Positions 1 through 40,751 of a DNA stretch of 40,751 nucleotides are shown here, in pieces. Location of the stretch: NCBI GenBank assembly GCA_947458095.1, contig CANGYO010000005.1, positions 1 to 40,751 on the forward strand, written 5' to 3'. This DNA comes from Vampirovibrionales bacterium (GTDB lineage Bacteria; Cyanobacteriota; Vampirovibrionia; Vampirovibrionales; JAJTHC01). Within the stretch, counting starts at the first letter, position 1, and each line of letters starts with the position of its first letter. A program made the translations under genes and the position numbers. A model generated the notes under the pieces. The model was given only the letters and a program-made list of their open reading frames with translations. It was not told where the DNA came from and made no database searches.

Positions 1-34
1 GGGGGGGACGGGGGATTCTTAAGGGGGGCATACT

Positions 35-68
35 GGGGGGAGGGAGGACGTAACACGTCCCTCCCCCC
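35..68. other. G/C-rich hairpin downstream of uvrC within a G-tract cluster
   Basis: GGGGGGAGGGAGGACGT-AAC-ACGTCCCTCCCCCC with a 3-nt bulge. No T-tract on the minus strand. Confidence 0.5.
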
Positions 69-181
69 GCCGCCCCTTAAGCCGCTTTGGGGGTTTGGGG
101 AGTCTTTGGCGGGACAAAGACCCCCAAGCACCAGCTATAAAAGGGAACGAAAACCCAAAAACCACTTATTATATAAAAACA

Positions 182-2026
182 CTATACACGAGTTGCAATG
201 GCTTCATGAAGCTTTTCCGCCACCGTGAGTGACACGCCCAAGACACGCTGTAAATCGTCCACGCTGGCGGATTGAATTTTTGCCCATGTGCCAAAGGCAT
301 TCAACAACTTTTGCTTGCGTTTTTCACCCACGCCAGCCACAGCATCCAACGGATGCTTTAACGCCTGCTTACCCCGCAATTGACGGTGGTAACTAATCGC
401 AAAGCGATGGGCTTCGTCTCGAATGCGTTGCACCACTTGCAAGGCAGGCGCCGAATGCGGTATCACCACAGGGTAATCTTCCCCAGCGATGAAGATCTCT
501 TCAAACCGCTTGGCAAGCGACACCATGGGGATGCCCTGCCAGTCTTGCTCATGGGTGGCTCTTAAGGCGGCGTTCAGTTGCCCTTTGCCTCCGTCGATAA
601 TCAACAAATCAGGTCTCGCCCAATCGTCACGATGCTTGCTACGACGGGTAATCACTTCGTGCATGGAAATAAAATCATCGGGCTTGCCCTCGGCGGAATG
701 GATCTTAAAACGGCGATACTCGTCTTTCGCTGGCACGCCGTCGACAAATACCGTCATGCTGGCGACCGTTTGACTGCCTTGAAAATGTGAAATATCGTAA
801 CATTCCATGCGTCGAGGAAAAATTGGTAAACGCAAGCGTGCTTGCAAATCCAGCAAGGCTTTGGTCGGATCATTCCTTAACTTCGACGCTTCATAGAGTT
901 GAGCCTGTTCCAAGCCACTTTGGGCGTTGACTTGAGCCAGCTTTAACAGGTCAAGCTTGCCTCCCTTCTGCGGATGCACCAAGTTCACCTTCTTTTGATG
1001 CACATGGCTCAACCAGTCTTCAACGACATCGGCATCGTAAATCGGGTATTCGACAATGACTTCATCGGGCAGGTCATCGGCTTCTAAACGCCTGTAATAT
1101 TGGAGCAAAAAGCTATTATACACTTCTTCCGCCGATTCCCCAAAACTCAAGGGAATCACAAAGGGCTTGGATGCCACGACCTTGCCGTAGCGAATCACCA
1201 AGACTTGCATCGATGCTTGAAAGGCATCGCTGGCAAGGGCAATCACATCTTGATGCTTGGTCATATCTTCAGACACAATCACCTGTTTCTGCCCAATGCG
1301 TTCGACGGCTTCAAGGCGTTCGAGCAAGGCTTTCGCCCGTTCGTATTGCATGACATCGCTGGCTTTTTGGATTTCTTGCTTGAGCTTGGCTTCTAAGTCG
1401 TGGGTTTTGCCTTTCAGCACCAACACCGCTTGATTGACAATATCTTGATAGTCTTTTGGGGAAACCATCCCTTGGCAAGGTGCGGCACAAAGCCCGAGCG
1501 TGTGATTCATGCACGGCCGGTCTTTAAACAACGGCGTGGGGCGTTTTCGCAAAGGAAAATGCTTTTGCAACAATTTTAGCAAGGCATACAATTCAGATGA
1601 ATTCGTGTAAGGCCCAAAAAACCGAGTGTTTTTACCCTTGTGATGCGTCGGCTTTTTGGTGGAACGTGCCACAAAAAGCCGAGGGTAGTCGTCGTCGCTA
1701 ATGCCGATCCAGGGGAAGCGTTTGTCGTCTTTAAGCAGGATGTTGTATTTGGGTTGGTGTTGTTTAACAAGGCTGTCTTCTAAAATTAGGGCTTCGACTT
1801 CGGTATTGGTGACGATGTAATTGAACTGCTTAATCAGCGGAATCATCATTTTGGTTTTGGGGCTATGACCGCCGTTTTTGTTGAAATAGCTTTTTAGACG
1901 GTTTTTCAGCACTTTGGCTTTGCCGATGTACAGCACCTCGCCGTGGGCATCCAACATGCGGTACACCCCCGGTTTCGCAGGGATGCGTTTGAGTTCACTT
2001 GTCCAATCAAAGGGGGGCGTATTCAT
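182..2026 (-). CDS. uvrC: Excinuclease ABC subunit C (UvrC)
   Basis: 614 aa ORF. N-terminal GIY-YIG domain (PGVYRMLDAHGEVLYIGKAKVLKNRLKSYF), UVR region, and UvrC C-terminal endonuclease plus HhH (ECYDISHFQGSQTVASMTVF, LLIIDGGKGQLNAAL, AVAGVGEKRKQKLLNAFG). Confidence 0.97.
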   Translation of the reverse strand: MNTPPFDWTSELKRIPAKPGVYRMLDAHGEVLYIGKAKVLKNRLKSYFNKNGGHSPKTKMMIPLIKQFNYIVTNTEVEALILEDSLVKQHQPKYNILLKDDKRFPWIGISDDDYPRLFVARSTKKPTHHKGKNTRFFGPYTNSSELYALLKLLQKHFPLRKRPTPLFKDRPCMNHTLGLCAAPCQGMVSPKDYQDIVNQAVLVLKGKTHDLEAKLKQEIQKASDVMQYERAKALLERLEAVERIGQKQVIVSEDMTKHQDVIALASDAFQASMQVLVIRYGKVVASKPFVIPLSFGESAEEVYNSFLLQYYRRLEADDLPDEVIVEYPIYDADVVEDWLSHVHQKKVNLVHPQKGGKLDLLKLAQVNAQSGLEQAQLYEASKLRNDPTKALLDLQARLRLPIFPRRMECYDISHFQGSQTVASMTVFVDGVPAKDEYRRFKIHSAEGKPDDFISMHEVITRRSKHRDDWARPDLLIIDGGKGQLNAALRATHEQDWQGIPMVSLAKRFEEIFIAGEDYPVVIPHSAPALQVVQRIRDEAHRFAISYHRQLRGKQALKHPLDAVAGVGEKRKQKLLNAFGTWAKIQSASVDDLQRVLGVSLTVAEKLHEAIATRV

Positions 2027-2235
2027 AAAATAACTTTTATTGTATAGTATCCTATAGATAAAAAGTCATAGACGGTTTTCTCTATTTCTAGGCTCTTTTC
2101 TCTGTCGGATATTATATCCTATTGTTACAAATTCGGTGTCACTAGCACTATTGTACCTCTTCCATGTATTTATGCTCATAAGTCGTTTGATTTTGGTACG
2201 TTTTATATAAGTTAAGTGTGAAAAAAGGAAACATT

Positions 2236-2952
2236 ATGTCATTAAATCCCACCAGTTTGGTTAATACACCCACAAGTAGCCCTACGGCATATGTACCGTT
2301 GAATAATAAACCAAAGAACAGAATTGAAGTCCCTCAAGATCCTCAAGAGACGTTAAGCTTGGTTAAAGACTTGTATGAACAAGCGTCTGTTCCCACTTTT
2401 GAAGAAAAGTCCAAAGCTCCTTATGTAAAACAAGTGGACGATCGTGGGCAAATTTACCTTGAACCGAATTATAATCAAAACGTGGAAGGTGCCAAATATC
2501 AAATTACAGACAAGGGTGAAGTTTTTGTAACCCCTAACCCTTATATCGTAGACGGTACTTCAGATATTAAGGAACCTGCGACAGACCCTAAGGTGATTGC
2601 AGAAGTGGAACAACTTATCGCCGAAGCAAAGCCTCAAGAAGAAATCCCTGAGCGTTCTCTTGAAGTGGGGTATCGAAGAGGTCCAGAAGGTGAGCTTGAG
2701 CTTACGAAGAAATACATTGATGGCAGTAATGAGTATTATACAATTACAGCGGATGGAGCGGTGAATGTTTCCAAATTCAAAGGGAATAAAATACAGACTT
2801 ATGTTCCAGCACAGCAAATTATCAAACCTGGTGAATTGCCTCCGTTAAAAGAAGGTGAAGAACGTCCTGTGGGGCAAGCGTTGAACGGAGTGGTGTTTCC
2901 GCCAGAAGCGAACGTTCCTGCGAATGGGAAAGTCCTCAACATCGAAGCGTAG
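2236..2952 (+). CDS. Hypothetical protein, paralogue 1 of a tandem pair
   Basis: ORF 2218-2952; ATG at 2236 is preceded by AAAAAAGGAAAC. N-term MSLNPTSLVNTPTSSPTAYVPL and C-term QQIIKPGELPPLKEGEERPVGQAL match the next ORF. Confidence 0.85.
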   Translation: MSLNPTSLVNTPTSSPTAYVPLNNKPKNRIEVPQDPQETLSLVKDLYEQASVPTFEEKSKAPYVKQVDDRGQIYLEPNYNQNVEGAKYQITDKGEVFVTPNPYIVDGTSDIKEPATDPKVIAEVEQLIAEAKPQEEIPERSLEVGYRRGPEGELELTKKYIDGSNEYYTITADGAVNVSKFKGNKIQTYVPAQQIIKPGELPPLKEGEERPVGQALNGVVFPPEANVPANGKVLNIEA

Positions 2953-2988
2953 TTTTTGTACAGTGTTTAAATTAAAAAAGGAAATCTT

Positions 2989-3696
2989 ATGTCTATTAGT
3001 CCAACAAGTTTAGTCAATATCCCTGCAAGTAGCTCTAATGCTTATGTCCCATTAAGTAAACGGGAAAAGCAGAAAATCGAAGCCCCGCAAGATCCTCAAG
3101 CAGAATTGCAATTGGTGCAAGATCTTTATGAGCAAGCGTCCGTTACGACGCTTGAAGAAAAGGCGAAATCTCCTTATACAAAAGAAGTGAATCGCTATGG
3201 AGAAATCAGCCTAAAGCCAAATCGTTACGTGGAAGGGGCAACCTACCGCGTCAATGAAGACGGGCAAGTTTGGGTGACGCCTCCTGAATATAAATTACCG
3301 GGTACCTTGAACAGCCATGAAGAAAATGCACCGCCTGAAGTGTTGTCAGAACTGGCACAAGTCATGGCAGAAGCTCAACCCGTTCCAGAACAAAGCACCT
3401 TAGCCTTTTTTGATCGTGAGCATAAGGGTCAAGTCGAAATTAAGAAAACCAATGCGGATGGCAGTGATGTAAGCTATTTCATCAATCCAGACGGTAGTGT
3501 GGATGCCTTCAATTCTCATAAAGACAAGCTTGGTAACTTCGTTTTTTCAGGTATGCAACAGATCGTCAAACCCGGTGAATTGCCTGTTTTAAAAGAAGGT
3601 GAAGCGCGTCCTGTGGGGCAAGCGTTGAGTGAAGTCCCTCCTTCGCCAGAAGCAAGCGTTCCTGCTAACGGGCAAATTCTTAACGTCGAAGGGTAG
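2989..3696 (+). CDS. Hypothetical protein, paralogue 2 of a tandem pair
   Basis: RBS AAAAAAGGAAATCTT-ATG. N-term MSISPTSLVNIPASSSNAYVPL and C-term QQIVKPGELPVLKEGEARPVGQAL. Confidence 0.88.
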   Translation: MSISPTSLVNIPASSSNAYVPLSKREKQKIEAPQDPQAELQLVQDLYEQASVTTLEEKAKSPYTKEVNRYGEISLKPNRYVEGATYRVNEDGQVWVTPPEYKLPGTLNSHEENAPPEVLSELAQVMAEAQPVPEQSTLAFFDREHKGQVEIKKTNADGSDVSYFINPDGSVDAFNSHKDKLGNFVFSGMQQIVKPGELPVLKEGEARPVGQALSEVPPSPEASVPANGQILNVEG

Positions 3697-3719
3697 CCCT
3701 TTAAAATCAATGATTTACA

Positions 3720-3762
3720 GAAAAACCCTAACGTTTTGTAACAAAGCTTTAGGGTTTTCTTC
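3720..3762 (+). terminator. Putative terminator hairpin after the paralogue pair
   Basis: AAAACCCTAA...TTAGGGTTTT followed by CTTC; weak T-tail. Confidence 0.5.
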
Positions 3763-3818
3763 ATAGGTGCCGATGTTAAACTTAACGCTAGTGACCCCCT
3801 TATCGCTAAGCGTGAGTA

Positions 3819-3843
3819 ATTATGGCGTGTGTGTCGCCATAAA
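3819..3843 (+). promoter_or_regulatory. 5' leader hairpin upstream of the His-rich exported protein
   Basis: ATGGCG-TGTGTGT-CGCCAT (3822-3840), ~40 nt before the ATG at 3882. Confidence 0.35.
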
Positions 3844-3881
3844 CCCTGTAATTAACCTATAAGAGAGAAGGAAATACTCCT

Positions 3882-4112
3882 ATGTCTATTTTAAAACTCA
3901 TTCAAGTCGCAAGCCTTTCGTTACTACTCACTTTAGGCATGAATGCAAGCAGTGCTTTTGCAGAAGAGCATCCTGCTTCACATAGTGGGACTGAAGCCAC
4001 CGCTTCTAATGAACATCAAGACAAACATCCTGCTGAACATGGCACTGCTCATGGTAGTGAGCATGCTGGTGCGAATCACGCTGAACACCCCGATGCTTCA
4101 AAAGGCAAGTAA
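3882..4112 (+). CDS. Small exported His-rich protein
   Basis: Signal peptide (LIQVASLSLLLTLGMNASSAFA) then a ~49-residue mature part with 9 His. RBS AGAAGGAAA. Confidence 0.85.
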   Translation: MSILKLIQVASLSLLLTLGMNASSAFAEEHPASHSGTEATASNEHQDKHPAEHGTAHGSEHAGANHAEHPDASKGK

Positions 4113-4122
4113 GTTTTGTATT

Positions 4123-4166
4123 GCAAAACACCCTTTTCTTTCGAGATAGGGTGTTTTGCTTTCTTT
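4123..4166 (+). terminator. Rho-independent terminator
   Basis: GCAAAACACCC...GGGTGTTTTGC followed by TTTCTTT. Confidence 0.85.
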
Positions 4167-4235
4167 GGTGTTACTCTATTATAATAGGACGAAGGTTCAA
4201 AGAACTCCATTACTATGAAGATAAAGGATCTAACG

Positions 4236-4718
4236 ATGAAAAATGTATCCATTACTCAATTTTCTGCGTTTGCTTTAGCCATTACACTTGCTTGTGCGAG
4301 TATGCCTGCTTTTGCCGAAGGCGGTGGGGGGCAGTACCAAGCCCAACGTCAGCAACAACAACAGCAACGCCAATCCAATCAGGCTCAAATGCAACAGCAC
4401 AAAGCCCAGTGGGAACAGCAGAAGCAAGCGGGTCAAGCCCAACGCCAAGAAATGCAAGCCCAGCGTGAATCAATGAAGGCTCAAATGGAACAACAGCGTG
4501 CAGAACGTCAAGCCCAAATGCAAGCTCGTCAACAAGAAAGACAAGCTCAGCAAGCCCAGCGTCAGCAAGACATGCAGGCTCGTCAACAGCAGTTTGAGCA
4601 AAAAAACCAAGAACGCCAAGCTAAGTTGGATGATATGCAAGCCAAGCAAGCTCAGCGTCAACAACAGATGCAGGCTCGTCAACAGCAGTTTCAACAGCGT
4701 CAAACGACCAGACCTTAA
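4236..4718 (+). CDS. Exported Gln/Arg/Ala-rich low-complexity (coiled-coil-like) protein
   Basis: RBS AAAGGAT before ATG 4236. Signal peptide ending ASMPAFA, then QAQRQQ/QARQQQFEQ repeats. Confidence 0.85.
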   Translation: MKNVSITQFSAFALAITLACASMPAFAEGGGGQYQAQRQQQQQQRQSNQAQMQQHKAQWEQQKQAGQAQRQEMQAQRESMKAQMEQQRAERQAQMQARQQERQAQQAQRQQDMQARQQQFEQKNQERQAKLDDMQAKQAQRQQQMQARQQQFQQRQTTRP

Positions 4719-4734
4719 TCCGTCAGATCTTCTA

Positions 4735-4783
4735 AAGACCCCTCTTTTTTGTATGGACAGAAAGAGGGGTCTTCCTGTTTTTA
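4735..4783 (+). terminator. Rho-independent terminator
   Basis: AAGACCCCTCTTT...AAAGAGGGGTCTT followed by CCTGTTTTT. Confidence 0.85.
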
Positions 4784-5232
4784 GAAGAAAAACAGGTCGT
4801 GTCCACAAATAGCCATCTTCAAAGAAGCGTAAGAACGATTCACCAATTTCAGTGCTTTTTAAAAGATTGGGTGAGGAGGACATAAGGCAAACGGCGCTAT
4901 GATGACAAAGAAAAAGAGCGATAGACTTAACGTCAATATCGCTCATACCTATGTATTCCCCCTGTATAAAATTGGGTTAGACGGGAAAGGGTGGGGATCG
5001 TTTTTTATAATGGGTTGGTCGTGTATCTGGTCAATTGGCTTGGGTTTGCCGTGGGTGAGGGGCTTCTGATTGTTTCTTGCACCTTACATAAGCATTAAGT
5101 ATTTCTTAAGAATTCCTGTGCGTGTTTGTAACGAAATGTTTCAAAAAGGCAATTGAAGGATTCTGAAGCCAAAATAACCTAAATACGTTATAATGGTTAA
5201 AATATATTGACTTGCCTTGTAAAGGATCCCCT

Positions 5233-5718
5233 ATGAAAAAAGTCGTTTTGTCCCTTTTATTAACGGTGCTTACCCTGCTTTCAAGCGTCCTATTCGCAGG
5301 AGCCGTAACCCCTACCAATACCAGTGTGGTGAAACCCATTGCCATTAGTTCCACGCAATTGGTGAAAGAACCAGCGACCTACCTTAAAAAATCGGTGGAA
5401 TTCACAGGTACGCTCGCTGGCTTTAGTGGCTTGGGCTTAGATTACCCCGCCGTCAAACGTGATGTGAAAGATTATGTGACGCTTTTGGTCTATCGGGCGG
5501 ATGTGCCTTCGTCGTATGAAATCCCCTTAAGCGAACTTAAAATCTTTGTGAACCGTAAATTGCTCAAAGACTTTAAACGCATTGGGCAAGGCGACACCGT
5601 AAAAGTGACAGGCACGGTGATTTCAACTGCCTTGGGCGATGCGTGGCTAGAAGCGTCGAAAATATCGGTGCTTAACTCGGTTCAAAAAGAAGATATTGAA
5701 ACCGAAGACGGCGAATAA
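5233..5718 (+). CDS. Exported hypothetical protein, possibly OB-fold-like
   Basis: RBS AAAGGATCCCCT-ATG; signal peptide MKKVVLSLLLTVLTLLSSVLFAGA. The segment QGDTVKVTGTVISTALGDAWLEASKI resembles OB-fold strands (inference). Confidence 0.8.
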   Translation: MKKVVLSLLLTVLTLLSSVLFAGAVTPTNTSVVKPIAISSTQLVKEPATYLKKSVEFTGTLAGFSGLGLDYPAVKRDVKDYVTLLVYRADVPSSYEIPLSELKIFVNRKLLKDFKRIGQGDTVKVTGTVISTALGDAWLEASKISVLNSVQKEDIETEDGE

Positions 5719-5744
5719 AAAGAGCTATAGGGGATTTAAACATC

Positions 5745-7073
5745 ATGGCGTTAGCGTCTCATCTGTTGCGATACGTATTTACAGGTCAAGCCAAGGGGGC
5801 TGAAGCTCCTTTCTTAGAATGGTGTGAAGTTCAGTGGGACACGCAATCGGGGCGGATTCTGAAACTCACGGTTCTGCATGAGCATCCCCATGAAAGCGAT
5901 GCCTTTCGGCGAGCGTCTCATCTTGCGATGACGCCTGCCTTTGTGAATGCTCACACGCATTTGGACTTGTGGTCAGAGGCGCCTATTGAAATCCGTGACG
6001 GCGAAAGCATGGTGACTTGGCTACAACGGGTCAACGATTCCAGAGAGGAAGACACGGCGGAAGATGTGGCGGATCGTGTGAAGGCGTCGATCGCCTACTT
6101 GCAGAAAACAGGCACAGGCACGGTCAATGATATTACGCAAACGCCTGAAACCTTTGTACAAATTGCCGAAGCAGGTTTGCAAGGCACGGTTGCCCTTGAA
6201 TATTTCCACCCTGCCCCGTGGGAAGACGATCTGTCGCCGCTGAATCCGAATGTGCTTGCCTTTTATAAACGATGGAAGCGGTATCAGCGTTTTTGGCATG
6301 AAATGGGGGAATCTAACACTTTGCTAGCGGGCATTTCGCCTCATAGTCCTTATAATGTCACCAAAAAAGCGTGGCAATCGATCCATAATGCCCTAAAGCC
6401 CAGCGTGATTCATAGCCATTTCGCCGAATTTCAAGCGGAATTGGACTATTTTACAGGTAAAGACCGCACTGGCATTGACGACTTGCATCTTTCTACCGTC
6501 CAACGTACTTTTGTCCCCAGCGATGCCTTTGCGGATTACTTGCATCCTGATTTGTGGAAACCGCAGGATACCTTGCCGACGCCCTTGGCGATTATTGCCC
6601 ATGGAAGTCTGTTGACGCCGAAGCAGGTGCAGGCGTTTTACAAGGGGCATCCGCATAGTGTATTGGTGACTTGCCCACGATCGAATCTGTTTTTGCACGC
6701 ATGCACCATGTATACGGATGTGCCGTATGAAAGCGATATGCCTGTAATTCTTGGTACGGACAGTGCCATGAGTTGCGACACTCTCGATATTCGGGACGAA
6801 CGCTTGGCGTATATGAAGCATCACGGCATTGAGATGACGGCGTTTGAAGGCTTGGAATTGTTGAGCTTAAAGGCATCAAAGGGGTTAGGGCTAGGGGCGG
6901 ACTTAGGGAGCTTGGAAATAGGCAAGCTGGCTCATGCCAGCGTGTGGGAGATCCCAGAAGGGGCGTCTCACTCAGCAGAAGGCGTGTTGGAGGCGATTTT
7001 GCATCCTGCTCGAGTGCCTCATGTGCAGGCGATGATTTTGAACGGGCATTTAAAGTCGTCTAGCTCTGCTTGA
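5745..7073 (+). CDS. Amidohydrolase-family protein (cytosine/MTA/aminofutalosine deaminase-like)
   Basis: Motifs MTPAFVNAHTHLDL, GISPHSPYNV, HSHFAE, LIIAHGSLL-type, LVTCPRSNLFL, LGTDSAMSCDTLDIRDE. Confidence 0.85.
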   Translation: MALASHLLRYVFTGQAKGAEAPFLEWCEVQWDTQSGRILKLTVLHEHPHESDAFRRASHLAMTPAFVNAHTHLDLWSEAPIEIRDGESMVTWLQRVNDSREEDTAEDVADRVKASIAYLQKTGTGTVNDITQTPETFVQIAEAGLQGTVALEYFHPAPWEDDLSPLNPNVLAFYKRWKRYQRFWHEMGESNTLLAGISPHSPYNVTKKAWQSIHNALKPSVIHSHFAEFQAELDYFTGKDRTGIDDLHLSTVQRTFVPSDAFADYLHPDLWKPQDTLPTPLAIIAHGSLLTPKQVQAFYKGHPHSVLVTCPRSNLFLHACTMYTDVPYESDMPVILGTDSAMSCDTLDIRDERLAYMKHHGIEMTAFEGLELLSLKASKGLGLGADLGSLEIGKLAHASVWEIPEGASHSAEGVLEAILHPARVPHVQAMILNGHLKSSSSA

Positions 7074-7161
7074 CAACAAGAAATATCCGCTATATATTAG
7101 ATACTAAATTAGTCTTTGTCGCATTTCTCTCTTGTACATCAACCTTTAAAAAGGAAGCTTT

Positions 7162-7739
7162 ATGGGTATTTCACCGATTCGATTCACCTCATCCCAACCC
7201 AACCCAACCCTTTATTAAGTCAGCGTCAGGGGGCAAGAACATTTTTTAAAAATGATCAAATCCGTATTCTTGAAATTGGACATCTATTAGATCCTACTAG
7301 ATTGACTGATATCAACGAATTAAGGGATTTTATACCACCAGCCGAGTGGAAACTTATTGAAGGGAATGAGTTTCATGAGATTAACGAAACTCGTCCTTGG
7401 ACCCAAGTATATAAACCCTATATTGCTTTAAACCCTGCAGGTAACGTAAAAGGTTATTTACTCGGAGGAAAGACTGAAAATTTACGAGTACCACAGGAGT
7501 ATGAAATTCTACAACAGACCGCCCTTGGGGATGTCTTGAAATTATTACAAAGAGTTTGGTTAAGGCACGTAGACCCCAAGGACGAAAGACTTTGGCGAGG
7601 TCTTGGAATTGGAGCTACAATCACTTTTCCAGATCATAAAGAGTTGGCTTTCCCTCAGTTTTTGGATAATCTTTTAGAACGTTTTCCTGAACCTTTGATT
7701 GAAGATCCCCCCTATGAACCCTTTGAATATATAGGGTAA
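7162..7739 (+). pseudogene. Hypothetical protein, out of frame at a CCCAA repeat (pseudogene or phase-variable)
   Basis: ATG 7162 with RBS AAAAAGGAAG reads MGISPIRFTSSQPNPTLY-stop. The long ORF (track start TTG 7116) is in another frame; removing one CCCAA fuses them: MGISPIRFTSSQPNPLLSQRQGARTFFKNDQI... Confidence 0.7.
7193..7210 (+). repeat. Pentanucleotide simple sequence repeat (CCCAA)3CCC
   Basis: Direct read: cccaa cccaa cccaa ccc inside the 5' coding region. Confidence 0.95.
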
Positions 7740-7838
7740 GCCGATTCTGAGGTAATGACAGCCTTTCAAGTTCTCTTTTAATGTATAATTTGAATGGTTT
7801 ACATCATTGCAAAATGTTTACGAAAAGAAGAGGCCTCC

Positions 7839-8316
7839 ATGGGATTCATCCCGATACAAGATGAACAAATGGCCATCTACAAAAACCTCGCTCAAGCGTA
7901 TGAAGCCGAGTTTTCACCCTTAACAGGCACCCTGCCTCATGCGGATGGACTCTACCCATTGTCTACACAGATCGATGAAGCGCATCAAGGATTTTTGTAT
8001 TATGACGGTGATATTCCTGTGGGCTTTGTGGTGGCTCATATCGGGGAAAGCCCCTTTGATGTCTGCGAATTTTTATGTGTTGCCTTCGCATCGTCAACAA
8101 AAAATAGGACGTGATATGGCGTTTTTCATCTTTGACACGTTTAAAGGCACTTGGCAAGTCAAGCAGATAGAGGGAGCCACACACGCCAAAGCCTTTTGGC
8201 AAAAGACGATTAATGACTACACCTACGGCGACTTTCACGAAGAAACGTACGTCGACAACAAATGGGGTATTGTGACACGGCAAATCCTAAAATCTCGTCT
8301 CTCTCGTGATTTTTAA
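7839..8316 (+). pseudogene. GNAT-family acetyltransferase with a +1 frameshift in a T-run
   Basis: ORF 7794-8114 and ORF 7939-8316 join as ...ESPFDVCEFYVLPSHRQQKIGRDMAFFIFDTF... if one T is removed from the T5 run at 8070-8074. The GNAT motif spans the junction. Confidence 0.75.
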
Positions 8317-8325
8317 TGGAAACTT

Positions 8326-8366
8326 AAAAACAAAAACACCGCCGAAAACGACGGTGTTCTTTGTTT
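8326..8366. terminator. Bidirectional terminator between the GNAT gene (+) and hup (-)
   Basis: AACACCGCCG-AAAA-CGACGGTGTT with A-rich left and T-rich right flanks. Confidence 0.8.
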
Positions 8367-8381
8367 AGCGAAAAGAAGTGA

Positions 8382-8702
8382 CTACTTCTTTTTAGCCAAT
8401 ACTTTTTTTACTGTTTTAGCCGCGTTGCCAGCCACTAAATCTTTGAACTTTTTACCAGCGGTGAAAGCAGGAACTTTTTTCGCAGCAATTTTGATTTCAG
8501 CACCTGTTTGAGGGTTACGACCTGTGCGTTCTGCACGTTCACGAGGTTCAAACGTACCGAAACCAACTAAAGTTACTTTGTTGTCTTGAGCAACAGAAGA
8601 TTCAATCGATTCTAAGATAGCAGCCAAAATTTCAGAAACTTGCTTTTGAGAAGCGTTCGTTTTTTTAGACACGGATTGTACGAGTTCTTCTTTATTTACC
8701 AT
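8382..8702 (-). CDS. hup: HU-family DNA-binding protein
   Basis: 106 aa: MVNKEELVQSVSKKTNASQKQVSEIL...VTLVGFGTFEPRERAERTGRNPQTGAEIKIAAKKVPAFTAGKKFKDLV. Confidence 0.96.
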   Translation of the reverse strand: MVNKEELVQSVSKKTNASQKQVSEILAAILESIESSVAQDNKVTLVGFGTFEPRERAERTGRNPQTGAEIKIAAKKVPAFTAGKKFKDLVAGNAAKTVKKVLAKKK

Positions 8703-8883
8703 GGTAAATCTCCTAAATAATCATGAAAAGGGTTACATACTGAATGTGGTTTCCCACATATAACCATCTTTACAGAAAACTCTAAAGACGGCTATGAAAG
8801 ATAAAACGACCCCTGAACAGTTGAGTATTTAGGGGCTGTACGCCTATTATACACATGTTTCGCTTTTTTTGGCACGCTTTTTC

Positions 8884-9552
8884 TTAAATTTGTTCAGTTT
8901 TTTTGTTTTTTTCCACCCAATTGAGGATATTTCGCTGTTTTTGTCGTGCAATTGCTAAACTACCTGTAGGAACCGTCTCTGTAATGGTGCTACTTGCCGC
9001 TACTGCGGCTCCTGATTCTACCGTCACAGGGGCAATTAAAACGCTGTTGGCTCCCACCGTGGCGTGATCGCCAATGACCGTTTTCGACTTTTCGCCTGTG
9101 TACGGATTGAAATTGGCTGTAATCGTCCCCGCCCCGATGTTGACATTAGCACCCACAGACGCGTCCCCCACATAAGAAAGATGGGACACAAAGCTATTTT
9201 CACCGATGCTAGCATTCTTGGTTTCCACAAAGTTACCGATCTTCACATGCTTCGCAATCACAGAACCGGGACGCAAATGAGCAAAAGGCCCTATAAAGCA
9301 ATGCTCTCCCACCACAGCGTCTTCCAAAAAGCTATGGCGGACTTCGGTATTTTCCCCAATCACGGTTTTGCCTATTAAGGTTGTAAAAGGTAAAATCTTC
9401 GCCCCCGCCTTAATCACCACGCCTTTGCCGATAAAACAGTAAGGAAAAATCTCAACGCCTTCTTCAATTTCAACCCCTTCTTCCACAACCGCTCCTTTAT
9501 GAATGGTGGCATGTGGGTAAATCGACATCAATACATCACAGAGATTCGTCAT
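8884..9552 (-). CDS. Left-handed beta-helix acyltransferase resembling the GlmU C-terminal domain, stand-alone
   Basis: GPFAHLRPGSVIAKHVKIGNFVETKNASIGENSFVSHLSYVGDASVGANVNIGAGTITANF...LAIARQKQ. No nucleotidyltransferase domain. ATG overlaps the lpxA stop; alternative start 9528. Confidence 0.87.
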   Translation of the reverse strand: MTNLCDVLMSIYPHATIHKGAVVEEGVEIEEGVEIFPYCFIGKGVVIKAGAKILPFTTLIGKTVIGENTEVRHSFLEDAVVGEHCFIGPFAHLRPGSVIAKHVKIGNFVETKNASIGENSFVSHLSYVGDASVGANVNIGAGTITANFNPYTGEKSKTVIGDHATVGANSVLIAPVTVESGAAVAASSTITETVPTGSLAIARQKQRNILNWVEKNKKTEQI

Positions 9553-10408
9553 TTAAGGTGTCTCCTTCTGAATTAAGTAGGGCTTTTCTAACAATCGTTT
9601 TTTCTTTGATATTGCAAATGCCTCGCTTGTCGGCATTCGCCACAAAGTCAATTAAATGTTGCACTGCAGGATTATTAGACGTATTTGCTTCTCTTGCTTT
9701 TTGAAGCCGTTCTTTCAAAAGACCTTTTTCATAGAACAAGTGTTTGTACGCCCGTTTAATGACGGTGCGGGTTTCCGCATCAAAGCCATTGCGACGCAAA
9801 CCCACGATGTTAATCCCGTTGATTTGAGCATCTTCGGCTCCAAAGATGAGGGCATACGGTGGAATGTTCTTACGAATGCCTGAACAGCCACCCACCATGG
9901 CATAACTGGCGATATGCACACCCTGATGACACGCCACGAGTCCGCCAATAACGATGTAATCGTCCATAATGACATGCCCTGCAATTTGGACGGCATTTGC
10001 CACCGTATTATGACTACCAATGGTACTATTATGCCCAATGTGGGCGTACGCCATAATATAGTTATGATTGCCCATGGTTGTGGCAAGCCCTTCGCCTGTG
10101 GCACGATGCAGACTGCTGAACTCTCGAAAGGTGTTGTGATCGCCAATACGCAACCACGATGTTTCGCCTTTGTATTTGACATCTTGCGGATCGCCCCCTA
10201 GCACGGCATTACTATGTACAACATTGCCTTTGCCTAGTGTTGTATGGCTCACCAAGCTGGCGTGGTGATGCAAGACACTCGCTTCACCCACTTCACAATG
10301 CGGACCAACAAAGCAGTAGGCGCCTATTTCTGCGGTGGGATGCACCGTTGCCGTTTCATCAATAAAAGCGGTGGGATGAATCAGTGAGGTAGGAGTTTGG
10401 ATTGTCAT
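9536..10408 (-). CDS. lpxA: Acyl-ACP--UDP-N-acetylglucosamine O-acyltransferase
   Basis: LpxA signatures: IHPTAFIDETATVHPTAEIGAYCFVGPHCEVG, GGDPQDVKYKGE, HRATGEG...NYIMAYAHIGHNSTIG, GINIVGLRRNGF. Confidence 0.95.
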   Translation of the reverse strand: MTIQTPTSLIHPTAFIDETATVHPTAEIGAYCFVGPHCEVGEASVLHHHASLVSHTTLGKGNVVHSNAVLGGDPQDVKYKGETSWLRIGDHNTFREFSSLHRATGEGLATTMGNHNYIMAYAHIGHNSTIGSHNTVANAVQIAGHVIMDDYIVIGGLVACHQGVHIASYAMVGGCSGIRKNIPPYALIFGAEDAQINGINIVGLRRNGFDAETRTVIKRAYKHLFYEKGLLKERLQKAREANTSNNPAVQHLIDFVANADKRGICNIKEKTIVRKALLNSEGDTLNDESL

Positions 10409-10534
10409 ATTGCTTGTCCTTTTTATTTGTTTTGGTAAAGAATCTGTTTTTAGTATACGCCAAAAAATAAACGCTACACATTTACAGGCGCACTCTTAAC
10501 GTCTTCTTTATATATAGAAAGGGTAATCGTCATT

Positions 10535-10815
10535 GCGAACGTATGTGATACCCATTCATAGTTTGAAAAGCGTATAGGTGTATTCTAGGAGCCTAGACTC
10601 GCAGATGTGTGATACCATTTAAACGAGTGAATAGCGTGTTAGGCTATTCTAGGAGCCTATATTTTTTTGTGAGGGCGTGTACACAGACGTACATAACAGA
10701 ACAAAAAAATCGTAGCGACAACGAAGAGACAACACGACATTTAATCGTTTAATTGGTATGAGGTGTACATAAACGTACATAAGCACATCGAGAATCGTAG
10801 CGACAACGAAGACGC
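10535..10815 (+). repeat. Degenerate and partially tandem copies of repeat family B
   Basis: Two tandem GATACC...AGCGT...TATTCTAGGAGCCTA units, then TTTTTTTGTGAGGGCGTGTAC-ACAGAC-GTACATAACAGAACAAAAAAATCGTAGCGACAACGAAG, then a third partial unit GTGTACATAAACGTACATAA...ATCGTAGCGACAACGAAG. Confidence 0.8.
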
Positions 10816-10837
10816 CAGACGCTATTTAAAATAGGAA

Positions 10838-10907
10838 TGGGTATGAAGCAATCTGTACACAACTTTTGGGGTCTCTACAGATTGCCACGCTTCGCTCGCA
10901 ATGACGG
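10838..10907 (+). repeat. Repeat family C copy 3
   Basis: GGTATGAAGCAATCTG...CAGATTGCCACGCTTCGCTCGCAATGACGG. Confidence 0.85.
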
Positions 10908-10917
10908 CTTTCTTTCT

Positions 10918-12192
10918 TTACACGATCACAAATGCGTCTAACGCAGACGTCTGAAGGGATTCGTCATAAGTTGCCCCCACCCATAGCTCAAGCAAAGGCT
11001 CCCCAGCTTGAACGGCATCGCCTTCAGCGTGATGCAAAATCACGCCCACGCCGTAATCGAGGGCATCGGTCTTCACCGTGCGACCGCCCCCTAAAGCCTT
11101 GACGACCTTGGCGATCCCCATGGCGTCAATGGATTGTATCACGCCTGTGTGTGGACTCGTTACCGTGAGCTTACGCAAGGGTTGAGCCAGCAAACTCGTA
11201 TCGCTTAAGCTTGTCACATCGCCCCCTTGAGCCTCAATCCATGCTTGAAAGCGTGCAAAGGCGGAACCGTCTCGCAATAAGCCTTGCACATAAGCCGTCG
11301 CCGTTTCAAGGGATTCATAACGTTTGGCTGCCACCAACGCCATCGCCGTAAGCTTGACGGCTAAGGCTTCCAAATCGAGGCTGGCTCCTGTTGCTTTGCC
11401 TTGTAAAACCTCAATCGCTTCAATGACTTCCACCGTGTGACCAATGGCTTTGCCTAAGGGAGCATTCATCGGCGAAATTGTGGTTTCAACGGCTTTGCCA
11501 AAGCGTGTGCCGATTGTTCGACACAAACTAGCAAGGGCTTCCGCGTCTTGAGGGGATTTCATAAAGGCCCCCTTGCCTGCCTTAATATCGAGTACGATGA
11601 CATCCGCACCCGCCGCGATTTTTTTGGACATCACCGAAGCGGCAATCAGCGAAAGATTGTCGACAGTGGCGGTCACGTCTCTTAAGGCGTAAAAGACGCC
11701 GTCGGCAGGGGTGAGCTGGGGTGTTTGAGATGACAACGCCAGCCCGATGCGTTGAATCTGCTCCACAAACGTCGTTTCGCTCAATTCCACTTGGAAATGA
11801 GGAATGGCTTCTAGCTTGTCAATGGTTCCGCCCGTAAAGCCCAAGCCTCTGCCTGAGAGTTTAGCCACTTTCAAGCCTGCCGCCGCCATAAGAGGAGCCA
11901 CAATCAAGGTGGTTTTATCGCCCACACCACCTGTGGAATGCTTGTCCACCGTGATGCCTTCAATGCCCATGCCGTGTAGGTCTAACACGTCTCCGCTTTC
12001 GACAAAGGCTTTGGTGAGGAAAAAGGTTTCATCGTCGTTTAAGCCGTTTAAGCAGACCGCCATCAACCACGCCGAAAGCTGATAGTCTTTCATTGTCCCG
12101 CTCATCACGGCTTGCACGAGTGCGTCGATTTCAGTTTGGCTGTGGGCTTGCCCTTGCTTTTTCTGCTCGATCCAAACGGTGGGGTTTGTCAT
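10918..12192 (-). CDS. deoA: Thymidine / pyrimidine-nucleoside phosphorylase
   Basis: KHSTGGVGDKTTLIVAPLMAAAGLKVAKLSGRGLGFTGGTIDKLEAIPHF; YALRDVTATVDNLSLIAASVMSKKIAAGADVIVLDIKAGKGAFM. Confidence 0.93.
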   Translation of the reverse strand: MTNPTVWIEQKKQGQAHSQTEIDALVQAVMSGTMKDYQLSAWLMAVCLNGLNDDETFFLTKAFVESGDVLDLHGMGIEGITVDKHSTGGVGDKTTLIVAPLMAAAGLKVAKLSGRGLGFTGGTIDKLEAIPHFQVELSETTFVEQIQRIGLALSSQTPQLTPADGVFYALRDVTATVDNLSLIAASVMSKKIAAGADVIVLDIKAGKGAFMKSPQDAEALASLCRTIGTRFGKAVETTISPMNAPLGKAIGHTVEVIEAIEVLQGKATGASLDLEALAVKLTAMALVAAKRYESLETATAYVQGLLRDGSAFARFQAWIEAQGGDVTSLSDTSLLAQPLRKLTVTSPHTGVIQSIDAMGIAKVVKALGGGRTVKTDALDYGVGVILHHAEGDAVQAGEPLLELWVGATYDESLQTSALDAFVIV

Positions 12193-12305
12193 GGTTTAGC
12201 GTCTCCTTGGGTGAATGTTTTGATTATACGCAAAACATTAGGCTCACTCAAGTTTTGGAATCAAGACGAGCATAAGAGAGAATAGAGCGTTTAAATGGTA
12301 TAGTA

Positions 12306-12443
12306 TTTTTGAATAATTTCCCCTATAGTGTCTATACTTTGTCGCTACGATTATTTTGTTCAGTCATGTAGGTCTATCTACACTTCTTCACAAAATAATC
12401 TAGGCTCCTCGTCTAGCCTAAGTACGGAAAACTCTTTAAAACA
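12306..12443 (-). repeat. Repeat family B, near-complete copy
   Basis: Reverse complement ...GGCTAGACGAGGAGCCTAGATTATTTTGTGAAGAAGTGTAGATAGACCTACATGACTGAACAAAATAATCGTAGCGACAAAGTATAGAC..., matching 38705-38841. Confidence 0.85.
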
Positions 12444-12457
12444 CTATATAAGCAAGC

Positions 12458-13018
12458 TTAGTCTTCAAGTTTGATTTCATCCGCTTTTTTGGAATTGAAA
12501 GCCTCTTGCGTACGTTCACTGGTGACAATACCGTATTTGTCTAAATCAATGTGCGGAAAATTAAACACGCTCGCCACCATGCTACTGGGGAAAAGCGAAA
12601 GCTTCGTCGTGTACAAACGTTTTTTGTCGATTAAAAGCTTCTGATTCTCTTCAAAAGAATCACGCCCTGCTTCGACGGTTTCTTGAATACGTTTGTACAA
12701 AGAAGCGTCAATGTTCGGATTCTGCTCCTTCAAGAACTGAAACACGGCTTGAGATCCCTTGTCGCCGTAACGCCCTTCGATCGCACTTTTGTAGACTTTT
12801 TCCGTATCTTTGGCGTACAACGCCGACACTTGCACCGATTCTTTAAACTTCTTCCACATATTGTCGTAATTGTTTTGATTCTGCTCGTATTGAGCAATCA
12901 CGCCTTTTTCAAGGCTCACAAAACTGTTGTAGGTTTGAATCGTTGAACCCACTAGCACAACGCCTAGAATCAACGTCAATGCGAAGGTGGCAATAATCCA
13001 TTTTACATAAGCTTTCAT
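12458..13018 (-). CDS. lemA: LemA-family membrane-anchored protein
   Basis: N-terminal TM then TIQTYNSFVSLEKGVIAQYEQNQNNYDNMWKKFKE; C-terminal ASVFNFPHIDLDKYGIVTSERTQEAF. Start chosen at MKAYVKW (13018); the track ORF starts at 13033. Confidence 0.85.
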   Translation of the reverse strand: MKAYVKWIIATFALTLILGVVLVGSTIQTYNSFVSLEKGVIAQYEQNQNNYDNMWKKFKESVQVSALYAKDTEKVYKSAIEGRYGDKGSQAVFQFLKEQNPNIDASLYKRIQETVEAGRDSFEENQKLLIDKKRLYTTKLSLFPSSMVASVFNFPHIDLDKYGIVTSERTQEAFNSKKADEIKLED

Positions 13019-13075
13019 TTTAGGGTACTCCATTATTTTGTCTGTTAGGGTTACTTGATTTATTATATACGAGAT

Positions 13076-14137
13076 TTAATCAAAGTCATTCTTTCTAAAT
13101 GCTTTTCTTAAAGGAAACACTTCCACATGGTGAAAAAAGAATCCCATACCCACCGAAACCAATAAGCTAATAACAGCCCCTAAAATCCATTGAAGTAAAG
13201 TGGGTTTAAACGATTCCTGTAGGTACTTAAAGTCGCTCATTTCTCTAATTTTATAGTGGGCTAAAATGGTGTTTCGTATTTTGGGAAACAATTGGGCATC
13301 TGTTTTTTGATGATCCTGAATCACATTTCGCAATTTCACCTTAAAATCAGGATAGCTCAAGCCAATGACATCCACCCATTGAACAGCCTCTTTTTTCACA
13401 CCAGCGACGATGATAATATCGTTTTGCTTGCCCCCTTCCCACGCCCGTTGTAACTGTTTGGCATAATTCTTAGGTTTAGAGGTCGTATATAAAATCACAT
13501 TCGCTTTGGTACGAGGTCCAATATCCGCATTCAGTTCCGTTAAAAGCTTATTGGCTTGAGCCGTATTTTTAATCGAATCCCCCAAAAAACGGTCGAGCTT
13601 ATATTCGTCATAAAGTTTATTGGGGTAAGGAATAAAATCCGCTTTATTGACGGTAGACGCATCATTGGCGAACAAGGAATCGGGATCGGCTTTGATATAG
13701 TTTTCATACGAAAAGAAGTGCGTCATGGGCGTACCCACCGTCAGCTTCGCCCAATGAGGTGGCGTGTAGATACCTTGCCTGTCGACAGGTTGAATATAAA
13801 TGCGTTTAGGCAAGTTCGTTTCGGCAAACCACACGACATCATAACCATGTTCATAACAGGTTTGACAAGAACGTCCCCCACGTCGTGAGCTTCTGCAATG
13901 GCATTGATACGAATGCTTACAATGTACACGATCGCTGGCTTTAGACACCATTCGACCTGTCACATATTCATTGTCTTGCAAACTACTAGACATGATTAAA
14001 AAGCACATCCCTAAAATAAGAAGTGTTTGCACCACAAATTGTGTGACGCATTCTCTCCAACAAATTTGCTTGGAAACCAACCAAAACCCCAGTAAAACGA
14101 GACTGGTGAGTACAAAATAAACCCCAAACATCAACAT
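13076..14137 (-). CDS. Cys-rich membrane protein resembling a large-phage-associated hypothetical family
   Basis: TM segments at both ends; HCKHSYQCHCRSSRRGGRSCQTCYEHGYDVVW then VDRQGIYTPPHWAKLTVGTP...NYIKADPDSLF. Confidence 0.8.
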   Translation of the reverse strand: MLMFGVYFVLTSLVLLGFWLVSKQICWRECVTQFVVQTLLILGMCFLIMSSSLQDNEYVTGRMVSKASDRVHCKHSYQCHCRSSRRGGRSCQTCYEHGYDVVWFAETNLPKRIYIQPVDRQGIYTPPHWAKLTVGTPMTHFFSYENYIKADPDSLFANDASTVNKADFIPYPNKLYDEYKLDRFLGDSIKNTAQANKLLTELNADIGPRTKANVILYTTSKPKNYAKQLQRAWEGGKQNDIIIVAGVKKEAVQWVDVIGLSYPDFKVKLRNVIQDHQKTDAQLFPKIRNTILAHYKIREMSDFKYLQESFKPTLLQWILGAVISLLVSVGMGFFFHHVEVFPLRKAFRKNDFD

Positions 14138-14143
14138 TTAAAC

Positions 14144-14962
14144 TTATTTCCCCTGTGTCAACGCGTCTATTTGAGCAATCCGAGCCGCATCAGGCGGGTG
14201 CGTACGAAGGAACTCGGGTGTTTTGACGTTCTTCGTGCCTTTTTCAAGCAATTGAAAGACCTTCACCCCTGCATGAGCATCATAGTTCGACGCCTGCAAC
14301 AACATCACCGCATAGCGATCCGCCTCCAGCTCTTTGGCTTGACTATGTTGCATAGAAGACACATTCAACAAGCTGATAATGGATCCCGAAAGTTGAGGAA
14401 AGGCAATCGCCGCAGGCATCAATAAGGTGGCGTAAATCACGCTTTTGCCCATGGCTTGAATCGCATGACGATGGTACACATGCCCCATTTCATGAGCGAG
14501 TACAAAGCGACGGGCATCAATGTCGTCGAGCTGACGCATTAAGCCTTCATACAACACGATTTTTCCACCAGGTAAGGCATAGGCGTTAATGGTTTCCCCC
14601 AAGCCTTTATAGACTTGCATGTTTACCAAAGCAGGGCTAGGCAAGTGAGTTTTAAGATCTTTGAGCATCGCATCATAATCAGCATCACAGGCAATTTCAT
14701 GTTTCTTGGTTTGTTGTTTGATGTATTCTTCCCCAATAGGGGTGAGCCATTGTTCCGATTCAGGGGGCAGGTAAGGCACCATATACGCCACCCCTTCGGT
14801 TAAGACCCAAAACAAAATCGCTACCCCAAACACAATGCTCAACACATATTTCGCAAACATCCACAAGGCAGATTCTGGCGTGGCGTTAATCGATTCAGGC
14901 ATCGCTCGATACGTCGTTTTATTACGAGGCATATTAGGCTGAAGTGGAATATGTTCACTCAT
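14144..14962 (-). CDS. M48-family (BepA/LoiP-like) zinc metalloprotease
   Basis: TM region then VLAHEMGHVYHRHAIQAMGKS (HExxH) and KELEADRYAVMLLQASNYD; TALPGG-type NAYALPGGKIVLYEGLM. Confidence 0.92.
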   Translation of the reverse strand: MSEHIPLQPNMPRNKTTYRAMPESINATPESALWMFAKYVLSIVFGVAILFWVLTEGVAYMVPYLPPESEQWLTPIGEEYIKQQTKKHEIACDADYDAMLKDLKTHLPSPALVNMQVYKGLGETINAYALPGGKIVLYEGLMRQLDDIDARRFVLAHEMGHVYHRHAIQAMGKSVIYATLLMPAAIAFPQLSGSIISLLNVSSMQHSQAKELEADRYAVMLLQASNYDAHAGVKVFQLLEKGTKNVKTPEFLRTHPPDAARIAQIDALTQGK

Positions 14963-15510
14963 AAGATGATGTCCTGATCAGGAAAGCGAATCGCCTCTTC
15001 TGAACTTTGTGGAAACGAAGACTTCTTCAGCCGTATCGCCGTACCATAAGCATACACCGCCAAAGGACGAATCGGCATATTGGGAATGGACGGCTGCATG
15101 GTATCTAATTGCAAGCGTGTATTGACGATAATATCCGCCATGGGTGCCGATTCCTTCATTCTTAAAATCGCTTCTCGTCTGGCTCTATCTACAATGCTTT
15201 CATACGACTTCACTTTACCACCGAGTACATCAAAAATCCCACTTAAAAAATAACGAAAGTAATCAGGCGTAATCACGACTGAACCCACCACCATACGAGC
15301 CGATTCGATTTGATCCCAGTGAGATTCAGGCACAAAAGACTTCAATTTCATCGTAACCGCAGGCAATTTAAAGAAAAAGGCTTCTCGTTCTTGAATCGAA
15401 CGTAAGTGGTTGCGTTGAAAGAGCGTCCCTACAATGTAGCCCACAATTAACAAAGCCGACCCCACGACCAATTCATGATTTTGCAAATACGCCGTGACTA
15501 AACCATTCAT
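14959..15510 (-). CDS. Membrane-anchored YbjQ/UPF0145-family protein
   Basis: TM then GKVKSYESIVDRARREAILRMKESAPMADIIVNTRL...AYGTAI. Overlaps the M48 gene by 4 bp. Confidence 0.8.
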   Translation of the reverse strand: MNGLVTAYLQNHELVVGSALLIVGYIVGTLFQRNHLRSIQEREAFFFKLPAVTMKLKSFVPESHWDQIESARMVVGSVVITPDYFRYFLSGIFDVLGGKVKSYESIVDRARREAILRMKESAPMADIIVNTRLQLDTMQPSIPNMPIRPLAVYAYGTAIRLKKSSFPQSSEEAIRFPDQDIIL

Positions 15511-15557
15511 AAGGGCATTCTCTCTATCTTTCTAAATGACTTAACAATAGCTTAGCA

Positions 15558-15911
15558 CTATTCGACAAAAACGGCAGTCCCATACACATAAATTTCCGCC
15601 GCCCCTTGAGCGACATCCGACGTTGAAAAACGGATATTAGTTACGGCATTCGCCCCCATAAACTCGGCTTGGGCAATCATACGTTGAATGGCTTCGTTTC
15701 GTGTGGTGTTCAACAAACGCGTATACATGGGCAATTCGCCACCAATAATACTTTTAAAACCCGCCGCCCAATCCGCAAAAATGTTACGAGACCGCACCAC
15801 GGATCCCGACACCAAGCCATAGTGATGCTTGATTTTCTTGCCAGGGATTTCTTCTAGGTTGGTGATGTTGAAGGAATGCTTGTGAATGCTGTCTTGGTCA
15901 AGGGTCATCAT
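15558..15911 (-). CDS. YbjQ/UPF0145-family protein (soluble)
   Basis: YGLVSGSVVRSRNIFADWAAGFKSIIGGELPMYTRLLNTTRNEAIQRMIAQAEFMGANAVTNIRFSTSDVAQGAAEIYVYGTAV. Track ORF extends to 15962. Confidence 0.88.
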   Translation of the reverse strand: MMTLDQDSIHKHSFNITNLEEIPGKKIKHHYGLVSGSVVRSRNIFADWAAGFKSIIGGELPMYTRLLNTTRNEAIQRMIAQAEFMGANAVTNIRFSTSDVAQGAAEIYVYGTAVFVE

Positions 15912-16033
15912 GGGGGTTACGTCCTTTTTTAATAGGGATTTTCTATCATAAGTGTAAAGCATTTTTAATAAAATCAGGGGATACGTAAAAAAGCTCCTTT
16001 TTTAAGTGGATTTGTGATAAGCTGTAAACTAAA

Positions 16034-16147
16034 TCCTGTCCCCTCTCCTTGAGGAGAGGGCTAGGGAGAGGGGGGGATGTCTAAAATCCAGTGTTTACAT
16101 CTACTCCCCACCCCAACCCTCCCCTTAAAGGGGAGGGGGTAAAGCCA
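16034..16147 (+). repeat. Repeat family A, short copy lacking the middle module
   Basis: TCCTGTCCCCTCTCCTTGAGGAGAGGG...CAGTGTTTACATCTACTCCCCACCCCAACCCTCCCCTTAAAGGGGAGGG. Confidence 0.85.
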
Positions 16148-16180
16148 CTTTTTTAGCTACTCGTCGTCAGAAAGTTTTTT

Positions 16181-16678
16181 ATGCCTCAAGCTCGTTTAAA
16201 CTCACCTTTTACACTTAGCTTGCTCACCTTATTGACCGTGGGCATTGTGGTGTGGGTCGGTATTCCAGCGTGGAAGCAGTGGAAAAGTCCCACTGTAGAC
16301 GCCTCTCGCCCCGCCAGTCAAGAAGTCTTGGTCGATTTAAAAACCGTAAGCCCCCTACTTAAGCCTGTTTTGACCCAATGGCAAGGCTATTTAAAGGCGA
16401 TTCTAGCTGGCGATGAAACCCTCACCTACGCCAAAGGTATCGAATTGGCGTTAAGCACCGTGGGCGAAAATACGTGGTTCATCAAAAGCGATGCAGGCAT
16501 TTATGAAGATGCGTCTCAAAAACAGCTTCTGATGAAGGGCGTGAATGGTCGTTTAGAAAGCAAAACAGGCGGACGCTCTAAAAACGTCTTGAGCCTTGAA
16601 TCCGCTTTTGCCGAATATAACGCCACAACCGAAGTCTTGGTCTTAAAAGGACGCTCAAAAGTCACGGTGTATCCGTAA
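16181..16678 (+). CDS. Single-TM protein, possibly LptC-like
   Basis: N-terminal TM followed by a beta-rich pattern (TWFIKSDAGIYEDASQKQLLMKGVNGRLESK...LVLKGRSKVTVYP). Family assignment is tentative. Confidence 0.6.
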   Translation: MPQARLNSPFTLSLLTLLTVGIVVWVGIPAWKQWKSPTVDASRPASQEVLVDLKTVSPLLKPVLTQWQGYLKAILAGDETLTYAKGIELALSTVGENTWFIKSDAGIYEDASQKQLLMKGVNGRLESKTGGRSKNVLSLESAFAEYNATTEVLVLKGRSKVTVYP

Positions 16679-16704
16679 TTTAATTTCAGCCATAAGGAAA
16701 GCCC

Positions 16705-17493
16705 ATGTCGCATCAAGGATTTTGCAAGCGAATCATCCCCTGTTTGGATGTCGATTCCAACGGACGCACCGTCAAAGGCGTGAAGTTTCAAGGCTTGCGT
16801 GATATTGGAGACCCTATTGAAATGGCAATCGCTTATGAAGCCCAAGGGGCGGATGAGCTGGTTTTCCTAGATATTTCTGCCAGTCACGAAGGGCGTAAAA
16901 CGCTGGTGGACTTGGTGAAACGCATTTCTCACGACTTACGCATTCCCTTTACCGTCGGCGGAGGCATCTCATCGCTCGATCAAGTTTTGGCCCTACTCGA
17001 AGCAGGCACCGACAAGGTGTCTATTAACAGTGCTGCGGTGAGAAATCCTCAGTTGATTGCGGATATTGCCAGCCATTGTGGGCGTCAATGCTGTGTTTTG
17101 GCGATTGACGCCAAGCGAGCCGATCAGCTTGTAGACGGTCGTGCCAGTTGGGATGTCCTCGTCAAAGGTGGGCGTGAAAAAACAGGGTTAGATGCACTCA
17201 ATTGGGCGAAACACGCTGTTTCACTGGGTGCTGGCGAGATTTTGCTAACGTCGTTTGATCGTGACGGTACGGGCGATGGCTTTGACAACGCCCTTAACCG
17301 CCAGCTCGCCGATGCCTTGCCTGTGCCGATTATCGCCAGTGGGGGGGCATCAGGCCCTGAAAGTTTCTTGCACGCCTTTCAAGACGGTCATGCGGATGCT
17401 GCCTTAGCCGCAACGATTTTTCACGACGGGCATTGGCATATTGAAGATTTGAAACAGGTTTTGTTGGACGAAGGCATCCCTTTAAGAGTCTAA
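16705..17493 (+). CDS. hisF: Imidazole glycerol phosphate synthase subunit HisF
   Basis: FCKRIIPCLDVDSNGRTVKGVKFQGLRDIGDPIEMAIAYEAQGADELVFLDISAS; FTVGGGISS; LLTSFDRDGTGDGFD; PIIASGGAS. Confidence 0.98.
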   Translation: MSHQGFCKRIIPCLDVDSNGRTVKGVKFQGLRDIGDPIEMAIAYEAQGADELVFLDISASHEGRKTLVDLVKRISHDLRIPFTVGGGISSLDQVLALLEAGTDKVSINSAAVRNPQLIADIASHCGRQCCVLAIDAKRADQLVDGRASWDVLVKGGREKTGLDALNWAKHAVSLGAGEILLTSFDRDGTGDGFDNALNRQLADALPVPIIASGGASGPESFLHAFQDGHADAALAATIFHDGHWHIEDLKQVLLDEGIPLRV

Positions 17494-17512
17494 AAAGAAC
17501 CTGAAAATTCAG

Positions 17513-18880
17513 CTATATAACCGCCGTTTCCAACAATAAAGGCGTGTCCTCTTCCACCGCGACAAGTTCCTTCGGCAACACGGCGGATGACTTCACCCCA
17601 ATGGTTTCCAACTTACGAATACTTTTGACCAACCCTTGTTGCCCGTCGTGCTTCGTTTTGACATCTTGCAAGGCATCGCCCAAGTGCTTGTATTTTTCGT
17701 CCACCGCTTGCAAACTTTTCGCCATACGCACCAAGCGTTCATGCAATTCAATGCCAATTTTTTTCACTTCTTCCATATTCTGCGTAAAATTGTATTGACT
17801 CCACCCCATGTGAATCATCCGCAATAAGGCAATCAAGGTCAGCGGTGAACTCAACACGACGCCCTTTTCCCACGCAAATTGCCATAAATCTTTATCCTCA
17901 TCCAAAGCGTGAGACAGCATGGACTCTTGAGGCAGGAACATCACCACAAAATCAGGTGTTTGCTTGGTGTTGTTTTGAAGATAATCCTTTAGGTTCAGAC
18001 TTTTAACGGCTTGACGAATCGAAGCGACCAAGGCTTTGGCATCGGTAAAACCTGCTTCAGTTGCGACGTCTGCCTCGTCTTGCTCAAAGTCATTGAGAGG
18101 CTTACTTGAAAAGCGGAGCGTTTTACAATCAATCACCACATAGCGTTCCTGCTCCATTTTCACGACCACATCAGGAATGCCCTTGCTCCCTTCGAGCTTT
18201 TTTTGCGTGAAATAGTGGGTGTCTTTTTGCAAACCTGAGGCTTCTAAAATCATGTTGAGCTGGATTTCACCCCAATCGCCCGCCCCTTTATTGTGCTTTA
18301 GCACCGCAAGCAACTGGTTTTTCGCCGAAGTGAGCTTGTCCACATTATGGTTGACGATCCCGATTTGCGTGGCATACGCCGTGTTCATCACATCAAGCTT
18401 GGCTTGGTAATCGTCGAGCATCTTTTTGACAGGATCCACCAGCCCACTAAAACGTTGATGCCGTTCTTCATCTTCCGCTTGAGCCAGTTTGTTGAGCTGT
18501 TCACGGGTCTGCGTCAATTCATGGCTTAAAAACTGTTGCAAGTTTTCTTTCCACAATTTTTCCCATTCGCTTTTAGATTCGCTAAAGCGAGCTTCCCAAG
18601 ACGTCACCTGGCTTTTAAGGCTCGCATTGGTTTCTTTTTCAGACGCAAGGGTATCTTGCTTTTCAGCGAGATCCGCATAATACTGTTGAGCCTGTTCTTT
18701 CAGCGTAGCGAGTTCGTTTTGCAGATGCTGGCGTTGTTCTTCAAGGCGAACCACTTGCAGATCTTTTTCATTCAATTGAGTTTGAATCGTGGTGATGCGT
18801 TGATTCGCTTGAGCCTGAAAAATAAGATAGCTAACGACCGCTCCAAGCCCCACGCCACCTAGCAGAAAAATCCAGTTCAT
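17513..18880 (-). CDS. rmuC: RmuC-family DNA recombination protein
   Basis: N-terminal TM plus coiled coil, then GAGDWGEIQLNMILEASGLQKDTHYFTQ, IPDVVVKMEQERYVVIDCKT, DFVVMFLPQESMLSHALDED, VVLSSPLTLIALLRMI. Confidence 0.96.
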   Translation of the reverse strand: MNWIFLLGGVGLGAVVSYLIFQAQANQRITTIQTQLNEKDLQVVRLEEQRQHLQNELATLKEQAQQYYADLAEKQDTLASEKETNASLKSQVTSWEARFSESKSEWEKLWKENLQQFLSHELTQTREQLNKLAQAEDEERHQRFSGLVDPVKKMLDDYQAKLDVMNTAYATQIGIVNHNVDKLTSAKNQLLAVLKHNKGAGDWGEIQLNMILEASGLQKDTHYFTQKKLEGSKGIPDVVVKMEQERYVVIDCKTLRFSSKPLNDFEQDEADVATEAGFTDAKALVASIRQAVKSLNLKDYLQNNTKQTPDFVVMFLPQESMLSHALDEDKDLWQFAWEKGVVLSSPLTLIALLRMIHMGWSQYNFTQNMEEVKKIGIELHERLVRMAKSLQAVDEKYKHLGDALQDVKTKHDGQQGLVKSIRKLETIGVKSSAVLPKELVAVEEDTPLLLETAVI

Positions 18881-18930
18881 TGAAACGCCTCCTTTTGTTT
18901 GACTCTATTGTAGCTTAAAAGTGGAGCGTT

Positions 18931-19045
18931 GTCATTGCGAACGACTATGAAGCAATCTGCTCACCACTTGCGGTTTTTTACAGATTGCCACGCCACGTTC
19001 GTAATGACAGTATGTTTTTGGACTTTCGCAGAGCTTTCTATAGGA
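18931..19045 (+). repeat. Composite repeat C+E, copy 1
   Basis: GTCATTGCGAACGACTATGAAGCAATCTGC...CAGATTGCCACGCCACGTTCGTAATGACAG followed by TATGTTTTTGGACTTTCGCAGAGCTTTCTATAGGA. Confidence 0.9.
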
Positions 19046-19061
19046 GAGGATTTATTTTATC

Positions 19062-19376
19062 TTAAGCAGGTCGTTTTTCAAGCCGAACCTTGTAAAACAT
19101 GCCGTGCTTTTCTAGCTCTGTTTCAATGCGGTAAATCAACCACGCTTCAGGGGAAGACCCCAATGCTTCCGCCAAGCGAATGGTTTGTTCACTACTGGGG
19201 AGCCGTTGACCTGTTTCATACTGATGCAAGGCTTGTTTGGAAATACCTAGCTTTTGTGCTGCTTCTTCAAGCGTCCAGTCTTCGCATTCACGATGTGCCT
19301 TAATTACTTGACCAATTGTCAGCTTAGGCGGAACATAGTCCCCGAGTTCGTTGCCGTGTTCATCTTTAGTAGTCAT
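19062..19376 (-). CDS. XRE-family HTH antitoxin-like regulator
   Basis: LTIGQVIKAHRECEDWTLEEAAQKLGISKQALHQYETGQRLPSSEQTIRLAEALG. Downstream of, and overlapping, a HigB/RelE-like toxin reading frame. Confidence 0.88.
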   Translation of the reverse strand: MTTKDEHGNELGDYVPPKLTIGQVIKAHRECEDWTLEEAAQKLGISKQALHQYETGQRLPSSEQTIRLAEALGSSPEAWLIYRIETELEKHGMFYKVRLEKRPA

Positions 19377-19638
19377 GCGGATTCACCTCCAATACTGTAA
19401 TTTTAAGGATTTCATTTACTTCAACATAAATGACACGCCACTGCTTGTTTAATCTTTCGGAACGTTGCCCTTTGCGTTTTCCTTTCAAGGGTTCATCATG
19501 AAAGCCTGAACGCTGGCGTACGATTTCAATCCCTTGAACCTCGACCGCTAATTTTCAAGTGGCAAATTTAATCTGAATGTTTGAAGGAGCCTTAAATAAG
19601 TCTTTGATTGCTTGTTTTGAAACACCTACTACGGTCAT
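19366..19638 (-). pseudogene. HigB/RelE-family toxin with an internal TGA
   Basis: 91-codon frame: MTVVGVSKQAIKDLFKAPSNIQIKFAT*KLAVEVQGIEIVRQRSGFHDEPLKGKRKGQRSERLNKQWRVIYVEVNEILKITVLEVNPHDY. TGA at 19555-19557; the rest is intact. Confidence 0.82.
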
Positions 19639-19657
19639 AAATAACTCCTTATACCCT

Positions 19658-19686
19658 AGTATAGAAGATTTTTCTATTTTTGTCAA
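19658..19686 (-). promoter_or_regulatory. Sigma-70-type promoter of the TA locus with overlapping palindrome
   Basis: TTGACA (19681-19686), 17-bp spacer, TATACT (19658-19663). TATACCCTAGTATA palindrome over the -10. Confidence 0.75.
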
Positions 19687-19707
19687 GCATTTTGCTTTAA
19701 TTTTAAG

Positions 19708-19807
19708 TGTGAAGCAATCTGTTCAGCACTTGCTGTTTTCTGCAGATTGCCACGCCACGTTCTCAATGACGGTATGTTTTTGGACTTTCGCAGATCTTTC
19801 TATAGGA
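19708..19807 (+). repeat. Composite repeat C+E, copy 2 (5'-truncated)
   Basis: TGTGAAGCAATCTGTTCAGCACTTGCTGTTTTCTGCAGATTGCCACGCCACGTTCTCAATGACGGTATGTTTTTGGACTTTCGCAGATCTTTCTATAGGA, same orientation as 18931-19045. Confidence 0.9.
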
Positions 19808-21296
19808 TTATTTTATCATGTTTTTCCACCAAAACACAGAGATCCTCACGATGAGCCAAAAACGGCAGATGCCCCGTCTGAATACGCTCCCCACTCAACA
19901 GCACGGGGATGCCTGGTGGGCAGGACACCACCGTTTCCCCACTTAAACGACCGATTAAACATTCACCAACCTTTAATCGCTCAGATGCCCTAAAAAACGC
20001 CTCTCTAGGGGAAGATAAGGCTTCAATTTCTGGTAAAATAGGCGTTTCAATGCGTTCAAAATAAAGCGTAGCATCCCCATTATACTGCGGATGCAAGTGT
20101 TTGGGGTGTGCCTTTGCAAACGTTTCTAAGCCTTGCATCAAGGCGACAAAATCCGCTGGTGTATGCCCAATCTGTCCCAAGAACAAGGCACCATAAGGGT
20201 TAGAGAGTTCATAGGAAAGCCCGTGATCTTGCTCAAGGGCATCCGCCCAGACTTGCCCGTCGAAATAGGCGTGACGTAGGTAAAGACGCAATTTGTCGAG
20301 AGAAATACCGTTTGCTTCCTCGCTCCCTAGAGGTGTTTCGAGGAGCTTAAAGGCACTCATTCCATGAATGCGTTTTCGTATCGCCTTGATATTTCGCCAC
20401 AAGCTTTGCCGTTGAGCCTGCCCTGCTAAAGAGGCAAGCCACGCACTGCTTAAGTCCAAACTCGCCAGAACTAAGTAATTTGGGCTGGTACTTTGTAGAT
20501 GATTCAAGGCCTCTTGCAGGCGTTTTGAAGCGAGCGAGCTTCCATGCGGTAAATGCAAAACCGCCGATTGCGTTAAAGACCCTGCCGTTTTGTGGAAGCT
20601 TTGAATGACGGCATCTACCCCCCGAAATTGGGAGGCTGAAGGGGGAGTACTTGGCGTATGTCCAAACAAACTGCCGTGGGCTTCATCCACAATCAAACGC
20701 AATCCCTTGCTTTGACACCATTGGGCGATGGCGTTTATATCACTGACAATCCCTTCATAGGTGGGAGACGTCAAAACGACGCCTTTGGCAGAAGGGTTTT
20801 CTTCAAAGGCGTCTTGCAACTGCTCTATGCTTACGGCTCCCCAAATGCCCCAATCGCTTTCCCAAGTAGGGGTAAACCACGCAGGGCGAATCCCACTTAT
20901 GACCATACCTGCCATTACGGCACGATGCACATTACGAGGCATCAAAACCACTTCATTAGGCTGAAACGCCGTCATTAACGCCGCATGTAAACCTACCGAA
21001 GCCCCATTGATTAAGTAAAAACTATGTGCCACATTGCACCTTAAGGCTGTCAGTGCTTGGCTTTCGGCGATGACCCCATCAGGCGTCGACAAGACATCCA
21101 CGCCTTCGACTTCGCTTAAGTCATGTTGCAATAATTGAGTGTGAAGTCCTAGTGCATGAGCTTTTTCGCCGAGTTCGCCCGTCCAAAACGCCGTACCAAC
21201 ATGGGCAGGTACATGAAAACGCTTGCGTTTGAGTGCCGTATAATTCAACAAGGCATCCAATAAAGGGGTAGCGGGATTTTGTTCGAGTTGAGGCAT
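19800..21296 (-). CDS. Orn/Lys/Arg decarboxylase-family protein (PLP-dependent)
   Basis: PLLDALLNYTALKRKRFHVPAHVGTAFW; SFYLINGASVGLHAALMTAFQPNEVVLMPRNVHRAV; VVLTSPTYEGIVSDI; LIVDEAHGSLFGH; DAVIQSFHKTAGSLTQSAVLHL. Confidence 0.92.
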   Translation of the reverse strand: MPQLEQNPATPLLDALLNYTALKRKRFHVPAHVGTAFWTGELGEKAHALGLHTQLLQHDLSEVEGVDVLSTPDGVIAESQALTALRCNVAHSFYLINGASVGLHAALMTAFQPNEVVLMPRNVHRAVMAGMVISGIRPAWFTPTWESDWGIWGAVSIEQLQDAFEENPSAKGVVLTSPTYEGIVSDINAIAQWCQSKGLRLIVDEAHGSLFGHTPSTPPSASQFRGVDAVIQSFHKTAGSLTQSAVLHLPHGSSLASKRLQEALNHLQSTSPNYLVLASLDLSSAWLASLAGQAQRQSLWRNIKAIRKRIHGMSAFKLLETPLGSEEANGISLDKLRLYLRHAYFDGQVWADALEQDHGLSYELSNPYGALFLGQIGHTPADFVALMQGLETFAKAHPKHLHPQYNGDATLYFERIETPILPEIEALSSPREAFFRASERLKVGECLIGRLSGETVVSCPPGIPVLLSGERIQTGHLPFLAHREDLCVLVEKHDKIIL

Positions 21297-21423
21297 TGAG
21301 GGGACTCTCTCTGCTACGTTTCAGGGTGGATGCCCCCTCTATTTAAGGGATACCATTGTATAAACTTTAGCGTTATACTGATACAAGACTTGTGAACGTC
21401 TTTAAACGCATAAGGATTTTACC

Positions 21424-21702
21424 ATGAAAACGCCACTCACTTTACTTACTTTGCTTTTGGCTTTGAGTTCATTTGTTCCACTGAACGCTTCTGCTTTCAC
21501 GCCTGATGTAGAAATTATGACCTTGAAAGGCTATTCACCTGAAACGATCGAAACCGTTATGGTGGCTCGTAGTCGTGCTGAATGGAGAGGCACAGCACCG
21601 AGCAAGCGTTCCCCTTTTCAGCGTTTTTTATACAACATTTTACATGGTAGCCTAATCGATTCTATTGATGAAACAGGTTATGATACCATTCGCCGTAACT
21701 AA
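21424..21702 (+). CDS. Small exported protein
   Basis: Signal peptide MKTPLTLLTLLLALSSFVPLNASA, then a 68-residue mature part with no recognised domain. Confidence 0.75.
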   Translation: MKTPLTLLTLLLALSSFVPLNASAFTPDVEIMTLKGYSPETIETVMVARSRAEWRGTAPSKRSPFQRFLYNILHGSLIDSIDETGYDTIRRN

Positions 21703-21708
21703 TACCAA

Positions 21709-22734
21709 TTAAACGATTGATGTTGTATTGGCTTGATCATTAGAGTTCGGCGTCAAAGCAGGTTTCGTGACAGACGCAACGCGTTCCGTTTTTTCCGCTT
21801 TGTCGGCTTCTTCTTGCTTGGTAATCAGTGGCATACCACAAATGTACATTTCATTGAGGCGTGAACCGAATTGATCGAGGGCAAATCCCCATGTAAAGGC
21901 ACGCGCCGCAGAACCTAAGGTAGCCAGTATCGAACCAGGAATCAACAATTTGCTTAACCAATGTGTTCCCTGTAAACCACTGTGGAACCAGCTATAGTTG
22001 ACAATCAAGGCACTTAAGCCGCCCACGATGTTAAACAATAAAAGCCCTGTACTTTCAAAGGACGGAATGGTGGCGCCTAAGATGCCGAAAATTCCCGCAA
22101 CCGAAAAGAACACGCCCCCAAAACGACGGCTTTTCCACAAGCTTTTGCTCGAAAGAACGGAAGGCACAGGGGGAAGTCCGTCATCTCGAAGTAAGGCTCG
22201 TAAAGGCCAGCCCGCGATTTGAAAAACCCCTTCAATACCAATTTTTAGGGCAATGAGGACATCGGTAAAAATAAAGGCTCCGAGTTCTAAAAATCCTGTA
22301 AACGACCCGAGTTTAGCAAAGTCAAACTCACGTTTTTCGTCCATGACGATATTACTCATGCCAAAGAACAAGAAGCCGACCATAAAGATTAAAATCCCAC
22401 GATACAACACATTTTCTACGTCAGATGCAATCGCCATCCACATAATGAAGAACGAAACCCCCGCCAAGGCTAAAGAAGGTTGCTTGCTCAACCATCCGCT
22501 ACGAATCATCGCAGGTGCCGCCACAATAGGCCCAATAGACATCAACACGCCTGCTAGACCTTTTAGCGTCAGGTTGGGATCCTTATAAAAAGGCAAGGCA
22601 CTATTTTGAAGTAGGGTAATGTCTTGATGTAAAATAATGGTCGCCAATAGTAAACTTGCCCCAAGCCAACCGATAAATTGACCGCCAAGGGCAATGACGT
22701 AATCTCCAACATTGGGTTTTGCTACACTCATCAT
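21709..22734 (-). CDS. Multi-pass membrane protein, unknown function
   Basis: 341 aa with multiple hydrophobic segments (FIGWLGASLLLATIILH, FFIMWMAIASDV, GILIFMVGFLFFGM, FFSVAGIFGILGATI). Confidence 0.8.
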   Translation of the reverse strand: MMSVAKPNVGDYVIALGGQFIGWLGASLLLATIILHQDITLLQNSALPFYKDPNLTLKGLAGVLMSIGPIVAAPAMIRSGWLSKQPSLALAGVSFFIMWMAIASDVENVLYRGILIFMVGFLFFGMSNIVMDEKREFDFAKLGSFTGFLELGAFIFTDVLIALKIGIEGVFQIAGWPLRALLRDDGLPPVPSVLSSKSLWKSRRFGGVFFSVAGIFGILGATIPSFESTGLLLFNIVGGLSALIVNYSWFHSGLQGTHWLSKLLIPGSILATLGSAARAFTWGFALDQFGSRLNEMYICGMPLITKQEEADKAEKTERVASVTKPALTPNSNDQANTTSIV

Positions 22735-22946
22735 CTTTAAAATCCACCTATATGTTTTATAAAATAGAAAGGCACAATATGTTAATCACATAAAGTATGA
22801 TGATAACATAAAGATGCGTTTTTGGCGTGGATTTGTAACGATTTAGAGAGGATGTTTTGATTTCCGCTCACCCCCGCTCGGAAGGTCTATTGGTGCTACG
22901 GTTTCAAACAGCCCACTTTATATAAGAATGCCTCTAAAACGCCACG

Positions 22947-23468
22947 TTAATCTTGACTATCGACAGCCTCTTCTTGCGTGTTTTGACGACGCAACCAGTC
23001 GGTTTTCAACGATTCTATGCGATCCATCATTAAAACACCATCGAGGTGATCGATTTCATGTTGCACGCACACCGCTTCTAAATGCTTCAGTTCATAGCTA
23101 TGCAAAACGCCCAAGGCGTCAAAGGCTTCGACTGTAATGCGTTTTGAACGCTTGACGTTCGCCAAGTAATCAGGAAAGCTCAAGCATCCTTCACGCATGG
23201 TTTTGTTACGACTGGCACTAATGATTTTCGGATTCACCATGATTTTAAGATTGTCACGAGTCGTGTAAGCATTGGTGTCCATCACAAACACACGAACACT
23301 TTGCCCCACTTGCGGTGCCGCCAAGCCTACGGCTCCTGTGCCGTGGTACATGGTTTCCACCATGTCCGCCACCAAGCCTTGTAAGACTTCGTCAAATACC
23401 AGGACTTCAGGGCAAGGGATGCGTAAAATGGGATGAGGATATTTCAAAATTTTGAGAACAGTCATCAC
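22947..23468 (-). CDS. def: Peptide deformylase
   Basis: GAVGLAAPQ, REGCLSFP and QHEIDHLDG motifs in order. Confidence 0.97.
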   Translation of the reverse strand: MMTVLKILKYPHPILRIPCPEVLVFDEVLQGLVADMVETMYHGTGAVGLAAPQVGQSVRVFVMDTNAYTTRDNLKIMVNPKIISASRNKTMREGCLSFPDYLANVKRSKRITVEAFDALGVLHSYELKHLEAVCVQHEIDHLDGVLMMDRIESLKTDWLRRQNTQEEAVDSQD

Positions 23469-24037
23469 AAAATTATAGCATCCATAGAACGAAGTCTAAC
23501 ATCCAAGTTTAGTTCTTTACCAAGGGTTTCTAAATCCGCCTTCATTTCGGCTTCATCCACATTTAAGGGAACGTCCATTTCAATGGCGAGCATGTACACA
23601 ATACCGTCTTCCCCATTGATGCGGTGTGCATGAACATCGGTAATGTTAATATCAAAGGCGGCGAGTGCTTTTGAAAAGGCGTAGGTAATGCCTGTACGGT
23701 CATACCCACCGACGGAAAGCAAGTATTTGCGTGATTTAGAACGGGTGGTGGTTTCAGGTAAATCAGGTTCTTCATCGGGGGAAAGAGGACGAATATCCAC
23801 GTGGAATAAGCCTTCTTCTTCAATTTGGCGGATCGCCGTTTTAAACAACTCGATATGATCAGGGCTTTCAAAGTGAACGATGTAGATCATTGAAAACTGA
23901 CCACCGAGCCGAGTCATCGTCGAATCATCGATATTTCCATTGGCGTTTGAAATGGCTTCGCACATGCGAGCCACCAAACCAGGACGGTCTTTACCGACCG
24001 TTGAAATCACAAGTTTAATGAGGGAAGAGGGCGTCAT
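23465..24037 (-). CDS. Tandem ACT-domain protein (GcvR-like)
   Basis: LVISTVGKDRPGLVARMCEAISNANGNIDDSTMTRLGGQFSMIYIV and YLLSVGGYDRTGITYAFSKALAAFDINITDVHAH. 4-bp overlap with def. Confidence 0.88.
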   Translation of the reverse strand: MTPSSLIKLVISTVGKDRPGLVARMCEAISNANGNIDDSTMTRLGGQFSMIYIVHFESPDHIELFKTAIRQIEEEGLFHVDIRPLSPDEEPDLPETTTRSKSRKYLLSVGGYDRTGITYAFSKALAAFDINITDVHAHRINGEDGIVYMLAIEMDVPLNVDEAEMKADLETLGKELNLDVRLRSMDAIIL

Positions 24038-24244
24038 AGAGGGGCATCCGTTCTTATTGATAAAATTAAGCCCTATAGTCTTATCTCAAAACATTTAAAA
24101 AAGCAAGCCTTAAATTATTAAAAATCTCAAAAAGAGAGCCGGATTCAAATAACACTAAAAAAATAGCTGAATTTAGAGTTTTTTGTATAGCCCTCTCTTC
24201 ATGCTAAACTAGGGATACCCTCACATAATAAGGTATCTCACTGA

Positions 24245-26272
24245 ATGACAAGCACGCTCCCAACAGAAGAAACAACGACTTCCACCGACTTTGTCGGGAT
24301 GCTTGAGTCGTGGGACGATTACGAGGTTCGCCCCATTCAAATCCGCATGATGCAAGCGGTCGAAAACGCCTTGCAAGAAGGGCATCATCTTATGGTGGAA
24401 GCTGGCACAGGGGCAGGCAAGTCTTTTGGCTATTTGCTCCCCGCTTTGTTAAGCCCCAAGCGTCCGATTGTGATTTCAACAGGTAGCATCGCCCTGCAAG
24501 AGCAATTGCTCCATAAGGATGTGCCAGCTCTCGCCAAGCTCATGTATGGCGACGAAAAAAAGCTGAAGGTTCGCTTGGTGAAGGGGCGTGGCAATTACTT
24601 GTGCATCCACAAATTGGAAGAATCCGAAGAGGGTCTGGGGACTACAAAGCCTCGTGAAAATGTGGAGATCAAACAGGCTCGTTTGGCATTTCAACAATTG
24701 CGTTCTTCCATGTACGAAGGCTGGGAAGGCGATCGAGCGGAACTAGACAATGAAATGTCGAATAAATTGTGGAAAGAAGTCGCCAGCGATGCCGAAGATT
24801 GCCTAGGCTGGCAATGCCGTTTTTACGACCAAAATCCGTATCGGCAGGCGCGTGAAGCCGTCGACAAGGCGGATGTGATTATCACCAACCACGCCTTGTA
24901 CTGCCAAGATGTGATTAGCGGTGGAGGGCTGTTACCTCCGCATGAAGTCGTGGTCTTTGATGAAGCCCATAGCCTCATCAGCTATGCCTTGAATGCGTTT
25001 TCGTCTCGCATTGGGCGGTATCGCTCACAACAGCTTTTGGGCAAAATCAACAAACATTTACTGCCCCTGCCTGATGATCTCATTTGGCAGTTGAAAGAAG
25101 CGGAATCGTCGTTGATGCACCAGTTGCTTCAAAAAGCCAAGAATCAACACACGATACGCCTTTACCACGATGCTGAAATGGACGAAACCACGTTGCAGAT
25201 CCGTGATGTGTTGAAAAGCGTCTTGCAATGGGTGGAAGATATTGATGTGCCGAGCCTGCCTGATTTTCCTAGCGAACTGAAGAAACAGCAAGCCAAGGAA
25301 CAGCAACACGCCAAAATCAAAGAGCAGTTGAAAAATCTGGTCGATGCGTGGGGCTTTTTCGTGCATGAATCGCACGAAAATAGTGGCGTGGAACGGGTGA
25401 ATTGGGCGGAGCTGGATCATGAACGGCTGAACTTTCAGTTGATTTCAACCCCCTTGGATGTCGACAACATTTTGCGTCAGCAGGTGTGGTCGAAAAAGCT
25501 CGGCATCCTCACCAGTGCGACGCTTTCGGTGCGTCAACGCTTGCAGTATTTCAAAAATGCCTTTGGTCTGCATGGCATTACCTTGGATGAAGAAGGGCAG
25601 GCGATCGACATCCACACGGATGAACTGATTTTGCCGTCCGCCTTTAAGACGCAAGAAAAGATGCTCTGCTATATTCCGCCAAGTGACCGTATTCCTGAAA
25701 CGCCCCAAGGGGACGGCTATTGGCAGGCGTTGGCGGAAGAAATGGTGGCTCTTTTAGACGCCAGTCGAGGGCGGGCGTTTATTTTATTCACCAGCCATAC
25801 GGCGATGGATAAAATGGCGTTGGAATTGAGTATGCGGACTCTTTTCCCCATTCGCAAGCAAGGCGATTTTCCACGACATCGCTTGATTGAGTGGTTCAAA
25901 GAAACCAAGTCCCCTGTTTTACTAGGCACCTATACCTTTTGGGAAGGGATCGATATTCCAGGGGAGCAGTTGTCTCTGGTGATTATTGACCGTCTGCCGT
26001 TTAGTCCGCCAGATGAACCGATTCATCAAGCGGTCGTCGAACGCTTGAAGGCTCGTGGGACGGACTGGTTTGGTGGCTATGTCGTGCCGAATGCGATTAT
26101 TAAACTAAAGCAGGGCATCGGGCGTTTGCTGCGAACGACTGACGATCGTGGGGTGATTGCCTTGCTAGACACTCGCTTGAGAAGCAAGGGTTACGGTCGC
26201 ACGATTCTCACGAGCCTGCCGAAAATGACCGTCACCGAAACCATCGAGGATGTGGCAAATTTCTTCGAGTAA
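24245..26272 (+). CDS. dinG: DinG-family ATP-dependent DNA helicase
   Basis: Walker A MVEAGTGAGKSFGYLLP; VVFDEAHSL; KLGILTSATL; GRAFILFTSHTAM; LGTYTFWEGIDIPGEQLSLVIIDRLPF; QGIGRLLRTTDDRG. Confidence 0.94.
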   Translation: MTSTLPTEETTTSTDFVGMLESWDDYEVRPIQIRMMQAVENALQEGHHLMVEAGTGAGKSFGYLLPALLSPKRPIVISTGSIALQEQLLHKDVPALAKLMYGDEKKLKVRLVKGRGNYLCIHKLEESEEGLGTTKPRENVEIKQARLAFQQLRSSMYEGWEGDRAELDNEMSNKLWKEVASDAEDCLGWQCRFYDQNPYRQAREAVDKADVIITNHALYCQDVISGGGLLPPHEVVVFDEAHSLISYALNAFSSRIGRYRSQQLLGKINKHLLPLPDDLIWQLKEAESSLMHQLLQKAKNQHTIRLYHDAEMDETTLQIRDVLKSVLQWVEDIDVPSLPDFPSELKKQQAKEQQHAKIKEQLKNLVDAWGFFVHESHENSGVERVNWAELDHERLNFQLISTPLDVDNILRQQVWSKKLGILTSATLSVRQRLQYFKNAFGLHGITLDEEGQAIDIHTDELILPSAFKTQEKMLCYIPPSDRIPETPQGDGYWQALAEEMVALLDASRGRAFILFTSHTAMDKMALELSMRTLFPIRKQGDFPRHRLIEWFKETKSPVLLGTYTFWEGIDIPGEQLSLVIIDRLPFSPPDEPIHQAVVERLKARGTDWFGGYVVPNAIIKLKQGIGRLLRTTDDRGVIALLDTRLRSKGYGRTILTSLPKMTVTETIEDVANFFE

Positions 26273-26274
26273 AC

Positions 26275-26503
26275 AGCCTCTTACTCCCTCCCCTTTAAGG
26301 GGAGGAAAACAACCTTCTCATTCACGAAGTGAATCTTCCCCTTTAGGAAGGAGAGGTTGGGAGAGGAAACCAACGGTTTTCTTTCCCAAGAGAAAAAGTC
26401 TGTGACTTTTTCGACCATGGTGGGGTGGGGAGTAGATGTAAACACTGGGTTTTAGGTATCCCCCCCCTCTCCCTATCCCTCTCATCAAGGAGAGGGAACA
26501 GGA
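26275..26503 (-). repeat. Repeat family A, full copy
   Basis: CTCCCTCCCCTTTAAGGGGAGG...ATTCACGAAGTGAAT...AAAAAGTCTGTGACTTTTT...CTCATCAAGGAGAGGGAACAGG. Confidence 0.9.
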
Positions 26504-26558
26504 CGTTGTGTACTGTGTTATAATATAAGCATCCCCTAAATAGAAAGTGTGTTTTGCC

Positions 26559-27299
26559 ATGACAACGATCAACGAACTGTTTCTCAAAAGCCAAGACGGC
26601 AAACGCATCGCCTTTAATCACTACGACCAAAAACGTCGTAGCGTCATTATTATTTGCCACGGCTGGGCAATGTGCAAAGATTCCAAAGTCTTTAAAGGCA
26701 TTTCTGAAGACTTTTTCAAGCATCACGACATCATCACCCTTGATTTTAGAGGACACGGCGAAAGTTCAGGTACCTTCACCTTCACCGCCAAAGAACCGCA
26801 AGATTTAGAAGTGGTGGTCGCTTTTGCTAAAGAACGTTACGCCAAAGTTTACCTCATGGGCTTTTCCATGGGCTCGGCGATTTCCATTATTCATGCCGCT
26901 TCCCACAAAAATGTGGAAAGCGTCATTGCGGTGAGTGCGCCTGTTTCTTGCGAAAAAATTGAAAATGAGTTTTATCGTAAAGAAGCCTTTGTGCCTTCCA
27001 TTAAAAAGTTTGAATTGTGGCGGATGCTGAAAGTTCGCCCCGGTAATTTGTTTTTGCCCAAAACCAACCCCATTGACGTGGTGCATGAAATGGAAGACAT
27101 TCCCATTTTGTTTTTAAGTGGGGGCAAAGACCGCACGATTCATTCGTGGCATGGTGATGCCTTAAATGAAAAAGCCACCAGCCCGAGCGAGCATATTTTG
27201 TTTGAAGACGACTTTCATGCGGAAGACTTGTATTTAAGTTCCCCTCGTCGTTTTGTCGACACTTGTATTCAGTGGATTTCTCGCCACGATACCAACTAA
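26559..27299 (+). CDS. Alpha/beta hydrolase
   Basis: GHGESSGTF; YLMGFSMGSAISIIHAA (GxSxG); LFLSGGKDRTIHSWHGDAL; EDDFHAEDLY. Start chosen at MTTINELF. Confidence 0.88.
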   Translation: MTTINELFLKSQDGKRIAFNHYDQKRRSVIIICHGWAMCKDSKVFKGISEDFFKHHDIITLDFRGHGESSGTFTFTAKEPQDLEVVVAFAKERYAKVYLMGFSMGSAISIIHAASHKNVESVIAVSAPVSCEKIENEFYRKEAFVPSIKKFELWRMLKVRPGNLFLPKTNPIDVVHEMEDIPILFLSGGKDRTIHSWHGDALNEKATSPSEHILFEDDFHAEDLYLSSPRRFVDTCIQWISRHDTN

Positions 27300-27532
27300 A
27301 ACTTTCGCTGATACAAGCTGGCATCCAACAAGTCTTCAAAACGAACGTTTAACACCTTTAACAACTCAAGTAACATTCCCATTTTTGGCATGCAACGCCC
27401 TTGATTCCATGCCAAAATGGTTTGGTAGGGGACATCCACCAATTCAGCGAGCATCCGTAGGTTGAAGTCTTGTGCATGCACCACTTCATACAAACGAAGA
27501 CGAAACGGTCGGTACGGATAGACTTTCTTCAT
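27296..27532 (-). CDS. XRE/HTH-domain small protein
   Basis: MKKVYPYRPFRLRLYEVVHAQDFNLRMLAELVDVPYQTILAWNQGRCMPKMGMLLELLKVLNVRFEDLLD. Start chosen at MKKVYP. Confidence 0.75.
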   Translation of the reverse strand: MKKVYPYRPFRLRLYEVVHAQDFNLRMLAELVDVPYQTILAWNQGRCMPKMGMLLELLKVLNVRFEDLLDASLYQRKF

Positions 27533-27581
27533 GGTTGGCGTGATCCTCTTGCGTGTGTTGAACGATTTTGAAATGGCTTTG

Positions 27582-27653
27582 GTCATCCTGAACGCATGTG
27601 AAGGATCTCCCCCAATCATTAGGGGGGATATTTCGCTACGCTCAATATGACGG
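27582..27653 (+). repeat. Palindromic repeat family D (GTCATCCTGAAC...AGGATCT...CGCTCAATATGACG)
   Basis: GTCATCCTGAACGCATGTGAAGGATCTCCCCCAATCATTAGGGGGGATATTTCGCTACGCTCAATATGACG. Resembles widely distributed GTCATCCTGAGC-type repeats (recall). Confidence 0.7.
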
Positions 27654-27954
27654 TGTGATTTGAGACGTTTTCAGATCCTTTCATAAAATAGTTAATGTAA
27701 TTGTGAGTGTGATTTGTGTGATTTGTGTTCCGTTGCTTAATGACAAGCCAACGCTCGCTTTAAAAGAAATGTAAATATTTTGTTACAAGCCTTTTAATTT
27801 ACACCAAACACACACATAAAAGACGGTGAAGTGCAAAGGGAAGCACAGGGGGATACTATACTTAGACGAATCCACCAACGCCTAGAGCAAAATCTTGCTA
27901 TGATATTTTTCAACAGGTCAGCCCTTCATATTTACTCATAAGGAAACAGCTTCA

Positions 27955-28947
27955 ATGGTTCGACAATCTTCGCTTGACTACAACAATGCCGCCGATGTGG
28001 ATGACAGCTCTTCATTTCTCGTTTTGCATTTGCAAGACGACAACCAAGCCGAAGTCGACGCCGATGCCAGAGAATCTGAAAAGAAGCTCGAACTCAACGG
28101 TAGCGACGATTCTGTTAAAATCTACCTGCAACAAATCGGACGCATCAAATTACTGGATTCCCAAGGGGAACTCGAACTTGCAAAACGCATCGCAGAAGGC
28201 AATGAACAAGCCAAAGCTCGCTTGGTGCGTGCCAATTTGCGTTTGGTCGTGTCTATCGCTAAAAAATACATCGGGCGTGGATTGGCGTTTTTGGATGTCA
28301 TTCAAGAAGGCAATTTGGGCTTAATGCGTGCCGCTGAAAAGTTTGATTACCGTAAAGGCTTTAAGTTTTCAACGTATGCGACTTGGTGGATCCAACAATC
28401 GATTGTGCGTGGCATTTCTGAAAAGTCTCGTATGATTCGCTTGCCGATTCACATGATTGAACTGCTTACGAAAATGCGGAAGATTCAGCATCAATTGAGC
28501 CACGAACTCAATCGTCAACCCACCAACGAAGAAATGGCAGAACGCATGGATGTACCTGTGGCGAAAATCGATGCCATTGTGCAAGCCACGCAAACCTCCA
28601 TTAGCCTTGAAACACCCATTAACACCAAAGACGAAAAAGCCACGCTCGCCGATTTTTTGGTGGATGAACATCATATTGCCCCTGATCATCAGTTGCAAAA
28701 CGATGCCTTGATTCGGGATGTGAACGCCGTGTTGATGCTATTGCGTCCTCGTGAGCGGGATGTGGTGAAGCTTAGGTTTGGCATTATGGACGGCAACCGT
28801 CGTACCTTGGAAGAAATTGGTCAGTTGTTTGGCGTGTCTCGTGAGCGGGTGAGGCAGATTGAAACCCGTGCGGTGAACAAGTTGCGTCGTTTGTGTCGTT
28901 CAAATGTGACGATGTACAATCTACGTAATTATCTCAAAGAATTATAG
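27955..28947 (+). CDS. Sigma-70 family RNA polymerase sigma factor (group 1/2)
   Basis: [127 protein letters not shown]. Confidence 0.97.
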
Positions 28948-28962
28948 AAGGCTTTGCAAAAG

Positions 28963-29190
28963 TCCTGTTCCCTCTCCTTGAGGAGTGAGGCTCACGAGAG
29001 GGGGGGGATGCCTAAAACCCAGTGTTTACATCTACTCCCCACCCCACCATGGTCGAAAAAGTTAAAACTTTTTCTCTTGGGAAAGAAAACCGTTGGTTTC
29101 CTCTCCCAACCTCTCCTTCCTAAAGGGGAAGATTCACTTCGTGAATGAGAAGGTTGTTTTCCTCCCCTTAAAGGGGAGGGAGTAAGAGGC
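28963..29190 (+). repeat. Repeat family A, full copy
   Basis: TCCTGTTCCCTCTCCTTGAGGAG...AAAAAGTTAAAACTTTTT...ATTCACTTCGTGAAT...CCCCTTAAAGGGGAGGG. Flanked by E-type sequence (28943-28964 and 29197-29232). Confidence 0.9.
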
Positions 29191-29294
29191 TTTTTAGACT
29201 TTTGCAGAGGCTCCTATAGAAGGCTTTGCAAACATTCGTGAGAGCCTAATACCACCTACACGCTTTTCATTCGTTTAAGTGGTATAAAAACGTT

Positions 29295-30299
29295 TTACAA
29301 ATGTTTACTGCTATACGCATGAAAGCCCGCTTCATGGATCGTGAAACCTAAGCTTGTGTACACCTTCAATGCTTTGACCTGCACAGGGTTTGTCGTCGCA
29401 TTGACGGACGTCGCCCCCAACTGCTTGGCATGCACGGCTTGAATCAAGCCTTGCATGAAGTTCAGCATCAACATCTTTGCCAGGCCCTTGCCTTGATGAT
29501 CAGGATGCACAAACAACAAGGGAATATTCACCGTGTCGACTTCACCCTGCAACAAGAAAATCGCCCCCACGGGTACGGGTTTTCGGCGTTCGTCCAACAC
29601 AACATAAGTCAATTTAGGATGAAACTGCCCAAATTGATTCGTTTCAATGAGCATCAACACGTCTTTCGCCCCTGCTTCACTGCGAAAGCGAGCATCCCAC
29701 AAGGCGTCAGGTTCATCTTTAAAGGCGGCGGCTAAGGCAACGGCTAAACCGCTTTGATACTTGTCTTTCCACGGATGAATCGCATAAGGGAAGACAGGCG
29801 TTTTGTAGAGATTGAGAATAGGTAGGGCATCACTCGTGATGATGTCTCGTCGTAAAATGTGCTGTTCCGCTAGTCCAATTGGGGAGCATCCGTCGACGAT
29901 GAGACCGTCTAAAGCCTTTGCCCACTGCGTTTGAATTCCATAGATGCCAAAGCTAAAGTCCTGCCAGTGATCCAGGCTCTTCCATGCGTCGAAGGCTTGT
30001 TGAAAGGCGTCTTTCACCCAATCGCCACTAGGAAAAAAGCCGTCTTTCAAGTAAAACACGGAAAGTTCCAACGCCCCATGAGGCGGAAAGGCATAGAACC
30101 AAAACCCCACAACCGTATGCTCATCATCCTTTAAAAGCAAGACGCCCAAGTCCTTTTGCGGGAGCCGTTGCCACAAGTCTTCTAAATCCAGAGGGGCATG
30201 GCTCCAGTTGTAGAGGGTGGTGGCGTCACGACAAAAGGCATCGTAGAGCGGGGCAAAGTCGTGGCGATGGGCTTCATCTAAAAAAGTAACGTGGGGCAT
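29295..30299 (-). CDS. GNAT-family N-acetyltransferase domain protein
   Basis: C-terminal NIPLLFVHPDHQGKGLAKMLMLNFMQGLIQ...NPVQVKALKVYTSLGFTIHEAGFHAY. Confidence 0.82.
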   Translation of the reverse strand: MPHVTFLDEAHRHDFAPLYDAFCRDATTLYNWSHAPLDLEDLWQRLPQKDLGVLLLKDDEHTVVGFWFYAFPPHGALELSVFYLKDGFFPSGDWVKDAFQQAFDAWKSLDHWQDFSFGIYGIQTQWAKALDGLIVDGCSPIGLAEQHILRRDIITSDALPILNLYKTPVFPYAIHPWKDKYQSGLAVALAAAFKDEPDALWDARFRSEAGAKDVLMLIETNQFGQFHPKLTYVVLDERRKPVPVGAIFLLQGEVDTVNIPLLFVHPDHQGKGLAKMLMLNFMQGLIQAVHAKQLGATSVNATTNPVQVKALKVYTSLGFTIHEAGFHAYSSKHL

Positions 30300-30317
30300 G
30301 AGGGATTCCTTTTTTCT

Positions 30318-30538
30318 CCTACTCCCTCCCCTTTAAGGGGAGGAAAACAACCTTCTCATTCACGAAGTGAATCTTCCCCTTTAGTAAGGAGAGGTTGGGA
30401 GAGGAAACCAACGGTTTTCTTTCCCAAGAGAAAAAGTTTTAACTTTTTCGACCATGGTGGGGTGGGGAGTAGATGTAAACACTGGGTTTTAGACATCCCC
30501 CCTCTCGTGAGCCTCTCTCCTCAAGGAGAGGGAACAGG
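30318..30538 (-). repeat. Repeat family A, full copy
   Basis: Near-identical to 26275-26503; hairpin version AAAAAGTTTTAACTTTTT. Confidence 0.9.
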
Positions 30539-30643
30539 AAAGCTTTTCCCTTTAGTCTACCTTATTTTCTAAAGAAAGTCCCACTATATTCTTGAAATTG
30601 TGCTAAACTAAATAAAATAAAGATTAGTGTGAAGGAAAATAAA

Positions 30644-31219
30644 ATGTCTGTCATTGATGCCCAAAACCTCGACTTGCTTCTTCAACAAAGCCGTGATGAA
30701 CTTACCCAAATTAAAGATCGTATCTTGCTACTTGAAGGCTATGTCGAAGAACTCGCCGAATTGCGTCAAAAGGCGTGGCAACTAGAAGCCTTTCAAACAG
30801 GTATTGATGCCCTACTAAACCCTTCTAAAAAGCCTGTTCTTGTGCAAGACCCTCGTCAAGAAAAACCTAGAAAATCACCGCCTTCTCATCAAAATGTGCT
30901 TTCAGCAGACTCCAACGGCGTGTTTTTGCCTGAACTCGCCTTTCAACAGGCGGATGAAATCCTACGGCATCGGCAATCCATGAACTACGAAATTTTTCGA
31001 GCCATCGTCCTCAATGGAGGAAAAGCCACAACCGCAGAAGTGCGTCACTATTTAATTGAGCAGAACATCCGTACGCCACAAGGCAAGAGCTTTGAAAATG
31101 CTACGCTTTCAGAAGTGTACCCACGCATTGCCTACTTGGTTAAGCGTGGCGTGCTTCGCCCCATAGGACCGGGCTACTTTCTGTCTTGTTTTGGCTGGGA
31201 CCACCCTGCTTCGCCTTAA
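30644..31219 (+). CDS. Hypothetical protein with N-terminal coiled coil and C-terminal winged-helix-like region
   Basis: RBS GAAGGAAA before ATG 30644; ...YEIFRAIVLNGGKATTAEVRHYLIEQN...YPRIAYLVKRGVLRPIGPGYFLS. Confidence 0.75.
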   Translation: MSVIDAQNLDLLLQQSRDELTQIKDRILLLEGYVEELAELRQKAWQLEAFQTGIDALLNPSKKPVLVQDPRQEKPRKSPPSHQNVLSADSNGVFLPELAFQQADEILRHRQSMNYEIFRAIVLNGGKATTAEVRHYLIEQNIRTPQGKSFENATLSEVYPRIAYLVKRGVLRPIGPGYFLSCFGWDHPASP

Positions 31220-32942
31220 AGTCTTCTTCGACTTGCTTGGCTTGCTTATGGCGATAGTCATGCACTCGGTGGTGAAACGCTTCAGGCGTTTCAAGCTGTT
31301 GACTTTCATCAGGAGGACGAGTCACAAAATCAAGCGTATAGTGGGCATCATTCGCTTTTTCGGCACTCAAGATCCCATACGGATTTTCCGCCGTTGCAGG
31401 AGCCATCGATTTCCACGCTTTTTCCGCATCCGTTTGAACTTCCGTAATGTGGTGAATGCGAGGAATCAACTGGCTTTCATGCCACCATTGAATACTACTC
31501 GTCTGATGACCTTGCCCAGACGACGCTTGAGACGTATCCTGCACCAAAAAATCCGTGCTGTTGAGCTTCGGGATTTTCAAGGGACTGGGGCGAGCGGCTA
31601 AAATCCGTACGACGTGTCCCGTTTCAAAGGCCCCGTCTCCACTTGGTTCGACCACATTGGCGAGAATCTGCCCTAGGGGGCTGGCGAGTCCCACCAATAC
31701 GTCCTGTTTAATGGCAGTAAACGGTTTGGTGTAACCGAGCAAAACATGTTTCTTGTCTTGCGTATTTTGAGCGGTATTGTCCTGCCCCACTTGTTGAAAG
31801 GTGACATTTTCAAGAGCGGTACCCTCTTCTAAAATGCGTTCCATCATCAACTGTTCTTCTTGGGTCAAGCCTGAAGCGGTGGCATCCAAGCTGGTCTGAA
31901 TGGCTTGAAGCTCTTGCGGATCAACCGTTGAAATCGTCTGCAAATATGCCTTAACCCCCTCTTTCGCCAAATCAGGACGCCGTGGACTTTGGTTGATGAT
32001 TTTATTGAGGGCTTCTTTGTCTTGAAGCGTTAAGCTCTTGGCATTGTTGATGCTTGCACTGCTTAGGGCAAGGGCATCACGGGTGTCACGTCCTGCATCG
32101 TAACTTTTCGCAGTAAAATTGTAAAGCAAGGCTTCTTCTAATAAGAGTTCGGCGCCTGAAGCGGTGCTAGGGTCTTTGATTTCTTGAGCATTCATGGCTC
32201 GAATCACGCCCATGTGAGGCACAGGCAACGACAGCTGAAAACGTTTAGGGGGATTGCTTTTAAGGGCGTTTTTATCATCAAGAATATGATAGTCGATATT
32301 TAAATCTTTCAGGACTTGCTCAGCGAGAATGGGTGCATCGGGGAAGAGTTCTTCGGCATGGACGGTTTCGTGAATGTCTTGTGTGGGATTCGACGCTTCG
32401 TAAATCATGCGAGCCACTTCTTTGGGCTGAGTATCGACCAAGCGTCCGATTTCGCCAAGCACGCTACAGCTGTTGAGTTGTAATCGTTGAATCTCTTCTG
32501 GGGATTGAGGCACAGGCAAGGATTCTTGCTGATAAGGCGAGCCATTGGGATTCAAATAAGCAGACATCATCAAGGGCAGGTGATTGGCATTCAAGGGGCT
32601 GATATTTTGTGTTAAGCGAGACGAATCCGTCAGTAAATCCACGGTTTCGGCGACGGTTTGCCGAGAATCTAAGCCGGGTAAGCAAGGTTCTTGCAGACGT
32701 TTGTTGAGGTAATACAGCGTCGAATGGGCATCGTCGCCCTTGTTGTCACTCAGAACGCCCTTGTTCCAGAGGTGGAGCAGGGCTTTTTTTTCTTGGGGAT
32801 TTTCAACAAACGCATTTTGCAACTGACTAAACCACCGCAATTGTTCTTCGGTAGATTCCACAGGCGTGGGGGTTTGAAGTTTTGGGGTAGCAGGCTTAGG
32901 CATCGACATGAGCAGAGCAGGCAAGTTAGGCAGTATAGACAT
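31140..32942 (-). CDS. Large hypothetical protein, no recognised domain
   Basis: ~600 aa uninterrupted ORF (MSILPNLPALLMSMPKPATPKL...). 80-bp convergent overlap with the preceding CDS. Track ORF extends to 32954. Confidence 0.8.
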   Translation of the reverse strand: MSILPNLPALLMSMPKPATPKLQTPTPVESTEEQLRWFSQLQNAFVENPQEKKALLHLWNKGVLSDNKGDDAHSTLYYLNKRLQEPCLPGLDSRQTVAETVDLLTDSSRLTQNISPLNANHLPLMMSAYLNPNGSPYQQESLPVPQSPEEIQRLQLNSCSVLGEIGRLVDTQPKEVARMIYEASNPTQDIHETVHAEELFPDAPILAEQVLKDLNIDYHILDDKNALKSNPPKRFQLSLPVPHMGVIRAMNAQEIKDPSTASGAELLLEEALLYNFTAKSYDAGRDTRDALALSSASINNAKSLTLQDKEALNKIINQSPRRPDLAKEGVKAYLQTISTVDPQELQAIQTSLDATASGLTQEEQLMMERILEEGTALENVTFQQVGQDNTAQNTQDKKHVLLGYTKPFTAIKQDVLVGLASPLGQILANVVEPSGDGAFETGHVVRILAARPSPLKIPKLNSTDFLVQDTSQASSGQGHQTSSIQWWHESQLIPRIHHITEVQTDAEKAWKSMAPATAENPYGILSAEKANDAHYTLDFVTRPPDESQQLETPEAFHHRVHDYRHKQAKQVEEDFKAKQGGPSQNKTESSPVLWGEARHA

Positions 32943-33037
32943 AGAGAGCGTCACTTTTAATGTACTTTATAATGTAAAAAGGTATTGCTCCCTCATCATA
33001 CACGAAATGATTCACAATATCAAATGTATATTTTAGA

Positions 33038-33062
33038 GGACTTTTGCAGAAGTTTTTATAAG
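33038..33062 (+). repeat. Short repeat E, solo copy
   Basis: GAGGACTTTTGCAGAAGTTTTTATAAG, related to GGACTTTTGCAGAGGCTTCTATAGAA-type copies. Confidence 0.5.
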
Positions 33063-33173
33063 AAATGTAACAAAGCCTAGCACAAAAGTGAACGCCACTT
33101 GCCTTTATGCTAGTACAAAGGCTTTTAATCAATCAAACCGCTTTTTTAAGGGACGAATAGGAATCAAACAATT

Positions 33174-33737
33174 ATGAATATGATGTATCCATACAACGGA
33201 ACACGCTTAATGCCCGACTATCCAACAGGTTACACCCCTGATGCCACCACCGCTGCCGTGGTGCCAGGCTTAACCTACCAGCCACTACCTGGCTCCAATG
33301 GGATGCCTCGTGGCAACTTTGACTTAGGGCCTTATACGGATGGCTTCTTGATGACCAATCCGTACGGAGGCACGCAAGAGTTCTTTGACGGTGCGACCTT
33401 ATGGAACCGCAACGGCACCAGCGATGAGGTGAAAAAACTCATTAACGGAAGTGACTTTGGTATTACCCAACTGTCGCAATGGACGCAGTGGCAACAAGGC
33501 TTAACGCCTTACCCGCCTAACTTCAGCTTCCCCGCTCAATATCCAGCCTTTGCGGGTACGCCAGCGAATCCGTATGGTTCAGGGGCTGAACTCGGTTTGG
33601 CAGGGTTGCCGTATGCAGCGGGTTATGGCAGAGCCTACCCCGGTGCGATGAATAATGTGGTTCCCTTTAATCGAGGGGGCGTTCCTCCGCAACAGGGGCA
33701 ACCACAACAGCAACGACCTGCTCCTGTGCGTACCTAG
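33174..33737 (+). CDS. Hypothetical Pro/Gly/Tyr/Asn-rich protein
   Basis: 187 aa, NPYGGTQEFFDG, PANPYGSGAELG, Q/P-rich C-terminus; followed by a strong hairpin. Confidence 0.78.
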   Translation: MNMMYPYNGTRLMPDYPTGYTPDATTAAVVPGLTYQPLPGSNGMPRGNFDLGPYTDGFLMTNPYGGTQEFFDGATLWNRNGTSDEVKKLINGSDFGITQLSQWTQWQQGLTPYPPNFSFPAQYPAFAGTPANPYGSGAELGLAGLPYAAGYGRAYPGAMNNVVPFNRGGVPPQQGQPQQQRPAPVRT

Positions 33738-33762
33738 TCTAAAAAGACGTTTCTGTAACAGT

Positions 33763-33796
33763 CAGTCCCCTCGCCTAATTTTAGACGAGGGGACTG
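33763..33796 (+). terminator. Terminator-like hairpin
   Basis: CAGTCCCCTCG...CGAGGGGACTG; T-tail poor. Confidence 0.6.
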
Positions 33797-33833
33797 TACT
33801 TGGTTAGGGCTTTTTGGTAGCCAAGCGTCGCTC

Positions 33834-33866
33834 AAACATAAAAAGCTTGACGCTTTTTTATGTTTT
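33834..33866. terminator. AT-rich hairpin, possible terminator
   Basis: AAACATAAAAAGC-TTGAC-GCTTTTTTATGTTT. Confidence 0.5.
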
Positions 33867-33927
33867 GTGTAACTTAAGTATAGTTTTGTGATTCTTTACT
33901 GTGGCTTTAATAAATAGGTGGTTTCTA

Positions 33928-34917
33928 ATGAACCTTTCCCCCCTTCCGATGCGTCCGTTTATTTCCACTTATCACACGAAGGCGTCTGTTCCTCAAACCT
34001 TGTAGCAACGACAAGGGGGAACTTTTGTGCATCCCGAAACAGGCAAAGCTTTTATACATCAAGAAGATGCTTATCCTCATGTGGTAGCTTTTTTTAGAGC
34101 TCATTTAGACCAGTATCTAAAGGCTTTTGTGCAGGCAGGGCATCGTTTACCCACTGGGCAAGAGAGGGATATTTTATTATATTCTTGGGAAATGTATTAT
34201 CACGGAAAAATGAATCTTTTGGCGTCTCATGATGGGAATGTTAATATAAGTGCTTCACCACAGGAATTGTTATTATATGAGAAAATCGTCAATACTGAAC
34301 AATTAAAAGATCTTATAAAAGAGTCCCCAAACCTTTATACAGATTTTCTAAAAAGAAGGGTGACTGATAAAAACGCCCCACCAAAGATTCCAGTTATTAG
34401 GACTCCACCAGACTATGCTAGGGATTCTCATATCGATAATGAAGATCTTGTCCAGTGGGATACAATTTGGGTATCTTCAGAAGGTATTCGCCCCGTTGAC
34501 AGGGGTAGTTTTACTAATTTTGCGACGCAATTTAGTAAAGTAGTCTTCGAACGTATGCCACGTGAGTCTAGAAAAACCTTGGAATTTTGTGAACTTTTTT
34601 TATTGAAAGCTAATGCACCTCACAAAGCTTATTTTAGAAGAATATCTGCCCTTGAAGTAATTGACGCACCTTTAATGGGAGCATGGAGGCTCCCTGAAAA
34701 TAGAGCTAAAGTCGTGCATGTCCCCATTGAGAAAGATGGAAAAACAACAGAACATAGACGAAATATTTCTAATTTTATTGTTGAAGCTTTAGATGAGGCT
34801 CAATCTTACCAAAACAATCTTAAGCCGACTCAACAAACAATCAATGGTAAGCAAGCCTCTACTTCAGCCTCCCCTACACTGGCAGATCTGCAACAAAAGT
34901 TTAGTAGAAGATCCTAA
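33928..34917 (+). pseudogene. Hypothetical protein with an in-frame TAG at codon 26 (otherwise open)
   Basis: ATG 33928 with RBS AGGTGG reads MNLSPLPMRPFISTYHTKASVPQTL-TAG-QRQGGTFVHPETGKAF..., in frame with ORF 34027-34917. TAG at 34003-34005. Confidence 0.7.
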
Positions 34918-34919
34918 CC

Positions 34920-35243
34920 CTACATCGGACGTTTCAACATAGCCCCTTTGTAAGGCAAAAACGGGCTTTGGTAGCCAATGTTGTCAGGGGGTAAATCCAC
35001 CTGCGGAATGCGGTTGAGCTTGTCAAACGGCTCCTGCGGATTCAGCACCCACGCTCGGACCCGAGAAGCCAAGGCGTCTGCTGAAAGGGGGTAATGGGTT
35101 GGGTAAAAGGTTACCCCGACCTCTTGCTTTTCATCGTCTTCAGAAGGTTTACCTCCCTTTAAGCTCAAATCAGGCGGAGACGGCAAACCCGACAAGTCAT
35201 CGGGTGTGGAAGGGGCGGGTTGATTGTTTTTTTCAGACATCAT
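34920..35243 (-). CDS. Hypothetical protein
   Basis: 107 aa, Pro-rich N-terminus, convergent with the preceding ORF at 2 bp. Confidence 0.7.
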   Translation of the reverse strand: MMSEKNNQPAPSTPDDLSGLPSPPDLSLKGGKPSEDDEKQEVGVTFYPTHYPLSADALASRVRAWVLNPQEPFDKLNRIPQVDLPPDNIGYQSPFLPYKGAMLKRPM

Positions 35244-35249
35244 AACGCC

Positions 35250-38066
35250 TTAACCCGCCTTTGGTGTGGCTTGTGGATTCTGCATCAACGCATACATGAG
35301 TGCTGCTTCCTGAGGCGTCAATTGCTTAGGTAACGCCGTCTGCTTAGGTAACGCCGTCGAACTTGCCCCCGTCGCAGTCGGTTGCGACAAGGCATACAGC
35401 AATGCTGCTTCTTGAGGCGTCAATTGCTTCGGTACGCTTGTGGCTTGAGAAGCCGTCGGGTTTTTCGCCTGTTGAGACAAGGCGTATAACAACGCCGCTT
35501 CCTTGGGGTCAATGTCTCGTACTTTTTTGGTACCCGCCAAGCGATACGCTTCTTCAATTTGAGCAGGCGTCAAGGTGATTTTCTCCTTCTTGGACGCTTC
35601 AGGATATTTGGCAATTAAGGCAATGTCTTCTTTTTTAATATCGCCAAACTCACGATCTTTAATCTTACGAAGCGCCGTCATGGCTTTTTCACGCTCTTCA
35701 TATTCGACCAAATACGTCGGTTTGCCGACGGTTTTGTCTTGCAGATCTTCAGCCCCTTTACGAAGTTTATTCTGAACAAAAAGAAGGTTGCCCAGCGTAA
35801 TAATCGCCCCTGCTCCTGTCAACCAGTGAAAGGTACTAAAGATAAGACTGCCGACACCTGCCATTAAAGCCCCACTGTTTGAAGTGGTAATTCCTGCGAT
35901 TAAGGCAATGGGGGCGGCAATTTTCGCAAACGAACGTGTACTCGTTAAGTAATGCCCACCCATAATCTTGCCTAAAACGTTACCACGGTTTAAGAACATG
36001 AGCAATTGATGCGCCCCCACCATCGGCAACGCAATGCCTATAGCGGATCTAAAACCTGCTTTGATTTGCTCACCTAAGACAAAGGGCTTTTCTGTGGAAT
36101 CTTTGGCTCCAGCGGTTTGAGCCGTTAGGGTTGTTTTAGCATCTTTACCTTGAGCCGTCGCTTGAGCCTTGACGGGAACGGTGGCTTGCGATGCGGGTGT
36201 CGCCTTGACTTTAGATGGCTTGCCTGCTGCCATAAATGCCGCCCAGCCTGTACTAAAAGCCGTCACAGCCCCTAAGAAGAATCCTAGGTATTTGAAATTG
36301 CCTAAGCTTTTCAAAGTACTAACGAGCGGATTTTTGACGCCTTTTCTAATATCAGACATCGCCATCGCCTTGTTTTTCAGCACTTCTTCAGGCGTTTCAT
36401 GCAAGGCGAACTTGGCGAGATCAATCACCCCACGCCATACAGAAGCCACACCACGCCCCAAACCACTCACGCCCCACGCATCAGAAAGTTCTTTCTGGTG
36501 ATGAATGAACTGCTCATGTTCAGAGATATTCTGCATCAAACGTTGCACCGAACGAGGCAAGACATCATGCAGTTTTTTAAAGGATTTCAAACTTTTTTGA
36601 GCATGGTTGCTAAAATCGCCGTTGAGCTTAAAGAAGTCATCCACCGTCATGGTCTTCTTCAACGGATCCAACGCTTCCATGTGTTTGGCAACCGCTTCTT
36701 TGCCTAACAAACCTTCCCAATGGGCTTGTTTGCTTTTGATTTCTTGCAAGGCTTTGCTTCTCAATTCCACCAAATCCGCTTCAGACGTCGACATTTTAGA
36801 AAAATGGCGACTAAACGGCAGAATCAAGTTTTTGTCGCCCACCATTTTCAAGCGTGAAATGGACGCTTGCATATCCTTCACTTGAAGAAGCTGGGGATTA
36901 TGTTCTAGGGCTTTAATCTCTTCTGCCGTCATGGCTTTAGCCGTGGCGATATTCACATGTTCAGGATCCCAAAAGGCACGTTTGCCGTTTTTGTAAAGCA
37001 TGCCGTGCATCTGTTCCAAATACGCACGCTTGACACTCGGGGGGTTGACTTCGTTTACATAGGCAATGACCGCTTTTTGCAGTTGCTTGACGGCGTCTGA
37101 ATCACCAGAGGCTCCTTCTAAAATGATCTTCATTTGTTGCGGACGTTCTTTGATAAAGTCGTCAAACTGCGTATGATAAAGAGGCGTCTTATTCCCTTGA
37201 AATAAACCCAAGCCTTCCAACTTACGGAAGTTTTCCAAGGCGTCAGGCGAGCCAGATGCTTGAGCTTTCGCCAACGCTTCATCAAAGACGGCTTTAAAGT
37301 AGTGATGCAGATTTTTGTCTAACGCCTTTTTGCCTTTGCCTTCGCTTAAGAAGGCTTTGGCATCCACTTCAAAAAACGGATTCATTAAAGAATTGCTGAC
37401 ATGTTTTTGCTGTTCAGGCGTCAATAATTGGTCAAAACGTTCGTAATAATCGTGATGCGTGGTCGCTTCTTTCAGATTTTTGTGCAAGTCGTTATATTGA
37501 GCAATATACCGTTCCACCAAGGAATCAGGCGCGAGATTCACGCCTTTTTTAAGCTTATTCGCCGTGGCATTGACAGCGTGTTCATGATTTTCAAGCCAAT
37601 AACGGTTGTACTCTTCAGCAGGTAGGTCGCCTAGGTAAGCCCGCATCCATGTGGGCAAGTTTTTCAGACTGCCTTGTTCAGGCGTCCAACCGTCTATGGT
37701 TCTGGCGAAACGTCGGACAGGGCTATTGTGAGCAGCATCTTTATTCAGTGGGTTAATGGTGCCTAAGGTGGGATCCAAGCCTGCCAAGCGATTGCCGATA
37801 TTCGTAAACGCCATAAGGGAAACGAGTCCCAGTCCAACGGCGGCTCCTTTTTCGGGGTAAGACAGGCGTTCGGATGATTGTTCATCCATAAATTGCATGG
37901 TCAATGCAAAGTCAAAGAACTTCTTGGCAATCGAATCGCTTTGTTCTTTCACATTTTCAAGCTGTTGTTCCACTTGGGCTTGTGCCACATTTTGCACAGC
38001 TTGCAAGTGATTTGGATTTATCGGAAAGTTCGGACTGCTTGATGAACTGGTGTTGATCGTTCCCAT
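35250..38066 (-). CDS. 938-aa hypothetical membrane protein with C-terminal EAALLYAL repeats
   Basis: Uninterrupted ORF; hydrophobic segments (FKYLGFFLGAVTAFSTGWAAFMAAG, IGIALPMVGAHQLLMFL, IAAPIALIAGITTSNSGALMAGVGSLIFSTFHWL) and three C-terminal [LD][TD]P[QK]EAAL[LM]YAL[SM]Q motifs. Confidence 0.85.
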   Translation of the reverse strand: MGTINTSSSSSPNFPINPNHLQAVQNVAQAQVEQQLENVKEQSDSIAKKFFDFALTMQFMDEQSSERLSYPEKGAAVGLGLVSLMAFTNIGNRLAGLDPTLGTINPLNKDAAHNSPVRRFARTIDGWTPEQGSLKNLPTWMRAYLGDLPAEEYNRYWLENHEHAVNATANKLKKGVNLAPDSLVERYIAQYNDLHKNLKEATTHHDYYERFDQLLTPEQQKHVSNSLMNPFFEVDAKAFLSEGKGKKALDKNLHHYFKAVFDEALAKAQASGSPDALENFRKLEGLGLFQGNKTPLYHTQFDDFIKERPQQMKIILEGASGDSDAVKQLQKAVIAYVNEVNPPSVKRAYLEQMHGMLYKNGKRAFWDPEHVNIATAKAMTAEEIKALEHNPQLLQVKDMQASISRLKMVGDKNLILPFSRHFSKMSTSEADLVELRSKALQEIKSKQAHWEGLLGKEAVAKHMEALDPLKKTMTVDDFFKLNGDFSNHAQKSLKSFKKLHDVLPRSVQRLMQNISEHEQFIHHQKELSDAWGVSGLGRGVASVWRGVIDLAKFALHETPEEVLKNKAMAMSDIRKGVKNPLVSTLKSLGNFKYLGFFLGAVTAFSTGWAAFMAAGKPSKVKATPASQATVPVKAQATAQGKDAKTTLTAQTAGAKDSTEKPFVLGEQIKAGFRSAIGIALPMVGAHQLLMFLNRGNVLGKIMGGHYLTSTRSFAKIAAPIALIAGITTSNSGALMAGVGSLIFSTFHWLTGAGAIITLGNLLFVQNKLRKGAEDLQDKTVGKPTYLVEYEEREKAMTALRKIKDREFGDIKKEDIALIAKYPEASKKEKITLTPAQIEEAYRLAGTKKVRDIDPKEAALLYALSQQAKNPTASQATSVPKQLTPQEAALLYALSQPTATGASSTALPKQTALPKQLTPQEAALMYALMQNPQATPKAG
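35323..35358 (-). repeat. 18-bp perfect tandem duplication
   Basis: TGCTTAGGTAACGCCGTC twice, encoding TALPKQ-TALPKQ. Confidence 0.95.
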
Positions 38067-38219
38067 AAGAAAAACCTTTATGCGTTAGCATGCCCCCTTA
38101 GCGAAAGGTGCGTTGTGGAGCTATATATAAGCATTAACACAAATTCTACTCTACTTGTTGCTAGTGCCGTAACATATTTCTCAAGGTGGGGATATAAGGG
38201 TATGAATCGTTTTATCAAG

Positions 38220-38636
38220 CTAAGGCAACAAACCTAGCGAAGAGCCAGCATACGAATAAGGATTCACCACCCGATCAGGACGCAAGTGACGGGCTTCGTT
38301 TAAGTACACATGCTTGAGTTGGGCTTGCGTTTTCGTGCTGTAAAAGTGAATCATCACACGCACGGCTTTTGGAGGTTGCCCTTCAATGTCAGGTTCTACG
38401 GCGGAAAACAGGGCAACATCCTGCCACGGCAAGGCTCGTCGAGCCACTTTTGCAGGGCTGGCACTGTGCAAGTCAGGCGTCAAGCTAAATAGGACGCTGA
38501 CAATATCGCTGGGCTTGATGTGATTTTGAGACACCATCGCTTCCAGCAGACGGCTTACTTCAATATCCATGGCTTCGGCGGTGTCTTCAGGCAAGGTCGT
38601 TGCCCCTCGTAAGGCGTGGAGTCGTGATTCAGGCAT
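38220..38636 (-). CDS. aroH: Monofunctional chorismate mutase (AroH class)
   Basis: LRGATTLPEDTAEAM...SDIVSVLFSLTPDLHSASPAKVARR...PKAVRVMIHFYS...VYLNEARHLRPD. Confidence 0.92.
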   Translation of the reverse strand: MPESRLHALRGATTLPEDTAEAMDIEVSRLLEAMVSQNHIKPSDIVSVLFSLTPDLHSASPAKVARRALPWQDVALFSAVEPDIEGQPPKAVRVMIHFYSTKTQAQLKHVYLNEARHLRPDRVVNPYSYAGSSLGLLP

Positions 38637-38704
38637 GGATGGACATCCTTAGGTTTCATAATTTCTATCATTAGTCTATAATAAACATACGGCAATGGTA
38701 TAGT

Positions 38705-38841
38705 CATCTTTAGTTTTTCTGTAAAGGTGGCTAGACGAGGAGCCTAGATTATTTTGTGAGGGCGTGTAGTGAGACCTACATAACGGAACAAAATAATCGT
38801 AGCGACAAAGTATAGACCCTGTACAGGAAATTCTAAAGATG
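38705..38841 (+). repeat. Repeat family B, full copy with terminal inverted repeats
   Basis: Left end CATCTTTAGTTTTTCTGTA; right end TACAGGAAATTCTAAAGATG (reverse complement CATCTTTAGAATTTCCTGTA); core CTAGACGAGGAGCCTAGATTATTTTGTGAGGGCGTGTAGTGAGACCTACATAACGGAACAAAATAATCGTAGCGACAAAG. Confidence 0.88.
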
Positions 38842-39609
38842 GCAAGCCCGATTCGCTTATTGATTGTGGATGACGACCCCGATATTCTGTCGCTCATGCA
38901 AATGGACTTTGAACTCATGGGCTTTGAAGTCCATACCGCCAAAAACGGCATGGATGCCCTCAAGTTTCTGCAAGGCACGACCGCCCTAGACATCGCCTTA
39001 GTCGATGTGATGATGCCCAAACTCGACGGATACGCCTTATGCAAGCATGTGCGAGAACTCCCGCATCGGGAAAGCTTGCCGATTATTCTGCTCACCGCCA
39101 AAAGCCAGTTGGAAGACAAGGTCAAGGGCTTTCACGCTGGGGCCGACGATTACTTGGTGAAACCTTTTGAACTACAAGAACTCATGGTGCGAATGCGCGC
39201 CTTATTTCGTCGTTCAGGCAAGTTGGCGGATTTACAAGGCAAAACCCCCGTAAGCCCCACCCAAAGCACTGAAGCCACCGAAGCCACCGTCCAAGAACGC
39301 TTGGCCATTGGCGATTTACGACTCTTGCCCAAATCGCTTGAAGTGTTTTGCCATGGGCAGATGATTCGCTTGACCCCCACCGAATTTGAGATTCTCTATT
39401 GCTTGGTGCAACACGCCAATGAAGCGGTTTCTCTTTCAACGCTATTACAAGAAGTCTGGGGCTACGACGCGAGCGACGATGTTCGCACCGTGCGTGTGCA
39501 TGTTGGGGGCTTGCGTCAAAAAGTCGAGCTGGACGCCAAGCAACCCACTCTCATTCAAACCGTCAACAACGTGGGCTACCGCTTAAACATCGAAGAAAGT
39601 CAGGACTAA
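38839..39609 (+). CDS. OmpR/PhoB-family response regulator
   Basis: IRLLIVDDDPDILSLMQMDFE; ALVDVMMPKLDGYAL; IILLTAKSQLEDKVKGFHAGADDYLVKPFELQELMVRMRAL; C-terminal winged helix LTPTEFEILYCLVQHANEAVS...VRTVRVHVGGLRQKVE...IQTVNNVGYRL. Confidence 0.96.
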   Translation: MASPIRLLIVDDDPDILSLMQMDFELMGFEVHTAKNGMDALKFLQGTTALDIALVDVMMPKLDGYALCKHVRELPHRESLPIILLTAKSQLEDKVKGFHAGADDYLVKPFELQELMVRMRALFRRSGKLADLQGKTPVSPTQSTEATEATVQERLAIGDLRLLPKSLEVFCHGQMIRLTPTEFEILYCLVQHANEAVSLSTLLQEVWGYDASDDVRTVRVHVGGLRQKVELDAKQPTLIQTVNNVGYRLNIEESQD

Positions 39610-40751
39610 ATGGTACTTGCTTTTTTTAAATCAAAGCCATGGGGCTTGCGTCGTAAAACGACGGGTTTTCGCTTTTATCAGCAGATTATTATTTTGGTGT
39701 TGTTGATTGTCACCATTCCGTTGGGGGGCTTAAGTGTTTGGCTTTACGATATTAACGACAGTGCCTTACGCAAGCAAATCGCCGCAACCGAAGAAGACGT
39801 CTTGCGTTCCACCCTAAAAAGTGCTTGGCAAGAAGTCGCCTTTCAGCAAACGCAATCTCAAACCCTTTTGCGTCTTTTTCAAGAAAGACGCTTCAATCCC
39901 AAACGCTTAAATCAACAGGAGTTAGCTCATTTTTTGAATTTTGAAGACGACCTAGTGTTTGTAGGCGTATGCAACGCCCAAAGCAATGAGCTTTTACAAT
40001 GGGCAAGTAAAGTTCCGCCTAATCAGTGGCAACGCAAGGGTATCAATAAGTGGGCTTGTGGTATTTTAGGCAGTGAACTTGTTGGAAAAGAACAATACGA
40101 ACTCTTGCCTGCTTGGCAAAGTCAAGGGATAGAACCTACGTGGTTGCAAAGCCGTTTGCCTTTAAACAGTCGCTTTAGCTTGGTTCAAGTCCGTAAGGTG
40201 AACACCCTACATAGCGTTTTTGACGACCTTTTGCATTTGCAAAAAGCAGGGGTGTGGCTGGCCTTGCCATATCCTACAGAAAATCGTTCATCCGTTTTGC
40301 ATTTAAAGGAAAACAAAGAAGGAGCCATCTTTTTTGAAGTCCAAAATCCTCCACAGGCGGTTTTGGATGCCCTTTTTTCAGAACGTATTCATTCGTTAAG
40401 CAAGTCAAGTCAAGTGGTCGAAAAAAATATTTCTAAAGACGCATCCGTGGCAAACGACTTAAGCTGGAAGGGTGTTCGGCATGAGGGAAAAGATTATATT
40501 CTCGCCGAACTCAAACCCCTCAGTACTTGGTTGATTGTTTCGCCGGATTGGCATCAGAACCGCCATTTTCTTAAGCAAGCCCGGCTTAAAATTTTTGGGC
40601 TTATTGGCGGTAGTTTGTTGATTAGCATCTTGATTGGCTTGGGCTATGTGCTGGGCATCGTGCGGAACTTTCGCCAGTTGATTAAGGGCATTAAAGCCAT
40701 GGGTGAAGGCAATTACGGTCGGCAAATACGCTTGATCATCAATTGGGTAAC
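39610..40751 (+). CDS. Sensor histidine kinase N-terminal part (truncated by window edge)
   Basis: Open frame from ATG directly after the response regulator stop: MVLAFFKSKPWGLRRKTTGFRFYQQIIILVLLIVTIPLGGLSVWLYD..., second TM IFGLIGGSLLISILIGLGYVLGIV, HAMP-like RNFRQLIKGIKAMGEGNYG. Absent from the supplied track because it runs off the end. Confidence 0.78.
   Translation, partial: MVLAFFKSKPWGLRRKTTGFRFYQQIIILVLLIVTIPLGGLSVWLYDINDSALRKQIAATEEDVLRSTLKSAWQEVAFQQTQSQTLLRLFQERRFNPKRLNQQELAHFLNFEDDLVFVGVCNAQSNELLQWASKVPPNQWQRKGINKWACGILGSELVGKEQYELLPAWQSQGIEPTWLQSRLPLNSRFSLVQVRKVNTLHSVFDDLLHLQKAGVWLALPYPTENRSSVLHLKENKEGAIFFEVQNPPQAVLDALFSERIHSLSKSSQVVEKNISKDASVANDLSWKGVRHEGKDYILAELKPLSTWLIVSPDWHQNRHFLKQARLKIFGLIGGSLLISILIGLGYVLGIVRNFRQLIKGIKAMGEGNYGRQIRLIINWV

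Follow-up and report, generated by a model that had tools for sequence, protein, structure and literature searches.

A five-gene block of a Vampirovibrionales bacterium joins a conserved YbjQ/M48 triplet to a phage-type gene pair resembling LemA and TPM proteins

Results

Layout of the five-gene block

The window, i.e., the whole stretch of 40,751 nucleotides of Vampirovibrionales DNA analysed here, carries at 12458-15962 five minus-strand ORFs, which follow each other in the direction of transcription in the order YbjQ, TM-anchored YbjQ (TM-YbjQ), M48 protease, Cys-rich protein and LemA-like protein. The spacings are 47, -4 (overlap), 6 and 42 bp, which confirms the tight same-strand array with a 4-bp overlap and a 6-bp gap given in a preliminary description of this DNA. 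The features are:

15558..15962, minus strand: soluble YbjQ (UPF0145) protein without TM; Pfam YbjQ_1 118.8 bits (cut-off 23)
14959..15510, minus strand: TM-anchored YbjQ protein, TM 13-31 by hydropathy and charge; Pfam YbjQ_1 52.8 bits (cut-off 23)
14144..14962, minus strand: M48 metalloprotease with one TM (40-58); Pfam Peptidase_M48 104 bits, above cut-off
13076..14137, minus strand: Cys-rich membrane protein matching PHROG 2087 (E=4.9e-77, residues 3-340)
12458..13033, minus strand: LemA-like membrane-anchored helical protein matching PHROG 1383 (E=2e-55, residues 9-190)
12400..12421, minus strand: terminator-like hairpin 3' of the LemA-like gene, a possible operon end from a consensus scan only

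The two YbjQ and the M48 identities assigned in the preliminary description hold, all three proteins scoring above their Pfam cut-offs. Its membrane setting of the block is likewise supported by TM segments in TM-YbjQ, M48, the Cys-rich and the LemA-like protein. Two of the genes may start further downstream than their ORFs. The true start of the soluble YbjQ is probably Met18 (15911, giving 117 aa), since the orthologue in G001, a genome of the same genus, begins there, while that of the LemA-like protein is probably Met6 (13018), which is invariant in 56 homologues and has a GGAG 9 nt upstream. Terminator-like sites are no more frequent in this region than expected by chance, and both promoter and terminator scans perform near chance.

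G001 shows the identical five genes in identical order, its LemA gene being cut by the contig end. The neighbours of the block are ordinary chromosomal genes, e.g., HisF, RmuC, a UvrC-type and a pyrimidine-nucleoside phosphorylase type gene (HisF and UvrC recognised by eye). No phage genes were recognised among the genes neighbouring the pair of Cys-rich and LemA-like genes, and housekeeping genes lie on both flanks. With these neighbours, the block is therefore unlike a prophage.

Conservation of the YbjQ/M48 triplet

A strong match to TM-YbjQ is present in 23/117 genomes of the class. In 20 of these 23, TM-YbjQ is immediately followed by the M48 gene, encoded on the same strand, and preceded at short distance by the first YbjQ (counted by hand from coordinates; the exceptions are G002, G021 and G417), and the triplet was confirmed by eye in four genomes from three families. 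TM-YbjQ orthologues from other genera and families of the class are 33-44% identical. This conservation marks the triplet as an old unit of bacteria. The full five-gene block, in contrast, was found within the class only in the window's own genus such that, for the genomes searched, there is no widespread five-part system. A conserved neighbourhood, which the preliminary description proposed to look for, is thus seen for the triplet, while its union with the pair was found in this genus only.

The soluble YbjQ has the PDB relatives 1y2i, 1vr4 and 2gtc. Judged from hydropathy and charge alone, the YbjQ domain of TM-YbjQ is probably cytoplasmic and the catalytic domain of M48 probably extracytoplasmic. 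The M48 protein carries HExxH at 157-161 (HEMGH) and the downstream glutamates E211/E213, all conserved in the orthologue alignment, and has BepA and 3c37 as PDB relatives. It shares the M48 catalytic domain with the proteases BepA and LoiP, its closest relatives in NCBIfam and PDB, but differs from them in being TM-anchored, in its scores, which stay well under the curated thresholds of the respective models, and in sharing an operon with two YbjQ genes.

The two-gene pair in viruses

The preliminary description had proposed a link to large tailed phages for the Cys-rich protein. This link stands (PHROG 2087, 480 phage records), while it was not anticipated that the LemA-like protein is equally phage-type, with relatives in 487 phage records. 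For both proteins, the records listed belong mostly to phages with a size of about 100 to 550 kb. The label given to PHROG 1383 is 'virion structural protein'. Both genes are adjacent and ordered as in the window in seven annotated phages. Among 54 viral loci, obtained by dereplication at 70% identity, the LemA-like gene lies directly downstream of the Cys-rich gene on the same strand in 51, with a median gap of 11 bp, and the window shows the same arrangement with a gap of 42 bp.

No third conserved phage gene was found beside the pair: no other flanking family occurs in more than 4 of the 54 viral loci, apart from a single ORF cluster that overlaps the LemA-like gene (on the opposite strand in the example shown). 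Neither M48 nor YbjQ relatives turned up next to the viral pairs. In GAP32, TelA and a metallopeptidase precede the pair, which is seen in no other of the annotated phages examined. The collection scan was run with a smaller alignment, the full one being too variable as a query, and the window's Cys-rich protein as a single query gave no match among viral contigs. A search for literature naming LemA together with phages found nothing relevant.

Compared to PHROG 2087/1383 of large tailed phages, the window pair thus shows full-length matches, identical order and similar spacing, but it is chromosomal, stands beside an M48/YbjQ operon and is without recognised phage genes around it. On sequence evidence, the block is a 3+2 composite of a host triplet and a phage-type pair, not one ancient system. 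The triplet is ordinary and conserved; the main result is the identity of the pair.

Two further loci with the pair were observed. The copy of Achromobacter anxifer (L026 1313-7672) is near a RecE-like phage exonuclease gene and may therefore belong to a prophage or an integrated phage. On a contig assigned by binning to Kaiserbacteria (L022 5840-11273), the phage-type pair is accompanied about 2 kb downstream by what resembles, by eye, a canonical LemA gene with an HtpX-like gene behind it.

The LemA-like protein

Aligned with the canonical LemA of relatives, the LemA-like protein reaches an hhalign probability of 97% (E=1.1e-10) across the whole helical domain, and its profile matches the LemA structure 2etd with E=1.4e-4. 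The same structure is the first Foldseek match of its model (probability 0.89, E 0.34). As in the LemA superfamily, a single N-terminal TM (10-28) is followed by a helical fold. The Pfam LemA score (PF04011), on the other hand, is 16.8 bits and thus under the cut-off of 26.2. By profile comparison, the protein is therefore a remote LemA homologue outside Pfam LemA membership, and the LemA identity originally assigned to it holds in this remote sense only.

Predicted TPM fold of the Cys-rich protein

The Cys-rich protein is composed of a TM hairpin, a small beta domain, a TPM-like alpha/beta domain (about 190-295) and a C-terminal TM. TM segments at both ends and the motifs quoted in the preliminary description are present, the N-terminal segment being the hairpin. 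That the protein might be a divergent TPM was written down before any structure prediction. The AlphaFold2 model (60 sequences) has a pLDDT of 90.2 and a pTM of 0.84. Its five best Foldseek matches in the PDB (2kpt, 3pvh, 3ptj, 2kw7, 8c7i) are all TPM, as are the following 5anp and 7tbr, with probabilities of up to 1.00, moderate E-values (6e-3 at best) and a TM-score to the target of about 0.5. The Foldseek comparison proposed earlier for the product of 13076-14137 hence yields a fold that was not anticipated at that time.

With regard to sequence profiles, 10/60 family members match PF04536 (TPM) at E<=0.1 (best E 1.8e-4), compared to 2/60 for the next Pfam family. The window's own protein gave no match to PF04536, while a close viral relative (L031) scores 21.8 bits at the expected place, for a cut-off of 22.1. 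hhalign of the family against canonical TPM gives only 2.6% (E 0.018), aligned on the expected core, and profile searches of solved structures with the family returned no TPM match. The TPM case is thus built on the modelled fold and the sub-threshold Pfam matches, and the TPM identity of the Cys-rich protein is a prediction on these grounds. Charge and hydropathy alone suggest that its TPM domain, like the helical domain of the LemA-like protein, lies outside the inner membrane.

Co-varying residues of the small beta domain

Residues 55-105 of the Cys-rich protein form the small beta domain with the pattern CxHxxxCxC...CxxCxxHxxD, i.e., the conserved Cys/His/Asp set sits outside the TPM core. 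C73, H75, H97 and D100 are lost together across 60 sequences, which the tree resolves into three or more separate changes. The respective pairwise Fisher p-values range from 1e-6 to 4e-9, but they take no account of relatedness, and there are too few independent contrasts to reach significance. A joint loss is also seen for C81 and C91 (12/12 cases, five changes on the tree), and no coupling is observed between C73 and C81. One sequence (L021) has lost C79, C81, C91 and C94 and has kept the first set. As structural hypotheses, C73/H75/H97/D100 likely form one four-ligand metal site and C81-C91 likely a disulfide; C79-C94 is perhaps a second one. The co-variation supports a probable metal site.

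Relation to canonical LemA-TPM pairs

Of the 12 relatives with both a canonical LemA and a canonical TPM gene, 10 have the two at most 2 kb apart, in support of a common function of these families. Given the LemA homology of one protein and the predicted TPM fold of the other, we identify the pair as a divergent phage version of the known LemA-TPM gene pair, unrecognised in the libraries searched. The window's pair resembles the canonical LemA + TPM (YgcG-type) pair in having a LemA-type and a TPM-fold membrane protein side by side. It differs in that both proteins are under the Pfam cut-offs, in the gene order (TPM then LemA, while the canonical order is mostly LemA then TPM), in the extra Cys/His beta domain and in an N-terminal TM hairpin in place of a signal peptide. 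Furthermore, pairs of the window type are mainly found in phages.

Phosphatase activity of TPM domains has been argued against, and the assembly of membrane-linked complexes was proposed instead (PMC11237479, PMC12419801). TPM domains beside PspA, in particular, are proposed to be chaperone-like partners that assemble membrane complexes (PMC11237479). The YdjH-type TPM proteins of PspA operons (envelope stress) have a membrane-linked TPM domain as well, thought to aid complex assembly (PMC11237479), while the window block is without PspA and the partner is LemA-like.

Both genomes of the genus are without the canonical pair, and its replacement by the phage-type pair was therefore considered. 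We do not claim such a replacement, because these genomes are 81-85% complete and the sister genus is also without TPM. In the sister genus (G002, L174 4937-7848), two similar proteins encoded in tandem come after a canonical LemA, and the first of the two matches DUF3137.

Origin of the pair

In a tree built from 60 Cys-rich proteins, those of the window and of G001 fall into a clade of 14 rows together with 12 viruses (support 100/99). Because the genus is nested within these viruses, capture of the pair from a phage is the most likely origin on phylogenetic grounds. The direction of transfer is not proven, since a long stem of 1.65 changes per site separates the window's genus from the viruses and the sample is made up predominantly of viral rows.

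Conversely, the pair may be ancestrally bacterial and have been taken up by phages several times, the Vampirovibrionales copy being the bacterial form kept vertically or horizontally. Bacterial rows are found at several places among the viruses, requiring 6 label changes on the tree, at least 4 of them forced by well-supported branches. Pairs are present on contigs that binning assigns to Parcubacteria-type, Pseudomonadota and other bacteria, and both canonical LemA and TPM are bacterial. In addition, a relative within the class (G033, L015 5930-8368) encodes, beside histidine-kinase genes, a Cys-rich/TPM-like protein that is only very distantly related and, next to it downstream, a LemA-like one. 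We nevertheless consider a bacterial origin unlikely given the position of the window's genus inside the 12-virus clade. Moreover, the phylum search detected the Cys-rich family in only 1/386 genomes, i.e., the window's own, and the sister genus was searched for the family without success.

Possible function of the composite block

Starting from phage capture as the preferred origin, we propose with moderate confidence that in one genus a host operon (YbjQ, TM-YbjQ, M48) has gained a phage-type module of a TPM-fold and a LemA-like protein, which would act with M48 in envelope-protein assembly. The pair would form an inner-membrane complex with the TPM and helical domains facing outside and might serve as a platform on which envelope proteins are assembled or assisted in a chaperone-like manner, a role suggested because TPM domains are proposed to assemble membrane-linked complexes (PMC11237479, PMC12419801). 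The M48 protease, working with the pair in the Vampirovibrionales host, could remove envelope proteins that cannot be assembled, and the YbjQ proteins would be the cytoplasmic side of the system. A broader scenario is more speculative and, to our mind, only tentatively to be entertained: large phages may carry the LemA-like + TPM-fold module, with its Cys-His-His-Asp metal centre, for remodelling or protecting the host inner membrane while they infect, and bacteria may have captured it repeatedly, one lineage coupling it to an M48 operon.

LemA and TPM proteins are widespread in bacteria and poorly understood. Two phage families, one without a known function and the other carrying the label 'virion structural protein', here get a common identity as a viral LemA-TPM membrane pair. 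Being compact and expressible or deletable in phages, this pair is an easy entry to LemA/TPM roles, and its fixation in a bacterial operon beside a protease hints at a pathway.

Alternatively, the pair could be a phage-derived locus for superinfection exclusion or membrane protection against phages, with M48 and YbjQ as mere neighbours. This would fit phage-type membrane proteins that lack conserved phage neighbours and that related bacteria do without. We regard it as improbable, since the occurrence in phages of many types and hosts better suits a general infection function and only 6 bp separate M48 from the Cys-rich gene. Furthermore, no PADLOC model matches the pair; weak matches were obtained for the M48 protein alone (best capP, E 2.3e-5).

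About equally doubtful is that the TPM-fold protein is a metal sensor or an enzyme, such as the acid phosphatase that plant TLP18.3 is claimed to be, and that LemA serves it as a scaffold in the membrane. The fold match to TLP18.3 and the co-varying C73/H75/H97/D100 are in line with this, but TPM phosphatase activity is disputed (PMC11237479, PMC12419801) and the conserved residues are located in the small beta domain and not in the TPM core.

Least probable is a role of the LemA-like protein and its partner as virion components with the bacterial copy as a functionless prophage relic, as the PHROG and GenBank labels (PHROG 1383) might imply, since the two proteins have membrane anchors, two species of the genus keep an intact Cys-rich ORF (86% identical), housekeeping genes flank the block on both sides, and the mass-spectrometry table of phage RAY, in the passages covered, names other structural proteins and not gp46.

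Further features of the window

Between YbjQ and the next gene lies a palindromic, G/C-rich repeat about 110 bases long (16030-16145), which resembles a miniature mobile or REP-type element. Some 40 additional copies, either full or partial and for the most part 82-97% identical, are spread genome-wide, including copies inside the window near 26421, 28960 and 30458. At 2218-3696, the window encodes two tandem similar proteins that share an N-terminal motif (PTSLVN.P).
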